Assembly: GCF_009765225.1 (NCBI RefSeq)
Contig: NZ_VMSF01000001.1
Span: 1,612,001-1,676,000, forward strand
Origin: Leifsonia sp. AG29
GTDB lineage: Bacteria; Actinomycetota; Actinomycetes; Actinomycetales; Microbacteriaceae
Length of the DNA: 64,000 nucleotides
Reading direction: 5' to 3'
Shown here: positions 1 to 64,000 of the stretch, one piece after another
Layout: each line of letters opens with the position of its first letter
How positions within the stretch are numbered: the stretch's first letter is position 1
Position numbers and translations under genes: made by a program
The notes under the pieces: model-generated
What the model was told of the DNA's origin: nothing
Database searches by the model: none
Seen by the model: only the letters and a program-made list of their open reading frames with translations

Positions 1-686
1 ACCTCGGAGCCGTCCTTGTTGCTCCAGAGACGCAGGGTGGGGTCGTTGGTGCTGACGGTGGAGGCGAACTTCTCCAGGGCCGGCATCGCGGAGGCCATGT
101 AGCGCGTGTGGAACGCGCCCGCGACCTGCAGCGGGATGACGCGCGCGCGGGCGGGCGGGTTCTCCGCCAGCTGAGCAAGCGCATCCAGCGCGCCGGCGAC
201 CACGATCTGACCGCCGCCGTTGAAGTTCGCGGGGGAGAGGCCGAGCTCCTCGAGCCGCGCCAGCAGCTCTGTCTCGTCAGCCCCGATCACCGCGCTCATC
301 CCCGTCTGCGCTTCCGCGGCCGCACGGGCCATTGCGGCACCCCGCTCGCGGACGAAGGCGACCGCGTCGGTCTCGCTCAGCACGCCGGCCCCGGCCGCGG
401 CGGTCAGCTCTCCGACGGAGTGCCCGGCGATACCGCCGATGCGCTCGCGGCGCCCGTTGGCGAACAGCGCGGAGAGCGTGAGCAGACCCGCGGACACGAT
501 GAGCGGCTGGGCCACTGCGGTGTCACGGATCGTGTCGGCGTCGCTGACCGTGCCGTGGGCCACGAGATCGATGCCGACGGCGTCGGAGATGCCGGTCAGC
601 TGATCGCGGAACGAGGACTCGGACAGCCAGGGGTCCAGGAAGCCCGGGGTCTGGGATCCCTGACCCGGGCACACGATGACGATCAC
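1..686 (-). CDS. fabD: Malonyl-CoA:ACP transacylase FabD (3' end outside window)
   Basis: Transfers malonyl groups from CoA to acyl carrier protein for type II fatty acid synthesis in the cytoplasm. The N-terminus reads VIVCPGQGSQTPGFL, the oxyanion-side GQGSQ motif of FabD, and GIAGHSVGE near 411-440 carries the nucleophilic Ser. About 228 residues are visible; the C-terminal part lies beyond base 1. The GTG at 686 gives a typical FabD start just before the GQGSQ motif; no strong ribosome site precedes it, and a CAGACT hexamer 7 bases upstream could be a leaderless -10 box. A PucR-type regulator lies directly upstream on the same strand, an arrangement seen at actinobacterial fab operons. 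Confidence 0.95.
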   Translation of the reverse strand, partial: MIVIVCPGQGSQTPGFLDPWLSESSFRDQLTGISDAVGIDLVAHGTVSDADTIRDTAVAQPLIVSAGLLTLSALFANGRRERIGGIAGHSVGELTAAAGAGVLSETDAVAFVRERGAAMARAAAEAQTGMSAVIGADETELLARLEELGLSPANFNGGGQIVVAGALDALAQLAENPPARARVIPLQVAGAFHTRYMASAMPALEKFASTVSTNDPTLRLWSNKDGSE

Positions 687-719
687 GGTTTCCAGTCTGC
701 CAATCTTCCGCAGCGCGGA

Positions 720-738
720 TGTGTCGGTTGGATACGAA
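720..738 (-). promoter_or_regulatory. Candidate operator upstream of fabD
   Basis: On the plus strand this reads TGTGTCGGTTGGATACGAA. Nearly the same string, with one substitution and one base less, occurs at 4747-4764 upstream of aceE. Both copies lie in the 5' region of minus-strand genes that flank the FasR-type regulator. I infer a shared operator, possibly for that regulator; no binding data are available. Confidence 0.4.
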
Positions 739-770
739 GTATTCGGTTCTTCGCTGTGGTTATCTACAAC

Positions 771-1985
771 TCAGTGCCCGCGTCGGGCCCCGTCGGGCTC
801 GTTGATCGAACCCACGATGAGCGCGGCCTGGAGGATCAGGGCCTCGCGGGCGCCCGTGGCATCCCAGCCGATCACCTCCGAGACGCGCTTGAGGCGGTAG
901 CGGACGGTGTTCGGGTGCACGAACAGCTCCCGCGCCGTCGCCTCGAGAGAGCGGCCGTTGTCGAGGTAGCACCACAGGGTCGTGAGCAGCTCGGGGGAGT
1001 AGGCCTGCAGCGGACGGTAGATGCGGCTGATCAGCGTGGCGCGGGCGAGTCCGTCGCCGGCCAGCGCGCGCTCGGGGAGGAGGTCGTCGGCGTGGACGGG
1101 TCTCGGGCAGTTGCGCCAAGCTTTGGCGACGGCGAATCCGGCGAGGGCGGCCTTGGCGCTCTTGGAGGCGTCGACGAGGCTCGGCACCTCGTGACCGAGC
1201 ACGAGGTGGCCGGCGCCGAAGCCCGGCTCGAGCTGCTCCGCGATCTCCATGAACGAGACGACCGGGGTCGGCCCGATGGCATCCTCCGGGGTGCTGTTGC
1301 TCGGCCAGGCGCGGCCGATGACGAGCACCAGGCGGCTGCCCTGGACCCCGATCAGCACGTCGGCCGACATGTGTCGCGCGGTGCGCCGCAGCTGGTCGAC
1401 GTCGAGCATCTTGGGTGCGGTCCCGACGAGGACGCTCACCTCGCCGTGCCCGTGCCAGCCCAGAGCCGCAATGCGGCTGGGGAGCTCGTCGTCGTACTCG
1501 CCCGTGAGGATGCTGTCGACGACCAGCGCCTCCAGGCGTGCATCCCACAGCCCCCGGGCCTCGGCGGCACGCGCGTAGACGTCGGCCGCCGCGAACGCGA
1601 TCTCCCGCGAGTACAGGAGGATCGCCTCCCGGAGATCCTCGCCGCCCCCCGCCTTCACTCGCTCCTCGACCACCTCGACGGTGATCTTGATGAGCTGGAG
1701 GGTCTGCTGCAGGCTCACGCTCCGCAGCAGTTCACGCGGGGCGGCACCGAACACGTCGGCTGCGATCCACGGTGTCGAGCGCGGGTCGTCGTACCAGGAG
1801 ATGAACGACGAGATGCCCGCCTGGGCCACCAGGCCGACGGCGCTGCGCCGGCCCGGGGGCATGTCGCGATACCAGGGGAGCGTGTCCTCCAGCCGCTTGA
1901 GCGTGCTCGTCGCAAGCTCGCCGGAGATCTTCCTCAGCCAGGCGAGGGTGTCGGCCTTCGAGCGTCCCTCCGGGCGCGGGGTCAC
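771..1985 (-). CDS. fasR: PucR-type HTH regulator of fatty acid synthesis (FasR-like)
   Basis: A 404-residue regulator with no obvious N-terminal domain assignment and a C-terminal PucR helix-turn-helix. The segment around residues 335-395 (TARELFVHPNTVRYRLKRV) is the classic PucR/CdaR C-terminal HTH, followed by LILQAALIV. It lies between aceE (19 bases upstream, same strand, so probably co-transcribed) and fabD. The same arrangement surrounds FasR of Streptomyces coelicolor, the activator of the fabD-fabH-acpP-fabF operon. The symbol is assigned by this synteny and domain type, not by a search. The start is GTG at 1985; a G-rich stretch lies 7 bases before it. Confidence 0.75.
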   Translation of the reverse strand: MTPRPEGRSKADTLAWLRKISGELATSTLKRLEDTLPWYRDMPPGRRSAVGLVAQAGISSFISWYDDPRSTPWIAADVFGAAPRELLRSVSLQQTLQLIKITVEVVEERVKAGGGEDLREAILLYSREIAFAAADVYARAAEARGLWDARLEALVVDSILTGEYDDELPSRIAALGWHGHGEVSVLVGTAPKMLDVDQLRRTARHMSADVLIGVQGSRLVLVIGRAWPSNSTPEDAIGPTPVVSFMEIAEQLEPGFGAGHLVLGHEVPSLVDASKSAKAALAGFAVAKAWRNCPRPVHADDLLPERALAGDGLARATLISRIYRPLQAYSPELLTTLWCYLDNGRSLEATARELFVHPNTVRYRLKRVSEVIGWDATGAREALILQAALIVGSINEPDGARRGH

Positions 1986-2004
1986 CGCAGTGCCCCCGCG
2001 CCGC

Positions 2005-4731
<2,727 letters not shown>

Positions 4732-4746
4732 CCTCGACCTCTTTCT

Positions 4747-4764
4747 TGTGTCGGATGGATCGAA
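4747..4764 (-). promoter_or_regulatory. Candidate operator upstream of aceE
   Basis: TGTGTCGGATGGATCGAA on the plus strand, 16-33 bases upstream of the aceE GTG start. It matches the sequence upstream of fabD at 720-738 in the same orientation. This suggests that acetyl-CoA supply and fatty acid synthesis are co-regulated. It is inferred from two copies only. Confidence 0.4.
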
Positions 4765-4956
4765 AGACGATGCATACCGCTGTCGGGTTTCGACAAGCGC
4801 GGGCACCATCCTTCAGCCTAGCCGCACTCGCGCCGGACTGGTGACCGCGGTCGGCCGCCCGCCATCGGCCCTCCCTTTGCTTCGGGCGCGTGCCGGTCTA
4901 AGCTGGGTCCTCGTGCCCGGGACCGGCCAGAACGCGCGGGCAGGGAAGGACGCCCC

Positions 4957-5427
4957 ATGGCTCTCGAGAACGACACTCAGGCACCCGATTTCGAACTGCC
5001 CGATCAGTACGGGCAGCCGATCCGCCTCAGCGACTTCCGCGGCCGCAAGGCCGTCGCCATCGTCTTCTTCCCGCTGGCGTTCTCGGGAACGTGCACGGGA
5101 GAGCTGTGCGAGCTCCGCGACAACATCTCGCTGTTCCGCGACCATCGCGTCGAGCTCCTCGGAGTCTCGGTCGACTCCAAGTACACGCTCCGCGCCTGGG
5201 CCGAGCAGGAGCGCTACGACTTCAGCCTCCTCGCCGACTTCTGGCCGCACGGGCAGACCGCCAAGGAGTACGGCGTGTTCCTCCCCGAGAAGGGGTTCGC
5301 CAACCGGGCGACGTTCGTCGTCGACGAGACCGGGATCATCCGCGCCTCCTTCATCACCGCCCCGGGCGAGGCCCGCTCGATCGAGGCCTACCGCGCCGCC
5401 CTGGAGGAGCTGCCCGCGCACGTGTGA
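4957..5427 (+). CDS. AhpE/BCP-type thiol peroxiredoxin
   Basis: Reduces peroxides through a cysteine sulfenic acid intermediate in the cytoplasm. The 156-residue protein has a thioredoxin-fold peroxiredoxin core: FPLAFSGTCTGELCELRD contains the P-x3-S-x2-C active site with peroxidatic Cys46. A second Cys at 51 has the +5 spacing seen in BCP-type (atypical 2-Cys) enzymes. The flanking FPLAF...GEL is closest to mycobacterial AhpE, a 1-Cys enzyme. The ATG at 4957 follows AGGGAAGGA. It is divergent from aceE, with 225 bases between the starts. Confidence 0.9.
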   Translation: MALENDTQAPDFELPDQYGQPIRLSDFRGRKAVAIVFFPLAFSGTCTGELCELRDNISLFRDHRVELLGVSVDSKYTLRAWAEQERYDFSLLADFWPHGQTAKEYGVFLPEKGFANRATFVVDETGIIRASFITAPGEARSIEAYRAALEELPAHV

Positions 5428-5567
5428 CGCGCGGCGGCACCGTTCTGTTCATCGCGAACGGAGGATGAGCCGCGCGCCATGCACGCAATGACCTCCGCTC
5501 CCCGACCTCGCGCGGCGAGCCGCCCGAACCATCCTCCCTTCGCCGCCCGCTAGGCTGGGAGCACCCC

Positions 5568-5640
5568 GGGCCTTTAGCTCAGCTGGTAGAGCGCCACGTT
5601 TACACCGTGGATGTCGTCGGTTCGAACCCGGCAGGGCCCA
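5568..5640 (+). tRNA. tRNA-Val (anticodon TAC)
   Basis: A 73-base cloverleaf. Acceptor GGGCCTT pairs with AGGGCCC (with one G-T pair). The anticodon arm CCACG/CGTGG encloses loop TTTACAC with anticodon TAC, and the T-arm carries TTCGAAC. The CCA end is not encoded. A TAGGCT -10 hexamer lies at 5551-5556. Confidence 0.97.
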
Positions 5641-5663
5641 CCCACCTGGCACCCCCAGCCCAC

Positions 5664-5669
5664 TAGACT
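5664..5669 (+). promoter_or_regulatory. -10 box for a leaderless transcript
   Basis: TAGACT ends 6 bases before the ATG at 5676, and no ribosome site fits between. This places the transcription start at or next to the start codon. Confidence 0.5.
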
Positions 5670-5675
5670 CCCCGC

Positions 5676-6428
5676 ATGCCGGAGGGGCCGTACCGCTGGT
5701 TCGTCGTCGCCGAGTTGGCGCTCGCGGCGATCACCTTCGTCGCGTTGCTGTTCGTCGTCGCACCGTACGGCGGGAGGCACGGGCGAGCCGGCTGGGGCCC
5801 GACCGTTCCCGCCCGGGTCGGCTGGCTCATCATGGAGGCGCCCGCCAGCCTCCTCTTCGCAGCCTTCTTCCTCCTGGGGCAGCACCGGTCCCAGCTCGTC
5901 CCGCTCGTCTTCCTCGCTCTCTGGCAGGTGCACTACGTGTATCGAGCCTTCGTGTACCCGTTCCTCCTGCGCACGAGCGCTCGCATGCCCGTCCTCGTCA
6001 TGCTCCTCGCGATCCTGTTCAACCTGCTCAACGCGTGGGTCAACGCCCGGTGGGTCTCGGAGTACGGCGACTACCCGGTGTCCTGGCTCGGCGATCCGCG
6101 CTTCTGGGTCGGCGCCCTCTTGTTCGCGTCGGGTCTAGCCCTCAACACGTCGTCCGACCGGATCCTCCGCAGGCTTCGGCGAGGCAGCACCGGGTACGCG
6201 ATCCCGTCAGGGGGAGGCTTCCGCTACGTCTCCAGCCCGAACTATCTCGGCGAGATCATCGAGTGGACCGGTTGGGCGGTTGCCACGTGGTCGCTCGCCG
6301 GGACCGCCTTCGCCGTCTACACCGCCGCGAACCTGGCGCCCCGGGCGTTCGCGAACCATCGCTGGTACCGCGATACGTTCCCGGACTACCCGAGCGAACG
6401 ACGGGCGCTCGTCCCGTTCCTCCTCTGA
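5676..6428 (+). CDS. Steroid 5-alpha-reductase family membrane protein (SRD5A-like)
   Basis: The 250-residue polytopic membrane protein closely resembles the SRD5A family, which reduces an enone double bond with NADPH. The C-terminus FRYVSSPNYLGEIIEW, HRWYRDTFPDYP and ALVPFLL matches the signature of human SRD5A1/2. The N-terminal half keeps Glu54 (IMEAP) and Tyr87 (VHYVYRAFVYP), which align with the catalytic Glu57 and Tyr91 of SRD5A2. I count about seven membrane segments. The bacterial substrate is unknown; a steroid, polyprenol or other enone lipid is possible. It appears monocistronic, with a leaderless-type promoter 6 bases upstream. Confidence 0.85.
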   Translation: MPEGPYRWFVVAELALAAITFVALLFVVAPYGGRHGRAGWGPTVPARVGWLIMEAPASLLFAAFFLLGQHRSQLVPLVFLALWQVHYVYRAFVYPFLLRTSARMPVLVMLLAILFNLLNAWVNARWVSEYGDYPVSWLGDPRFWVGALLFASGLALNTSSDRILRRLRRGSTGYAIPSGGGFRYVSSPNYLGEIIEWTGWAVATWSLAGTAFAVYTAANLAPRAFANHRWYRDTFPDYPSERRALVPFLL

Positions 6429-6443
6429 CCGAAGCAGGAGGAG

Positions 6444-7613
6444 TCAGCCGAGCAGTTCGCGGGCGACCTCGGCACGCGCCAGCTCGAACGTGCCGATGAC
6501 CGGGACGCCGACGCGCGCCGCGGCCTCTCGCGACGCGAGCGGAGACACGGTCACCATGCCCGAGACCGCAGCCGGCGACAGCCCGGCGCTCCGCAGCTCC
6601 GCGATCCCGGCGACTGCGCCGAGGGCGTCCGTCGCGGCGAAGAGCAGCCGGTCGACGCGCGCCTGGAGGGACGGCTCCCCGAGGACCCCGCGGGTCTCGT
6701 CCTGGTAGACGCCGTCGGCGATCTCGATGACGATGACGTCGGGGCCTGCGGCCGCGAGAACGTCGACCAGCGAGTGGAACAGTCCGAGGATCTCCGAGGA
6801 GCCGACGCGGAACGTCGTGGGATAGCCGAAGTCGGTGAAGTCTGCGACAGCGATCGCCCCGGCGTCGCGGAACATGTTCGGGTCGCCCCCCGCCGCCGTG
6901 CCCGTGGCCTTGCCCGCGGCGACGCGAAGCCCGGAAGCGGACAGCCCGTGGACGAGGTTCGCCGCGGCCGTCGACTTGCCCGAGTTCATGGAGGTGCCGA
7001 GGACGACGACGACGCGCGGCGCGTCGAGCGCCGAGCCCGGCTCGGAGACGGGGAGCATGCTGCTCGCCCGGTGCGGCGCGAGGCGCGGGAGGGTGAGCCG
7101 GCCGCCCGCGTCCGCGAGCATCCCGATGGGGGAGAGGGTCGTCGGCGCCGCCATCGAGCCGTGCGCGGCGAGCACGGAACCGGCCACGCCGCCGGCCGCG
7201 ATGAGGTGGCACGGGCCGAGGTCGCCCGGAACCTCGGCGAGCACGGCATCCGGCGCGTAGCGGTGTCCGTAGGCGACGAGGACCTCGTCGCCGGCGAAGA
7301 GCGTCTGGCGGCGCGATCCGGGGCCTTCGATCCAGCTCAGGTGCCCCAGCTCCTCCACGCGCGCGAGCACGATGTCACCGGGCTGCGGGACGGTGTCGAG
7401 TGCGGACTCGAGGTGGTAGCGGGTCGCGTCCTCGGCGAGCGCGGCCGCGAGGTAGCGGGTGCTGTACGCCGCCTTGGCACGGAGCAGTCGCTCCGCCGGG
7501 ACGGGGCCGCCGAGCGTCGGGATGGGCCCGCTGACCGGCGAGACGGGGGTGGATGACGCGTCGGCGGCACCGGTGCGGAAGCGGGCAGGGGCATCGAGGG
7601 ATGAGCTCAGCAT
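6444..7613 (-). CDS. DUF1611-like P-loop protein
   Basis: A 389-residue cytoplasmic protein. The C-terminal half has a Walker A motif GTSMNSGKSTAA, then VIVIEIADGVYQDET (Walker B-like) and repeated Ala/Gly-rich strands, as in DUF1611/MobB-like NTPases. The N-terminal half (ALDTVPQPGDIVLARVEELGH) looks like a separate beta-rich domain. Some DUF1611 proteins take part in D-amino acid metabolism; nothing in this neighbourhood supports that here. The start is ATG at 7613 with GAAAGG 7 bases upstream; an in-frame upstream codon at 7673 lacks a ribosome site. The reaction is unknown. Confidence 0.65.
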   Translation of the reverse strand: MLSSSLDAPARFRTGAADASSTPVSPVSGPIPTLGGPVPAERLLRAKAAYSTRYLAAALAEDATRYHLESALDTVPQPGDIVLARVEELGHLSWIEGPGSRRQTLFAGDEVLVAYGHRYAPDAVLAEVPGDLGPCHLIAAGGVAGSVLAAHGSMAAPTTLSPIGMLADAGGRLTLPRLAPHRASSMLPVSEPGSALDAPRVVVVLGTSMNSGKSTAAANLVHGLSASGLRVAAGKATGTAAGGDPNMFRDAGAIAVADFTDFGYPTTFRVGSSEILGLFHSLVDVLAAAGPDVIVIEIADGVYQDETRGVLGEPSLQARVDRLLFAATDALGAVAGIAELRSAGLSPAAVSGMVTVSPLASREAAARVGVPVIGTFELARAEVARELLG

Positions 7614-7815
7614 CGAGCGGCCTTTCGTGGTTGGGAGGGAGTCGCCACGTGCTGATGCCGCCTGCGGATTCAAGCAATCATAAGGGCGCTCCGGTGGCGT
7701 GCAAGTGAACGCCCGATGACGGCCCGGGGAGCGGTGACGGAGGTCGTCCCTATGCTGTCCGCGAGGGCCCGTCGCACGCGTGGTCCACGGCGCTGAACGA
7801 GGGAGGAACGGGTCG

Positions 7816-8883
7816 GTGACCGAGAACGTCGAGCAGTGGTGGCGCCGCCGTCAGTGGTCGAAGGGCGTCCCCGTCCCGTACCCGGTCGGCCGCTACCGGG
7901 CGGACTGGGAGCGCTATCCGGTTCTGGTGCGTCAGTACCATCCCGACCTCAATCACGGCATCACCCTGAGCCAGATCCCGCCCGCTGCCGACGTCTACCT
8001 GCTCTGGCAGTGCGACTCCGGCCATCTCTTCATCGCGACGCCGGAGGAGCAGCGTTCGAGACCCGGGGGCGCTCGGCGGCGCTCGGTGTGGTGCCCGCAC
8101 TGCGCCGAGCTCGCCGCGCCACGGCGCATCCGGCGTCCCGAGCCCGACGCCGGTCTCCACGTCTGCGGCCATGCGCGCGATCCGCGCCGGATCGAGGCCG
8201 ATCCGGCCGACGACCGCTGCTACCTCTGCCGTCGGCTCGACCGGGAGGCGCTGAAGCGCGACCAGCTCGTCGCGATGGCGACCCCCGGCGCTCGAGCCGC
8301 TGTGTCGGACGAGAACGGCACGAGCGGACGCTACTCCTGGCAGTGCACCGCCGGGCACCCGTCGTTCAGTGCGACGATCGAGAAGATCCTCGGCGGCAAA
8401 CGCTGCCCGGTGTGCCGGCACGCCCTCTCCGGCGCTGCCGCCGTCGCCGTCGGCGAGGCGTTCACGAGCCGCTGGGCGCCGCGGCCGGCGTCCGCCGCCG
8501 AGCCCGACCTCCGTCGTCGCCTCGCCGAACGTCTCGACGTCGACCTCTCGGCGAACGCCGTTCGGGTCGCCAAGCCGTTCCACTCCCACCTCGAGGTCTG
8601 GCCCGACATCGTGATCCCCGAGCTCAAGGTGGCGGTGGAGTACGACACGACCGGCCGCCACGGCCTCGAGCACGTCGGCCCGCGGGAGGCGTCCGACCGG
8701 CGCAAGGACCGCCTGCTGCGAGCGGCGGGGTGGGAGGTGGTGCGGGTCCGGTGCGGCAAACTGCAACCGATCGGACCCTACGACGTGGTCGCCGGCGGCG
8801 TCTCGGACTCGGTCGTCGCGCGGATCATCGATCGCCTCGGCGAGATCCGGGGGAGTCTCTTCGTCAGCGCGTACCTGCGGTGA
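7816..8883 (+). CDS. Zinc-ribbon protein with C-terminal nuclease-like domain
   Basis: A 355-residue protein with several Cys pairs: CDSGH near 60, WCPHC near 90, CYLC near 135, CTAGH near 175 and CPVC near 198. These resemble the treble-clef/zinc-ribbon repeats of DUF4379-like proteins. The C-terminal 110 residues (WPDIVIPELKVAVEYDTTGRH ... DRRKDRLLRAAGWEV) follow the D-x(n)-E-x-D ... K pattern of Vsr/DUF559-like PD-(D/E)xK nucleases. It could be a DNA repair or defence nuclease; this is inferred from fold motifs only. The start is GTG at 7816 after GAGGGAGGAA. A TATGCT -10 box lies at 7751-7756. Confidence 0.6.
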   Translation: MTENVEQWWRRRQWSKGVPVPYPVGRYRADWERYPVLVRQYHPDLNHGITLSQIPPAADVYLLWQCDSGHLFIATPEEQRSRPGGARRRSVWCPHCAELAAPRRIRRPEPDAGLHVCGHARDPRRIEADPADDRCYLCRRLDREALKRDQLVAMATPGARAAVSDENGTSGRYSWQCTAGHPSFSATIEKILGGKRCPVCRHALSGAAAVAVGEAFTSRWAPRPASAAEPDLRRRLAERLDVDLSANAVRVAKPFHSHLEVWPDIVIPELKVAVEYDTTGRHGLEHVGPREASDRRKDRLLRAAGWEVVRVRCGKLQPIGPYDVVAGGVSDSVVARIIDRLGEIRGSLFVSAYLR

Positions 8884-9027
8884 TGGGATTCTCGATCGGT
8901 GCGCCGGTGAACGGACGTCGCCCACCGACGGGCGCGGCTCTGGCCCTGCGGACCGGTGCTGGCTACGCTGACAGCCGACGCGGCGGGTCGTCCGATCCGT
9001 CGCGGGACTCTCACGAGGAGGAGAACA

Positions 9028-9447
9028 ATGCCGTCCATCCTGAATCCGTACCTGAACTTCCGGACGCAGGCTCGCGAGGCCATGGACTTCTACCAGTCGG
9101 TCTTCGGCGGCGAGGTGCAGCGCAGCACCTTCGCCGACTTCCAGATGGCCCAGGACCCGGCCGATGCCGACCTGATCATGCATTCGCAGCTCACCTCGCC
9201 GGCCGGCTTCACCCTCATGGCGGCCGACGTGCCGGAGCACATGGAGCTGAAGCAGGGCTCGGCGATCTCCATCTCGTTGAGCGGCTCCGACGAGGCCGAG
9301 CTGAGCGGCTGGTGGGACAAGCTGATGGAGGGGGGCACGGTCATCGAGCCCCTGTCGAAGGCGCCGTGGGGCGACTCGTTCGGGATGGGCATCGACCGGT
9401 TCGGCGTCCAGTGGCTCGTCAACATCGCGGGGAGCCCCTCCGCCTGA
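9028..9447 (+). CDS. PhnB-like VOC (glyoxalase superfamily) protein
   Basis: A 139-residue protein of the vicinal oxygen chelate fold, PhnB/3-demethylubiquinone-methyltransferase-like group. Seen: LNFRTQAREAMDFYQSVFGGEV at the start and DRFGVQWLVNI at the end, both hallmarks of the group. Members are often annotated as glyoxalase-like; the substrate is unknown. The start is ATG at 9028 directly after an AGGAGGAGAACA ribosome site. A strong hairpin follows the stop. Confidence 0.88.
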   Translation: MPSILNPYLNFRTQAREAMDFYQSVFGGEVQRSTFADFQMAQDPADADLIMHSQLTSPAGFTLMAADVPEHMELKQGSAISISLSGSDEAELSGWWDKLMEGGTVIEPLSKAPWGDSFGMGIDRFGVQWLVNIAGSPSA

Positions 9448-9458
9448 TCCCGCGCGAC

Positions 9459-9491
9459 GGTGGGAAGAGCGCGAGGAGCGGTCTTCCCACC
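9459..9491 (+). terminator. Hairpin terminator after the VOC gene
   Basis: GGTGGGAAGA pairs perfectly with TCTTCCCACC around a 13-base loop. There is no T-run, as is common in high-GC actinobacteria. Confidence 0.7.
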
Positions 9492-9551
9492 GGCCGGACC
9501 GCCCGCTATGGTCGGCGCCATCGGCACCCTGACACATCGGAGGTGGTCGCC

Positions 9552-10397
9552 ATGTGCCGCTGGCTCGCTTACTCGGGGGAGCCCTTGCAGCCCTCCGTGC
9601 TCATCCTCGACGCCCAGCATTCCCTCGTCGCGCAGTCGCTCAACTCGCCCCTCGGCGCTGAGACGGTGAACGGGGACGGCTTCGGCTTCGGCTGGTACCC
9701 GGCGGGGCCGGACGCCGGATCGCGGCCCGCCATCTTCCACAGCATCGAACCCGCATGGAACGACCAGAACCTGCGCGAGCTCACCGACGCCGTGCGCAGC
9801 CCGCTCTTCTTCGCGCACGTCCGGGCGGCCGCCGGGCCTCCCATCCAGCAGACGAACTGCCACCCGTTCCGGTACGAGGACTGGCTCTTCATGCACAACG
9901 GCTTCCTCGACGGATTCCACCTCATGAAACGCGACCTCGTCCTCGCCGTCGACGAGTCGCTCTACCCGAACATCCTCGGGACGACCGACTCGGAGGTGCT
10001 CTTCTACCTGGCCCTGACGCTCGGCCTCCAGGACGACCCGATCGGCGCCATGACGAAGGCCGTCCGCATGGTGGAGCAGGTCGGCGCGAAGCACGGGGTC
10101 AAGTTCCCGATGCAGGGGACCCTCGCTCTCTCCAACGGATCGACCATGTGGGCGTTCCGGTACTCGACCGCGCACCGCACGCGCAGCCTGTTCCACTCCG
10201 TGGCGGTCCCGGAACTGCGCGAGATGTACCCCGACGCCGAACGGCTGAGCGTGTTCGGGGACCACGCGAAAGTGGTCGTCTCGGAGCCGCTCAACGACCT
10301 CCCCGGAGCGTTCAAGGAGGTGCCGGAGTCGACCGTGGCCATCCTTGATGACGAGGGCTACCGCCACGAGTCGTTCCTCGATGACGGAGACGACTGA
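9552..10397 (+). CDS. Class II glutamine amidotransferase
   Basis: A 281-residue single-domain protein of the Ntn-hydrolase amidotransferase type (YafJ/EgtC-like). It begins MCRWLAYSGEP, so Cys2 becomes the N-terminal nucleophile after Met removal. NGDGFGFGWY, FFAHVRAA and NCHPFRYEDWLFMHNG are the conserved glutamine- and oxyanion-binding segments. EgtC releases glutamate during ergothioneine synthesis, but no other egt genes are near, so the substrate is unknown. The start ATG at 9552 is fixed by the need for Cys2; AGGTGG precedes it. Confidence 0.88.
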   Translation: MCRWLAYSGEPLQPSVLILDAQHSLVAQSLNSPLGAETVNGDGFGFGWYPAGPDAGSRPAIFHSIEPAWNDQNLRELTDAVRSPLFFAHVRAAAGPPIQQTNCHPFRYEDWLFMHNGFLDGFHLMKRDLVLAVDESLYPNILGTTDSEVLFYLALTLGLQDDPIGAMTKAVRMVEQVGAKHGVKFPMQGTLALSNGSTMWAFRYSTAHRTRSLFHSVAVPELREMYPDAERLSVFGDHAKVVVSEPLNDLPGAFKEVPESTVAILDDEGYRHESFLDDGDD

Positions 10398-10406
10398 CAC
10401 CGCTGG

Positions 10407-10412
10407 CAGAAT
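10407..10412 (+). promoter_or_regulatory. -10 box for a leaderless transcript
   Basis: CAGAAT lies 6 bases before the GTG at 10419, downstream of the amidotransferase stop. It is a weaker match to TANNNT than the other examples in this window. Confidence 0.35.
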
Positions 10413-10418
10413 CCCCGT

Positions 10419-11690
10419 GTGACGACACCCGCACCGAGCGCGCCCGACCACTCCCTCGCTCGCCGGCTGCGCCTCGGCGACGCGATCACGATCGGCCTCG
10501 GATCGATGATCGGCGCCGGCGTGTTCGCCGCGTTCGGGCCGGCCGCCGCAGCCGCCGGAGCGGGACTGCTGGTGGGACTTCTCATCGCCGGTTTCATCGC
10601 CTTCTGCAACGCGACATCGTCGGCGCAGCTCGCCGCCCAGTACCCCACGTCGGGAGGGACGTACGTCTACGGCCGCGAACGGCTCGGCGAGTGGCCCGGC
10701 TTCCTCGCGGGCTGGTCCTTCGTCGTGGGCAAGACGGCGAGCTCCGCCGCGATGGCCATCACCTTCGCCACCTACGCGGTCCCCGCGCCGTGGGTGAAGC
10801 CGGTCGCGCTCCTCGCCGTGGTGCTCCTCACGCTCGTCAACTCGCTCGGCGTGACCCGGACCGCCGGGCTGACGAGAGTGCTCGTAGTCATCGCCCTCGT
10901 CGCTCTCGCCGTGGCGGTCGCGATCGGCTTCGCGCGCACCTCGCCGGCCGCCGCTGCTCCCGGAGTCCCGGTGAGCGCTTACGGCGTGCTCCAGTCCGCG
11001 GGCTTCCTGTTCTTCGCCTTCGCCGGCTATGCGCGCATCGCGACCCTGGGGGAGGAGGTGGTCGACCCGGAGCGCACCATCCCTCGCGCGATCACCTCGG
11101 CCCTGGCGATCGTCCTCGTGGTGTACACGATCGTCGCCTTGGCGGCGCTGCACGCGATCGGCCCCGCGGGACTGGCCGTCGCACCCGCCCCGCTCGGAGC
11201 GGTCGCCGCGACGAGCGGTGCGGCGTGGCCCGGCGCCGTCGTCAGGATCGGCGCCGCCGCGGCCTCGCTCGGAGCTCTCCTCGCGATGATCGCGGGCATC
11301 GGGAGGACCAGTCTCGCGATGGCGCGGAACCACGACCTGCCCGGGTGGCTCGCGGCCGTGCACCCGCGATTCCGCGTGCCTTACCGTGCGGAACTGGTGG
11401 TCGGCCTGGTCGTCTGCGTCCTCGTAGCGGTGAGCGACCTTCGCGGGGCTATCGGTTTCTCGTCGTTCGGCGTGCTCCTGTACTACCTCGTCGCCAACGC
11501 GTCCGCTAGGACTCAAGGCGCCGCCCATCGCCGCTACTGGCGCTGGCTCGCGGTCGCCGGAGCCGTGGGGTGCGTGGTCCTCGTCGCGACACTTCCTCCC
11601 GCCTCCATCGCGGCCGGCCTCGTCGTGCTCGCGGTCGGCGTCGGCTATCGCGTGGTCAGAGTGAGGGTGACCGCACGGGGGGCCCGCTGA
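10419..11690 (+). CDS. APC-superfamily amino acid permease
   Basis: A 423-residue membrane transporter with about 12 hydrophobic segments. LGDAITIGLGSMIGAGVF in segment 1 carries the glycine-rich unwound helix of APC permeases. GYARIATLGEEVVDPERTIPRAI in the segment 6 region is the typical APC loop. It probably exchanges or imports amino acids or amines; specificity is not readable. It lies 21 bases after the amidotransferase, so a glutamine-related link is possible but unproven. The final helices are followed by a basic cytoplasmic tail (VRVRVTARG). Confidence 0.9.
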   Translation: MTTPAPSAPDHSLARRLRLGDAITIGLGSMIGAGVFAAFGPAAAAAGAGLLVGLLIAGFIAFCNATSSAQLAAQYPTSGGTYVYGRERLGEWPGFLAGWSFVVGKTASSAAMAITFATYAVPAPWVKPVALLAVVLLTLVNSLGVTRTAGLTRVLVVIALVALAVAVAIGFARTSPAAAAPGVPVSAYGVLQSAGFLFFAFAGYARIATLGEEVVDPERTIPRAITSALAIVLVVYTIVALAALHAIGPAGLAVAPAPLGAVAATSGAAWPGAVVRIGAAAASLGALLAMIAGIGRTSLAMARNHDLPGWLAAVHPRFRVPYRAELVVGLVVCVLVAVSDLRGAIGFSSFGVLLYYLVANASARTQGAAHRRYWRWLAVAGAVGCVVLVATLPPASIAAGLVVLAVGVGYRVVRVRVTARGAR

Positions 11691-11700
11691 CCTCTCCCGG

Positions 11701-11967
11701 TCAATCGTCCGGCGTCGCCACCTGCTCGACCTCGGCTCCGTCGCGGAGCGTGCCCGGCACCGATTCCTGGTAGAGGTAGGCGGCGGCGACAGGCCAAGAA
11801 CCGGCGTCCGCGAGTCGGAAGACGTCGACGGCGGCCGCCCCTTCGAACGTGGCCGCCGTCCGCAGCAGTCCCGGAGGTCGGGGTCCGAGCAGGGGGAGGC
11901 GGAGGCTGAAGGCCTCGCGCTGCTCGTCCGGGAAGATCAGGATGGCGAGGAAGGTGTTGTCATCCAT
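11701..11967 (-). CDS. Hypothetical protein
   Basis: An 88-residue acidic protein beginning MDDNTFLAILIFPDEQREAF and ending in EVEQVATPDD. I do not recognise a family. The start ATG at 11967 has GGAGG 10 bases upstream; an in-frame GTG at 11973 is the alternative. It converges with the permease gene (10-base gap) and diverges from the small RHH-like gene. Confidence 0.55.
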   Translation of the reverse strand: MDDNTFLAILIFPDEQREAFSLRLPLLGPRPPGLLRTAATFEGAAAVDVFRLADAGSWPVAAAYLYQESVPGTLRDGAEVEQVATPDD

Positions 11968-12133
11968 GACCACGCCACCTCCGGTTCTCCCGACCGCTCG
12001 CTCACCCCGCCCCGATGCGCGGTGACCCGGCAGTGTCTTCGGCGGCATGATGCACCTCGCCGTTCTTCCGCGGCAAGACGGCAAATCGGCCGTTCCCGCC
12101 CCGCAGAACCGGAGGGTTCCCAAGAGCTCGCCG

Positions 12134-12442
12134 ATGAGTCACAATCAGCCCATGAACGCCGACATCGTCTCGGCTTCCACACTCAGTCCGGGGGCCGCGC
12201 CCGGGGGGATCCCGCTTCGGATCCACTTGGGCGAGCAGGAATACGCCGCGCTTGTCCGCATCGCGACCAAGCGCCACACCACCGCGAGCAAACTGGTGGA
12301 GCAGCTCGTTCTCAACGCTCTCACCCACGCGGAGGTGCCCGCGCCCTCACCGGCGCAGCCGAAACGCCCGCACGTCAGCTACGAGGAGGCCACCCGTGGC
12401 TTCCTCCCCGACATGGTCGCCGGGAGGGAGGGGGGTTCCTGA
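12134..12442 (+). CDS. Small protein with ribbon-helix-helix-like segment
   Basis: A 102-residue protein. The middle (IPLRIHLGEQEYAALVRIA, then TASKLVEQLVLNAL) has a beta strand followed by two helices as in CopG/Arc-type RHH DNA-binding proteins. The C-terminal tail is Pro-rich (APSPAQPKRP). No toxin partner lies next to it. The start at 12134 has AAGAG 7 bases upstream; an ATG at 12152 is also possible. A perfect 16-bp hairpin follows. Function is uncertain: a regulator or an orphan antitoxin. Confidence 0.5.
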   Translation: MSHNQPMNADIVSASTLSPGAAPGGIPLRIHLGEQEYAALVRIATKRHTTASKLVEQLVLNALTHAEVPAPSPAQPKRPHVSYEEATRGFLPDMVAGREGGS

Positions 12443-12476
12443 GTTCGTGCCCCCGCCCGTCGGCCGCCAAGGCCGC

Positions 12477-12511
12477 AAGTCGAGTCCCGCCGGTCCGGCG
12501 GGACTCGACTT
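12477..12511 (+). terminator. Perfect 16-bp hairpin terminator
   Basis: AAGTCGAGTCCCGCCG pairs with its exact complement around a 3-base loop, 34 bases after the RHH-like gene. It has no T-run. Its right arm overlaps the proposed -35 box of the next operon. Confidence 0.75.
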
Positions 12512-12533
12512 GTGTGCGCGGAGCGTCTACGGT
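12505..12533 (+). promoter_or_regulatory. Promoter of the lipoprotein-kinase operon
   Basis: TCGACT (12505-12510), a 17-base spacer and TACGGT (12528-12533) form a good vegetative promoter with the start expected near 12540. This puts the only canonical in-frame start codon (GTG at 12512) upstream of the transcript. Confidence 0.45.
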
Positions 12534-12562
12534 GTGCTGAGGTTTCAGAAGGAGGTACGGTC

Positions 12563-12994
12563 ATCGCGAGATCCGCTTCTCCCGTCGCTGCCATCGGACT
12601 GGCCCTCGCCGTGGCGCTCACCGGTTGCGCTGGAGGCGAGGACTACTCGGCGAAGACGGCGAGCACCCTGCAACACGGCGTCCTCGATGTCGCGACGGCG
12701 GCGCAGGGGAGTGACTTCACCGCGGCGCTGGCCAAGCTCGATGCGCTCGAAAGCGCCAACGAGTCGGCGTTCAAGAACGGTGCGATCAGCTCGGCGAGAC
12801 ATGCCGCTGTCGCGCGCTCCATCGCCTCCATCCGGGCTGAGTTGACGCGCCTGCAAGCCGACGCCGAGAAGGCGCAACTGCAGCAGCAGCTTCAGGAGCT
12901 CCAGCAGCTGCAACAGCAACAGCAACAGCAACAGCAGCAGAAGCCGGCCCCGAAGGACAAGAGCGACTCCAAGAAGGGCGGGAAGGACGGCTGA
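12563..12994 (+). CDS. Gln-rich lipoprotein with a probable non-canonical ATC start
   Basis: A 143-residue secreted lipoprotein. From the ATC at 12563 the protein starts (M)IARSASPVAAIGLALAVALTGC, an ideal short signal peptide with lipobox LTGC and acylated Cys22. AAGGAGG lies exactly 7 bases before this ATC. The nearest canonical codon, GTG at 12512, would add 17 residues without a ribosome site, within the promoter region. The body is helical and ends in a Gln-rich coiled stretch, then a basic tail (KDKSDSKKGGKDG). The stop overlaps the kinase start (TGATG), so the two are translationally coupled; it may sense or present a signal for the kinase. Confidence 0.7.
   Translation: MARSASPVAAIGLALAVALTGCAGGEDYSAKTASTLQHGVLDVATAAQGSDFTAALAKLDALESANESAFKNGAISSARHAAVARSIASIRAELTRLQADAEKAQLQQQLQELQQLQQQQQQQQQQKPAPKDKSDSKKGGKDG
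12911..12940 (+). repeat. CAA-CAG microsatellite coding poly-Gln
   Basis: Repeating CAACAG hexamers ending in CAG triplets encode a ten-residue Gln run inside a longer Q/L-rich coiled coil of the lipoprotein. Such tracts can change length by slippage; in-frame units would leave the reading frame intact. Confidence 0.8.
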
Positions 12995-14253
12995 TGGGTG
13001 GCACGCAGACCGACGGTGACGCCACCGGAGTCTCCCACCGGTCCGGGGACGTCATCGCCGACCGTTATCGCATCGCCGACCGGATCGGCTCGGGGGGCAT
13101 GGCCGAGGTGTACCGCGCGCACGATGAGGCGCTCGGGCGCGACGTCGCGCTCAAGATCTTCCGCCGGGAGCTCGCGTCCGCCGACGACCTCAAGCGGCAG
13201 CAGGGCGAGGTCCAGCTCCTCGCCCGGCTCTCGCATCCCTCCCTGGTCACACTGTTCGATGCGATCTCGGACGACGGCGGTCGCGGCATCCTGGTGCTCG
13301 AGTTCGTCGACGGGACGGACGCCGGCGCCCGGATGAAGCAGGGAGCGCTGCCCGTCCCCGCGGTCGCGGCGATCGGTGTCGACATCGCTCGCGCGCTCTC
13401 GTACATCCACGCGCAGGGAGTCGTGCATCGCGACATCTCGCCCGCGAACATCCTCCTGCCCCGCTCGGAGGAGTCCGGCGTCGCAGCCAAGCTGACCGAC
13501 CTCGGGATCGCTCGGCTCGTCGACGACGCGAGGATCACCGCCACAGGCTCGGTGATCGGAACGGCCAGCTACATGAGCCCCGAGCAGGCGCAGGGGAGGC
13601 CGTTGACGCCTGCCAGCGACGTCTACTCGTTCGGGTTGGTGCTCCTCGAGTGCGTGACGGGGAAGCGCGAGTTCCCCGGCACCGCGGTCGAATCCGCGAT
13701 CGCCCGCCTGTCTCGCGACCCTCAGGTACCCGACGACGTGACTCCCGCCCTCCGCCGACTGCTTCAGGCGATGACGGCGCGGGATGCGGAGTCCCGGCCC
13801 GCGGCCGCCGAGGTGGCCGAACGGCTCAGCGCGATTCTCCGGGACCCCGAGCCGACCCTCCCGCTCGACTCGGGGCTCACCGAAACGGTCGCGATGGCCC
13901 CGGCCGTCTCGCCCGACGACGAACCGGGACACACGCGGCTCCTGCCGTCGGGGGAGGAGCCGGTCACCGACGCGACGGTCGTGCTGCCTGGCGCCGAGCC
14001 GGCGCGGTCCGCACCCGCGCTCCCGGAAGCGCCGCGCCCGGCGCGACGTCGTCTTTCGCGAGCGGGCGCGCGCCTCATCCTCGTGATCGATGCGATCGTG
14101 GCGGGCGCGGCGATCGTGGCCGTCGTCCTGAGCCTCTCGGCCGGCGGCACGAGCCGCCCAGACCCGGTCACAAGCTACCCGTCCGTGTCCGGGACGCTGG
14201 GTGACCAACTGAAGCAGCTCGAGCACGAGGTCTCGCGCAGCACTCAGCCGTGA
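12994..14253 (+). CDS. Transmembrane serine/threonine protein kinase
   Basis: A 419-residue PknB-like Hanks-type kinase. Residues 25-285 hold the catalytic domain: glycine loop IGSGGMAEVY (31-40), Lys54 (VALK), catalytic loop HRDISPANIL (Asp147), metal site DLG (169-171, in place of DFG) and SYMSPEQ. Residues 286-358 are an acidic, Pro-rich juxtamembrane linker; one membrane helix spans about 360-383. Only about 35 residues lie outside, with no PASTA domains, so sensing may depend on a partner. The Gln-rich lipoprotein encoded immediately upstream with overlapping stop/start is the obvious candidate. Confidence 0.93.
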   Translation: MGGTQTDGDATGVSHRSGDVIADRYRIADRIGSGGMAEVYRAHDEALGRDVALKIFRRELASADDLKRQQGEVQLLARLSHPSLVTLFDAISDDGGRGILVLEFVDGTDAGARMKQGALPVPAVAAIGVDIARALSYIHAQGVVHRDISPANILLPRSEESGVAAKLTDLGIARLVDDARITATGSVIGTASYMSPEQAQGRPLTPASDVYSFGLVLLECVTGKREFPGTAVESAIARLSRDPQVPDDVTPALRRLLQAMTARDAESRPAAAEVAERLSAILRDPEPTLPLDSGLTETVAMAPAVSPDDEPGHTRLLPSGEEPVTDATVVLPGAEPARSAPALPEAPRPARRRLSRAGARLILVIDAIVAGAAIVAVVLSLSAGGTSRPDPVTSYPSVSGTLGDQLKQLEHEVSRSTQP

Positions 14254-14267
14254 CGCCCTCCGCCGCG

Positions 14268-15017
14268 TCAAGGGCGGAAGAAGCTCTCCAGTGAAGCGGT
14301 GACAGCGGCACGGGCACGGTCATCGGAGATCGCCGACGGGTTGTCGCCGGGCTGCGGGCCGTAGTCGCCGAACTGCGCGTGATTCATCCCGGGGACGGCG
14401 ATCATCGTGGCGTCCGGGGGAAGCAGGTCTCGGGTATCGCGGATCTTCTCCGGCGTCGAGAGTCCGTCATGGGTGCCGCTGATCGACAGCGTGCGCAGAT
14501 GGCTCTTCGACAGGTCGTTGGCGCAATAGCTGCCGAACAGGACCAGGCCCGACACTGCCGGGTCGTCGGCGAGCTGGCACGCGCGGACACCGCCGAGCGA
14601 GTGCCCTCCGACGTACCAGCGCTGCACCTCCGGAACGTGCCGCGTGAACTCGCTCAGGGGGCGTTGGTCGAAGAAGGCGAGGTTCAGCGTCGGCTTCGTT
14701 ATGAGGACGGTCAGTCCCGTCTCGGCCACCGTCGCGGAGAGCTTGTAGAGATACGCGTACGGGTCGACCTTCGCGCCGGGGATGAACACCAGGCCGTCTC
14801 CCGAGGCGTGGCCCGTCGGCGCGAGTTCGACCGCGTCGCCCACGTCTCGGACGCTGACGCGCGGATCGCGCCAGACATGGAGGGCCGCCTCCCGATCGCC
14901 CATCATGACCGCGTTGGCCCAGACGAGGAAGCCGACGGCGACGAGCGCGAAGACGACGAGAACCGCTACCGCGATGCGCCCGGCGCGGCGAAGGGCAGGC
15001 TGAGACGTGGCGACCAT
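14268..15017 (-). CDS. Membrane-anchored alpha/beta hydrolase
   Basis: A 249-residue protein with an N-terminal anchor helix (about 13-35) and an alpha/beta hydrolase domain facing outside. The nucleophile elbow is GGHSLGG (Ser140); Asp184 in SGTHDGLS and His213 in GMNHAQFGDYG complete the triad. The set fits the PF12695-type hydrolases (alpha/beta hydrolase 5). The substrate is unknown. It converges with the kinase gene (14-base gap). The ATG at 15017 is preceded by TAGTGT with a 6-base gap that also contains GGAGG. Confidence 0.85.
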   Translation of the reverse strand: MVATSQPALRRAGRIAVAVLVVFALVAVGFLVWANAVMMGDREAALHVWRDPRVSVRDVGDAVELAPTGHASGDGLVFIPGAKVDPYAYLYKLSATVAETGLTVLITKPTLNLAFFDQRPLSEFTRHVPEVQRWYVGGHSLGGVRACQLADDPAVSGLVLFGSYCANDLSKSHLRTLSISGTHDGLSTPEKIRDTRDLLPPDATMIAVPGMNHAQFGDYGPQPGDNPSAISDDRARAAVTASLESFFRP

Positions 15018-15023
15018 GCCTCC

Positions 15024-15029
15024 ACACTA
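15024..15029 (-). promoter_or_regulatory. -10 box for a leaderless transcript
   Basis: TAGTGT on the minus strand, 6 bases before the ATG at 15017. Confidence 0.45.
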
Positions 15030-15073
15030 GAGGACTCGTCAGCCTGCTGACTATCGGGCGGAGGCGCGATCGC

Positions 15074-15538
15074 TCAGCGTTCGGCCACCGGCCAGCAGAT
15101 CTGCGTCCGCCACGTCGACGAGTCGGGTTGTGCGCTCGGGTCGCTGAGGTACGACTCCCACATGACGTCGTCCGGCGTCAATCAGGCGTCTCCGAAATAG
15201 CGCCGGACATCGGCGTACGCCTCCTGGAGGGTGTCGTACGACCCGACATGCAGCGCCTCGACGACTCGGCCACCGGGGAGCGTTCCGGGTACGACGTCAC
15301 CCGCCGGCTGGATCGCACTCGAGGTGGGATAGCCCGCCTCGACCTCGACGACGTCGGTCGGCATTCCGTAGTACTTGCCGAACGGCGGACCGGCGGGGTG
15401 CGCGCCCTGCGACTGAAGGACGGTCATGGAGTCGTGCAACGCGCGCGAGAAGAACGCGGGGAGTTCGTCCATGCGAATCTGCGCCCGGACGACGGCCGTC
15501 GGTTGCGCTTGATGCTGAGAGATCGTGATTTCGGTCAT
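15074..15538 (-). pseudogene. GyrI-like small-molecule-binding protein interrupted by in-frame TGA
   Basis: The frame opens at ATG 15538 (MTEITISQHQAQPTAVV) and codes a GyrI-like domain as far as YADVRRYFGDA, where TGA stops it at 15182-15184. The same frame continues with LTPDDVMWESYLSDPS and WRTQICWPVAER to a second stop at 15074. That continuation is the normal GyrI-like C-terminus (WESYL ... W), so one base change (for example CGA or GGA to TGA) has split a gene of about 155 codons. Read-through cannot be excluded. The shortened product would have 118 residues and lack the last strand of the fold. Confidence 0.8.
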
Positions 15539-15658
15539 GCGGCCATCGTGGGCTGAGCGGAGTGCCGTGCCTAGTGCCGAACGACCCGAGTCGGGAAGCG
15601 GCCACGGCAACTTCATCGGGCTCTGGACGGGCGAGAGACGAATCGGGAGGATGGAACC

Positions 15659-15991
15659 ATGCAGTTCTTGGTGAACGTCATCGACAGCCGAAGCGAGTCC
15701 GGCACGGAGGAGGAGGCGGTCGCGATCGACGCCTTCAACGAGAAACTCCAGGCCGCGGGCCACTGGGTCTTTGCGGCGGGACTCGCGGACCCGTCGAGTT
15801 CCACGGTCATCGATGCCCGTGGCGACACTGACAGCCGCACGCCCGGACCGTTCGCCCCGACCCAGGAGTGGGCGGCCGGGTTCTGGATCATCGAGGCGCC
15901 TGGACTCGACGACGCGCTGGAATTGATGACCGAGGGCTCGAGGGCGTGCAACCGCCGACTTGAAGTGCGCCCCCTTCTCATGGCGGAATGA
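15659..15991 (+). CDS. YCII-related protein
   Basis: A 110-residue protein of the dimeric ferredoxin-like YCII fold: MQFLVNVIDSR strand, KLQAAGHWVFAAGL, then GFWIIEAPGLDDALELM and a final RRLEVRPLL strand. YCII proteins are small putative enzymes or regulators. It lacks the DGPF motif of the second YCII gene in this window (30608). The start at 15659 has GGGAGG upstream. It converges with the next gene with a 10-base gap. Confidence 0.82.
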   Translation: MQFLVNVIDSRSESGTEEEAVAIDAFNEKLQAAGHWVFAAGLADPSSSTVIDARGDTDSRTPGPFAPTQEWAAGFWIIEAPGLDDALELMTEGSRACNRRLEVRPLLMAE

Positions 15992-16001
15992 GACTCGCGA
16001 G

Positions 16002-16526
16002 TCAGGCCGCGCTCAGCTGAAAGAGGAAACGGTCGGCGCGGCCGAACAGGTATTCGTCGTCGCAGCGAAACCCTCGGAGCCAGTGCTGCCCGTCGACGAC
16101 GCGCAGGTAGAAGCCCTTGGGGAAGTCGACGTCGTCGCTCAGCGGTGCGGAGGCGACCTTGATGGCACCGGCGGGGGAGTGGCCTCCCGAGAGCACCGAG
16201 TCTGGAGCATTCGCTTGCTCCATCATCGCGAGGCGGACGTATGGCCCGGCATCCGCAGGGCACAAGCGGAGGCCTTGCTCCTGCGCTGTCGAGAACACCA
16301 CCGGCAGCGTTGCGACGTCGGCAAGACCGAGTTCCTCCACGCTGCGCTCGGTCACGAGGATCTCGACGGGGTCGCGAACGTCGAAGACGGGATGGTCGAG
16401 CAGCGTCTCGGCGTGCGCATTGAGCATGACCTCGCGAGAGTTCAGCGCCGCACGGAGTTCGGTACGGGTCAGGCCGCCGACTGCGATGGACAGTATCTCG
16501 CTCTCGGGTCCGCCAGGCTGGTGCAC
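16002..16526 (-). CDS. Hypothetical protein
   Basis: A 174-residue soluble protein with no membrane segments. It starts GTG at 16526 (MHQPGGPESEILS) and ends RADRFLFQLSAA. Segments such as DFPKGFYLRVVDGQHWLRGFRC look like a small beta-rich domain. I do not recognise the family. Base composition is closer to the core chromosome than that of the genes that follow. Confidence 0.65.
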   Translation of the reverse strand: MHQPGGPESEILSIAVGGLTRTELRAALNSREVMLNAHAETLLDHPVFDVRDPVEILVTERSVEELGLADVATLPVVFSTAQEQGLRLCPADAGPYVRLAMMEQANAPDSVLSGGHSPAGAIKVASAPLSDDVDFPKGFYLRVVDGQHWLRGFRCDDEYLFGRADRFLFQLSAA

Positions 16527-16623
16527 TGAGCTAGCGTCTCACGCGATAACGCGGCTTTGATCGCTTCGACTCGACTGTCGGCGCGGCTTTCGAAGTAACC
16601 TCGCTGAGCGGGACCGCCGCATT

Positions 16624-16702
16624 TGTCCGGCGGTGGTCTCTAGGTCGGGGGTTAGACGTTCCCGAATGGTGAGGGAGCGTATTCGGCGGCGGCGTATTCG
16701 TG
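16624..16702. repeat. Diverged intergenic repeat, copy A
   Basis: About 79 bases starting TTGTCCGG and ending in a 36-base block that begins TGGTGAGG. The 36-base block matches 17983-18018 at 29 of 36 positions. It marks the left side of the accessory region. Confidence 0.5.
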
Positions 16703-16732
16703 CCCGGGTTGCGTGGATCTAGGATTCGGAGA

Positions 16733-17143
16733 GTGTCCGACTTGATGGCTCGTTTCCCGGCGGGATCGGCCGTCCTGGCGGTCCGGTTTCCCACCACGGC
16801 GCGTGCGGTGCGTTCTTTGGGTGGATCCCGCCTGCCATCCGCATTCGCTGCGGTGGTGGACGGGGGGCTGTTGAGTCTCGTCGCGTGGCGCAAGCCGAAA
16901 CTGCTCTGGGATCTTCCGGTAACAAGCATTCAGTCTGTTTCGGTTGCGGAGACGCGATCTTCGCCTCCATACCCGCAAATAGCTCTGGCAGTCGTGTTGC
17001 GAGTGCGGACTGGCGTTGGGTTCACGGAGCTTCCGATCGTTCCGGTTTCGGACGACGGCAAGCGGTCCTTGACGTGGAGAGACGCAGAGGTGCATGCGCT
17101 TGCGAGGCGGCTCTCGGATGCCATGAAGAGAACTTCCGATTGA
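16733..17143 (+). CDS. Hypothetical protein, PH-like domain suspected
   Basis: A 136-residue protein from GTG 16733 (weak GGAG ribosome site; ATG 16745 is the alternative). It has alternating strands: AVLAVRFPTTARAVRSL, GGLLSLVAWRKP, LLWDLPVTSIQSVSV, ALAVVLRV and ELPIVPVSD, then a C-terminal helix (DAEVHALARRLSDAM). This order resembles the cytosolic domain of the membrane protein at 26454, including the Trp/Lys/Pro turn and the final helix. There is no membrane segment. GC is lower than the surrounding chromosome. Possibly an orphan immunity-like protein of the RHS locus. Confidence 0.5.
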   Translation: MSDLMARFPAGSAVLAVRFPTTARAVRSLGGSRLPSAFAAVVDGGLLSLVAWRKPKLLWDLPVTSIQSVSVAETRSSPPYPQIALAVVLRVRTGVGFTELPIVPVSDDGKRSLTWRDAEVHALARRLSDAMKRTSD

Positions 17144-17168
17144 GCGGTGGAGAAAAGGGCATCATCAA

Positions 17169-17408
17169 GTGAAAGCGGAATCGCTCATCATGTCGCCGGT
17201 CGGCATCTTGACCGTCGTCGCAGCGGTTGCGATCATCATCTTTCGGAAGAAGATCGCCGAGATGCAAAAAGCGAACGCCCGGGCAAAGTTCGATAAATCG
17301 TTGCCCGGTGTCGCGGACCGCATCTCAACTCCCGGAAAGATGGCCCTCGCCGGAGCGTTTGGCGTTCTCGTCGGGCTGATTGTCATAATCAAGGCTCTTC
17401 AAGCCTGA
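17169..17408 (+). CDS. Small membrane protein, unknown
   Basis: A 79-residue protein from GTG 17169, preceded by AAAAGGG. It has two hydrophobic segments: VGILTVVAAVAIIIF (about 11-25) and LAGAFGVLVGLIVIIKAL (about 60-77), joined by a basic loop. It lies 25 bases after the PH-like gene, so the two may be co-transcribed. No family recognised. Confidence 0.5.
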   Translation: MKAESLIMSPVGILTVVAAVAIIIFRKKIAEMQKANARAKFDKSLPGVADRISTPGKMALAGAFGVLVGLIVIIKALQA

Positions 17409-17472
17409 CTCACCATTCCGAGTTCGGACTGTACGGTGCTTCTGTGCATCTCTCATCCAACGGGGCCGGCAG

Positions 17473-17736
17473 ATGACAGCTGCGGGCGACCACCGATCGC
17501 CTTTGCCCGACATTCCGCAGAAACCCGTCGTCGGCTACTACGAATGTCCTGGTCCGGACCGACTCTGGGTCTACTACGACGGATCAAGGTGGGTAGGGGA
17601 GCCGCGGCGTCTAGCTTGGTATCGCCGCCCGCTGACAGCCGTGCGCGGGCGACCACCTCTCTGGGCACTCGGGGTGCTCCTGCTTCTGGTGGCCGTAGCA
17701 TTCGCACTCGTTGGAGCCGTGCAGCTGCTTGCATGA
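17473..17736 (+). CDS. Small membrane protein with DUF2510-like Trp motif
   Basis: An 87-residue protein. The N-terminal part contains VYYDGSRWVGEP, close to the W-x-D-G-x-x-x-R/W pattern of DUF2510 domains of actinobacterial membrane proteins. One C-terminal membrane helix (ALGVLLLLVAVAFALVGAV) anchors it. The ATG at 17473 lies shortly after GGCCGGCAG, a poor ribosome site. It is a small upstream neighbour of the RHS gene. Confidence 0.5.
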   Translation: MTAAGDHRSPLPDIPQKPVVGYYECPGPDRLWVYYDGSRWVGEPRRLAWYRRPLTAVRGRPPLWALGVLLLLVAVAFALVGAVQLLA

Positions 17737-17940
17737 CCGGAACAATTGGGAGCCCCGGAATGCCTAATGGAGGAGCATCCCATGTCCGCTGATGGCATTG
17801 GGCATTGGATCGGCGCGCTGATAGACGGGCATCGTAATGATGGTGGTCGGTGCGCTTGGGTTCTCTTACGCGCTCCTGCATGTTGGCTGAGAGATGCGTG
17901 ACGTGTTGCTCCCTCCGCTCGGCAGGTCGCCGATCACGAG

Positions 17941-18018
17941 TTGTCCGGGATGATTGGTTTCAATGCCTGGAATGCCGACGAGTGGTGAGGCTGCGTATTG
18001 AGCGGCGGCGAACTCGCG
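17941..18018. repeat. Diverged intergenic repeat, copy B
   Basis: Counterpart of 16624-16702: both start TTGTCCGG and end with a TGGTGAGG ... GCGGCGGCG block (29 of 36 identical). It lies 21 bases before the left direct repeat at 18040. Confidence 0.5.
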
Positions 18019-18039
18019 TTCAATGGGACAGGCCATCTT

Positions 18040-18060
18040 CGACTGGATAACGGGGGTATC
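18040..18060 (+). repeat. 21-base direct repeat, left copy
   Basis: Begins CGACTGGATAACGGGG and ends TATC. It matches 27174-27194 at 20 of 21 positions in the same orientation. The pair encloses the RHS gene and its three downstream membrane-protein genes. Confidence 0.6.
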
Positions 18061-18305
18061 AGTCCGGGGGTATTGCATTCGGGATTGGCAGGTTTGTAGC
18101 CACTTCCGGACTCGAATGGCCTCGCCAACTGAATCAAGACCCAGTTTTGGGGTGGAATCATGTGAATTCCTTCAGCATTCTGTTATTCCTTGCAGCTTGG
18201 CCCCGCCTCTAGATTGGCGTCGCGCTCAGTTGTTCGGGGGAGTGCAACTCGTGATTCGTGTGAGACGTCCCGTCCTGGCGGTGGTTTCTCAGGGAGGGCG
18301 TTGTC

Positions 18306-21300
18306 GTGCGTTTTGCTCGTCGCGGTGGGGGAGTCCGCCGAGTTTCAGGACGGCGTTGGGGTCAGGCGGTTGCCGTTGTGGCTACCGCGGTGGTGGCTGT
18401 GACCTTGACGGTGCAGCCGTTCCAGGTGCCCGAGGCGCGTGCGGATCAATCGCCGCAGGCGGCCGACGCGGGTGCGCTGCCTCAGCATGTGACCGGTGAC
18501 CAGACTCCGGGGTCGGTGTTGACGGACGCCGGCGTTCGCCGGGAGGGCGAGTTGCCGTCGGTCCCGGGTAAGGCGCATGCGACGCACAGCCGTGGTGGGG
18601 TGGAGGGTTTCGACGCGAACACGTCGAGTGTGTCGTCTCGGTCGCAGTTCGAGACGGTGTTTCAGAACACGGATGGTACGAAGACGGCGCAGTTTTCCAC
18701 CGACCCGCTGAACGTGGAGAGATCGGACGGCTCGTGGGTGCCGGTGAACACCCAGGTCACGACGGGCGCGTCCGGGGATCGGACGGTGAGTGATCACCCG
18801 TTGGCTCCGAAGTTCGCTTCTGCGTCCGGGGCATCGGGTGGGGACTACCAGGTGACGGCGGATGGGCACACGGTGTCGTTCAGCCTGGTGGGGGAGCAGC
18901 AGCAGCCGGCCGGTGTGGCTTCCAGTGTGCAGCGGCAGTTCTCTGGCGGGGATGCGGGGTCCTCTGTCGCGTACGACAATGTGGCCGCCAACACGGACCT
19001 GACGTATCAGGTGACGCCGGGTCAGGTGAAGGAGACCCTGATCCTGAACGCGCAGCCGACCAGTTCGAGCCCGTCGTACTCGTGGAGTGTTCACGCGCCG
19101 GGGTTGACGTTGGCCAAGGACAAGCTGGGCGATGTGACGTTCACGGATGATGTCACGGGGAAGCTCGTGTTCCTTACGCCGGTGCCGGCGATGATGGACT
19201 CTTCCGCCGTTGCCGGGGTCTCGGGGGCCGCGATCACAAACGTGCCACTCACGGTGACGCAGACCTCCACCGATGACTGGCGGATGACGTTGACCCCGGA
19301 CCCATCGTGGTTGGATGACCCGGCCCGGGTCTACCCGGTGTATCTGGATCCGTCGACGGCGTCGCCGTATTCGGACAATTCCACCTCGTTCGAGAACACC
19401 GGAACCACCCTGACGGGTGTTGCCTATGTCGGCAACTCGCGTGCGGGTGGCGACACGATGTGGCGCACGGTCACTCATTTCAACTATGAGCAGCTGTTCG
19501 GCTACCAGGTTCTGGGGGCCACGTTGGATGAGTGGTACGGCGGCAGTGGGACCACCAACTCCACGATCGGGATGGTGGATATCGCCTCCGGGCAGGGCTA
19601 CAACGACGTCGGCACCGCCCTGTCGGGCATCACGATCTCAGCGGGAACTTCCGGGTGCGGGTATGCCCAGGACCCGGGTCTGGCGAACACGTTGGCGTCG
19701 TGGGTGAACGCCGGCTGGGCGGGGAACTATTTCATGCTCGGCGGGCAGGAGACCGCGGGCCTGTACACGTACAAGTCGCTGGGTCTTGAATTGTTCATCA
19801 GCTACGAGGCGAAGCCGACGATCGCCGCCTCGAGCCCGACGGCGGTGCCGGACCCGAACGGGTTCACGCCGGGGACGATGACCAACCCGACCGGTGGGGC
19901 GGTGGGTTCGGCCACCCCGACCTTCACGACCACTACAACGCAGGATTCCTCGAACGGGTCCGCCGCGGTCAATCGGGCCTATACGGTGTCGCCGAACTCG
20001 TCGATGGCGTCCCCCGTGTTCCAGACCGGGTGGACCTCCACCAACCAAGTCCAGGTCCCGGCGGGAGTGTTGCAGCCGGGGACGACGTATTACTGGCAGG
20101 CGCAAGTCCAGGACGAATACGGCACGGTCGGTGCGTCGCCGGTGTACTCCTGGAAAACTTCCACTAACCCCGTCCAGAACGCGGGGGTGTCCACCCCGGC
20201 TGATAACTCGATCGTGGCGAGCACAGTCCCGACGTTGAAGGCGCCGCCCTCCACGTCCACCAATGGGCAGCCGCTGCGCTACGCGTTCCGGATCGCCACC
20301 GGCAGCGACGGGACGACCGGCCAGGTTGTGCTCTCGCCGATCGTCTCGCCTGGTAGCGACGGGATGGTGTCCTGGGACGTCCTGCCGAACATCCTCCAAG
20401 ACGGCACCGCGTACACGTGGACCCTGCTGGTCAACGACGGGTACGACGACTGGATCCCGAGCGTGCAGCGGATGACCGTCAATCTGCGGGTGACCAATCC
20501 GGGCCCGGCACCGACGGATACTGCTGGGCCGGTGAGCGTGAACCTGGCCAACGGGAATGTCTCCACTAGTATCACCACACCGTCGGTGAACACGGTCGGC
20601 GGTCCCATGGGGTTCCAGCTGACCTACAACTCCGAACAGGCCTCCAACGCCGGACTGGTCGGCCACTACTGGAACCTCCCCGGTAGCCCGAACACCTACT
20701 CGTACACGACGCTGCCGCCGGCTAGCGAGACTTCGCTGGTGCGCACGGACTCGCAGCTCGCCTTCAACTGGGGGGCGACCGACTCCCCGGCATCGGGGGT
20801 GTCACAGACGTACTTCCAGGCGCAGTGGACCGGTTTCATCTCCCCGCCGACCGGGTCGTACAACTTCGGGTTCTCCTCGGACGACGGCGCCGAGCTCACC
20901 TTGGGAACCACCCCGGTGATCACGGACCAGTTCAACGCGCACCCCGCACAGGGCACCCCGCAAATGGAGACGGCTGCCGCGCAAACGCTGGTGGTGTCCG
21001 GGACTGGTGGGACTCTGACCGCGACCCTGGGCGGGCAGGCGATCGCGTACCCGGTGCCGATCACGGTGAATTACTACCAGATGGCCGGCGGCGCGTCCCT
21101 GTACCTGTATTCGCAGGTGACGGGGGATCCGACGACGGTGAAGGTGGTGCCGGCGAACTGGTTCACGCACACCAACCCGCCGCTGCCGGACGGGTGGGCC
21201 ACCTCGCAACCGATCATGGGCGACGCCGCCACGTATGTTGCGGCGAAGAACAACGGCGGCTCGGTCACCATCACCGACGCCAATGGCGGCACGCACGTGT

Positions 21301-24300
21301 TCTCCCGCAATAGTGCCGGTGGATACAGCCCGCCAGCGGGGGAGTCCACCACCCTGACCACCGATGCGAACGGGGCGCTCTCGCTCACCGGAACCGATGG
21401 CACCGTGTACCTGTTCAACGTTTCCGGGAAGCTGGTCTCCGCGACCCCACCCGTGGACGCCGGAGCCAAACCCGCCACCCCGGTCCCTGCCTATGTGACC
21501 ACGAGCGCATTGACGAACGCGCTGCGATCGTTGTCGGACCCGCTCTCCAACACCGCCAGCTCCGGCACCCCGTCGTATCAACGCGCGGTGTACTTCGCCT
21601 ACGCGAACGAGCAATACTCCGACCTCGGCATCCCCGCCAACGCCGGCATCACCGCTTCGGGCGCCGTCTGCCAAACCCCAACCGGATCGGGGTGGGCCTC
21701 GGCACCGTCCGGGATGCTCTGCGCGATCGTCTACCCGGACGGAACGACCACCCAACTCGAATACACCACCACCGGGCAGCTCGGCGGCGTGCTCACCCCC
21801 GGCGGATCCCGGACACTGCTGGCCTACACCAGCGTCAACGGGCAGAACCTGCTCACCGGTGTCACCACGCCGACCGCGAACGACTGGGCTGCGGTCAACA
21901 ACGCCGCCGCACCGCAGACCATCATCAGCTACGACACCGCGGGTCGCGCCATCGGTGTCACCCTCCCGCAACTCAGCGGAGGCGGCCCGGCACCGGCGAA
22001 GACCTACACCTACGCCGCCGCCGCCAGCGCGAGCGCGGACGGCACCAGCTATGTCGACGTCGCCGGTCTCACCCCGCCCGCCGGGGGAATGGGCCACAAC
22101 GCGGCCGTGACCTTCGACACGGCGTTGCGGAAGACCTCCGCCACCAGCGCCTCGGGACTGACCTCCCGCGCCCTGTGGAACAACCACGACAACCCGCTGG
22201 CCACCCTCGACCCCCAGGGACACGAGTCCACCACCACCTACGACAGCCAAGACCGACCGGTCACCACCTATGGGCCAGCGCCCTCCACATGTTTCGGCGC
22301 CACCACTAGCGCGCCCTTCGGCACCGTCCCGACCAACGCGTCGGGGGTCGCTAATGGGCCAATTCCGGTGGCGGGTACCTGTGCGGCGATGAACGGGGTG
22401 GCCATCGCCACCTCCACCACCACCTATGACGGTGGGTTGGCCGGGCTCGCGGCCGCCTACTTCAACAACCTCACCCTCGCTGGGGCTCCCACCGGATACG
22501 GCCGCGTCTTCACCGGCACAGACGCCCAACAGGTCTGGTCCGGAATCCCCGCCACCGGGGTCGGGACCACAAACTGGTCCGCCTCCTTGACCGGAACGCT
22601 CACGTTCCCGGGCGCCGGCGACTACCAGCTCTCGATCTACACCGATAACACCGCCCGAGTATTCGTCGACGATCGACTGGTCATCAACGCCACCACGTCC
22701 GGCACCTACTCCGCGCAACTGAAAAACATCAAGGCCAGTCAAGTCGCGCGGCTCCGCGTCGGGTACACGCACGCCACCGCTGCCAGCCCCACCTTCCGGA
22801 TGGCGTGGATCGTGCCCGGGCAGGGCAGCGTCTTCATCCCCACCACACAGCTGTCCTCCAGCTACGGGCTGGTCACCGGTACAAGCACCCCGGATTCTGC
22901 CCCCACCGGTGTCGCCGGGATCAGCAACACGAACGTGCCCTCCGCGAACGCGAGCGCTAGCTACGCCTACCCGTGGTTCGGCACCAACGTCACCGCGATC
23001 GCCGACCCCGGCGGCCAGAACCTCACCACCGTGACCACATCCGAGTCGCCCGGCAACGGGTACCTCCGACAGACGAGCTCGCAGAAGCCCGCCGGGGCGG
23101 CCACCGCCACTAACACCGCCTACTACGGCGGCACCTCGATCGCGAACCCCACCCCCACGATCTCCTACGGCACCGCACTTAACATCACCACCCCGGTCTG
23201 CGGGGTGCCAGTGACCACCCCCCAGGACGGTTTGGCCATGTCCGTCACCGGACCAGCACCCGCCACCGGGACCGCACTGGTCACCAAGTACGTGTACGAC
23301 ATCATGGGCCGCGTCGCCGGCACCCTCGCCCCCGGCGACACCACCTGGGCGTGCACCACCTACGACAACCGAGGCAGGACCCAGAAACAGACCTACCCCG
23401 CCTTCGGCGCCCAGCCCGCCCGCACCCTCACCTACACGTACTCCGCCGGCGGCTACGACAGCAACGGCAACCAGGCCGGCGACCCGCTCACCACGACCGT
23501 CACCGACTCCACCCAGACCGCCACCCCCACCAAGGGCACCCTCACTACCCAGGTCAACCTCGACGGCGAGCAGGTCAGTTCCACGGACAGCTGGGGGACG
23601 GTCACCACCACGACCTACAACCAGGCCATGCAAACCCTCACGGCTACGGTGAAGCTGCCCGACGCGACCACCCACACCGAGGCCTACACCTACAATGCGG
23701 ACGGTCAGGCCATCACCGTGGCGGAGGACGGCAAGCCCATCGCCCAGTCCACCTACACGACCGGTGTCCTCACCAGCGTCAGCTACCCGAACGGGACCGG
23801 CAACGCCGGGAACGGAACCTCGGGGACATTCAGCTATGGCCCCACCGGATCCCAAACGGCGACCGCTTGGACGTTCGCTTCCGGGCAATCCCCCCTGACG
23901 GACACGGTTGCTCGATCTCAGGCCGGGCGGATCGTGAAGGACACCATCACCGACGGATCCACCAACTATGTCTCCACCTACGGTTACGACAGTGTCGGCC
24001 GGTTGACCACGGCGATTGTTCCGTACAACCAGCTCACCTACGCGTACGCCGGAACCGGTGGTTGTGGTCAAAATACTGCGGCCGGGGCTGACGGGAACCG
24101 CACCTCGATGACTGATGTGACCACGGCTCCCGGCGCGACCACCCCGAACCCCACCCTCACGGTCGGGTACTGCTACGACAACGCCGACCGGCTCACCTCC
24201 GACACCATCACCGGCGCCCCCGCAAACCCCGACATCGTGATGGGAACCAACCTCACCAGCACGGGAGCTGGCACGAACCTCGCGTACGACACCCACAGCA

Positions 24301-25466
24301 ACGTGACAACGCTCGGCACTGAGACCCTCGGCTACGACGACACCAACCGTCACCTGGCAACAACCCTGACCGACGGCACCACGGTCACCTACCAACGCGA
24401 TGCGGCCGACCGGATCATCGGAATGACCCAAACCCCCGCGGGCGGAACGGCCACGACCGTCCACTACACATACGCCGGCATAGGTCGGTTCACCCTCACC
24501 GCCAGCAATGTCACCCAAGAAGAGACACTCAGTCTGGCCGGTGGCGTCAGCGTGAGTATCCGGCCCACCGCGCAAGCATGGTCCTACCCAGGCCTAACCG
24601 GGCACGTCTTGGTCACGACCGACGGCGCCGGCACCCGAACCGGGGCACTCGCCCTCTACGACCCCTTCGGAGACCCCATCAACCGATCTACAGGGTGCAT
24701 CGGTACCACCGCCGCCGACGGGAGTGGTCCAACCAACACGACCACACCCAACGTCTCCAACGGATTCGAGGGCGCACACGGCAAAGGCCTCCTCACCCTT
24801 GACGGACTCGCCACCATCGAAATGGGGGCACGCCAATACGTGCCCTTGCTCGGCCGATTCCTCTCGGTCGACCCTGTCACGGGGGGAAACGCGAACGACT
24901 ACGTCTACCCAGACGATCCCATCAACAGCAACGACCTCACTGGAAAATGGGGCCTCATGCTCAGCGACGGGGGACCTGGTATCGGGGCGGCGATCTCGCC
25001 GACAGCTGTCAGGCTTCTCGCGAGTAACCGCCTCGAATACAACGGCTATGGGCTTTCGAAGCCCTCGCGGCCTGCTGCCAAAACAAAACAGCTCAGTGCT
25101 GATCAGCATCTACATCGCACTCTGAAGACAATCGCTGTTGACGCTGCATGGATAGGTGAGGCGCTCAACGTGTATGCCTCGGTGGCGTCTGCGGCGGCCT
25201 TTGTATCAGCTGGGACCGGCGACGAGTATGGCGCGGGCGCACTCTGGGGGAGCGCAGTAATCACGGCCAACATCGCAGCTGGCTTCGGAGCAGTCAGCAC
25301 AGCGGCTGGATGCATGGACACCGGGATAAACTCCTCCTGCATCGCGAGCGCGCTGATTACTGGAATGGGATTCATGCTGGCCGAGATTCCAGGGGGCCCC
25401 ATCTTCTCGGCACTTGTCGGAGGAGTGCAACTTATCGGGGACGGCCCGCCGCGATGGGAATTCTGA
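18306..25466 (+). CDS. Secreted RHS/YD-repeat protein with two PA14-like modules and variable C-terminal tip
   Basis: A 2386-residue exported giant protein. Residues 1-46 form a signal peptide with a long basic start and cleavage after ARA. About 350-500 is a DNRLRE-like beta region and 510-740 holds Fn3-like segments ([14 protein letters not shown]). PA14-like modules lie near 790-925 ([16 protein letters not shown]) and 1375-1508 ([20 protein letters not shown]). YD/RHS repeats fill much of the rest ([29 protein letters not shown]). The RHS core ends with [20 protein letters not shown] near 2178. The last 170 residues are an unrelated, hydrophobic, less GC-rich tip with C-x8-C and IPGG. The start is GTG 18306 after GGGAGGG. 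Probable contact-dependent toxin or surface protein. Confidence 0.88.
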
Positions 25467-25478
25467 GAGGAGAAGCCG

Positions 25479-26006
25479 TTGTACGTCTTGGCTCGCGGAT
25501 CTCGTCAAGTCCCGTTTGTGCTGCTGACGCTCCTGATGGTTGCGATCCCAGTAGCCGCAGTCGTAACGTCTCGCCCGGTCCCCATCGTGGTCGCAGCAGT
25601 CGGGGCCGCCGCGTTCCTAGCTGCTGCCGGCCTCCTTCTCCGGTGTTGGTCCAACCGCGCCCAGGCAGCCACCGTCCGAAGCGCCTCAAGTTCGTCAGCG
25701 GTCTTTCGCGCAAGACTAACGCGAAGGTCCTACCGAGCGCTGTGGTCTCGGATATCTGCGAATGGTGTCTTCTACCAAGCTGCGATACAGGTTTGGGTTG
25801 CCATAGTGGGCGAGTCACTTTCCGTCTATTGCACGTTGACTCGAACAGGTGGAAAAGCGGTGGCGCTCGGTTCCGCCGTGGCCCTGGGTGAGTCTCGTCG
25901 CGACTCACGTACGCTCACTTTGATAGACGATGAAGTCGGAGCGATTCACGTCATAATGTCTCGGCGAAACCGGGAAGCTCTGCTGCGCGCCTTACGTGAA
26001 GCCTGA
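25479..26006 (+). CDS. Membrane protein, putative RHS-tip immunity 1
   Basis: A 175-residue protein starting at TTG 25479, with GAGAGGAG just upstream and only 12 bases after the RHS stop, so almost certainly co-transcribed. Two adjacent membrane helices (about 10-28 and 32-54) precede a soluble part: VWVAIVGESLSVYCTL, RTLTLIDDEVGAIHVIM and a final helix NREALLRALREA. The layout of helices plus a small beta-rich domain ending in a helix recurs in the genes at 26454 and 29283. Position after a toxin-like tip suggests immunity; this is inferred. Confidence 0.6.
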   Translation: MYVLARGSRQVPFVLLTLLMVAIPVAAVVTSRPVPIVVAAVGAAAFLAAAGLLLRCWSNRAQAATVRSASSSSAVFRARLTRRSYRALWSRISANGVFYQAAIQVWVAIVGESLSVYCTLTRTGGKAVALGSAVALGESRRDSRTLTLIDDEVGAIHVIMSRRNREALLRALREA

Positions 26007-26040
26007 CGGCCAGTGGCGATCAGACAGGGAGAGGAGATCG

Positions 26041-26454
26041 GTGGAAACTGAACTTCCGAGGTTTCGCCAAATGAAGAAGATCGGCGGCGGCAGCTCGAAT
26101 CTGTGGACCGACGTGACATTGCTAGCAATAGCCGGTGTTTTGGTTGCGCTTGCGGTTATGCTCGTTTGCTTCGCCATAGGGATTCAGCACGTCGCCGTGT
26201 TGTTTGTAGTGGCCCTCTGCTTGGAAGGTTTATGCATCGTCGGGGGTATGGCGGCTGGCGGGATCTCTGCGTTGCAGTCGCGGCGGGAACTCGCCCGGGG
26301 GTACACGAGTCTTCCGAGTGGGAACGCTAATGCGGCGCAGATCGACCCGAGGAGCGGAGCCGTCATTCGTGAACCGGGAGAGGCGTTCCTAACGAAGCAG
26401 GAGCGCGTGCGGCGCACTGCTCTTGCTCGCGCTGAGAATCGCAGCGCAGCGTGA
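26041..26454 (+). CDS. Membrane protein, putative RHS-locus accessory/immunity 2
   Basis: A 137-residue protein from GTG 26041, with GAGGAGATCG immediately upstream. It has two long hydrophobic segments (about 23-45 and 50-70: VTLLAIAGVLVALAVMLVC, VLFVVALCLEGLCIVGGM) and a charged C-terminal tail with KQERVRRTALARAENRS. No family recognised. Its stop overlaps the next start (TGATG), indicating one operon with 25479 and 26454. Confidence 0.58.
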   Translation: METELPRFRQMKKIGGGSSNLWTDVTLLAIAGVLVALAVMLVCFAIGIQHVAVLFVVALCLEGLCIVGGMAAGGISALQSRRELARGYTSLPSGNANAAQIDPRSGAVIREPGEAFLTKQERVRRTALARAENRSAA

Positions 26455-27119
26455 TGGCGAAAGGATCCGGGCGGCTGCGGTGGAGTTGGCCCGTTGCGGC
26501 GTGGGTTGCCTTCGTGATCGTCATGGGGGTGCGTGTCGCTGTCGGAGCGGCGGCGCGAGGACCGATGGCGGTATTACTCACCTTCCTCCTGATCGCCCTG
26601 GGATCTGTGGCGCTCATCGGTGCCGTCACCGGTCTTGTCGCGGTGAAAAGGCGACCACTTCGTCACTTGCAGGAGACGCTGCAATCTCGTGGCGCCGCTG
26701 GTTTCGTCGTCCAGGCCACGGGGGTGGACGACCTGTATTTGGGGCTGCGATTACTTGGCCCTTCGGGCGAGGAGGCGGCCCATTCCTTGGGGCGAATGTT
26801 CGTACTCCGCGTCGCACCCGACGCTTTCGAGTTCTGGTCGCCCGCGAAGCCCACAGTCCCGTCGTTCCGGCTCACGACCGACGACGTTTCGGACGTGACT
26901 GAGACAACGGTGCTGCTGTCCGGAGCCAGCCGACCGGCTGCCGCACTCGTCCTCGCCCGCACGCCCGAAATCAAACTGCCATTCATCGTGATTAGCGGCC
27001 GCGGCAGCGGTCTCAAACCGATGACAGCAACAGAAACGCGCGAGTTCGTCAGTCAGGTCCGTCGTCTCGCGCAGTCCGGATCCAAGAGTGTGGAACGAGA
27101 CCCGAACAAATTGAGCTGA
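26454..27119 (+). CDS. Membrane protein with PH-like cytosolic domain, putative immunity 3
   Basis: A 221-residue protein starting ATG 26454 (GTG 26451 is the alternative), overlapping the previous stop. Two membrane helices (about 10-30 and 38-62) precede a soluble domain of about 140 residues: GAAGFVVQATGVDDLYLGL, MFVLRVAPDAFEFWSPAKP, SFRLTTDDVSDV and LPFIVISGRG, with a final helix ETREFVSQVRRLA. The alternating strands and capping helix resemble bacterial PH-like membrane proteins. The soluble part resembles the 16733 product. Function unknown. Confidence 0.58.
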   Translation: MAKGSGRLRWSWPVAAWVAFVIVMGVRVAVGAAARGPMAVLLTFLLIALGSVALIGAVTGLVAVKRRPLRHLQETLQSRGAAGFVVQATGVDDLYLGLRLLGPSGEEAAHSLGRMFVLRVAPDAFEFWSPAKPTVPSFRLTTDDVSDVTETTVLLSGASRPAAALVLARTPEIKLPFIVISGRGSGLKPMTATETREFVSQVRRLAQSGSKSVERDPNKLS

Positions 27120-27390
27120 CTGTGGCCCGGAAGGTCACCGCCGACGGGGCTTGGAAGGTACGTAGCGGGCGCGCGACTGGATAACGGGGTTATCGGGAGG
27201 CGGGTGGATTCGGGCAACGTCCCTGCCGATGGCTCAGCGACTCAGAAACGGTAGAACGAGCGCTGAGGGCGCGGGAGCGGATTAGCTTGAAGCGCTTCGA
27301 CGGGGAGTCGGGATTGATGTGGTGTAGGCGCTGGGGAGGGCGTCCTGGTTCGACCGGTGACGTTACGGAAGCGGGCGTGAGGTACGAATC
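27120..27390. other. Intergenic region between the RHS operon and the IS element
   Basis: 271 bases with the right-hand 21-base repeat (27174-27194) and no convincing gene. I see no RHS-core coding remnant here, although the sequence just right of the IS (28638 on) is an RHS-core tail. Confidence 0.5.
27174..27194 (+). repeat. 21-base direct repeat, right copy
   Basis: Matches 18040-18060 except for one G-to-T change (CGACTGGATAACGGGGTTAT, then C). Similar G-rich text ending in ATTCGGG follows both copies. Confidence 0.6.
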
Positions 27391-27405
27391 GGTGTCAGGT
27401 TGGGT

Positions 27406-28284
27406 TTAGGCCGCGAGGGTTCGCGGCGTCGTGGGTAGCTTCTCTTCGAACTCGATGGGCGTCAAGCCGCCGAGGGCATCCTGAGCGCGCTGCCGGTGAT
27501 ACTTCCGCTCGATCCAGACCACGATCGCGCGACGCAGCTCCTGCCGGTTCGCCCATCGGCGCTGGTTGAGGACGTTGGTTTGCAACAGCGACCAGAAGCT
27601 CTCCATGGCGGCGTTGTCTCCGGCAGCACCGACCCGGCCCATCGATCCGACCATGTCGTGGCGGCGCAGTTCGCGGCCCATGGCTCGGCTTCGGAATTGG
27701 CTGCCTCTGTCCGCGTGCAGGATGCACCCGGCAACCTCACCACGACGGGCGACGGCGTTGCGGAGCGCGTCGACGGCGAGTTTCGCGGTCATCCGGTCGC
27801 TGATCGAATAGCCCACGATCCGGTTGGAGTGGACGTCCTTGATCGCGCAGCAGTAAAGCTTGCCCTCGTCCGTCCAATGCTCGGTGATGTCGGTCAGCCA
27901 GACCCGGTTCGGGGCGTCGGCACGGAACTGCCGCTGCACGTGGTCATCGAACACAGGCGGCCCGGCCTTCTTGCCCTTCCCGCGGCGGCGGCGTTGCGCG
28001 GAGGAGAGAATCCCGGCTTGGGAGCACAGTTTCCACGCGGTGCGCCGGCTCATCCGCCAGCCGGCCCGGCGCGCTTCATCGGCCAAGTATCGGTAACCGA
28101 AGGTCGGGTCGTCCTGGTGGGCGTCATGCAGGGCGTTGATCCGGTGCGCGCGCAGCACATCCGCGTCACGGACCGGATCGTTGCGCCACCGGTAGTAGGG
28201 CTGACGAGCGAGCCCCCGAACCCGACACGACACCGTCACGGGAATCCCCGCAGCTGCGAGCTCAGCAACGAGCGGGTATGTCAT
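27406..28284 (-). CDS. IS3-family transposase OrfB (DDE integrase domain)
   Basis: 292 residues with an HTH_21-like N-terminal part (FGYRYLADEARRAGWRMSRR) and an rve integrase core. The DDE residues are visible as WLTDITEH, HADRGSQFRS and NAAMESFWS. The C-terminal YHRQRAQDALGGLTPIEFE is typical of IS3. The ATG at 28284 overlaps the orfA stop as ATGA. A C_CCA_AAA slippery heptamer in the orfA frame right before that stop allows a -1 frameshift to make the OrfAB transposase. It appears intact. Confidence 0.95.
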   Translation of the reverse strand: MTYPLVAELAAAGIPVTVSCRVRGLARQPYYRWRNDPVRDADVLRAHRINALHDAHQDDPTFGYRYLADEARRAGWRMSRRTAWKLCSQAGILSSAQRRRRGKGKKAGPPVFDDHVQRQFRADAPNRVWLTDITEHWTDEGKLYCCAIKDVHSNRIVGYSISDRMTAKLAVDALRNAVARRGEVAGCILHADRGSQFRSRAMGRELRRHDMVGSMGRVGAAGDNAAMESFWSLLQTNVLNQRRWANRQELRRAIVVWIERKYHRQRAQDALGGLTPIEFEEKLPTTPRTLAA

Positions 28285-28586
28285 TTTGGGGAGCCACCGA
28301 GCTTCAGGTTCGCCTGCGACAGATACGCTGCCGCCTTCCGAAGCACCTCGTTCTCCTGCTCCAGCAGCCGGTTACGACGCCGCAGCTCGCGCACCTCCGC
28401 GGCCTCGTCGACTGTCTGACCGGGACGGTTGCCGTCCTCGACATCGGCTTGATGCAACCAGTTCTGCAACGTCGCCGCGCTGATACCGAAGTCAGCGGCG
28501 ATCTGCTTGATCGTGACGCCGTCCTCACGGCGCCGGGCAACCGCGACGACATCGTCACGGAACTCTCTGGGATAGGGAGCGGGCAT
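28281..28586 (-). CDS. IS3-family transposase OrfA (HTH/leucine zipper)
   Basis: A 101-residue DNA-binding subunit: MPAPYPREFRDDVVAVARRR, then HTH KQIAADFGISAATLQNWL and a coiled coil RELRRRNRLLEQENEVLRKA. The start ATG at 28586 is the usual OrfA start; an in-frame upstream codon at 28619 would extend it into the terminal repeat region. It ends GGSPK at the slippery sequence (28284-28290). Confidence 0.93.
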   Translation of the reverse strand: MPAPYPREFRDDVVAVARRREDGVTIKQIAADFGISAATLQNWLHQADVEDGNRPGQTVDEAAEVRELRRRNRLLEQENEVLRKAAAYLSQANLKLGGSPK

Positions 28587-28637
28587 GATGACATCCTCCC
28601 CGTTAGCACCCCACGTCACTAACGATCAGCTGTCACC

Positions 28638-29277
28638 AATTCCTTCCTCACGCCCGTCGCTGGGGGCAACGAAAATGATTACAACTACCCCAACGACCCG
28701 GTGAACAGCAGTGACCTCAACGGCATGTGGAGTTTGATGCTTAGTGATGCGGGACCAGGCAACCGCCCCTGTAACCCCCAGCACTTTGCTAGGCATCAAC
28801 AACGGGAGCATTGTCGTCCACCGAGGTGTGCTCATGACTAAGCATGAAGCTCGAGCAACCGTAAAACACGGCAGTTCGGCTAGCGCGGGAGGGCGTTCAA
28901 AGTCTTCAGACGGACAGCAAAAAGCTGCGCTCCGGGCGGTAAGTGGAGTGCTCGCAATCATCGGCGCGGCGGCTGGGTTTGTATCCCTGGTTTGCGCAGC
29001 TTGCGCTGTTATTGCGGAGCCCATATCGCTAGCGGCCGGTGCGGCCGCAGCTGGAATCGACTGCTTCGGCCTCCATGATGCCGTCGGTTGCTCAGCCGAT
29101 CTCGTTGGCCTAATTCCAGGAGGGGGCCTCTTTATGGCAACGAAAATGGTCTCGAAAGTAGGCGATGGCTTGGAGGCAGCCCATCAGGCGGCGGGCGCCG
29201 TCGGAGTGATGGGGAGCGGGATGGGTGCAGTAAACTCATTCGGCGAGAACTGGATCGAGCGGCAGTCCATGCGCTAG
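28638..29277 (+). pseudogene. Orphan RHS core tail and second C-terminal tip, truncated and frameshifted
   Basis: Immediately right of the IS the frame reads FLTPVAGGNENDYNYPNDPV then NSSDLNGMWSLMLSDAGPG. This parallels the RHS protein's [20 protein letters not shown] ... LMLSDGGPG, so it is the end of a second RHS core. The frame then fails: removing one A at 28761-28762 joins it to TAPVTPSTLLGINNGS and about 170 further codons to the stop at 29275-29277. That tip is hydrophobic (SGVLAIIGAAAGFVSLVCAAC) with C-x8-C and IPGG, like the active tip. The N-terminal part is missing, probably removed when the IS deleted its left flank. A short product from GTG 28744 remains possible. Confidence 0.8.
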
Positions 29278-29282
29278 GAGTA

Positions 29283-30176
29283 ATGGCGAGTCTGAGTACC
29301 TCGGCTGGATGGCGCCGGTTGGCTCTGATCGTGGTGGCCGTCTTGGCGCCCATCGGGCTGAGTATGGTGGGCTTCGCAATTCTGGATATTCAGGGGTTCA
29401 TGCGTTCGAGCTGGGCGTTCTGGGTCTTGATGGTGTGCCTCTTTGTCCCGTATTCGTTGGCATATACCGCTGACATATTTCGGCGGCGAGAGGCGCGCAC
29501 GGCCGTGAGTTCTGCTGGCGACGCATCGCCACTCGTGTTCGCCAGCTCGTCGAGCGTGCCGCTGTCGGAGCCGGAGATCGGCCGCGTGGAGTCCGCTTCG
29601 CGTTCTCATTACGGCTGGATATGGGTTGGGTTCGCTGCCTTCGTCGCCTATGCGGCATTTCGGATCGCCTGGGCATTGGCAGGGGGTGCCGCTTTCGATT
29701 GGACGGCCGTGATCGCACTGGTCGCCATTGTGTGCTTCGCGAGCATAATGCCGAGCGTGGTTGCGTGGCAGCGCTTCCGAAGGGCAGTTCTGCGCATCGA
29801 CAAAGCGCGCGCGACCTGGCCGGCCTTCCGCACCGACCAATTCGCTACCGAGCTGCACCGGTCAAGGCCGGGCGCAACGATTCCGCAAGACCTGATCCTT
29901 TCGGCGAGCAACTCCACGGTCGACGTGTGGACGGCCGAACGCGAGCCACGGCTGCTCGTATCCTTTCCGCGCGATGCGGCCACAACTCTAAACGCGTTCG
30001 CCAGCGTCGACCGGCTGGGGTCCTCGGGTGTTCGCATCGAGCGTCACGACGGCCACTCGGTGGAACCCTACGAGTTCATCGCCCGGCGCAAGGGAGTCCT
30101 CACGTACTTCCGGACAGACGAAGCCACCGCCCAGCGATGCGCTGAAGAGCTGACGTCGGGGCGAGGGTCGGAGTGA
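29283..30176 (+). CDS. Polytopic membrane protein, putative immunity partner of the orphan tip
   Basis: 297 residues from ATG 29283, with AGGAG overlapping the upstream stop codon region, so coupled to the orphan tip. It has four hydrophobic segments (about 10-34, 41-65, 103-127 and 134-155) and then a soluble domain of about 130 residues: DLILSASNSTVDVWTAER, PRLLVSFPRD, YEFIARRKGVLTYFR and a final helix ATAQRCAEELTS. The order (helices, beta-rich domain with a WxxxR/P turn, capping helix) repeats that of 26454. No named family recognised. Confidence 0.6.
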   Translation: MASLSTSAGWRRLALIVVAVLAPIGLSMVGFAILDIQGFMRSSWAFWVLMVCLFVPYSLAYTADIFRRREARTAVSSAGDASPLVFASSSSVPLSEPEIGRVESASRSHYGWIWVGFAAFVAYAAFRIAWALAGGAAFDWTAVIALVAIVCFASIMPSVVAWQRFRRAVLRIDKARATWPAFRTDQFATELHRSRPGATIPQDLILSASNSTVDVWTAEREPRLLVSFPRDAATTLNAFASVDRLGSSGVRIERHDGHSVEPYEFIARRKGVLTYFRTDEATAQRCAEELTSGRGSE

Positions 30177-30387
30177 TTGCGACCATTAAGAGCCCGCGCC
30201 AGCCTGCGAGCAGTTCGTCGACCTCCGGACTCCGTGTCACCGCGGAGTCTCTGACCTTCGCGAGAACGCGGGTACTTCAGCGGCGTCCCAGGACCGGTGA
30301 GAGCGCCACAAGCACACGAGGGACGAAGCTCCCTTGTAGGGGAGGGTGTATCTGCAGATCTTGCAAGTACTCCCGAGACAAACTGAC

Positions 30388-30401
30388 ATAATGTGCATTA
30401 T
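30388..30401. promoter_or_regulatory. Palindromic operator-like site
   Basis: ATAATGTGCATTAT: a perfect 6-2-6 inverted repeat, strikingly AT-rich in this genome. It looks like a binding site for a dimeric regulator, but no gene starts within 200 bases downstream, and the regulator is unknown. Confidence 0.4.
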
Positions 30402-30546
30402 CAGCGATATTGCTCGAGCCGCGGCGAACGGCGCCGACTAGGCTCCGGGCATGTTCCCGGCGCACACTGTGACCGAGTCGAATCGCACAGAAGCATCTGG
30501 ATCGGCAACTCGGCGTCACAGAAGCTGCACCGGATTCCGTTCCCGA

Positions 30547-30573
30547 TGTCGAAGCCGACCGGGCCCGATCGTC
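30547..30573 (+). promoter_or_regulatory. ECF-type promoter of the DGPF-sigma pair
   Basis: TGTCGA (30547-30552), a 17-base spacer and CGTC (30570-30573). This matches the ECF42 signature described for Streptomyces venezuelae (-35 TGTCGA, -10 CGA/TC). It lies just upstream of the DGPF-protein/ECF42-like gene pair, so autoregulation is likely. Confidence 0.6.
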
Positions 30574-30607
30574 ATCTCCGTGACAGATGCTCACGAAAGG
30601 AAATCTC

Positions 30608-30994
30608 ATGCGTTATGAATTGCTTCTCCATTATCCCGAGATGAGTCTGGACGAACTCGGCGACGAAGCTCTGGCCGAGGGCATGCGGGCGTTCGACGAG
30701 TACGCGAAGGCCCTCGATGCCTCGGGCGTTCTCCGAAGCGCCGAGGTGCTCCAGCCCTCCGCGGTGACGACGACGGTGCGCGTCCGGGACGGGCAGCTCC
30801 TCATCCAGGACGGCCCCTTCGCCGACACCAAGGAGCAACTCGGCGGCACGTTCGTCATCGAGGTCGATGATCTCGACGAGGCGATCCGCTGGGCCCAGCA
30901 GGCTCCGTCGGTCGCCTGGGGCGGCGTCGAGATCCGTCCTGTCTCGACGCGGTTCGTCGACGGAGCCTGGCAGGGCCAGGTACCTGTGCGGTAG
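30608..30994 (+). CDS. YCII-related DGPF-domain protein
   Basis: A 128-residue YCII-fold protein. It carries the eponymous LIQDGPFADTKEQLGGTFVIE segment of DGPF proteins, the usual partners of ECF42 sigma factors. Catalytic function is unknown. The start ATG at 30608 has AAAGGAAA upstream. It is separated from the sigma gene by 8 bases and preceded by a TGTCGA/CGTC promoter, so it is probably a target of that sigma factor. Confidence 0.9.
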   Translation: MRYELLLHYPEMSLDELGDEALAEGMRAFDEYAKALDASGVLRSAEVLQPSAVTTTVRVRDGQLLIQDGPFADTKEQLGGTFVIEVDDLDEAIRWAQQAPSVAWGGVEIRPVSTRFVDGAWQGQVPVR

Positions 30995-31002
30995 GCGCCG
31001 AC

Positions 31003-32073
31003 GTGACGAGCAGCCAGGAGGCGCGCAGCGCGGTCGAATCCGCCGTGCGCGCCTCCTATGGCCGGCTCATCGCCCTGCTGGCCGGCTCCACCGGTGATCT
31101 GGGCCTCGCGGAGGACTGCCTGTCCGACGCTCTCGAGCGGGCGCTCCGGCTCTGGCCTGCAACCGGGGTGCCCGGCAACCCGGAAGGATGGCTGGTGACC
31201 GTGGCGAGAAACCGTCTGCGCGACGTCCTCAAGTCAGCAGCGCGCCGCTCCGGCGTGCCGCTCGACGAAGAGTCAGACCCCATCAGGGCGGTGACCGCTG
31301 ACATCGAGAGCATTCTCGAGCGCGGTGAGCGGATCCCCGACCGCCGCCTCGAGCTTCTGTTCGCGTGCGCCCACCCCGCGATCGACCCGGCCGCTCGCAC
31401 TCCCCTGATGCTGCAGGCCATCCTCGGGTTCGACGCGGCTCGCGTGGCGGCTGCCTTCGACATGGCGCCCGCCACGATGTCGCAGCGCCTCGTGCGGGCC
31501 AAGCGAAAGATCCGCGATGCCGGCATTCCCTTCGCGCTTCCGACACGCCTGGACATGCCCACGCGGACAACCGCTGTCCTCGAAGCGATCTACGGCGCCT
31601 ACGCGCTCGGCTGGCTCGACGATCACGACGACGTGCGACTGTCCATCGCCGAGGAGGCGCGCTGGCTGGCGCTGCTCACCGCCTCCCTCCTCGAGACCGA
31701 TGCCGAGGCGTGGGGTCTGGCCGCCCTGCTCACGTTCGCGCAGTCCCGGGCGCCGGCTCGTGCGGCGACGCCCTGGCCGCCGCTCGACGAGCAGGACACC
31801 TCCCTCTGGGACGCCGACCTCATCGCTGAAGCCGAATCCCTCCTGCATCGCGCGGCGCGACTGTCGAGCGAGGGCGACAAACACCGGCTGGGCAGATTCC
31901 AGCTGGAGGCGGCGATCCAGTCCGTACACTGCGATCGCGCACGCACGGGCACCCTCGACCGGGCCGCGCTGCTGACTCTGTACCGAGGGCTCGTCCAGGT
32001 AGCACCGACACGAGGGGCGTTGGAGGCGCTTGCCGCCGTAGAAAGCAGCAACACGTCCGATCCGTGGGGCTGA
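31003..32073 (+). CDS. ECF42-type RNA polymerase sigma factor
   Basis: 356 residues. Sigma-2 near 15-80 (LGLAEDCLSDALERALRLWP, PEGWLVTVARNRLRDVLK) and sigma-4 near 120-175 (QAILGFDAARVAAAF, MSQRLVRAKRKIRDAG). A long C-terminal extension with YALGWLDDHDD and LAEEARWL-like text follows, as in ECF42 (DUF6596). This group has no anti-sigma factor; the extension controls activity. The protein stops after ALEALAAVESSNTSDPWG, shorter than the roughly 400 residues usual for the group, so the end may be degraded. GTG start at 31003. Confidence 0.9.
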   Translation: MTSSQEARSAVESAVRASYGRLIALLAGSTGDLGLAEDCLSDALERALRLWPATGVPGNPEGWLVTVARNRLRDVLKSAARRSGVPLDEESDPIRAVTADIESILERGERIPDRRLELLFACAHPAIDPAARTPLMLQAILGFDAARVAAAFDMAPATMSQRLVRAKRKIRDAGIPFALPTRLDMPTRTTAVLEAIYGAYALGWLDDHDDVRLSIAEEARWLALLTASLLETDAEAWGLAALLTFAQSRAPARAATPWPPLDEQDTSLWDADLIAEAESLLHRAARLSSEGDKHRLGRFQLEAAIQSVHCDRARTGTLDRAALLTLYRGLVQVAPTRGALEALAAVESSNTSDPWG

Positions 32074-32183
32074 CTCCCCCGGCCTCCCGGCGGCGAGAAT
32101 CACTCTTCCGCAGTGCGGATAACCGCCGTTAGTGTTCGATCGAGCCCGCATTCCGCGGCCACCGCCATAAGAAGGGATGAACC

Positions 32184-32810
32184 ATGAGCGCCACCGACCC
32201 GGTCGACTCCGTGCTCCACGAACTCTCTCTCGACGCGAGCCGGATGAACCGGTCCGCGATCAACGGCGTCCGCACCGGACTCGGCGTCAGCGGCGCCGTC
32301 GCCGTCCTGCTCGGCGTGGTGCTGCTGTTCTGGCCCGAGAAGACGCTCGCCGTCCTCGCGATCTTCCTCGGCATCTACTTCATCGTCGCCGGGGTCGTCC
32401 GGCTGGCGATCGGCATCTTCGCGCGCGGCATCACAGCCGGAATCCGGACGCTCAACATCATCCTCGGCGCGCTGCTCGTGTTCGCGGGAGTGATCGCGCT
32501 CAAGAACGTCTCGGTCGCCGCGGCGACCCTCGTCATCCTCGCCGTGGCGTTCGTGGGCGTCGGATGGATCATCGAGGGCGTGATGGCGCTCGTCGAGTCC
32601 GGCGCGGCCGCCTCGCACGGCTGGGCCATCGCGTACGGGATCATCAGCATCATCGCCGGTCTGTTCGTGCTGGTGCTCCCGGCGTCGTCCGCCCTCTTCC
32701 TTCTGATCTTCGCGGCGATCATGCTGATCATCCTCGGGATCATCGCCATCGTCCGGGCGTTCACCTTCGGACGCGCAGCACTGGCGGCCTCCGCCCCGCA
32801 GACGGCCTGA
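32184..32810 (+). CDS. HdeD/DUF308-like membrane protein
   Basis: 208 residues with six hydrophobic segments in three similar pairs (VAVLLGVVLLFWPEKTLAV, LNIILGALLVFAGVIAL, WAIAYGIISIIAGLFVLVLP). The F/L-W/P-x-x-(T/S) turn after the first helix of each pair is the DUF308/HdeD pattern. HdeD is linked to acid stress in E. coli; the role here is unknown. ATG 32184 follows AGAAGGG. Confidence 0.88.
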   Translation: MSATDPVDSVLHELSLDASRMNRSAINGVRTGLGVSGAVAVLLGVVLLFWPEKTLAVLAIFLGIYFIVAGVVRLAIGIFARGITAGIRTLNIILGALLVFAGVIALKNVSVAAATLVILAVAFVGVGWIIEGVMALVESGAAASHGWAIAYGIISIIAGLFVLVLPASSALFLLIFAAIMLIILGIIAIVRAFTFGRAALAASAPQTA

Positions 32811-32825
32811 CGGCGCAGCGCCGCC

Positions 32826-34835
32826 TCAGGCGCGCCTCCCGACGGGGAGGTGCCTCCCCCACCACTCGAGGATGATCTCGAACCGCTCACGACGATGCCG
32901 CGGCCGGCCGCTCCGGCTCAGTTCGTGGTCCTCCCCGGGGAAGATCACGAGTTCCGAAGTCACGCCGTTCCGTTTAAGCGCCGCGTAATACCGCTCCGCC
33001 TGGCCCAGCGGGCACCGGAGATCGCTCGCGGAATGCAGCACGAGCGTGGGTGTACGCACCTGGCCCACCACGGCCTGCGGGCTCTGCGAACGCACCTGCT
33101 CCGGGTCGGTGCCGGTGTACTCGTCGCTGAAGAAGCTGCCGATGTCGCTCGTGCCGACGAACGCCTCGGGGTCCAGATAACCCCGCTCCACGATCGCTCC
33201 GGCGAAGCGGTGGTCATGCGCGATCGTCCACGCGGTCAAGTAGCCGCCGTACGAGCCTCCCATGATGCCGACGCGGGAGGCGTCGAGCCTCGCCTCCTGC
33301 GCGATGACCCCGTCGAGGAAGTCCAGGACGTCGTTCAGGTCGACCGTGCCCATGCGCTGTCTGATCACGCGCCCGTGCTCCTGGCCGTATCCCGCGGACC
33401 CCCGGGGATTCGGCAGCAGCACGGCGTAGCCCGCGCCCGCGTAGACCTGCGCCTCGTCGAACAGACCGTGCGTGTACGCGGCGAACGGACCCCCGTGGAT
33501 GTCGAGCAGGACCGGATGCGGCCCCTCCCCCTCCGGAACGACCACCCAGCCGTGAACGGGGTAGCCGTCGCGGCCCGCCACAGTGACCTCGCGCGGCTCG
33601 ATCACGCCCGCGCGTCGCAGCGGCGCCGAGAAGTCGGTGAGCCGCCGGAGGCCGCTCGAGGTCACCTCGCCCACATCTCCAGCGGTCCGGCTGTCTGCGA
33701 ACGAGACGACGACGGTGGTCGCACCCCCGTCGCGAGCGACGACTGCCGCTCCGGTGACGACGGTCCTCTCGTCCGTCAGGGCGCGGTAGCCGCTCGAACG
33801 ATCGACCTCGGCGAGCACGAGTGCGCCGCGGCGCCGGTCGCGCACGAGCACCGCGCCGTCGCGGAGCGAGACGATGTCCGACTCGGTGAGGTCGACGGAC
33901 TCGGGATCGGTCAGGAGGCGCGGAACGCTTCCCGGGCTCTCCACGACGTAGAGGGAGGTGTTCCGCGCCACGAAGTCGCGGCCGCTCTCCCCCACGTCCT
34001 GGGCGAGGAAGTAGAGGGCTCCGTCACCACCGAATTCGACCGAGAGCACGCTGAACGATCCGTGCGGGCCCGTGATGTCGACTGCTTCTCCGGACCCGTC
34101 CACCGGAAGGAGGTGAACGCCGGAGCGCAGGTCAGCGTCGCGCGTGTCGTGCCGGGCGGACACGAACGCCAGGGTCGCTCCGTCCGGCGACACCGCGATC
34201 GAACCGTCGTCCCACTCCCCCCACGTGAGCTGCACCGGATCGGCCGCACGCGGCTTCTCGCCGGTGCTGCCGTCCGGGTTCGGAACCGGCGCCGGCTGGG
34301 GTTCGGCCCACACGTCGGGCACGGCGACGCGGTAGACGTGCGCCCGGCGATCGATCGTGTATCCGAGACCGTTCGACTGATATTTCAGTCCGTGGATGCG
34401 CCGAGCGGGCTCTGCAGCGGGATCGATACCCTCGACGGTGCCGTATCGGCCCTGCTCGGGCTCCCGGCTGACGAAGAGCAGGGAACGACCGTCCGGCGTC
34501 CACACGAACTCCGACACGCCGAGCTTGCGATCGGTCACCGCCACCGGTTCGCCGCCGACCGCGTCCATCACGTACAGCTGCGGCGGCGATTTCGGTGCCG
34601 CGCGCAGGAAAGCGAGCAGATGCCCGTCCGGAGAGAACGCCGGCGACGTGTCACGGAAACCCCGCGTCAGGCGGCGCGGCGCTGCGTGCCCGGTCAACGG
34701 GATCGTCCAGAGCTGGCCGACCGCGGCATCGGCGGCCAGGGAGGGATGCGTCACCGAGACGACCGCGCGGGACGCGCCCGGGTGCACGGTCGGTGCGGAG
34801 ACGCTCGTCAGCAGGTCGAGATCGGTCGCCCTCAC
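32826..34835 (-). CDS. S9-family prolyl oligopeptidase-type serine peptidase
   Basis: 669 residues. The N-terminal two thirds is a beta-propeller with repeated WD/PD40-like blades (FSPDGHLLAFLRAAP, WTPDGRSLLFVSRE). The C-terminal alpha/beta hydrolase domain carries GGSYGGYLTAW (Ser near 527), ASDLRCPLGQAE with Asp and FPGEDHELSRSG with His. It is probably an acylaminoacyl- or dipeptidyl-peptidase that acts on short peptides. No signal peptide. GTG start 10 bases after the SDR gene on the same strand, with GGAG upstream: an operon. Confidence 0.93.
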   Translation of the reverse strand: MRATDLDLLTSVSAPTVHPGASRAVVSVTHPSLAADAAVGQLWTIPLTGHAAPRRLTRGFRDTSPAFSPDGHLLAFLRAAPKSPPQLYVMDAVGGEPVAVTDRKLGVSEFVWTPDGRSLLFVSREPEQGRYGTVEGIDPAAEPARRIHGLKYQSNGLGYTIDRRAHVYRVAVPDVWAEPQPAPVPNPDGSTGEKPRAADPVQLTWGEWDDGSIAVSPDGATLAFVSARHDTRDADLRSGVHLLPVDGSGEAVDITGPHGSFSVLSVEFGGDGALYFLAQDVGESGRDFVARNTSLYVVESPGSVPRLLTDPESVDLTESDIVSLRDGAVLVRDRRRGALVLAEVDRSSGYRALTDERTVVTGAAVVARDGGATTVVVSFADSRTAGDVGEVTSSGLRRLTDFSAPLRRAGVIEPREVTVAGRDGYPVHGWVVVPEGEGPHPVLLDIHGGPFAAYTHGLFDEAQVYAGAGYAVLLPNPRGSAGYGQEHGRVIRQRMGTVDLNDVLDFLDGVIAQEARLDASRVGIMGGSYGGYLTAWTIAHDHRFAGAIVERGYLDPEAFVGTSDIGSFFSDEYTGTDPEQVRSQSPQAVVGQVRTPTLVLHSASDLRCPLGQAERYYAALKRNGVTSELVIFPGEDHELSRSGRPRHRRERFEIILEWWGRHLPVGRRA

Positions 34836-34845
34836 GATGCGGCCG

Positions 34846-35616
34846 TCACTCCGCGACCGGCGCGAAGCTGGAGACGTCGCCCACCAGCCGGGTGTGATCG
34901 GCCGGAACGGGGTCGACCACGGCGGCGGCGACCTCGGCGGCGAACTCGCTGACGTTGTAGAGCTTGCCGGCGGCCTCCTTGCGGGCGTCGATCGCTCCCG
35001 GGTTCAGCCGGTTGAGCAGCGTCGCCGTGATGGTGCCCTCGATCATGTCGCCCGACACGACCACGAACTCGATGCCCTTCTCGGTGAGGCTCGGGAGGAG
35101 CTCGCGCAGAGCGTCCTCGCCCGCGCGCTTGCTGAGGGCGACGGCCTCGTACTCCGGCATGGTCGGCGTGGTGCGGATGAAGTGCGCCTGGTGGCTCGTG
35201 ACGAAGACGACCCGCGACCCGGATGCGAGGAGCGGCAGCGCTGCCGTGAGGACACCGACCTGGGCGTCGCGGTTGAGCTTCATCGCGTAGTCCTCGGCCA
35301 TGCCGGACTCCATGCCGCCCGACGCGTTGAGCACGAGGACGTCGAGGCCGCCCCACTCCTGCTCGACCGTGCGGAACATGGCCTCCACGGACTCCTGGTC
35401 GGTGAGGTCGGCACCGACGACGAGCGCCTCGCCCCCGCGCTCGCGGATGGCGTCGGCGAGCTTGACGGCCCGCGCCTCCTTGTTGCGGTAATTGATCGCG
35501 ACACGCGCCCCGGCCTCAGCAAGGTACTGGACGGTGTCGGCCCCGATTCCGCGCGACGAGCCCGTGACGAGGGCGCGCCTTCCGGCCAGGGACTGCGGGG
35601 CGAGAGGGTTGGACAC
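34846..35616 (-). CDS. SDR-family oxidoreductase lacking the canonical YxxxK
   Basis: 256 residues of Rossmann fold: nucleotide-binding TGSSRGIG (18-25), acidic ADLTD, NASGG (97-101). Ser141 in FVTSHQAHF fits the catalytic Ser. The next part reads PEYEAVALSKRAGED: if Lys163 is the catalytic Lys, the position of catalytic Tyr holds Val159, and a Tyr is found at 156. It may therefore use a shifted Tyr or be inactive as a classical reductase. GTG start at 35616 with GAGGAGA upstream. It precedes the S9 peptidase in the same operon. Confidence 0.85.
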   Translation of the reverse strand: MSNPLAPQSLAGRRALVTGSSRGIGADTVQYLAEAGARVAINYRNKEARAVKLADAIRERGGEALVVGADLTDQESVEAMFRTVEQEWGGLDVLVLNASGGMESGMAEDYAMKLNRDAQVGVLTAALPLLASGSRVVFVTSHQAHFIRTTPTMPEYEAVALSKRAGEDALRELLPSLTEKGIEFVVVSGDMIEGTITATLLNRLNPGAIDARKEAAGKLYNVSEFAAEVAAAVVDPVPADHTRLVGDVSSFAPVAE

Positions 35617-35724
35617 GGGTTCTCCTCGGACTGTGGACAGCTGCTTTCTGAGACTACCAAGTGGGTTCCCGGCGCTGTCCCAAGCACCTGCTAGCGTCAG
35701 AGAAAGCAGTGAAAGAGGCACACC

Positions 35725-36225
35725 ATGGACATCACATCCTTCGCATGGATCGTGTGGCTCGTCCTCATCCTCGTGTTCATCATCATCGAGATGCTCTCGC
35801 TCGATCTCGTCTTCCTGATGATGGCCATCGGCAGCCTGGGCGGCCTCGTCTCCGGCCTCGTCGGCGTTCCCTGGTGGGGCCAGCTGATCATCGCCGCCGC
35901 GCTGTCGGTGGTCCTGATCTTCTTCATCCGGCCTCCGCTTCTCCACGCCCTCAAGCGCGGCTCAGACCCGTACAAGAGCAACGTCGAACGCCTCATCGGC
36001 ATGAGCGGAACGGTCGTCGAGACGGTCTCGCGCAGTTCGGGCCTCGTGAAGCTCCAGATCGGCGAGACCTGGACCGCCCGCCTGGTGCACGCCCACGACG
36101 CACCGCCCCAGCTCGTCCCCGGCGACCACGTCGTCGTCGTCTCGATCGAGGGTGCGACCGCCGTCGTCGCCCCGGCACCGGTCTCGGCCGGCACCGACGG
36201 CATCACCGAGAGGAGCGTTCCGTGA
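35725..36225 (+). CDS. NfeD-family membrane protein (OB-fold type)
   Basis: 166 residues. The N-terminal half has three or four membrane helices (WIVWLVLILVFIIIEML, VFLMMAIGSLGGLVSGLVG, LIIAAALSVVLIFFIRP). The C-terminal half is a soluble OB-fold (IGMSGTVVETV ... GETWTARLVH ... LVPGDHVVVVSIEG). NfeD proteins work with stomatin/SPFH partners in membrane domains. The next gene is such a partner and overlaps it by 4 bases (GTGA). Confidence 0.92.
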   Translation: MDITSFAWIVWLVLILVFIIIEMLSLDLVFLMMAIGSLGGLVSGLVGVPWWGQLIIAAALSVVLIFFIRPPLLHALKRGSDPYKSNVERLIGMSGTVVETVSRSSGLVKLQIGETWTARLVHAHDAPPQLVPGDHVVVVSIEGATAVVAPAPVSAGTDGITERSVP

Positions 36226-37196
36226 ACAACGTCAGCCAGCTCATCGTGACGATCGTGGTGACCGCGATCGTCCTGGTGATCGCGATCTTCGTCCTGGTCA
36301 CGCTCTTCCGGTCGGTCCGGATCATCCCCCAGGCCCGAGCCGGGGTGGTCGAACGACTCGGGAGGTACCACAAGACCCTCAACCCCGGGCTGAACGTCGT
36401 CGTGCCCTTCATCGACAAGGTCCGCCCGCTGCTCGACATGCGCGAGCAGGTCGTCTCGTTCCCGCCGCAGCCGGTGATCACCGAGGACAACCTCGTCGTC
36501 TCCATCGACACCGTCGTCTACTTCCAGGTGACGGACGCGCGGGCCGCGACGTACGAGATCGCCAATTACCTCGGCGCCGTCGAGCAGCTCACCACCACGA
36601 CCCTCCGCAATGTGGTCGGCGGCCTCAACCTGGAGCAGGCCCTCACCAGCCGCGACAACATCAACGGCCAGCTGCGCATCGTCCTCGACGAGGCGACCGG
36701 CAAGTGGGGCATCCGCGTCTCGCGCGTCGAACTGAAGGCGATCGAGCCGCCCGCGTCCATCCAGGACTCCATGGAGAAGCAGATGCGCGCGGAGCGCGAC
36801 CGGCGTGCCGTGATCCTCACCGCGGAGGGCAACAAGCAGTCCGAGATCCTCAACGCCGAGGGCCTGAGGCAAGCGGCGATCCTGAGGGCCGAGGGCGAGG
36901 CGAAGGCCGCCGTGCTCCGGGCCGAGGGCGAGGCGAAGGCGATCACGACGGTGTTCGGCGCGATCCACGAGGGCAACCCCGACAGCCTGCTGCTCGCCTA
37001 CCAGTACCTGCAGACCCTGCCCAAGCTGGCGGACGGCGCATCGAACAAGCTCTGGATCATCCCGAGCGAACTCACGGAGGCCCTCAAAGGCATCGGCCAG
37101 GCGTTCGGAACCCGCGCCGGCGACGCCGGCCCCGTCACGCCGGGCGCGACCGACACCGTCGCCGTCCCCGCCGGCGACGGGCCCGCTCCGGCGTGA
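36222..37196 (+). CDS. SPFH/band 7 (stomatin, QmcA-like) protein
   Basis: 324 residues. One N-terminal membrane helix (IVTIVVTAIVLVIAIFVLVTL) is followed by the band 7 domain (RIIPQARAGVVERLGRYHK, LLDMREQVVSFPPQPVITED) and a long Ala/Glu coiled coil with repeated AEGEAKAAVLRAEGEAKAI. The tail is Pro/Ala-rich. It likely forms oligomeric rings or cages at the inner membrane. Translationally coupled to the NfeD gene, and its stop overlaps the GDPD start (GTGA). Confidence 0.94.
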   Translation: MNNVSQLIVTIVVTAIVLVIAIFVLVTLFRSVRIIPQARAGVVERLGRYHKTLNPGLNVVVPFIDKVRPLLDMREQVVSFPPQPVITEDNLVVSIDTVVYFQVTDARAATYEIANYLGAVEQLTTTTLRNVVGGLNLEQALTSRDNINGQLRIVLDEATGKWGIRVSRVELKAIEPPASIQDSMEKQMRAERDRRAVILTAEGNKQSEILNAEGLRQAAILRAEGEAKAAVLRAEGEAKAITTVFGAIHEGNPDSLLLAYQYLQTLPKLADGASNKLWIIPSELTEALKGIGQAFGTRAGDAGPVTPGATDTVAVPAGDGPAPA

Positions 37197-37945
37197 CCTT
37201 CCTCTCGGGGCCGAAGCCGCGGATCATCGCGCATCGAGGCCTCGCTCTCGAGGCACCGGAGAACACGCTCCTCGCCTTCCTGAAGGCGCTGAGCGCGGGC
37301 GCTACGCACCTCGAGACGGATGTGCACGCCTCGGCGGATGGGGTCGCCGTGATCAGTCACGACCCCGACCTGTCCAGGACCGCAGGCCGCGAGGTCCGCG
37401 TGGGGCAGCTGACGATGACGGAGCTCCGCCGCGTCCAGCTGGGCCAGGGACAGGGGTTCGCGTCTCTCGCCGAGGCTCTGGAGGCCTTCCCTGAGGCCCG
37501 GTTCAACGTCGATGTGAAAGGCGACGACGCCGTCGAGCCGACCGTCCGCGCGATCCGCGAGGCGCGCGCCCCCGATCGGGTGCTCATCACCAGCTTCTCC
37601 TCGGCCCGAAGGCGGCGCGTCGTCCAAGCACTGCCCGGAGTCGCGACCTCGCCGGGCGTCTCCGAGTTCACGACCGCGCTGGCCGGCGCCAAGCTCGGTC
37701 TGGGCGCCGTCACGCGGCGGTCGCTCGCCGGATTCACGGCTGTCCAGGCGCCTCGGCGTCGAGGACCCGTGTCGATCGTCACCCGGCGCACGGTCCGGCG
37801 CTTCCAGGAGGCCGGCGTCGAGGTCCACGTCTGGACGATCAACGACCCGGCGGAGATGACCCAGCTGCTCGACCTGGGCGTGGACGGCATCGTCACCGAC
37901 CGTTGCGACGTCCTCCACGCGCTCCTCGCGGAGCGACGAGCCTGA
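37193..37945 (+). CDS. Glycerophosphodiester phosphodiesterase
   Basis: 250 residues of TIM-barrel GDPD fold. It opens with RIIAHRGLALEAPENTLLAF (catalytic His, Arg and the PENT motif), then LETDVHASADGVAVISHDPDL (metal-binding Glu/Asp and second His). FNVDVKGDD and VWTINDPAEM are further family motifs. It hydrolyses lipid-derived glycerophosphodiesters to glycerol-3-phosphate. There is no signal peptide. The GTG at 37193 overlaps the SPFH stop by 4 bases, giving a three-gene operon. Confidence 0.93.
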   Translation: MTFLSGPKPRIIAHRGLALEAPENTLLAFLKALSAGATHLETDVHASADGVAVISHDPDLSRTAGREVRVGQLTMTELRRVQLGQGQGFASLAEALEAFPEARFNVDVKGDDAVEPTVRAIREARAPDRVLITSFSSARRRRVVQALPGVATSPGVSEFTTALAGAKLGLGAVTRRSLAGFTAVQAPRRRGPVSIVTRRTVRRFQEAGVEVHVWTINDPAEMTQLLDLGVDGIVTDRCDVLHALLAERRA

Positions 37946-37997
37946 TCCTTTCCGCCGCCGCCGTTCACTGTGAGCCCGCTGACAGTAGGGCGGCCCC

Positions 37998-38024
37998 GGA
38001 AAGAGAATCCCCAGCTTGACGGTT
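37998..38024 (+). promoter_or_regulatory. Possible SigR/SigH-type promoter of rbpA
   Basis: GGAAA (37998-38002) then GTT (38022-38024) with a 19-base gap, similar to the GGAA ... GTT promoters of thiol-stress sigma factors that control rbpA in Streptomyces. The match is partial. A TTGACG at 38016 could be an alternative vegetative -35. Confidence 0.3.
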
Positions 38025-38062
38025 TATAACTGTGAGGATTCGCGCACAGAGGAGACCACACA

Positions 38063-38434
38063 ATGGCAGATCGCAGTTTGCGCGGAATGAGGCTTGGCGC
38101 CCAGAGCCTACAAAGCGAAGAAGGCGTCGTCTACTCTCCGCGTTCCCATTACACCTACGCCTGCACCGTCTGCGGCAAGGAGACCGATATGGTCTTCTCC
38201 GCCGACGCCGAGGCCCCCGACACCTGGGAGTGCAAGCACTGCGGCCACGAGGCCCGGCTGCTCGTCGGCGACATCCCCGTCGAGGTCGACCACTCCGACG
38301 TCAAGACGCCGCGGTCGCACTGGGACATGCTGCTCGAGCGCCGCACCCGCGCCGAGCTCGAGGAACTCCTGGAGGAGCGCCTCCAGTACCTCCGGGCCCG
38401 CCGCGGCGCCGGAGAGCACAAGCACAGCGCCTGA
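38063..38434 (+). CDS. rbpA: RNA polymerase-binding protein RbpA
   Basis: A 123-residue essential actinobacterial transcription factor that binds RNA polymerase and the housekeeping sigma factor. Seen: MADRSLRGMRLGAQSLQSEE (N-terminal tail), a zinc-ribbon-like core with YACTVCGKE and WECKHCGHEA, and the sigma-interaction domain TPRSHWDMLLERRT. Length is normal. The ATG at 38063 follows AGAGGAG. A strong hairpin lies 25 bases after the stop. Confidence 0.97.
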   Translation: MADRSLRGMRLGAQSLQSEEGVVYSPRSHYTYACTVCGKETDMVFSADAEAPDTWECKHCGHEARLLVGDIPVEVDHSDVKTPRSHWDMLLERRTRAELEELLEERLQYLRARRGAGEHKHSA

Positions 38435-38458
38435 CGCTCCCGGGTTCTCCCGGACCCC

Positions 38459-38492
38459 GAAAGCCGCCCCGCCGATGGCGAGGGCGGCTTTC
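38459..38492. terminator. Bidirectional hairpin between rbpA and lnt
   Basis: GAAAGCCGCCC pairs with GGGCGGCTTTC around a 12-base loop. The arms carry AAA/TTT at their bases. It sits between two convergent genes and could stop both. Confidence 0.75.
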
Positions 38493-38520
38493 GCCTGTCC
38501 GGGCTCGATCCCGGACCGGT

Positions 38521-40062
38521 TCAGCGCAGTGCTCGGCGTGGTGCCGGAGACGGCTCACGCCGGGAGGCGGACGCGACCATCAGACCGAAGAGACCGAGTC
38601 CCATGACGAGGATCTCGATTCCGCGGCTGAGAAGAGTCGCAGGTGTCGTCGTGGTCCCGAGGGGCACCTCCGCGATCATGTGGCCCGGCCGGAACGGCGG
38701 TGTGCTCGCGATGGTCCGGCCGTCGGGCCCGATGATCTGGCTGCTTCCGACGGTGGAGATGTTGACGAGCGATCTCCCCGACTCGATGGCGCGCAGGCGG
38801 GCGATCGCGAGCTGCTGCTGGTTCTCGTCGGTCTCCCCGAAGTCCGCGTTGTTCGTCTGCGCGAGGATGATCTGGGCGCCGCCGTGCATCATGTCGGTCA
38901 GCAGTTGGTCGTCGACGATGTCGAAGCAGATCGAGATGCCCGCGCGCACACCGTCGACGGCGAAGACGTTGTCCCTCGTCCCCGGCGTGTAGTCGCGTCC
39001 GATGAGATCGATGAGGCTCGGTGCGAACGGACGCCAGAAGGCGCGATCCGGAACGTACTCCCCGAAAGGAACGGGATGCTTCTTGTCGTAGAAGTCGACG
39101 GCACCGCGCCCGGCCTTCCACAGCAATGACGTGTTGTAGTAGTCGCCACCGCGGTACGTGATCGTGCCGACCACGAAGGGCGCGCCCATCTTGCGGCTCA
39201 GCGCGTCGAGGATGGAGGCGTAGCTCGGCTCGCGGGTGGGGTCCGGAAGCGCCGACCCCTCCGGCCACACGACCATGTCCACCTTCTGATCGGTGATCTT
39301 CAGGGTCTCTGCGACCTGCGCGTTGAACACCGCGCCGACCGGCGCATTGTCGAAGTAGCCTGCCGGGCCGTTGCCCTGCACGGCCGCGATACGGGTGGAG
39401 CCGTGCGTCGTCGCCGGCCAGGCGGGAATCGCGAGGACGAGCGATACGGCGACGCCCGCGAGGAGCCACCGCTGCACGCCGGGAAGGTCAGCCGCGATGG
39501 CGAGCTCCACCGCGAACGCGACCAACCAGACCATCGCGAAGCCGACGCCCGAGATCCCCAGCCACGCGACCAGCGGGGCGAACGGGCTCGTCGACTGCGA
39601 CTCCGCGACGCGGCCCCACGAGAAGCCGCCGTAGGGCCAGGTCCCCGTGACATACTCCCGGAGGATCCAGAGGCCGGCGACCACGACCGGGACCAGGCCC
39701 AGCCTCCCGAGGAGCGTGGGGAAGGCTCGCGGCACCCACCGGTAGGCGAGCGAGATCAGTACGCCTCCCGCTCCCCAGAACAGCGCTTCGAAGGTCGACA
39801 GGGCCACCCACGGCACCGGGCCGAGATAGAGCGCCGTCCAGGACACGTGAACGAGGTAGAAGGCCTCACCCGCGACGAAGCCGATGAGGAAGGCGGTGCC
39901 CGCGCGGCGTCCCCGCTGGGCCAGCAGCACCATGGCGATACCCAGGAAGGTGAGCGGCCACCAATCCTTGTCGGGGAAGCCCGCATCAAGGACCGGCCCG
40001 GCGGCGGCCGCCATCAGCAGCGCGAGCCACAGCGGGAGCGGGGCGAGGCGCGGTGGGGTCAC
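38521..40062 (-). CDS. lnt: Apolipoprotein N-acyltransferase
   Basis: 513 residues. Six to seven N-terminal membrane segments precede an extracytoplasmic nitrilase domain. The triad is visible as VVWPEGSALPD (Glu), FYDKKHPVPFGEYVP (Lys) and AGISICFDIVDD (Cys). It adds the third acyl chain to lipoproteins after Lgt and LspA. I prefer GTG 40062 (TAAGCT 8 bases upstream); TTG 40107 would overlap helY and has no ribosome site. Confidence 0.93.
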   Translation of the reverse strand: MTPPRLAPLPLWLALLMAAAAGPVLDAGFPDKDWWPLTFLGIAMVLLAQRGRRAGTAFLIGFVAGEAFYLVHVSWTALYLGPVPWVALSTFEALFWGAGGVLISLAYRWVPRAFPTLLGRLGLVPVVVAGLWILREYVTGTWPYGGFSWGRVAESQSTSPFAPLVAWLGISGVGFAMVWLVAFAVELAIAADLPGVQRWLLAGVAVSLVLAIPAWPATTHGSTRIAAVQGNGPAGYFDNAPVGAVFNAQVAETLKITDQKVDMVVWPEGSALPDPTREPSYASILDALSRKMGAPFVVGTITYRGGDYYNTSLLWKAGRGAVDFYDKKHPVPFGEYVPDRAFWRPFAPSLIDLIGRDYTPGTRDNVFAVDGVRAGISICFDIVDDQLLTDMMHGGAQIILAQTNNADFGETDENQQQLAIARLRAIESGRSLVNISTVGSSQIIGPDGRTIASTPPFRPGHMIAEVPLGTTTTPATLLSRGIEILVMGLGLFGLMVASASRREPSPAPRRALR

Positions 40063-40099
40063 GAAGGGAGAGCTTAAGGCATGCGGCTCAGCGGCCCGC

Positions 40100-42526
40100 T
40101 CAGGCAACGGACGAGTACGCCACGATCCCGCGCCGGATCGCGTCGAGAGCCTGGCGCGCGACCCGGCCGACGTTGCCCTGGGCGACCAGGGAGAGCTGAT
40201 CGAGCAGGTCGATCGTCTGCTTGGCCCAGCGCACGAAGTCGCCCGCGGCCATGTCCGCCTCCGTGAGGACCGCGTTCAGCCCCGAGCCGCGCGCCCACAG
40301 GTGCATCGCCAGGGCGAGCGCCGTCGAGGGCGGCTCACTGCCCGGGAGGCGATGCTCGCGTTCGAGGTCGTCGAGACGCGCCCACAGGTCGGTGGTGCGG
40401 TCGAGGGCCGGGCGGAAGGCGCCGCGGGGCAGCGACCGCTCGTGCGCGAGCCCTTCGTCGCGGCGCGGCTCGAAGACGAGCGCGCACGCCATCGCCGCCA
40501 GGCTGGGGGCATCGAGGTCTTTCCAGACGTTCCGGCGCAGGCACTCGGCGACGAGCAGGTCCCGCTCGCCGTAGATCCGCTTGAGCGTGCGTCCGTGCAC
40601 CGTCAGAGCGGTTTCACCGTCTTCCGAGGTCAGGTAGCCGAGTTCGAGAAGGACATCCGAGACGCGGTCGAAGACCTTGGCGACGGCCCCCGTGCGCGAC
40701 TGGATCTGCGCGCTGAGGCGGTCCGTGTCGCGCTTGAGCTTGAAGAACCGCTCCGCCCACCGCGCGTGCTGCTCGCGATCCGGGCAGCGGTGGCAGGGGT
40801 GCTCCTTCATCCGCTTGCGGAGAGCGTTGAGCTGCCGCTGGCGGCGCTCCTTCTCGGCATTGGAGGCGTTGTCGACGCGTTTCCGCTCGAGATCGGTGAG
40901 TTCCCTGCGGATGCCCGCGTACTCGCGGAAGTCGCCCAGATGGCACGTCATGGCGTCGACGTAACCCGCGAGGGACTCCTCCTGCTGCTTCACCTTGCGC
41001 GCCAGATCGACGACCGCCCGGTCGGCCTGGAACTGGGCGAAGGACGATTCCAGGATCTCGCGAGTGCGCGCACGCCCGAACTGGTCGATGAGGTTGACCG
41101 CCATGTTGTACGTCGGCCGGAAGCTCGAGTTGAGCGGGTAGCTCCGCCGGGAGGCGAGGGCCGCGACCGACTGCGGATCGAGTCCGTCCTCCCACTGGAT
41201 CACCGAATGGCCCTCGACGTCGATGCCGCGCCGGCCCGCCCGCCCGGTCAGCTGCGTGTACTCCCCCGGCGTGATCGGGACGCGCGCTTCGCCGTTGAAC
41301 TTCTCGAGCTTCTCGAGCACGACCGTCCGGGCCGGCATGTTGATCCCCAGGGCGAGGGTCTCCGTCGCGAAGACCACCTTCACGAGCTTGCGCCGGAACA
41401 GCTCCTCCACCACCTCCTTGAAGGCCGGAAGCAGTCCGGCGTGGTGGGCCGCGACGCCTCGCTCGAGGCCTTCCAGCCACTCCCAGTAGCCGAGGACGGC
41501 GAGATCTTCGTCGAGAAGGGTGCGACAGCGCTCCTCGACGAGCGCGCGGATCTCCTCGCGCTCCCGGGCGTCGGTGAGCCGGACGCCGGACCGCAGGGTC
41601 TGCAGCACCGCCTGATCGCAACCGTTGCGGCTGAAGATGAAGAAGATGGCGGGCAGCAGGTTCCGCTCGCCGAGCAGGTGCACGATGTCGGCCCGGCTCA
41701 TCCGGAACGAGTCGGGGCGCCCGCCCCGCGAGTGATACCTCCCGACGTCTTTCATCTGGCGACTGCTCAGCGTGCGCCCGCCGTAGCGAGCCATCTGGAC
41801 GAGCTCCGGATTGACCCGGTTCGTCGCCGCGAGGCCCGAGGAGTCGAAGAGATCGATCAGCTTGGAGCGCATGAGGATGTGCTGCTCGAGCGGAACGGGG
41901 CGCTCCTCCGACACGATGACGTCGGTGTCGCCGCGGACGGCCTGGAGCCAGTCGCCGAACTCCTCCGCGTTCGAGACGGTGGCGCTCAGGGAGACCATCC
42001 GCACCTCCGATGGGAGGTGGATGATGACCTCCTCCCAGACGGCGCCGCGGAACCGGTCCGCGAGGTAGTGCACCTCGTCCATGACGACATACGCCAGATC
42101 GCTCAGGAGGTCGGAGTCGGCGTACAGCATGTTGCGCAGGACCTCGGTCGTCATCACGACGATCCGCGCGTGCGAGTTGATGTTGGTGTCGCCGGTGAGG
42201 AGGCCGACCGACTCCGGTCCGTACGCCTCCGCGAACTCCTGGAACTTCTGGTTGCTCAGCGCCTTCATCGGCGTCGTGTAGAACACCTTGGCGTTCGCCT
42301 CGCGCATCGCGAGGAAGACGGCGAATTCGGCCACGACGGTCTTCCCCGCTCCGGTCGGAGCGGCGACGAGCACGCTCCGACCGTTCTCGAGGCTGGCGCA
42401 CGCCTCACGCTGGAACGGGTCGAGGTCGAACCGCTGCGCGGCCCGGAAGGTCGCGAGGAGGGGCTGTCGGGCGCTCTGCCGGGAGGCCGCGTAGCGCTCC
42501 GCCGGAGACAGCGTCTGGTCGGTCAC
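40100..42526 (-). CDS. helY: Ski2/Mtr4-like superfamily 2 helicase HelY
   Basis: 808 residues. Walker A APTGAGKT, then VMDEVHYLADR (DEVH box), SLSATVSNAEEFGDWL, LALGINMPARTVV and TGRAGRRGID (motif VI) cover the two RecA domains. The C-terminal half has a zinc-binding-like insert with HPCHRCPDREQHARWAERF. It is thought to act in RNA metabolism. The order helY-tatC-tatA-pafC-pafB matches Mycobacterium tuberculosis. I place the start at GTG 42526, 6 bases after TAGGGT (leaderless); ATG 42529 would leave only 3 bases. Confidence 0.93.
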   Translation of the reverse strand: MTDQTLSPAERYAASRQSARQPLLATFRAAQRFDLDPFQREACASLENGRSVLVAAPTGAGKTVVAEFAVFLAMREANAKVFYTTPMKALSNQKFQEFAEAYGPESVGLLTGDTNINSHARIVVMTTEVLRNMLYADSDLLSDLAYVVMDEVHYLADRFRGAVWEEVIIHLPSEVRMVSLSATVSNAEEFGDWLQAVRGDTDVIVSEERPVPLEQHILMRSKLIDLFDSSGLAATNRVNPELVQMARYGGRTLSSRQMKDVGRYHSRGGRPDSFRMSRADIVHLLGERNLLPAIFFIFSRNGCDQAVLQTLRSGVRLTDAREREEIRALVEERCRTLLDEDLAVLGYWEWLEGLERGVAAHHAGLLPAFKEVVEELFRRKLVKVVFATETLALGINMPARTVVLEKLEKFNGEARVPITPGEYTQLTGRAGRRGIDVEGHSVIQWEDGLDPQSVAALASRRSYPLNSSFRPTYNMAVNLIDQFGRARTREILESSFAQFQADRAVVDLARKVKQQEESLAGYVDAMTCHLGDFREYAGIRRELTDLERKRVDNASNAEKERRQRQLNALRKRMKEHPCHRCPDREQHARWAERFFKLKRDTDRLSAQIQSRTGAVAKVFDRVSDVLLELGYLTSEDGETALTVHGRTLKRIYGERDLLVAECLRRNVWKDLDAPSLAAMACALVFEPRRDEGLAHERSLPRGAFRPALDRTTDLWARLDDLEREHRLPGSEPPSTALALAMHLWARGSGLNAVLTEADMAAGDFVRWAKQTIDLLDQLSLVAQGNVGRVARQALDAIRRGIVAYSSVA

Positions 42527-42532
42527 CATCCC

Positions 42533-42538
42533 ACCCTA
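42533..42538 (-). promoter_or_regulatory. -10 box for a leaderless helY transcript
   Basis: TAGGGT on the minus strand, 6 bases before GTG 42526. Confidence 0.4.
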
Positions 42539-42570
42539 TGCCGCGACGGCCACGGCACCGACGGGCCCGC

Positions 42571-43362
42571 CTATGCCGCGAGTTCCGCTTCGAGGCGCGA
42601 GGCCGCCCGGGCCGCCCGCCGGTCGTGCAGCCACGCGACGCCGTAGGCCGCGAAGTACAGCGCGACCATAGGGATCGCCAGGAGGAACATCGAGAGCACG
42701 TCAGCCGCCGGCGTCGCGATGGCGGTGAACAGCGCGATGAGGATCAGGGCCCAGCGCCACGACGCGATGATCGACTTGGCGCTCAGCACGCCCACGAAGT
42801 TGAGCAGCACCAGGAACACCGGGAGGACGAAGGCGATCCCCACGGCGATCACGAGCTTCATGATGAAGTCGAAGTACGTCTTCGCCTGGATGATCGCGGA
42901 GTCCTGCTCGGGCGCGAAGCTCGTGAGGAGGCTGACGATGTGCGGCACGAGGAGCCAGCCGCAAACGCCCCCCGCGATGAACAGCGGGACCGCCGTGAAG
43001 AAGAAGCCGAACCCGTACTTCAGCTCCTTGCGCGTGAGCGCGGGGACGAAGAACGCCCAGATCTGGTAGAGCCAGACCGGACTGGAGATGATGGCGCCGA
43101 TGGTGATCGCCATCTGCATCTTGAGGTCGAAGGCGCCCGTGATGCTGTCGTAATTGAGCATCGCCTCGCGGTTCTGCTGCTTCGCGATCTCGGTGATCGG
43201 GCCGCGCAGGGCGTCCATCACCGGGCCGGCGAGAAACCACCCGATGATCGAGCCGCCGAACAGAGCCAGCGCGGAACGGAAGAGGCGTTTGCGAAGCTCG
43301 ATGAAGTGCTCTGTGAGCGACATCCGCCCTTCGCGGTTCTTGCCTCGCTTCGTCGAGGCCAC
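42571..43362 (-). CDS. tatC: Sec-independent translocase TatC
   Basis: 263 residues with six membrane helices, the receptor of the twin-arginine export pathway. The conserved N-terminus MSLTEHFIELRKRLFRSAL is present, as are FFLTAVPLFIAGGV-like text and PLVMLS-type loops (FVLPVFLVLLNFVGVLSAK). The start is GTG 43362, adding 13 basic residues; ATG 43323 is the alternative. It begins 4 bases after the tatA stop, so they are co-translated. Confidence 0.96.
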   Translation of the reverse strand: MASTKRGKNREGRMSLTEHFIELRKRLFRSALALFGGSIIGWFLAGPVMDALRGPITEIAKQQNREAMLNYDSITGAFDLKMQMAITIGAIISSPVWLYQIWAFFVPALTRKELKYGFGFFFTAVPLFIAGGVCGWLLVPHIVSLLTSFAPEQDSAIIQAKTYFDFIMKLVIAVGIAFVLPVFLVLLNFVGVLSAKSIIASWRWALILIALFTAIATPAADVLSMFLLAIPMVALYFAAYGVAWLHDRRAARAASRLEAELAA

Positions 43363-43366
43363 CGGG

Positions 43367-43636
43367 TTACGGCTTCGGCTTGGATTCGGTCGCGGGGTCG
43401 GTCACGGCGGGGGCCGGTGCCGGGGTGACCGCGGTGTCGGCCGGGGTCGCGGGAGCCGTCGCGGACGTCTCGGGCGTCTCCTTGCCGTCCTTCTTCATCT
43501 CCTCGACCTCGCCCTTGAAGATCCGCATGGACTGGCCGATGCTCTTGGCGAGAGCGGGAAGCTTGGGCGCACCGAAGAGGAGCAGGATCACAGCGAGGAT
43601 GATGAGCAGGTGCCATCCGGTCAGGCCTGCGAACAT
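43367..43636 (-). CDS. tatA: Sec-independent translocase TatA
   Basis: 89 residues. One membrane helix (LTGWHLLIILAVILLLFG) is followed by the TatA hinge FGAPKLPALAKSIGQSMRIFK and an acidic, then Pro/Ala-rich tail. It forms the Tat pore with TatC. The ribosome site AGGAC lies at the end of the upstream gene. Confidence 0.95.
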   Translation of the reverse strand: MFAGLTGWHLLIILAVILLLFGAPKLPALAKSIGQSMRIFKGEVEEMKKDGKETPETSATAPATPADTAVTPAPAPAVTDPATESKPKP

Positions 43637-43640
43637 GAGA

Positions 43641-43991
43641 TCAAGTCCTTCGAATCAGGTGGGCGTAGCGGTTCGGGTCCGCCTGGACCAGTAGTTTACC
43701 GCGTCTGACCCGGGCATCCCTGCGAGCTTGCCTTGCGACCGCGCGTTCCGCCAAGCGTTCCGAGCGCTGCTCGTGCAGCTCCGCGAGGTCGGCGAAGACC
43801 GCGGGATGGAACGGCTCCTCGCTGAGTTCGTCAGCGTGGCGGCCGAGCACCTCCGTCTTCGCGAGCAGGTCGGCCGCGTCGCGTCCGGCGGCGACAACTT
43901 TCCGGAACAGCCACCAGGCGAAGAAGGCGAGCATGCCCAGAAGGCCGAGCACGAGCACCGACCAGATCAGGAGCCAGGACCACCAGGGCAT
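43641..43991 (-). CDS. Membrane-anchored hypothetical protein of the Tat-Paf block
   Basis: 116 residues. An N-terminal helix (WWSWLLIWSVLVLGLLGML) is followed by a charged helical body rich in Arg/Ala (RSERLAERAVARQARRDARV). No family recognised. It lies between pafC and tatA with a TAGGCT box 6 bases before its ATG, so it may start the tat transcript. Short gaps suggest operon membership. Confidence 0.78.
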   Translation of the reverse strand: MPWWSWLLIWSVLVLGLLGMLAFFAWWLFRKVVAAGRDAADLLAKTEVLGRHADELSEEPFHPAVFADLAELHEQRSERLAERAVARQARRDARVRRGKLLVQADPNRYAHLIRRT

Positions 43992-43997
43992 GCAGCG

Positions 43998-44003
43998 AGC
44001 CTA
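43998..44003 (-). promoter_or_regulatory. -10 box for a leaderless transcript (tat operon)
   Basis: TAGGCT on the minus strand, 6 bases before ATG 43991, between pafC and the tat genes. Confidence 0.45.
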
Positions 44004-44019
44004 CCCGGGAAGGACGTGA

Positions 44020-44994
44020 TCAGCGGTAGCGGTCGGCGCCCGCGCGTGCCCAGTCCGCCACAACGCGCCGGGCCTCAGGCGGATCCAGGACGGTAAGGAC
44101 TCCGGCCAGTCCCGCCACGAGTCGCTTCAGTCCGTGGAAGTGCGCCACCCGGACGCTCGTGCGCACCATTCCATCGTGCTCCGACCGAGCCGCACCCTCC
44201 GGGATGTAGTCCTCGATGAGCGGCACCGCCGAAGCGGCAACCTCCACCGACACGAGCTGGTCGTCGGGCGTGCCGGTGAAGAGCGTCTCGGGGAGCTTCA
44301 CGTCGCCCGGGCGGTACGTGATCGCCTCCTGCGTGGCGACCAGCCCGTCGATGCGGTCCAGCCGGAAGGTCCGGATCGCGGTGCGGAGGTGATCCCAGCC
44401 GCGGAGGTACCAGTCCTGGTCGACCGACTCGATGCGGAGCGGGTCCACCCGGCGGCGCTCCTTCTCTCCGCGCGAGTTCCGGTAGTCGAATTCGACCTGG
44501 GTCCCGGCCACCACCGCGTCCCGGATCGTCGCAAGAGTCTCGTCGGTGTGCGACCGGGCCACCGCGAGCTGACTGGGCGCCGCGGACGCCCCGCGTGCCA
44601 GCTTGGCCATCAGCGACCCGATCACATCGCGATCGGCGTTCTCCGGCAGGGCGGTGAGGTACTGGAGGCCGGCGATGAGCGCGGCAGCCTCCCGCGCGGA
44701 GAAACGCGGGGAGTCGTCGATCGCGACCTGGTGCGTGAGCACGATCTGGTCGTTGTCCTCGAAGTCGTCCCAGGAGATGTCGAACAGGTCGCCCGGTTGG
44801 TACGCGTTGGTCTCCCCCGGCACGCCTGAGACGGCGATGAGCCGGACGGCGTCGCGCAACTGCTCCTGGTCGACGCCGAAGTGATCCGCCGCCTCGGCGA
44901 CGCTCACCCGGTCGCGGTCCATGAGGTACGGCACGAGCGCGAGGAGGAAGGCGAGCTTGTCCTGAGCCTGCATCGGTTTGCGGCGCTCAGCCAT
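44020..44994 (-). CDS. pafC: WYL-domain regulator PafC
   Basis: 324 residues: N-terminal winged HTH (VSVAEAADHFGVDQEQLRDAV), middle region, WYL domain (VEFDYRNSRGEKERRRVDPLR, SVDQDWYLRGWDH) and C-terminal WCX-like extension. With PafB it activates the LexA-independent DNA damage response of actinobacteria. The ATG at 44994 overlaps the pafB stop and has GGGAGGAG upstream. Confidence 0.94.
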   Translation of the reverse strand: MAERRKPMQAQDKLAFLLALVPYLMDRDRVSVAEAADHFGVDQEQLRDAVRLIAVSGVPGETNAYQPGDLFDISWDDFEDNDQIVLTHQVAIDDSPRFSAREAAALIAGLQYLTALPENADRDVIGSLMAKLARGASAAPSQLAVARSHTDETLATIRDAVVAGTQVEFDYRNSRGEKERRRVDPLRIESVDQDWYLRGWDHLRTAIRTFRLDRIDGLVATQEAITYRPGDVKLPETLFTGTPDDQLVSVEVAASAVPLIEDYIPEGAARSEHDGMVRTSVRVAHFHGLKRLVAGLAGVLTVLDPPEARRVVADWARAGADRYR

Positions 44995-46063
44995 CGGCAC
45001 GCTCCTCCCGGGTGGCACGCGCGCCGGCGGCCGAGTCGTCGTGAGCCGACGCCACGCTGTCCAGCCGCTCTACGACCTTCCTGCGCACCTCGTCCGGCGA
45101 GAGGACGAGCACTTCGGGCCCGTAGGACGCGAGCTCGTCGGCCAGGATGTTCACGTCCGAGTAGTTGACCGTCAGCCGCGACGGCTCACCGTCCGCCCCC
45201 GCGGAGACCGCGTCGCCGTACCGCTTGCTGAGGCGGGTGGCCGCGTCCGTCCCAGCCGTGACCTCGATCTCGGCGACGTTGGCCCGCCAGATCCGCTCGA
45301 GCTCGTCGAGCGCGCGCTCGGCGAAGCCCTCTCCGTCGGCCTCGTAGTCGGCCGGATCGAACGGGCGCGAGGTCAGCTTGACCGGTCCGACGATGCGGGA
45401 GAGCAGGAAGGTCCGCGATTCCTCGACGCCCCGGTCGATGCCCTGGAGGTGCCACCGGCCCTCGTGCTGAACGAGCGCCAAGGGTGCCACAGTGCGCACC
45501 CGGGACGCGCTCTCACCGGGTTTCAGGTACGGGAACTGCACCAGCACGTGACGCTCCAGCGCCTGGCTCAGCGGCTCGAAAGCGCTCTCGCGGACGCGCA
45601 ACCGCGGGGCGTACCCGACGACCGGGTCGTCCGCCTCCACGCCGAGCGACCGCAGCTTCATCAGCGCGCGCCGGGACTCGCCCGAGAGCGATCCCTCCCG
45701 CCACACGGTCGCCGCCAGGGCCAGCAGCGTGATCTCCGCGGGCGAGAACGAGATGTCCTCGGGAAGGTCGTATGCCCCTTTGGGAATGCGATAGCGCAGC
45801 AGCTGATTGTTGCCGGCCGCGTCCGGCGCCTCCACCGTCTCGAGCGGGACACCCAGGTCGCGGATGTCGTCCTTGTCGCGCTCGAACTGGCGCTCGAGGC
45901 TCGAGTTGTCGCCATGAGGCGCGTACCGCTGCCGATAGCCCTGAACGGTCGACAGGATCTCGTTCTTGGTCAGGCCGTTCTCCGTCGCCAGCAGCGCGAG
46001 GACGAGGCTGAACAGGCGCTCCTCGACCGGGACGCGCGACGGCGATGACGAGGATCGGGACAC
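44987..46063 (-). CDS. pafB: WYL-domain regulator PafB
   Basis: 358 residues: HTH (GLTKNEILSTVQGYRQRY, LERQFERDKDDIRDLG), WYL region (VRTVAPLALVQHEGRWHLQGID) and C-terminal extension. It is the partner of PafC, forming a DNA damage-responsive activator. No pafA or proteasome gene is visible nearby, although these genes were named for that context. GTG start 6 bases after TAGGAT. Confidence 0.94.
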   Translation of the reverse strand: MSRSSSSPSRVPVEERLFSLVLALLATENGLTKNEILSTVQGYRQRYAPHGDNSSLERQFERDKDDIRDLGVPLETVEAPDAAGNNQLLRYRIPKGAYDLPEDISFSPAEITLLALAATVWREGSLSGESRRALMKLRSLGVEADDPVVGYAPRLRVRESAFEPLSQALERHVLVQFPYLKPGESASRVRTVAPLALVQHEGRWHLQGIDRGVEESRTFLLSRIVGPVKLTSRPFDPADYEADGEGFAERALDELERIWRANVAEIEVTAGTDAATRLSKRYGDAVSAGADGEPSRLTVNYSDVNILADELASYGPEVLVLSPDEVRRKVVERLDSVASAHDDSAAGARATREERADG

Positions 46064-46069
46064 CCGTCC

Positions 46070-46075
46070 ATCCTA
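46070..46075 (-). promoter_or_regulatory. -10 box for a leaderless pafB transcript
   Basis: TAGGAT on the minus strand, 6 bases before GTG 46063. Confidence 0.5.
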
Positions 46076-46082
46076 GTGCGGG

Positions 46083-47012
46083 CTAGCGCACCCCGAGGAT
46101 GTCGACGACCCACGCGGCGGCGGGGACCGACCCGCTCGCGGGCGTCTCGACGACCACCTGCGAGCCGACCTTCTTCCCGACGAGCTGCCCCAGCATCGCC
46201 TGCGGCAGCACCGAGCTGTTCTGGTTCTGGATGTTGCTCTGGCCGGTGCTCATGCTGGCGAGGTCAGGGCCGCCCGCACCCCAGCTGGTGGTGAGGACGT
46301 TCTTGTTGTCCCAGCCGACGGCGGTGTACTGGAGGACGACGATGCTGTCCTTCTTCACCGTCGCGCCATCCCCCTCCTTGAGGAGCTCGCTGCGCACCTT
46401 CTTCGGGGCCCCGCCCGAGGACGGGAGCGTGATCCCCGGCTGACCGCTGGGCGCCAGGACGACGGTCGGGAAGCCCGACACGGAGGGGCGGACGGCGCCG
46501 TTCGCGGCGGCGAGCGACGTGTTCACGACGTCGACGACGTAGATCTGGGCGGCTCCGGCCGCGCTCGACTGCGCACCCGCATCCTTCGGGGAGATCGCGA
46601 TCGCGACCCGCGACCCGACCTTCGTGCATTGCACGCCGCGGCTGAGGACGCCGGCGACGCCCGACGCCTTGGTGTCGAGTGGAAGGACGCCGGACTGGTT
46701 GCCGTAGCCGCTGCCCGCGACGGCACCGGTGCTGCCGTCGATGAGGGTGTAGCCGAGTTCGACGAGCTGGCCGCCGGTGACGGTCGCGCCGCTCCCCTCG
46801 GTGAGGACAGTGCGGTTCGAGGACGACGTGGCGATCGGGCTCGGAGCGGTGACCTTCGGCTCCTTGCCGATCGGTCCGCTGGCCCTGACGAGGGAGGACG
46901 CCGATCCCGACGGGAGCGCGCTGTCACAGTTCGCCTCGGGGCTCGACGAACAGCCGGTGAGCGCGAGGGCCACGAGGCCCGCTCCAATGACGAGTGCGGT
47001 AGCTCTGCGCAC
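46083..47012 (-). CDS. Lipoprotein with two tandem FKBP-type peptidyl-prolyl isomerase domains
   Basis: 309 residues. Signal peptide with lipobox LTGC (Cys21). FKBP-like domain 1 at about 70-185 (VTGGQLVELGYTLIDGSTG, VQCTKVGSRVAIAIS) and domain 2 at about 215-309 (VKKDSIVVLQYTAVGWDNK, MLGQLVGKKVGSQVVVETP). It may assist folding outside the membrane; domain 1 has diverged at ligand positions. GTG at 47012 follows GAGGAC. Same strand as pafB, 19 bases upstream of it. Confidence 0.88.
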   Translation of the reverse strand: MRRATALVIGAGLVALALTGCSSSPEANCDSALPSGSASSLVRASGPIGKEPKVTAPSPIATSSSNRTVLTEGSGATVTGGQLVELGYTLIDGSTGAVAGSGYGNQSGVLPLDTKASGVAGVLSRGVQCTKVGSRVAIAISPKDAGAQSSAAGAAQIYVVDVVNTSLAAANGAVRPSVSGFPTVVLAPSGQPGITLPSSGGAPKKVRSELLKEGDGATVKKDSIVVLQYTAVGWDNKNVLTTSWGAGGPDLASMSTGQSNIQNQNSSVLPQAMLGQLVGKKVGSQVVVETPASGSVPAAAWVVDILGVR

Positions 47013-47073
47013 GGGTCCTCTTTCGGTGCGATCGGTCGGGGGATGCAGGCACTGCGGCCCACGGTCTCTCATG

Positions 47074-48138
47074 CTAGCCGACGCCGGGAGCGCCCTCGTC
47101 CGGGGCCACCGCCGGTTCCGACCACTCGGTGTCGGCGAAGTCGCCCTCCCCCGGGCCGTCGCCGCGGGTGCGCGCGAGTTCGGCACTCGCCGATGCCTCG
47201 CGCATCCGCTTGCGCAGACTCTTCGGGCTCGACTGACGCTCCCCGAGCGCGCCGGGGGTCCACGCCTCGACATCCTCGTCGCTGTAGTCGGACTTGGAGG
47301 GGCGGCGCTTCAGCTCCGGGAGGAGCGTCCCGGGAGCCAGCCGCCGGGCGGTGATCAGGAAACCGGTGTGCGCGATCATGCGGTGATCGGGACGGACGGC
47401 GAGTCCCTCGACGTGCCAGCCGCGCACCATCGTCTCGCTCGACTGCGGGTGGGTGTAGTCGCCGGAGGCGCGGATGGCCTCGGCCACGCGGGACAACTGG
47501 GTCACCGTCGCCACATAGCAGATGACGACGCCTCCCGGCTTGAGCGCCGCCGTCACCGCATCGAGCGTCTCCCACGGGGCGAGCATGTCGAGCACCACGC
47601 GATCGACGCTTGCCGGCTCGACCGCCGCGGGGAGGCTGTCCTGCAGGTCACCCACGGTCAGCGTCCAGTTCTTCGGATCCGAGCCGAGGAAGGTGACGGC
47701 ATTGGCGCGCGCGACCTCCGCGAACTCCTCCCGGCGCTCGAAGGAGTGGAGGCGGCCCTCCGGCCCGATGGCGCGGAGCAGCCACAGGGACAGCGCACCG
47801 GAGCCGACGCCGGCCTCCACCACCGTGGCACCCGGGAAGATGTCGGCGAGCGCGAGGATCTGCGCAGCATCCTTCGGATAGACGATCGCGGCGCCGCGCG
47901 GCATCGACATGACGAAGTCGGTGAGGAGCGGCCGGAGCGCGAGATGCTCGACGCCCGCGTTGTTCGTGACCACGGACCCGTCGGGGAGGCCGATGATGTC
48001 GTCGTGGGCGAGCACGCCCCGGTGGCTGTGGAACAGCTTTCCCGGCTCGAGCGTGATCGTGTTCATCCGGCCCTTCGGACCGGTCAGCTGGACGCGGTCA
48101 CCCGCCCGGAAGGGACCCGAACTGCGCGGGGCGCTCAT
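47074..48138 (-). CDS. trmI: tRNA (adenine-58-N1)-methyltransferase TrmI
   Basis: 354 residues. Small N-terminal beta domain (GPFRAGDRVQLTGPKGRMNT, LFHSHRGVLAHDDIIG) and Rossmann methyltransferase core with VVEAGVGSGALSLWLL, HSFERREEFAEVARAN and VVLDMLAPWE. It makes m1A58 in the T-loop of tRNA. The last 70 residues are a charged tail absent in compact homologues. The ATG overlaps the HAD stop as ATGA. Confidence 0.94.
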   Translation of the reverse strand: MSAPRSSGPFRAGDRVQLTGPKGRMNTITLEPGKLFHSHRGVLAHDDIIGLPDGSVVTNNAGVEHLALRPLLTDFVMSMPRGAAIVYPKDAAQILALADIFPGATVVEAGVGSGALSLWLLRAIGPEGRLHSFERREEFAEVARANAVTFLGSDPKNWTLTVGDLQDSLPAAVEPASVDRVVLDMLAPWETLDAVTAALKPGGVVICYVATVTQLSRVAEAIRASGDYTHPQSSETMVRGWHVEGLAVRPDHRMIAHTGFLITARRLAPGTLLPELKRRPSKSDYSDEDVEAWTPGALGERQSSPKSLRKRMREASASAELARTRGDGPGEGDFADTEWSEPAVAPDEGAPGVG

Positions 48139-48821
48139 CGGACGGCCGCCCGCGCGGCGGCGACGGCGAAGACGTCTTCGGCGGTGCGTCCCTCCAGGGT
48201 CGGCCAGAGCGTGTGCTCGTCGGACTCGGGGAGGGGCACGATGTGAGGGACGCCGATCGTGACGGCGCCCGAGTCCACCGCGGAGGCGAGCCCGACCAGC
48301 GAGTCCTCGATGGCGACGGCCTCGTGCGGTTCGATCTCGAGCAGGGCCGCGGCCCGCCGGTACGGCTCGGGATCGGGCTTGGGGCGCTCGACCTCGTCGC
48401 CGCTCACGATCACGTCGAAGGCGTCGAACGGGATGTGCGAGACGATCTGCTCGGCCATGCGGCGCACCGACATGGTGACGAGCGCCGTCCGGACGCCCCG
48501 CTCCCGGAGATCTTGGAGGAGCTCGCGTGCCCCCGGCCGCCACGGCACCCCGCGCTCGTCGAGGAGGGTCTGCACCCGGTCCGTCAGCCAGTGCACGATC
48601 CCGTCAGGGTCCATGTCGACTCCGCGCGACTGGAGGATCGCAGCCGAGTTCCACAACCCGAGACCGACGAGGAGGAGCCCGTCGTCGTGCGTCCACGTGC
48701 CGCCGAACGATCCGACGAGCTCGTGCTCGGCGACCATCCAGTACGGCTCGGTGTCGACCAGGGTGCCGTCCATGTCCCAGAGGACGGCGGCGGGCGGGCG
48801 CGGTGCGAGGGGTGCGGTCAC
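48135..48821 (-). CDS. HAD-superfamily phosphatase (beta-phosphoglucomutase-like)
   Basis: 228 residues. WDMDGTLVDTEP (nucleophile Asp), LVTMSVRRMA (Thr), ERPKPDPEPY (Lys) and AIEDSLVGLASAV (acidic loop) are HAD motifs I-IV of subfamily IA. It dephosphorylates a small metabolite, not identifiable. GTG at 48821 is chosen; TAGACT lies 8 bases upstream. Coupled to trmI. Confidence 0.9.
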   Translation of the reverse strand: MTAPLAPRPPAAVLWDMDGTLVDTEPYWMVAEHELVGSFGGTWTHDDGLLLVGLGLWNSAAILQSRGVDMDPDGIVHWLTDRVQTLLDERGVPWRPGARELLQDLRERGVRTALVTMSVRRMAEQIVSHIPFDAFDVIVSGDEVERPKPDPEPYRRAAALLEIEPHEAVAIEDSLVGLASAVDSGAVTIGVPHIVPLPESDEHTLWPTLEGRTAEDVFAVAAARAAVR

Positions 48822-48852
48822 AACGGGCAAGTCTATCGGGCGGAACCGGGCC

Positions 48853-48858
48853 TATCCT
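48853..48858 (+). promoter_or_regulatory. -10 box for a leaderless PAC2 transcript
   Basis: TATCCT, 6 bases before ATG 48865. Confidence 0.5.
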
Positions 48859-48864
48859 GGTGGG

Positions 48865-49839
48865 ATGGCGCCCGACCGGACGCCAGGGAGGGCCAGGGAC
48901 AGCTTCGTGACGGACGGACAGAACATCCTCGGCGGCCGCATCCTCGTGGTCGCGTTCGAGGGCTGGAACGACGCCGGGGAGGCCGCCAGCGGGGCCGTGA
49001 AGACCCTCAAGGACCAGCTCGACGTGGTGCCCATCGCCGAGGTCGACCCCGAGCTCTACTTCGACTTCCAGTTCAACCGCCCCGTGGTCGCCGAGGACGA
49101 CGGCCGGCGCCGTCTCATCTGGCCCTCGGCCGTCGTGCTGGGTCCCGCGCGCCCGGGCCGGCCCGGCGAGGACCTGGCCGGCGACGCCGACCTGAGCGTC
49201 ACCGGCGACAACGCCGGCAACATCTTCCTCCTCCTCGGGACGGAGCCCTCCCGCAGCTGGAAGAGCTTCACCGCCGAGATCATGGACGTCGCGCTGGCCG
49301 CAGACATCGGCGCCGTCGTCTTCCTCGGCGCCATGCTCGCGGACGTGCCGCACACCCGGCCGATCTCGGTCTTCGCCTCCAGCGAGAACGCGGCCGTGCG
49401 CGCCGAGCTCGGCGTCGAGCGGTCGACCTACGAGGGCCCGGTCGGCATCCTGAGCGCCCTCGCCGAGGGCGCTGAGGACGTGGGCATCCCGACCCTGATG
49501 ATCTGGGCGTCGGTCCCCCACTATGTGCACAACGCCCCGAGCCCGAAGGCGGTGCTCGCCCTCATCGACAAGCTGGAGGAGCTCGTCGACGTCACCATCC
49601 CCCGCGGCACGCTGGTCGAGGAGGCCGCCGCGTGGGAGGCCGGCATCGACGCGCTCGCCGCCGACGACGAGGAGATGGCCGCTTACATCCAGCAGCTCGA
49701 GCAGGCGCGCGACACGGTCGACTCGCCCGAGGCGAGCGGCGAGGCGATCGCGCAGGAGTTCGAGCGCTATCTGCGCCGCCGAGGCGACGGCCGCGACGGC
49801 GGACCCGGGCGGGCGCCCGACGATCCTCGCCGCGGCTGA
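48865..49839 (+). CDS. PAC2-family protein (proteasome assembly chaperone-like)
   Basis: 324 residues of PAC2 fold: LVVAFEGWNDAGEAASGAV, FQFNRPVV, LGTEPSRSWKSF, VVFLGAMLADVPHTRP and GIPTLMIWASVPHYVHNAPSPKA are the family's conserved strands. Actinobacterial PAC2 proteins are of unknown function. The start ATG 48865 follows a TATCCT box by 6 bases (leaderless); GTG 48907, with AGGGA upstream, would remove 14 residues and is a fair alternative. Divergent from the HAD gene. Confidence 0.88.
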   Translation: MAPDRTPGRARDSFVTDGQNILGGRILVVAFEGWNDAGEAASGAVKTLKDQLDVVPIAEVDPELYFDFQFNRPVVAEDDGRRRLIWPSAVVLGPARPGRPGEDLAGDADLSVTGDNAGNIFLLLGTEPSRSWKSFTAEIMDVALAADIGAVVFLGAMLADVPHTRPISVFASSENAAVRAELGVERSTYEGPVGILSALAEGAEDVGIPTLMIWASVPHYVHNAPSPKAVLALIDKLEELVDVTIPRGTLVEEAAAWEAGIDALAADDEEMAAYIQQLEQARDTVDSPEASGEAIAQEFERYLRRRGDGRDGGPGRAPDDPRRG

Positions 49840-49871
49840 TCGCAGCACGCCCCCGGGCGCTCAGAGCGCGC

Positions 49872-50735
49872 TCAGGCGGCGATCGCGCCGGTCGCCAGGA
49901 GGATCATGAGCAGCACGCCGAGCACGATGCGGTAGATCACGAACGGCAGGAAGCTCCTCCGCGAGATGTACCCCATGAAGAACGCGATGACGAGCAGTCC
50001 GACGACGAACGACACGACGGTGGCCGCGGCGGTCTCGACCGGGCCGAACACCTCCACCGTGCATGTCCCGGCGGCGGCGAGCGCGTCGGTGCACGGCTCC
50101 TTCACCGCCTTGTACAGCTGGTAGAGGCCGCTGCCGAAGACGGCGGGCAGAGCCAGGAGGAAGGAGTACCGGGCGGCCGCGCGACGCTGGTAGCCCATGA
50201 AGAGCCCGGCCGTGATCGTGCCGCCCGACCGGGAGACGCCGGGGATGAGTGCGAGCGCCTGCGCGAAGCCGTAGATGATCCCGTCGCCCCAGGTCAACTC
50301 GCGCAGCCGCTTCGTCTTGCGGCCGACCGCGTCGGCCACGCCGAGCAGGATGCCGAAGACGATCAACGTCGTCGCCACGATCCACAGCGACCGGAAGGTG
50401 GTCTCGATCTGGTTCTGGAAGAGCAGTCCCAGCACGACGATCGGGATGCTGCCGACGATCACGAGCCAGCCCATCCGCGCGTCGGGGTCGTTCCGCGGGA
50501 TCCGCCCGAAGAGCGCCTGGAACCAGCGCGACACGATGCGGACGATGTCGCGCCAGAAGTAGAGGAGGACCGCCGCCTCGGTCCCGAGCTGAATGATCGC
50601 GGTGAACCGGGCACCCGGGTCGCCACCGGTTCCGAGCAGCTCGCCGACGATGCGGATGTGCGCGCTGGAGGAGATGGGGAGGAACTCGGTGAGGCCCTGC
50701 ACGAGGCCGAGGATGAGCGCGTTGATGAGGTTCAT
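49872..50735 (-). CDS. uppP: Undecaprenyl-diphosphatase UppP (BacA)
   Basis: 287 residues with about eight membrane helices. Conserved sites [13 protein letters not shown] (residues 15-27) and [11 protein letters not shown] form the catalytic pocket. It recycles the undecaprenyl carrier lipid for peptidoglycan synthesis and can cause bacitracin resistance when overexpressed. Same strand as the M20 peptidase upstream, 46 bases apart. Confidence 0.96.
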
Positions 50736-50781
50736 ACGTGTCTTTCCGGGGTCCGGGCCGGCCGGGGGCGGCGGGTCGGGC

Positions 50782-52116
50782 TCAGTAGCCGCGCAGGAGG
50801 TCTCGCAGCACGGTCCTTCCGAACACTAGCGAATCGAGCGGCACGCGCTCGTCGACACCGTGGAACATGCCCGGGAAATCCAGATCGCTCGGGAGGCGGA
50901 GCGGCGCGAACCCGTAGCCGGTGATCCCGAGCTTGCTGAGCGCCTTGTTGTCGGTGCCGCCCGACAGGAGGTACGGGAGGACCGGCGCCCCGGGGTCATG
51001 CCGTTCCAGCGTCTCGGTGATGGCGTCGATGAGGCTCCCGTCGAACGCTGCCTCGAGCCCGATGTCGCGGTGCATGATCCGGATCTCGATGTCGTCTCCG
51101 ACCAGCTCGCGGACGCGCTCGAGAACGGCGTCCTCCTCGCCCGGGAGGGTCCTGATATCGATCAGCGCCTCCGCGGTGTCGGGGATGACGTTGTGCTTGT
51201 ATCCGGCCTCGAGCAGCGTGGGGTTCGTCGTCGTGCGCAGCGTCGCCAGGATGAAGCCGGCCGCGGTCCCCGTACGGATCACGAGGTCGTCGGGACCGAC
51301 CTGCTCGGGATCGACGCCGAGCAGGCGGCCGAGCTCTCCGATCAAGCGGGTGGTCGTGCCGGTCAGCCGGACCGGCCACTCCTCGCGCCCGATGGCGACG
51401 ACGGCTTCGGCCAGCCGGGTGATGGCATTGTCGCGGATGAGCCGCGATCCGTGCGCCGCGAGCCCGCGGGCGACGAGCTTGATCCAGACGAGCGACTTCT
51501 CGCCGGTCTGGAGGAGGTAGGCACGCCGTCCCTCCAGGTCGATCGAGTAGCCGCCGACCTCGCTGATCGCCTCGGTGGCGCCGGCGAAGAGTTCGGGCCG
51601 GGTGTCGACGAGGTGATGGGAGCCGCGTCGTCCGCCGTCCTCCTCGTCGGCGAAGAACGCGACGACGAGGTCGCGCTCGGGCTGCTCCCCCGCGCCCAGG
51701 ATGTCCCCGACCGCTGTCAGGATCATGGCGTCCATGTTCTTCATGTCGACCGCGCCGCGGCCCCAGAGGAGGCCGTCCTTGATGACGCCGCCGAACGGGT
51801 CGACGGACCAGGCGCGCGCGTCGGCGGGGACCACGTCGAGATGACCGTGCACCACCAGCGCCGGCTTGCCAGCATTCCGTCCTTCGACGCGCGCGACGAC
51901 GCTCGTCCGGCCGGGATCGGAGTCGAACAGCTGCGGCTTCAGGCCGAGGGCCTGGAGCCGCGCCTCCACGTACTCCGCGGCGTCGGTCTCGCCGTTCGAG
52001 CGGCCCTCGCCGTAGTTCGTCGTGTCGAACCGGATGAGGTCGCGGGCGATGACCGCCGTCTCGTCGAGTGGGCCGTCGCCGTCGTTCGCGGACGTGGTCT
52101 CCGAGGTCTCCGTCAT
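50782..52116 (-). CDS. M20-family zinc peptidase/deacylase
   Basis: 444 residues. Metal site motifs: [12 protein letters not shown] (His, Asp), [13 protein letters not shown] (Asp), FFADEEDGG (catalytic Glu then metal Glu) and a C-terminal [10 protein letters not shown] (His). The dimerisation lid includes [13 protein letters not shown]. Likely a dipeptidase or amidohydrolase of the ArgE/DapE/CPG2 group. The ATG at 52116 is 7 bases after TAGCGT. Confidence 0.94.
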
Positions 52117-52123
52117 GCCGTCA

Positions 52124-52129
52124 ACGCTA
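52124..52129 (-). promoter_or_regulatory. -10 box for a leaderless M20 peptidase transcript
   Basis: TAGCGT on the minus strand, 7 bases before ATG 52116. Confidence 0.45.
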
Positions 52130-52249
52130 CCCGGAGCGGGGTCGCGCTCGCGCCACGCCCGGGATGCCGGACGATGTGATTCCGGCCTGGTAATCCGTGC
52201 TAATGTCTTTCTTCGGCAGCCGGAACACGGCATGCCGAAGCGCTCACCC

Positions 52250-52280
52250 TCCGGGTGGCGGCACCCTGTCCGGGTGGCGG
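52250..52280 (+). repeat. Duplicated 12-base tRNA-Leu 5' segment
   Basis: TCCGGGTGGCGG occurs at 52250-52261 and again at 52269-52280, where it is the 5' end of tRNA-Leu. CACCCT-like text precedes both copies. Confidence 0.55.
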
Positions 52281-52352
52281 AAATGGCAGACGCGCTAGCT
52301 TGAGGTGCTAGTGCCCGTATAGGGCGTGGGGGTTCAAGTCCCCCCTCGGACA
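52268..52352 (+). tRNA. tRNA-Leu (anticodon GAG)
   Basis: 85 bases with a long variable arm (class II). Acceptor GTCCGGG pairs with CTCGGAC. The anticodon arm CTAGC/GCTAG holds loop TTGAGGT with anticodon GAG; the T-loop is TTCAAGT. The CCA end is not encoded. Confidence 0.97.
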
Positions 52353-52358
52353 CAGCAG

Positions 52359-52389
52359 GGCCCCGGTCACAGACCGGGGCCTTTCTCGT
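52359..52389 (+). terminator. Hairpin terminator after tRNA-Leu
   Basis: GGCCCCGGT pairs with ACCGGGGCC around a short loop and is followed by TTTCTCGTT, a T-rich tract unusual in this window. Confidence 0.85.
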
Positions 52390-52427
52390 TGTCGCGGACC
52401 GGCCGCTCGCCTCCCCCGCCTGGGGTC

Positions 52428-52433
52428 TATGGT
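52428..52433 (+). promoter_or_regulatory. -10 box for a leaderless CDF transcript
   Basis: TATGGT, 6 bases before ATG 52440. Confidence 0.45.
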
Positions 52434-52439
52434 GGCGCC

Positions 52440-53390
52440 ATGGCCTCCCGGAAGCGACCGACAGCGAGTCTGTTCACCGTGCTGCTCGCCTTCGGCGCGA
52501 ACATCTTCGTCGCGCTCGCCAAGACGATCGCCGCCGTCCTCACCGGGTCCGCCTCGATGGTGGCCGAGGCCGCCCACTCGTGGGCGGACGCGGGGAACGA
52601 GATCTTCCTCATCAAAGCCGAGCGTGCGGCCTCCCGCCCTCGCGACGAGTCGCACCCCGGAGGCTACGGGCGCGACGCCTACGTCTGGTCGCTGTTCGCG
52701 GCGGTGGGCCTGTTCACCGCGGGGGCGGTCGTCTCCATCATGCACGGCGTCAACCAGCTGTTCTCGCACGAGCACGAGACCGATTACACCGTCAACTACG
52801 TCGTCCTCGCCGTGGCCTTCGTCTTCGAAGGCATCTCGTTCCTCCAGTCGTTCCGGCAGGCCCGGCAGGGGGCCTCGCGCCGGGGCACCAGCACCGTCGA
52901 CCACGTCCTCACCACCTCGAACCCGACCTTGCGCGCGGTGTTCGCCGAGGACTCGGCCGCTCTCATCGGCCTCCTGCTCGCCTTCCTCGGGGTCCTGCTC
53001 CACCAGCTGACCGGGAACGCGGTGTGGGACGCGCTCGGCTCCATCCTCATCGGCCTGCTGCTCGGGCTCGTCGCGTTCGTCCTGATCGAGCGGAATCGAC
53101 GGTTCCTCGTCGGAGTGGAGGGCTCCCCGCGGGTGCAGCAAGTCGCACTCTCGGCCATCCTCGACCGCGCCGAGGTCGACAAGGTGACGTATCTGCACCT
53201 GGAGTACGTGGGACCCGAGAGCCTCTACCTCGTCGCCGCCGTCGACCTCGTCGGCGACGACAGCGAGTCCGACGTCGCCGCCCGGCTGCAGTCGATCGAG
53301 CGGTCGATCGAGGAGAGCCCGCACATCGCCGAGGCCGTGCTCACGCTGTCCCGCCCCGGTGCTCCGGCCCTCACGACGGCCAGCCTATGA
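52440..53390 (+). CDS. Cation diffusion facilitator transporter (ZnT9-like)
   Basis: 316 residues. Five to six membrane helices, with VAEAAHSWADAGNE in helix 2 (HxxxD metal site) and VFAEDSAALIGL in helix 5, as in the SLC30A9-like branch, rather than HxxxD at both sites. The C-terminal cytoplasmic ferredoxin-like domain (VTYLHLEYVGPESLYLVAAV) lacks a His-rich loop. It exports Zn or a related divalent metal by proton antiport. It is downstream of the tRNA terminator. Confidence 0.92.
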   Translation: MASRKRPTASLFTVLLAFGANIFVALAKTIAAVLTGSASMVAEAAHSWADAGNEIFLIKAERAASRPRDESHPGGYGRDAYVWSLFAAVGLFTAGAVVSIMHGVNQLFSHEHETDYTVNYVVLAVAFVFEGISFLQSFRQARQGASRRGTSTVDHVLTTSNPTLRAVFAEDSAALIGLLLAFLGVLLHQLTGNAVWDALGSILIGLLLGLVAFVLIERNRRFLVGVEGSPRVQQVALSAILDRAEVDKVTYLHLEYVGPESLYLVAAVDLVGDDSESDVAARLQSIERSIEESPHIAEAVLTLSRPGAPALTTASL

Positions 53391-53487
53391 ATTCCTCAGA
53401 GACCTCTCAGCGAATCGACACCGGTTCATAGACCGGGCATAGGCGCCGCCTAGCCCCCGAGGCTGAAGCGGGAGCAGGGTGGACCGC

Positions 53488-54102
53488 GTGACCCTGCTCG
53501 TGCACCGCCCTCGCGCTGTGCGCGGCCCAGCGCTCGCCGTTCCCTTCTCGGCAGGCGAGTGGACGACACCGCGGCTGACGCTGCGCCCGTACCGCATGAC
53601 GGACGCGGACGACTGGCTGGCGATCGAGGCCGACCCCGCCGTGCGGGAGGGACTGGGCTGGCCCGAACGGACTGGGGCACAGGCACTCCGGCACCTGCGC
53701 CATCGGACGCACCACACCGCCCTGGCGCAGGCCGGCGACCTCCTCGTGCTCGCCGTGGTGCGCGACGGGCACGTCATCGGCGACGTGTCCCTCCACCTGC
53801 GCACGGTCGCTGCGGAGACGCGTTCGCTCGAGATCGGCTGGCTGCAGCGGTCGTCGCAGTGCGGGCAAGGCTTCGCCACCGAGGCCGCCGACGCCATGCT
53901 CGACATCGCGTTCGGCGAAGTCGGCGCGTGCCTCGTCGCCGCGGTCGTGCGCGCCGACAACGCGCCGTCGGCGCGGCTGGCCCAGCGCCTGGGCCTTCAC
54001 CTGGCGGCGAGGACCGCGGCGTACACGACGTTCGTCGTCACGCGCTCCGAGCGGAGACTCCCCTCGCGCCGTGCCCGGACCGGACAGCAGCACGTCGCCT
54101 GA
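53488..54102 (+). CDS. GNAT-family N-acetyltransferase (RimJ/RimL-like)
   Basis: 204 residues. TPRLTLRPYRMTDADDWLAI is the usual start of RimJ/RimL-like GNATs. IGDVSLHLRTV, EIGWLQRSSQCGQGFATEA (acetyl-CoA loop, degenerate Q/RxxGxG/A) and RADNAPSARLAQRLGL follow. Substrate unknown. GTG 53488 is preferred because GGAG lies upstream; GTG 53479 is possible. The C-terminal tail is basic and unstructured. Confidence 0.85.
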   Translation: MTLLVHRPRAVRGPALAVPFSAGEWTTPRLTLRPYRMTDADDWLAIEADPAVREGLGWPERTGAQALRHLRHRTHHTALAQAGDLLVLAVVRDGHVIGDVSLHLRTVAAETRSLEIGWLQRSSQCGQGFATEAADAMLDIAFGEVGACLVAAVVRADNAPSARLAQRLGLHLAARTAAYTTFVVTRSERRLPSRRARTGQQHVA

Positions 54103-54146
54103 CGTTTTGTCCGAGGCCGTCTCCGACCCCTTCTGAGCGGCTCACG

Positions 54147-54152
54147 TAGAAT
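54147..54152 (+). promoter_or_regulatory. -10 box for a leaderless mbfA transcript
   Basis: TAGAAT, 7 bases before ATG 54160. Confidence 0.55.
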
Positions 54153-54159
54153 CAAGTCG

Positions 54160-55254
54160 ATGACGACTCACGCCACCAGCCCCACCCCGGCCGACATCAA
54201 GCGCTGGAGGCGGTACCTCGCCGACGAGCGCGCAGAGGCCGCCGTGTACCGCGATCTGGCCGGCCGCCGCGAGGGCGAGGAGCGCGAAATCCTGCTCGAA
54301 CTCGCGGAAGCCGAGCGACGCCACGAGCAGCACTGGCTGGAGCTCCTCGGCGACGACGTGGGGCGACCGCTCCGCGGCGATCTGCGCACGCGCCTCCTCG
54401 GCTGGCTCGCGCGCCGGTTCGGCTCCGTCTTCGTGCTGGCTCTCGCCCAGCGCGCCGAGGCCCGCTCCCCCTACGCCGGCGACGCCGACGCGACGCCCCG
54501 GATGGCAGCGGACGAGCAGGTGCACGAGGAGGTGGTGCGCGCTCTCGCCGCCCGCGGCCGGCAACGGCTCTCCGGCACCTTCCGCGCCGCCGTCTTCGGC
54601 GCGAACGACGGTCTCGTGAGCAACCTGGCCCTCGTGCTCGGCGTGAGCGCGAGCGGCGTGCCCACCCACGTCGTGCTCCTGACCGGCATCTCCGGCCTGC
54701 TCGCGGGCGCTCTGTCGATGGGCGCGGGCGAGTACGTCTCGGTGCGGTCGCAGCGCGAGCTCCTGGAGGCCTCCAGCCCCAACCCGGCCACCAACTCCGC
54801 CCTGCCCGATCTCGACGTCGACGCCAACGAACTGACCCTCGTCTACCGCGCGCGAGGGATGGCGCCGGAGGAGGCCGCGGATCACGCCCGGGAGGTCCTG
54901 AGCAGCCTCGAGGCCTACACGTCGGACTTCCCGGCGGTCCGCCCGGCGCCCGACGGCGAGGACGAGCACGAGGCCATCGGCAACGGCTGGAGCGCTGCGG
55001 TGTCGAGCTTCTGCTTCTTCGCCTCCGGCGCGCTCATCCCGATCCTCCCCTTCCTCTTCGGATTGACGGGCACCGCCGCCGTGGTCGTCTCGGCCCTGCT
55101 CGTCGGCATCGTGCTGCTCGGCACGGGCGCGGTCGTCGGACTGCTCTCGGGCGCATCGCCCCTGAAGCGCGCCGTCCGCCAGCTTCTGATCGGATACGGA
55201 GCGGCCGCGGCCACCTACCTGCTCGGACTCCTCTTCGGCGCGACCGTCGGCTAG
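54160..55254 (+). CDS. Ferritin-like/VIT1 fusion iron transporter (MbfA-like)
   Basis: 364 residues. The N-terminal erythrin-like four-helix domain (about 12-130) carries DERAEAAVYRDLAG and EAERRHEQHWLELL, with the Glu and ExxH ligands of a diiron site. The C-terminal VIT1/CCC1 domain (about 140-364) has five membrane helices, with FGANDGLVSNLALVLGV and LSMGAGEYVSVRSQRE. Homologous MbfA exports iron in Bradyrhizobium and Agrobacterium. Its stop overlaps the convergent DUF1707 gene by 4 bases. Confidence 0.93.
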   Translation: MTTHATSPTPADIKRWRRYLADERAEAAVYRDLAGRREGEEREILLELAEAERRHEQHWLELLGDDVGRPLRGDLRTRLLGWLARRFGSVFVLALAQRAEARSPYAGDADATPRMAADEQVHEEVVRALAARGRQRLSGTFRAAVFGANDGLVSNLALVLGVSASGVPTHVVLLTGISGLLAGALSMGAGEYVSVRSQRELLEASSPNPATNSALPDLDVDANELTLVYRARGMAPEEAADHAREVLSSLEAYTSDFPAVRPAPDGEDEHEAIGNGWSAAVSSFCFFASGALIPILPFLFGLTGTAAVVVSALLVGIVLLGTGAVVGLLSGASPLKRAVRQLLIGYGAAAATYLLGLLFGATVG

Positions 55255-55739
55255 CGCCTGCGGCCGCCGTCGACGCCGTACGAGATCGCTCCGACGAGCG
55301 GGATCAGCAGGAACCACAGCCAGCTGTACTGGAATCCCCAGACGTAACCGGTGATGAAGAAGAGGATCAGCGACACGAAGGGCATGATCGACACCAGGAT
55401 GAGGCTGGTGCGGTTCGAGCTCCGGGCGGGCTCTCCCCAGCCCGTGCCCGGCCGCGAGTAGCCCGGCTGCGAGTAGCCCGGCTGCGGAGGGTAGGGCGCT
55501 CCGGTCCCGGATCCTGGCGCGGCGTCGTGCCGGTCGAAATCGGGACGGACGGGGAGGTCGGCGAAGAGCGGCGTCAGGTCACCGCGCGTCGTGGCCGAGC
55601 GCGCCGACGCCGAGCGCGCGTCCAGCTCGGCCGGGGAGAGCCTCCCCTGGTCCGCCTGCGCCCGGAGCGCCGCGACCGCGCGCTCGCGCTCGTCGTTGCT
55701 GAGGCGCAGCGCGCCGGAGGGGTCGTTCACGTCCGTCAT
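55251..55739 (-). CDS. DUF1707 membrane protein
   Basis: 162 residues. The N-terminal DUF1707 domain (LRLSNDERERAVAALRAQAD, GRLSPAELDARSASARSA) is followed by a Pro/Gly/Tyr-rich linker with PGYSQPGYSRPG repeats and two membrane helices (LILVSIMPFVSLILFFITG, WLWFLLIPLVGAISYG). DUF1707 is common in actinobacterial membrane or stress proteins; function unknown. It is divergent from the DUF6504 gene across a LexA box, so it might also be SOS-influenced. ATG 55739. Confidence 0.85.
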   Translation of the reverse strand: MTDVNDPSGALRLSNDERERAVAALRAQADQGRLSPAELDARSASARSATTRGDLTPLFADLPVRPDFDRHDAAPGSGTGAPYPPQPGYSQPGYSRPGTGWGEPARSSNRTSLILVSIMPFVSLILFFITGYVWGFQYSWLWFLLIPLVGAISYGVDGGRRR

Positions 55740-55812
55740 GACGCCCAGTATGGCAGCGGAGCGTCGCGACCAGGAGGGGTGCGCTGCGGGATCCGCGGTC
55801 GTACACTCGGTA

Positions 55813-55828
55813 TCGAACATATGTTCGA
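55813..55828. promoter_or_regulatory. LexA (SOS) box upstream of DUF6504-DUF3097
   Basis: TCGAACATATGTTCGA, a perfect 16-base palindrome matching the actinobacterial SOS consensus CGAAC-N4-GTTCG, 16 bases before ATG 55845. The identical 16-mer occurs at 57154-57169. Confidence 0.95.
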
Positions 55829-55844
55829 TGGATGAGGTGGAGCA

Positions 55845-56135
55845 ATGACCGAGATCGACGAGGCGGTCGCCGTGTGGACGACCGACGACGGCATCCCGAC
55901 CCGGCTCGTCTGGCGATCCACGCGCTACCGGGTCACCGACACGCCGACGGTGTGGGCCGATGTCTGCGCCTGGTGGCGCCCGTTCGGCGAGCACCGGTAC
56001 GCGATCGGGAGCCTTCCGCGCGAGATCGGCGGCTGGCGGTTCCAGGGCACGAGCGAGCAGGGGGAGGCGCACGTGTTCGATGTCCGGCACGATCCGGCGG
56101 ACCGCTCCTGGCGGCTCGTCCGCGTCTTCGACTGA
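55845..56135 (+). CDS. DUF6504-like small protein (SOS regulon)
   Basis: 96 residues: EIDEAVAVWTTDDGIPTRLV, RYRVTDTPTVWADVCAWW and SWRLVRVFD. This matches the small Trp-rich module (DUF6504) associated with ImuB; it occurs in the imu neighbourhood here as a separate protein. No catalytic motif. AGGTGG precedes the ATG, directly after the LexA box, so it is predicted to be damage-induced. Confidence 0.85.
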   Translation: MTEIDEAVAVWTTDDGIPTRLVWRSTRYRVTDTPTVWADVCAWWRPFGEHRYAIGSLPREIGGWRFQGTSEQGEAHVFDVRHDPADRSWRLVRVFD

Positions 56136-56199
56136 GACGGGCCTCCCGTTGCTGGCGAGCCTCGGCCGCGCCCGGCAGGGGAGCGTCTATCCTCGCCGG

Positions 56200-57042
56200 G
56201 TGAGGGACGATCGCTACGGGACCGATGTGCTGGCCGGCGACTGGAGGAGCGCGGGGCGCAAGCCCGTGCCGGAGGTCGAGGCGGTGCGCGACCTGGTCGT
56301 CGAGGAGGCCGCGAGCGGCTTCTGCGGGGCGATCACCCGCCTGGAGGCGCAGACCGTCGAACTCGAGGACTACTTCGGCAAGAAGCGGGTGTTCCCGGTG
56401 AGCTCCGGCTTCCTCATCGACGGGGAGCCGGTCCGGCTCGTGCCGCCGAAACGCGCCGCGTCCGGCCCCTCCCGGACCGCCTCCGGGTCCTTCGCGGTCG
56501 CCGAGCAGAAGGCCCGGACCGCCCGCGCCAGCCGCATCTTCGTCGAGGGCCGGCACGACGCGGAGCTGGTGGAGCGGGTGTGGGGCGACGACCTGCGGGT
56601 CGAGGGCGTCGTCGTCGAGTACCTGGAGGGCGTCGACGACCTCGACGCGATCGTGCGCGAGTTCGCGCCGGGCCCCGGGCGGCGCATCGGCGTACTGGTC
56701 GACCACCTGGTCGCCGGCTCGAAGGAGAGCCGGATCGCGGACGCCGTGGCGCGCGGGCCGTTCGGCGAGCATGTGCTCGTGGTGGGCCACCCGTACGTCG
56801 ACATCTGGCAGGCGGTGAAGCCCGGCCGGGTCGGCCTCGACGCGTGGCCGCAGATCCCCCGCTCCGTCCCCTGGAAGCACGGGATCTGCGCGGCACTCGG
56901 CCTCCCCCACGAGACGCAGGCCGACATCGCCCGGGCCTGGAAGCTCATCCTCGGGCGCGTGAGCACCTACGCAGACCTCGAGCCCGAGCTGCTGGGTCGC
57001 GTCGAGCGCCTGATCGACTTCGTGACGGAGCCCGCCCCCTAG
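56200..57042 (+). CDS. DUF3097-domain protein
   Basis: 280 residues. VRDDRYGTDVLAGDW is the conserved start. RIFVEGRHDAELVERVWGDDL and RIGVLVDHLVAGSKESRIAD resemble the TOPRIM-type acidic motifs (E ... DxD-like), suggesting a nucleic-acid phosphotransfer fold. Function unknown, conserved in actinobacteria. GTG 56200. It lies 64 bases after DUF6504 with no LexA box of its own, probably in the same SOS transcript. It has its own hexamer TATCCT at 56188-56193, 6 bases before the GTG, so it may also be transcribed leaderlessly. Confidence 0.9.
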   Translation: MRDDRYGTDVLAGDWRSAGRKPVPEVEAVRDLVVEEAASGFCGAITRLEAQTVELEDYFGKKRVFPVSSGFLIDGEPVRLVPPKRAASGPSRTASGSFAVAEQKARTARASRIFVEGRHDAELVERVWGDDLRVEGVVVEYLEGVDDLDAIVREFAPGPGRRIGVLVDHLVAGSKESRIADAVARGPFGEHVLVVGHPYVDIWQAVKPGRVGLDAWPQIPRSVPWKHGICAALGLPHETQADIARAWKLILGRVSTYADLEPELLGRVERLIDFVTEPAP

Positions 57043-57153
57043 GCGTCCCGCTCGTCGGGTCGTCGCCGACAGGCCTCCTGTCAGAGGCCGGACGTAGAGT
57101 GTCCCGGGGCACCCATACTCCGCCGCAGGCGTTCGAAAAAGCATTTGCGGTAC

Positions 57154-57169
57154 TCGAACATATGTTCGA
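57154..57169. promoter_or_regulatory. LexA (SOS) box of the imuA'-imuB-dnaE2 operon
   Basis: TCGAACATATGTTCGA, identical to 55813-55828, 10 bases before ATG 57180. A TTTGCG/TACTCG region upstream could supply the promoter; LexA binding would block it. Confidence 0.95.
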
Positions 57170-57179
57170 AAATGGAGGC

Positions 57180-57884
57180 ATGTCCCTGGCAGCCGTCTCC
57201 GCTCCCGCACCGGTCGTCGACCGGGCGCAGGTGCACGAGCTGCAGACCCGGATCCGGCAGATGCAGGCCACGCGCCTCGAGAGCCGGTCGCTCGAGACGC
57301 ATCCGGCCCTCCGTCCGCTGCTGCCGGGAGGGGCCCTCAAGGCAGGCGCGGCGTACACGGTGCTCGGGTCCACCACCCTCCTGATGGCGCTGCTGGCCGG
57401 CCCCAGCGCGGCAGGAGCCTGGTGCGGCGTGGTCGGGATGCCCGACTTCGGCGCCGAGGCGGCCGGTCGGTTCGGCGTCGACCTGGAGCGGCTGGTCCTG
57501 GTGCCGCATCCGGGCGAGCAGTGGCTCACGGTCACCGCGGCCGTGGTCGACGTCCTCAGCGTCGTGATCGTGGCGCCCCCCTCCCGCGCGACCGACGGCG
57601 ACGTGGCGCGGCTGAGCGCCCGGCTGCGGCAGCGCGAGTCCGTCCTCATCGCCACGGCGCCGTGGCCGCAGGCGGAGGCGACCCTGAGCGTCGCCCGCAG
57701 CGGGTGGGAGGGGCTCGGCGCCGGCCACGGTCATCTCGCCTCCCGCCGGGTGACCGTCGAGTCGGTGCCCCGCGGCGGGGCCGGGCCCCGGCGCCGTGCC
57801 GAGCTGTGGCTGCCGGGTCCCGACGAGAGCTTCCGCACCTCCGGCCCCACCCGCCTGGAGACCCGGCTCGAGGCGGCGGGCTGA
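57180..57884 (+). CDS. imuA': ImuA' (RecA-like mutasome component)
   Basis: 234 residues. The order of segments (ALRPLLPGGALKAGAAYTVLG, WCGVVGMPDFGAEAAGRFGV, LVLVPHPGEQWLTVTAAVVD) follows the RecA/SulA-like fold of ImuA. The Walker A position reads VLGSTTLLMALL with no GKT, so it cannot be a normal ATPase. It acts with ImuB and DnaE2 in damage-induced mutagenic translesion synthesis. GGAGG precedes the ATG; its stop overlaps imuB (TGATG). Confidence 0.9.
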   Translation: MSLAAVSAPAPVVDRAQVHELQTRIRQMQATRLESRSLETHPALRPLLPGGALKAGAAYTVLGSTTLLMALLAGPSAAGAWCGVVGMPDFGAEAAGRFGVDLERLVLVPHPGEQWLTVTAAVVDVLSVVIVAPPSRATDGDVARLSARLRQRESVLIATAPWPQAEATLSVARSGWEGLGAGHGHLASRRVTVESVPRGGAGPRRRAELWLPGPDESFRTSGPTRLETRLEAAG

Positions 57885-59464
57885 TGCGCGAGGTCGTCCG
57901 CGCAATCGTCCTCTGGTGCCCGGATTGGCCGGTCATCGCCGAGCGGCTCCGGCTCGGTCTCGCCGAGGACGTCCCCGTCGCGCTCGTCGAGAAGGGCGTG
58001 GTGTTCGCCTGCTCGGCTGCGGCCCGGGCCGACGGGGTCAAGCGCGGCCTGCGGATGCGAGAGGCGCAGGCGCGCTGTCCGCAGCTGGAAGTGCTCCCCT
58101 ACGATCCCGGGCTGGACGCCCGCGCGTTCGACCCGGTGATCACCGCGGTCGAGGAGATCATGCCGGGGGTCCAGCCCGTCCGTCCCGGCACCTGCGTGCT
58201 CCGGGCGCGCGGACCGGCCCGGTACTACGGCGGCGAGGAGGGGGCGGCGGCCGAGCTGCTGCGCCGGCTCGGCGAGCTCGAGCGCGAGACGGGGCTGCGC
58301 CTGCCCGACGCACGGGTCGGCATCGCCGACGGCCCGTTCGCCGCCGAGCAGGCCGCCCGCGCCACGTCGGTGCCGGGGCACCCCGGCCGCGTGCGCATCA
58401 TCCCCCCGGGCGGCTCCCCCGCGTTCCTGGCGCCGCTCCCCGTCGCCCAGCTGGGGCTGCACGCGCTCACCCCGCTGCTGCGCCGGCTCGGGCTCCACAC
58501 GCTCGGCGATCTCGCGTCCCTCCCCCGGACGGACGTGCGCGAGCGTTTCGGCGAGCAGGGCGAGCACGCGCACGACCTGGCCAGCGGGATGGACGGGGCG
58601 GCCGTGGTGCCCCGCACCCCTCCGCGGCAGCTCGACCGCTCGATCGAGTTCGAGCCTCCCCTCGACCGCGTCGACCAGGTGACGTTCGCGTTCCGCGGCG
58701 TCGCCGAGCAGTTCACGGCCGGGCTCACCAAGGCGGGGCTGGTCTGCACCTCGCTGCGCGTCGAGGTCACGGACGAGTCGGGCCGGGTGAGCGAGCGCAC
58801 CTGGCTGCACCCGCGGCTGTTCTCCGCGCCCGACGTCGTCGACCGGGTGCGGTGGCAGCTCCAGGGCTCCGGACCGGCCGACTCGGGGCTCGCCTCCCCC
58901 ATCGTGCGCGTGGCCGTCGCTCCCGAGGCGGTCGACGACATCGGCCACCACGAGGACGGCCTGTGGGGCGGCGGCGCCGACGAGCGCATCCACCACGGGC
59001 TCACCCGGGTGCAGAGCATGCTCGGTCACGACGCGGTGATGATGGCGACGATCGGCGGCGGCCGCGGGCCCGCCGACCGTCAGGTGCTGGTGCCGTGGGG
59101 CGACCGGCCCGTCGGGGTGGCGAAGGCCGACCGGCCGTGGCCGGGCTCGCTCCCGGCCCCGGCTCCGTCGACGGTGTTCGAGGTGCCGCGCCCGGTGGCC
59201 GTGCTGAACGCCGACGGCGAGCCGGTCGAGGTCACCGACCGCGGCGACGTCACCGCCCCGATCGCGAGCTTCTCGGCCACCGGCGCCGCGCGCGACGCCC
59301 GGCCCGTCGACTCGTGGGCGGGGCCGTGGCCGGTCCGCGAGCGCTGGTGGGACGCCTCCCTCGCCCGGGCGATGCACCGCTTCCAGCTGGTCGACGCCGA
59401 CGGCACCGCGTGGCTCCTCGCGCTCACCGGTTCCGCCTGGTTCGCCGAGGCGAGGTACGACTGA
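57884..59464 (+). CDS. imuB: ImuB, catalytically inactive Y-family polymerase homologue
   Basis: 526 residues with palm/finger/little-finger layout. The N-terminus RAIVLWCPDWPVIAERLRLG has lost the DxD metal site of active Y-polymerases (DVDxFF). The SxDE site is replaced by RGPARYYGGEEGAA. HhH-like LGLHTLGDLASLPRTDVRERFG is intact. The C-terminal part ends TAWLLALTGSAWFAEARYD. It serves as an adaptor linking DnaE2 to the beta clamp. Second gene of the SOS operon. Confidence 0.95.
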   Translation: MREVVRAIVLWCPDWPVIAERLRLGLAEDVPVALVEKGVVFACSAAARADGVKRGLRMREAQARCPQLEVLPYDPGLDARAFDPVITAVEEIMPGVQPVRPGTCVLRARGPARYYGGEEGAAAELLRRLGELERETGLRLPDARVGIADGPFAAEQAARATSVPGHPGRVRIIPPGGSPAFLAPLPVAQLGLHALTPLLRRLGLHTLGDLASLPRTDVRERFGEQGEHAHDLASGMDGAAVVPRTPPRQLDRSIEFEPPLDRVDQVTFAFRGVAEQFTAGLTKAGLVCTSLRVEVTDESGRVSERTWLHPRLFSAPDVVDRVRWQLQGSGPADSGLASPIVRVAVAPEAVDDIGHHEDGLWGGGADERIHHGLTRVQSMLGHDAVMMATIGGGRGPADRQVLVPWGDRPVGVAKADRPWPGSLPAPAPSTVFEVPRPVAVLNADGEPVEVTDRGDVTAPIASFSATGAARDARPVDSWAGPWPVRERWWDASLARAMHRFQLVDADGTAWLLALTGSAWFAEARYD

Positions 59465-59480
59465 TGGGCGGGAGGCGCTG

Positions 59481-62400
59481 ATGGGCTGGAACAACCCGCC
59501 GATTCCGTGGGCCGAGTTCGAGCGCCGACTGTCCGGGCGCCGCACGGGCGAGCAGCCGGTCGAGCGGCCCTCGTCGCGCAAACGGCAGAAGTACGTGCCG
59601 CAGCCGATCCCCGACGGCGTCGAGAAGGGGCACGTCCCCTACGCCGAGCTCCACGCACACAGCACCTTCAGCTTCCTCGACGGCGCCTCCTCGCCGGAGG
59701 AGCTGATGGAGGAGGCCACCCGGCTGCGCCTGCACGGGCTGGCGATCACCGACCACGACGGCCTGTACGGCGCGGTGCGCCTGGCCGAGGCGGCCGAGGC
59801 CTACGACCGGGTCCGCACCGTGTTCGGCGCCGAGCTGTCGCTCTCGCTGAGCAAGCCGCAGAACGGGGAGGCCGACCCGGAGGGCGAGCATCTCGTGCTG
59901 CTCGCCCGGCGCCAGGAGGGCTATCACCGCCTGGCGTCCGCGCTCACCGCCGGGCAGCTCGCCGGCTCCGAGAAGGGCCGGCCGCTGTACCGCCTCGACG
60001 AGCTGTCGGAGCAGGCGGGCGGCGAGTGGATGGTGCTCACCGGGTGCCGCAAGGGCGACGTCCGCCGTGCCCTGCAGCGCGCCGGCGAACAGGCGGCCGA
60101 GCGGGAGGTGGGGCGCCTCGCCGAGCTGTTCGGCCGCGACAACGTGCTCGTCGAGCTGATCGATCAGGGCGGCCCCCGCGACAGCGCCGACAACGACGCC
60201 CTCGCCCGCATCGCCGAGCGGCTCCGCCTCCCGACCGTGGCGACGAACAACGTGCACTACGCGAGCCCCGCGCAGTACCCGCTCGCGACCGCGGTCGCCG
60301 CCGTGCGCGCGCGCCGCAGCCTCGACGAGCTCGACGGCTGGCTGCCCGCCTCCGCGGCCGCCCACCTGCGCAGCGGCAAAGAGATGGCGGCGAGGTTCGC
60401 CCGCTACCCCGGCGCCGTGGAGCGCACGGTCGAGATCGCCGACGACCTGTCGTTCCGGCTGCGGAGCGCCCGCCCCCGGCTGCCGCGCCAGGAGGTCCCC
60501 GAGGGGCACACCCCGATGAGCTGGCTGCGCGAGCTCACCTGGCGCGGGGCGGCCGAGCGCTACCCCGACCTCGACCGCGAACCCGCCAAGCGCGAGCGGA
60601 TCGAGCGCGAGCTCGACGTCATCGAGGCGAAGGACTTCCCCGGCTACTTCCTCATCGTCCACGACATCGTCCGCTACGCCCGCAGTCAGGGCATCCTGTG
60701 CCAGGGGCGCGGGTCGGCCGCGAACTCCGCCGTCTGCTACCTGCTCGGCATCACGGCCGTCGACTCGATCAAGTACGGCCTCCCGTTCGAGCGGTTCCTG
60801 TCGAGCATGCGCGAGGAGGAGCCCGACATCGACGTCGACTTCGACTCCGACCGGCGCGAGGAGGTCATCCAGTACGTCTACCGAAAGTACGGCCGGCACA
60901 ACGCTGCCCAGGTGGCGAACGTGATCACCTACCGCCCCAAGAACGCCGTGCGCGACATGGCGAAGGCGCTCGGCTACTCCACCGGCCAGCAGGACGCCTG
61001 GAGCAAGCAGATCGACTCCTGGGGCACCGTCCAGACCACCGACGACCACGACATCCCGGACGAGGTCGTCGGGCTCGCGCAGCAGGTGCTGAAGTTCCCC
61101 CGCCACCTCGGCATCCACTCGGGAGGCATGGTGCTCACCGACCGGCCGGTCGGCGAGGTGTGCCCCATCGAGCACGCCCGCATGGAGGGGCGGACCGTGC
61201 TCCAGTGGGACAAGGACGACTGCGCCTGGATGGGACTCGTCAAGTTCGACCTGCTCGGCCTCGGCATGCTCTCCGCGCTCGACTACTCGATGCGGACCAT
61301 CGAGGCGTCGCTCGGCGAGTCGTGGACGCTCGACAGCATCCCGAAAGAAGAGCAGGGCGTCTACGACATGCTCTGCCGGGCCGACTCGATCGGCGTCTTC
61401 CAGGTCGAGAGCCGCGCGCAGATCGGCACCCTCCCCCGGCTGCAGCCGCGCCGGTTCTACGACCTGGTCATCGAGATCGCGCTCATCCGGCCGGGCCCGA
61501 TCCAGGGCGGCGCCGTGCACCCCTTCATCCGCCGCAAGCTCGGCAAGGAGCCCGTCACCTACCTCCACCCGGCCCTGGTCCCCGTTCTGGAGCGGACGAT
61601 GGGCGTGCCCCTGTTCCAGGAACAACTCATGCAGATGGCGGTCGCCGTCGGCGACTGCACCGCGGAGGACGCCGACCTCCTGCGCCGGGCCATGGGCTCC
61701 AAGCGCGGCGTCGAGAAGATCGGCGCGCTGCGGGCGAAGCTCTACGAGGGCATGGCCCGCAACGGGATCACGGGCGACGACGCCGACGCGATCTACGAGA
61801 AGATCGAGGCGTTCGCCAGTTTCGGATTCGCCGAGAGCCACGCGATCAGCTTCGCCCTGCTGGTGTACGTGAGCTCGTGGATGAAGCTGCACTACCCGGG
61901 GGCCTTCCTGGCCGCGCTCCTCCGGGCCCAGCCGATGGGCTTCTACTCGCCGCGTACGCTGACCGCCGACGCGCGGCGGCACGGCGTGGTCGTCCGGCGC
62001 CCCGACATCCAGCGCTCCGGGGTGTTCCCGCTGCTCGAGCCCATCGACGAGACCGCCGGCACCGCCGGCCCGACCGGCTCCGACCCGTGCCTCGCCGCCG
62101 ACCAGCCGGAGATCGCGCCGTTCGACCGCACGGTCCCGCTCGACTACGCCGCCCACCGCCGCGACGCCGGTCACGCCGTGCGGCTGGGACTCGCGGGGGT
62201 CACCTCCATCGGAGAGAGCCTCGCCGAGCGCATCGTCGCCGAACGGGAGGCGTACGGCCCCTACCGCGACCTGGCCGACCTCTCCCGGCGCGTCGGCCTG
62301 AACACCGCCCAGCTGGAGGCGCTCGCCGCGGCGGGCGCGTTCGACGGCTTCGATCTGAGTCGCCGTCAGGCGATCTGGGAGGCGGGCAACGCCGCGCAGG

Positions 62401-62876
62401 AACGTCCCGAGTTCCTCGCGGGCACGGCGATCACCGTGCAGCCGCCCCTCCTGCCGTTGCTCTCCCCCGCCGAGCAGCTGGCGAGCGATCTGTGGGCGAC
62501 CGGGATCTCTCCGGACGACCATCCGGTGCGCTTCCTGCGCCCGGCGCTCGCCGCTCGGGGCGTTCGGACGGCCGAGTCGCTCAGCACCGCCGAGTCCGGG
62601 CGCCGCATCGAGGTCGGCGGCGTGGTCACGCATCGGCAGCGCCCCGCGACCGCCGCGGGCGTCACCTTCCTCAACATCGAGGACGAGACCGGCCTCGTCA
62701 ACGTCATCTGCCCGGTCGGGGTCTGGAACAGGTTCCGGCGGGTGGCGCGCCAGTCACCGGCGATGATCGTGCGCGGCATCCTCGAGCGCAGCGAGGAGGG
62801 CGTGGTCAACGTGGTGGCCGACCGCATGGAACCTCTCGAGACGGGCATGCGGACCGTGTCGCGCGACTTCCACTGA
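59481..62876 (+). CDS. dnaE2: Error-prone DNA polymerase III alpha subunit DnaE2
   Basis: 1131 residues. PHP domain near 50-260 with YAELHAHSTFSFLDG and ITDHDGLYGAVR. The polymerase palm has GILCQGRGSAANSAVCY and PDIDVDFDSDRREEV (catalytic Asp near 452-456). The fingers include HLGIHSGGMVLTDRP. The C-terminal HhH and OB-fold (TFLNIEDETGLVNVICPVG) end in SRDFH. Compared with DnaE1 it lacks the C-terminal tau-binding extension. It performs SOS-induced translesion synthesis. The start has GGGAGGCGCTG upstream, 16 bases after imuB. Confidence 0.97.
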   Translation: MGWNNPPIPWAEFERRLSGRRTGEQPVERPSSRKRQKYVPQPIPDGVEKGHVPYAELHAHSTFSFLDGASSPEELMEEATRLRLHGLAITDHDGLYGAVRLAEAAEAYDRVRTVFGAELSLSLSKPQNGEADPEGEHLVLLARRQEGYHRLASALTAGQLAGSEKGRPLYRLDELSEQAGGEWMVLTGCRKGDVRRALQRAGEQAAEREVGRLAELFGRDNVLVELIDQGGPRDSADNDALARIAERLRLPTVATNNVHYASPAQYPLATAVAAVRARRSLDELDGWLPASAAAHLRSGKEMAARFARYPGAVERTVEIADDLSFRLRSARPRLPRQEVPEGHTPMSWLRELTWRGAAERYPDLDREPAKRERIERELDVIEAKDFPGYFLIVHDIVRYARSQGILCQGRGSAANSAVCYLLGITAVDSIKYGLPFERFLSSMREEEPDIDVDFDSDRREEVIQYVYRKYGRHNAAQVANVITYRPKNAVRDMAKALGYSTGQQDAWSKQIDSWGTVQTTDDHDIPDEVVGLAQQVLKFPRHLGIHSGGMVLTDRPVGEVCPIEHARMEGRTVLQWDKDDCAWMGLVKFDLLGLGMLSALDYSMRTIEASLGESWTLDSIPKEEQGVYDMLCRADSIGVFQVESRAQIGTLPRLQPRRFYDLVIEIALIRPGPIQGGAVHPFIRRKLGKEPVTYLHPALVPVLERTMGVPLFQEQLMQMAVAVGDCTAEDADLLRRAMGSKRGVEKIGALRAKLYEGMARNGITGDDADAIYEKIEAFASFGFAESHAISFALLVYVSSWMKLHYPGAFLAALLRAQPMGFYSPRTLTADARRHGVVVRRPDIQRSGVFPLLEPIDETAGTAGPTGSDPCLAADQPEIAPFDRTVPLDYAAHRRDAGHAVRLGLAGVTSIGESLAERIVAEREAYGPYRDLADLSRRVGLNTAQLEALAAAGAFDGFDLSRRQAIWEAGNAAQERPEFLAGTAITVQPPLLPLLSPAEQLASDLWATGISPDDHPVRFLRPALAARGVRTAESLSTAESGRRIEVGGVVTHRQRPATAAGVTFLNIEDETGLVNVICPVGVWNRFRRVARQSPAMIVRGILERSEEGVVNVVADRMEPLETGMRTVSRDFH

Positions 62877-62905
62877 CCCCGAGCGGCCACACGCGAGCCG
62901 GCGCC

Positions 62906-63685
62906 TCAGCCGTCTTCGAAGCGCAGGTGCCGGACGCTGCGACCGTTCCGGCGCACCAGGCGGAGCGACTCCACCCCGATCCTGATATGCGTCTCGACGA
63001 ACTCGCGCGTCACGCCCAGGTCGCTCGCGGCGGTCTTCACGCCCTCGGGCACCATCGGCTGATCGCTCACGAGCAGCAACGCGCCGCTGGGGATATGGTT
63101 GGCGAACCCGGCCGCGAACAGCGTCGCGGTCTCCATGTCCACCGCCATGCACCGCGTCTGCCGCAGGTAGGTCTTGAACGCGTCGTCGTGCTCCCAGACC
63201 CGGCGGTTCGTCGTGTACACCGTCCCGGTCCAGTAGTCCTGCTTGAAATCGCGGATCGTCGTCGACACGGCGCGCTGGAGCTGGAACGCCGGAAGCGCCG
63301 GGACTTCTGGCGGCATGTAGTCGTTGGAGGTGCCCTCGCCTCGGATCGCCGCGATCGGCAGCACGAGGTCGCCCAGCTGGTTCTTCTTCTTCACGCCCCC
63401 GCACTTGCCGAGGAACAGCACCGCCTCGGGCGAGACGGCGCTCAGGAGGTCCATGATGGTCGCGGCGTTGGGGCTGCCCATCCCGAAGTTGATCATGGTG
63501 ATGCCGTCGGCCGTCGCGTTCGGCATCGACCGGTCGCGGCCGCGCACCTCGACGTCGTTCCAGGCGGCGAACCGCTCGACGTAGTCGACGAAGTTCGTGA
63601 GGAGGACGTACGACCCGAACTCGTCGAGGGGGGTCCCCGTGTACCGGGGCAGCCAGTCCCGGACGATCTCCGACTTCTCTTTCAC
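62906..63685 (-). CDS. amn: AMP nucleosidase (short form)
   Basis: 259 residues, nucleoside phosphorylase fold. It hydrolyses AMP to adenine and ribose 5-phosphate. Seen: INFGMGSPNAATIMDLLSAV, FLGKCGGVKKKNQLGDLVLP, GEGTSNDYMPPEVPALPAF and CMAVDMETATLFAAGFANH. These are the AMP nucleosidase catalytic-domain signatures; the N-terminal regulatory domain of the E. coli enzyme is absent, as in many actinobacteria. GTG start after GGGAAGGGAG. Confidence 0.92.
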   Translation of the reverse strand: MKEKSEIVRDWLPRYTGTPLDEFGSYVLLTNFVDYVERFAAWNDVEVRGRDRSMPNATADGITMINFGMGSPNAATIMDLLSAVSPEAVLFLGKCGGVKKKNQLGDLVLPIAAIRGEGTSNDYMPPEVPALPAFQLQRAVSTTIRDFKQDYWTGTVYTTNRRVWEHDDAFKTYLRQTRCMAVDMETATLFAAGFANHIPSGALLLVSDQPMVPEGVKTAASDLGVTREFVETHIRIGVESLRLVRRNGRSVRHLRFEDG

Positions 63686-63721
63686 CGCGCTCCCTTCCCG
63701 ATCCGAGAACCGGCAGAGCCC

Positions 63722-63738
63722 CCGGCGCGCTGCGCCGG
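63722..63738 (-). terminator. Short GC hairpin between the VIT gene and amn
   Basis: CCGGCGC pairs with GCGCCGG around 3 bases, just after the stop of the minus-strand transporter gene and before amn on the same strand. It may be a weak terminator. Confidence 0.45.
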
Positions 63739-63746
63739 ACGGCCGG

Positions 63747-64000
63747 TCAGCCGATCCTGGTGCCGAGGAGCGCGCCGATCGCGAACGTCGCCGCCAGCGC
63801 GAGCGCGCCTCCGATCACCACTCGAAGCATCGCACGACCGCGCGAGCTTCCGCCGATCCACGCCGCCACGTAGCCGGTGATGGCGAGCGCGACGAGGACG
63901 ACGACGAAGGTGACGGGGATGCGGACCGCCGCGGGCAGGAGAATCGTGACGAGCGGCAGGATCCCACCGATCGTGAACGCGACGGCAGAGGCCAGCGCCG
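63747..64000 (-). CDS. VIT1/CCC1-family transporter, C-terminal part only
   Basis: The last 83 residues of a membrane protein whose start lies beyond base 64000. Visible: FTIGGILPLVTILLPAA, VTFVVVLVALAITGYVAAWI and VVIGGALALAATFAIGALLG, the three final helices of VIT1/CCC1 transporters (GG-x-LP and A-x-x-x-ATF motifs). Unlike the MbfA-like gene at 54160, its N-terminal domain cannot be seen. Probably iron or manganese transport. Confidence 0.82.
   Translation of the reverse strand, partial: ALASAVAFTIGGILPLVTILLPAAVRIPVTFVVVLVALAITGYVAAWIGGSSRGRAMLRVVIGGALALAATFAIGALLGTRIG

Follow-up and report, generated by a model that had tools for sequence, protein, structure and literature searches.

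A family of predicted membrane-inserting hairpin tips on RHS proteins of Leifsonia and related Microbacteriaceae, with recurrent membrane-protein partners

The RHS locus of Leifsonia sp. AG29 probably encodes a polymorphic toxin tip that inserts into membranes, carried by an exported RHS protein and accompanied by adjacent genes for membrane-protein immunity. The locus lies in a stretch of 64,000 nucleotides (the window, whose numbering we use throughout) of a 3.68 Mb genome. As judged by alignment, its main tip (T1) and a displaced tip (T2) share one family of hydrophobic helical hairpins, unnamed in the libraries searched, in which the turn is predicted to lie between two cysteines. A sequence-only reading of the locus had proposed the layout of a polymorphic toxin. 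Comparison with other genomes upholds this proposal: related cores carry unrelated tips, and the tip recurs with the same partners in other genera. The membership of T1 and T2 in one family, an IS3-type element and a frame break before T2 were absent from that reading.

The main gene (18306–25466, + strand) codes for an RHS/YD-repeat protein of 2386 residues comprising a core and T1, as the sequence-only reading had described. The protein has two PA14 stretches (Pfam; the best at residues 1380–1509), weak Pfam matches to RHS_repeat, the YD_repeat_2x family of NCBIfam (E 9.2e-8) and the NCBIfam domain Rhs_assc_core (residues 2167–2213, E 1.2e-8). Its N-terminus (RR, a hydrophobic stretch and ARA) reads by eye as a Sec-type signal, and the protein is accordingly predicted to be exported. 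Motif position and the Rhs_assc_core match place the core end at residues 2167–2216 (24804–24953, +). Because this match stops at residue 2213, the hydrophobic 170-residue tail is a true tip that directly follows the core. The carrier has the Pfam and NCBIfam domains of an RHS protein, not those of a CdiA two-partner system, and no LXG domain matched the 2386 residues at E ≤ 1.

The closing motif DLTGKWG had been thought to depart from a usual DPxGL, an expectation that does not hold for this core. D-x-x-G closes 79 of 82 core ends (DLSG in 28, DLTG in 27 and other forms in 24), 3 fit no such pattern and none has DPxG; the set is the 85 core ends read minus three at duplicate loci, all of them relatives retrieved with this core, which limits the statement to this core's family. 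We read the motif as evidence of conservation only, which does not imply self-cleavage. The locus combines RHS/YD repeats and an RHS-associated core, a variable tip directly after the conserved core, and displaced tip cassettes with partner genes (28644–30176 in the window, and an array in loci L061/L011), as in RHS polymorphic toxins. Another RHS gene of this genome (8665–15633 of locus L003, −) has a core end of the same kind. Its 136-residue tip is hydrophilic, has no NCBIfam match at E ≤ 1 and overlaps at its end a 145-residue partner ORF (region 8231–9075, −). Since T1 is hydrophobic, the tips differ in kind within one genome.

T1 (24954–25466, +; residues 2217–2386) was assigned to the hairpin family from alignments, including one of 32 rows, and carries the two family-wide cysteines at 25311–25313 and 25338–25340. 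The difference in composition noted earlier is real: T1 has a G+C content of 60.8% versus 66.4% for the core. This value falls just outside the core's own variation and below each of its 510-base windows (62.5–71.0%, mean 66.4, sd 2.0); the three downstream genes have 60.1–63.7%. The 18-residue flanks of the cysteines are alanine/glycine rich and of moderate mean hydropathy (1.34 and 1.41). T1 has no Pfam match at E ≤ 10, is claimed by no NCBIfam or PDB sequence family and matches no enzyme family of Pfam or NCBIfam, in agreement with the earlier impression of a membrane-inserting tip with neither a named domain nor an enzymatic motif.

The predicted model of T1 is all-helical (helices 42–87, 94–123, 127–142 and 148–162), with no beta shell, and puts both cysteines in the turn that joins the two middle helices. 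It is a poor model (pLDDT 58.1, pTM 0.36) whose fold matches are common helical arrangements, and it lends the helical hairpin weak support. With a pLDDT of only 58, the hairpin is supported more by sequence than by the model. Glycine zippers were not enriched, the 65 motifs in 32 tips being reached by 92 of 1000 shuffles, and the two such motifs of T1 fall outside the middle helices (94–142).

Tip diversity was surveyed by searching genome contigs with a core-end profile, which gave 62 loci; with the window, L003, L011 and L013 added, the 85 core ends carried many kinds of tips, mostly of 100–190 residues. We scanned them for pairs of cysteines, separated by 5–14 residues, that have a hydrophobic stretch of 18 residues to either side (score > 0.8). 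Matches were T1, two tips each of Leifsonia Leaf336 and Subtercola vilae, and tips of Salinibacterium, Agromyces bracchium, Cryobacterium and Curtobacterium. Two more that passed the scan (L052 and L047 at 13253) look different and were left out of the family; T2 is missing from the list because its frame differs from that of its core remnant. The 32-row alignment, for which possession of the cysteine pair was part of the selection, shows no variation at either cysteine and has a late glycine in 27 of the 32 rows. The loop between the cysteines spans 7–14 residues, and 27–99 residues follow the second.

A tip profile (A7) matched in 13 of 28 genomes of the genus and 20 of 398 of the family Microbacteriaceae. 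These searches yielded 40 loci (L089–L128), 34 of them hairpin tips with both cysteines. Two others are tip-like: one is a similar hydrophobic tip lacking both cysteines and followed by a GY-type partner (L127), and the other a decayed tip that retains one cysteine and shares its ORF with a GY stretch (L106). The remaining four are not tips. One hairpin tip stands on a core ending in DPLGL (L101), showing that such tips can occur on more than one kind of core. Among 394 genomes of the class, 8 had a match to the tip profile, one being the present genome; the seven weak matches outside the family had neither of the two partner types described below. Three loci in genomes outside the family (L191, L193 and L195) code for large alanine-rich-repeat proteins with hydrophobic tips that lack a cysteine pair. 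A small membrane protein of two or three spans comes after each tip and differs from locus to locus; they are perhaps a parallel system.

Other tips recur on the same core. One kind (L033 3825–4247, L038 8688–9146 and L054 8691–9203, with a looser version in L036 8700–9137) has an early CGF(V/I)PGxxGxxC segment followed by hydrophobic and basic parts. Another has C-x6-C-x2-GDHYHV near its end (L031 8685–9038; L032 8682–9098 and 10103–10516). Tips that are rich in glycine, contain a C-x3/4-C segment and have GCS late in the sequence occur in several genera (L035, L053, L058, L062 and L071).

Three membrane-protein genes follow the RHS gene, the first after 12 bases, as had been read from the sequence. 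I1 (25479–26006, +; 175 residues) has a TTG start with GAGGAGA ahead of it, two hydrophobic membrane segments and a domain that aligns with the PH-type partners. I2 (26041–26454, +; 137 residues) also has two such segments, followed by a GYTS...DPRSGAVIREPGEAFL tail, and is of the GY type by alignment, a family that recurs elsewhere. The start of I3 (26454–27119, +; 221 residues) overlaps the I2 stop. Its AlphaFold2 model, for which the ORF was taken from 26451, has a mean pLDDT of 81.7 and shows two membrane helices followed, at residues ~75–222, by a seven-stranded barrel capped by a C-terminal helix, the arrangement of PH/PTB domains. The model and its fold matches give good support to a PH-like fold. 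I3 resembles in this respect the PH/PTB domains of GRK2 and IRS-1, to which it adds two N-terminal membrane helices. A Pfam scan of 12 partners returned ten families at E ≤ 5, none of them a PH family.

Beyond these genes lies an IS3-type transposase encoded in two parts on the minus strand, an integrase core (27406–28284; Pfam rve and HTH_21) and a helix-turn-helix part (28281–28619; HTH_Tnp_1). The integrase part is the only full-length match of its kind in this genome. An RHS core-end remnant (about 28644 to 28760, +) precedes T2 (28744–29277, +; an ORF of 177 residues), which was placed in the hairpin family by alignment and by its similarity to a Leaf336 tip. T1 and T2 share 26% identity over 103 residues (E 8e-4). 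The displaced tip with its own membrane-protein gene recognized by the sequence-only reading is indeed T2 followed by I4 (29283–30176, +; 297 residues), although the frame breaks after the core remnant. Because remnant and tip are in different frames, T2 is not readable here as a core end and is an orphan. I4 is a PH-type protein with an extra N-terminal membrane part (three hydrophobic segments in a simple scan).

In Leifsonia sp. Leaf336 (L026), the main RHS tip shares 63% identity over 164 residues with T2, and the partner of that tip shares 60% over 286 residues with I4; the Leaf336 core has 79% DNA identity near its end. A main tip and partner in Leaf336 therefore correspond to the displaced module of the present locus, consistent with an exchange of tips. 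The best relative of T1 found (41% over 128 residues) belongs to an orphan cassette of Subtercola vilae, a genome with four hairpin tips and their partners in tandem.

Upstream of the RHS gene, 16700–17143 (+; contig 1628682–1629125) matches the PH profile and has no membrane helices. Directly after it, 17169–17408 (+) codes for a 79-residue protein with two hydrophobic stretches and the motif STPGKM. Similar small proteins, with STPxxM, are found close to partner genes of L131 and L153, and L069 has one that reads STPGLY; they are possibly a third partner family.

The partners of the hairpin tips are of two kinds, with two membrane helices followed by either a PH-like fold (PH-type) or a GYTT...PGEP tail (GY-type), and every member inspected has two or more hydrophobic segments. 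Their HMMs were seeded with genes known before the survey from the window, L011 and L013 (7 rows for the PH-type, including I1 and I4, and 2 for the GY-type). Among the 76 survey core ends left once seeds and duplicates were dropped, a partner (E < 0.01) lay within 1200 bases of 6/6 hairpin tips versus 4/70 others (one-sided Fisher p 9.6e-7). Limiting the comparison to core ends with 1200 bases of downstream sequence gave 6/6 versus 4/66. The four exceptions are L034, counted twice for one PH-type gene after a non-hairpin tip, L048, whose partner stands behind an intervening gene, and L069, where an orphan hairpin tip separates core end and partner. A broken hairpin tip of Agromyces Root81 (L040 at 10289) has its DC...C segment in another frame and adjoins a three-span protein that matches neither HMM. 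Counting it changes the comparison to 6/7 versus 4/69 (p 6.4e-6), and counting L052 and L047 at 13253 as well, to 6/9 versus 4/67 (p 6.9e-5).

The link between the downstream genes and such tips also holds across the profile-found loci. Of the 34 hairpin tips, 33 have a partner (E < 0.01, first or extended HMMs) whose start is no more than 600 bases downstream, and this holds for 21/22 once the 12 loci with seed tips or partners are left out; with the first-seed HMMs alone, the counts are 30/34 and 18/22. Behind the sole exception (L098) is a protein of 203 residues that has two membrane segments but falls short of the threshold. In the reverse direction, a tip-profile match lies within 1.5 kb upstream at 16/30 GY loci and 11/30 PH loci (30 loci each, from 32 GY and 36 PH matches, with a tip profile built partly from the same tips).

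Nine genes fuse the PH-type and GY-type proteins, in either order. Seven of the nine have no tip-profile match within 1.5 kb upstream. Four of these seven fusions stand beside non-RHS genes at places shared by pairs of genomes of the genus, with one neighbour in L132/L138 and another in L136/L146; a further one (L158) is part of the Leaf336 RHS array, where the tip ahead of it has no match to the profile. Fused genes of this kind may represent orphan immunity of the sort reported for exiCD (PMC12744356), or may serve an unrelated role. Together with the recurrence of separate GY and PH genes, the fusions are suggestive of two membrane proteins that are jointly needed for immunity.

These same fusions raise the question of whether the PH-type and GY-type proteins are general envelope proteins that stand beside RHS genes by chance, with the real immunity encoded elsewhere. 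The shared non-RHS places, the 19/30 PH loci with no upstream tip match and the broken L040 tip with neither partner would fit such a role; however, chance neighbours would hardly follow nearly every hairpin tip, including 21 of the 22 independent loci, and so few other core ends. We therefore regard this explanation as very improbable. The hairpin could instead be an entry or anchoring segment that carries the RHS shell to or into the membrane, with the partners as receptors or anchors. CDI toxins do possess entry domains of their own, which exploit membrane proteins of the target (PMC11630599), and T1 is modelled as a loose set of helices. Yet the hairpin is the last element of the protein, and the 27–99 residues after it leave little to deliver. 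Furthermore, tips are exchanged along with their partner genes and form an orphan tip and partner array in Subtercola vilae (L011/L061), a diversification that would not be expected of anchors. We consider an anchoring role unlikely.

It is similarly quite unlikely that the tip only looks membrane-active and acts as a soluble or lipid-binding poison, neutralised by the partners as it crosses the membrane. The moderate hydropathy beside the cysteines and the richness in alanine and glycine speak for such a poison; partners with two or more hydrophobic segments, a feature shared with the immunity proteins of known membrane-depolarising toxins, and the lack of an enzyme family for T1 speak against it. 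Immunity to channel formers is described as provided by polytopic membrane proteins in almost all cases (PMC12744356), and membrane immunity proteins typically oppose membrane-active tips, as for EsxX (PMC12744356) and CDI ionophores (PMC11630599).

In the membrane-inserting toxin that we favor, the RHS protein would be secreted and its shell would carry an exchangeable C-terminal tip. The tip would be a hydrophobic helical hairpin whose two cysteines could be joined by a disulfide once outside the cell. After its release onto a neighbour, the tip would enter the cytoplasmic membrane and be toxic by making it leaky or depolarised, an action that we infer from the tip's hydrophobicity, the absence of enzyme matches and the membrane-protein partners. 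Adjacent PH-type proteins (two helices and a PH-like domain) and GY-type proteins (two helices and a conserved tail) would protect the producer. Because the two are often found together and repeatedly fused, they probably form one membrane complex. I2, I3 and the T2–I4 module would then be stored immunity and a displaced older tip. We propose, more tentatively and as a possibility rather than an expectation, that the hairpin is disulfide-capped and locked after export, and that immunity has two subunits, the PH-fold subunit sensing or holding the toxin from the cytosolic side, with orphan copies across Leifsonia. Such orphan, repeatedly fused subunits could provide standing protection against neighbours.

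The proposed system has partial counterparts, compared here through the accessible portions of the cited papers. EsxX (with ExiCD and ExiAB) and TelE are LXG membrane toxins of Staphylococcus and Streptococcus (PMC12744356, PMC10434224). Like the tips predicted here, EsxX has a C-terminal hydrophobic toxin; it is countered in its secreted form by a membrane pair, ExiC and ExiD, needed together, and orphan exiCD copies exist (PMC12744356). By contrast, the EsxX/TelE carrier is of the LXG/type VII kind rather than RHS, and the glycine zipper that defines these toxins is not enriched in our tips. ExiC and ExiD are each predicted to have six membrane helices, with no PH-like domain mentioned in those portions (PMC12744356). 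The soluble ExiAB belongs to EsxX, and no counterpart was seen here. Tse5/Tsi5 of Pseudomonas share, by description, the RHS shell, membrane-active C-terminal tip and membrane-bound immunity (PMC9637101, PMC10684867, PMC12744356) but are type VI delivered and Gram-negative, with one immunity protein named (PMC9637101, PMC10684867).

CdiA-CT/CdiI ionophore pairs likewise combine a polymorphic membrane-active tip with a hydrophobic immunity protein in diverse cognate pairs (PMC11630599). They differ in the CdiA carrier and in a predicted five-helix ionophore domain joined to a variable entry domain; the available text mentions no PH-like domain in CdiI, unlike the PH-type partner (PMC11630599). 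W-TIP is also a small, very hydrophobic tip with two predicted membrane helices. It is marked by RxxR and W + TIP motifs and is restricted to proteobacteria in the part of PMC3482391 that describes it, whereas T1 lacks the TIP tripeptide. Among the PMC matches listed on immunity proteins and polymorphic toxins, "pleckstrin homology" was not found, and none of the open PMC titles and abstract beginnings listed dealt with this family of hairpin tips, PH-like immunity or RHS toxins of Microbacteriaceae.

On the same impression from open PMC titles and abstracts, RHS-borne interbacterial weapons of actinobacteria seem little studied. A tip that had no name can now be assigned to a family and an architecture open to testing, along with two partner families, of which one has a predicted PH-like fold. 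Furthermore, the recurrent and often fused partner pair lends itself to asking directly whether two membrane proteins have to act jointly against a membrane-inserting toxin, as reported for ExiCD.
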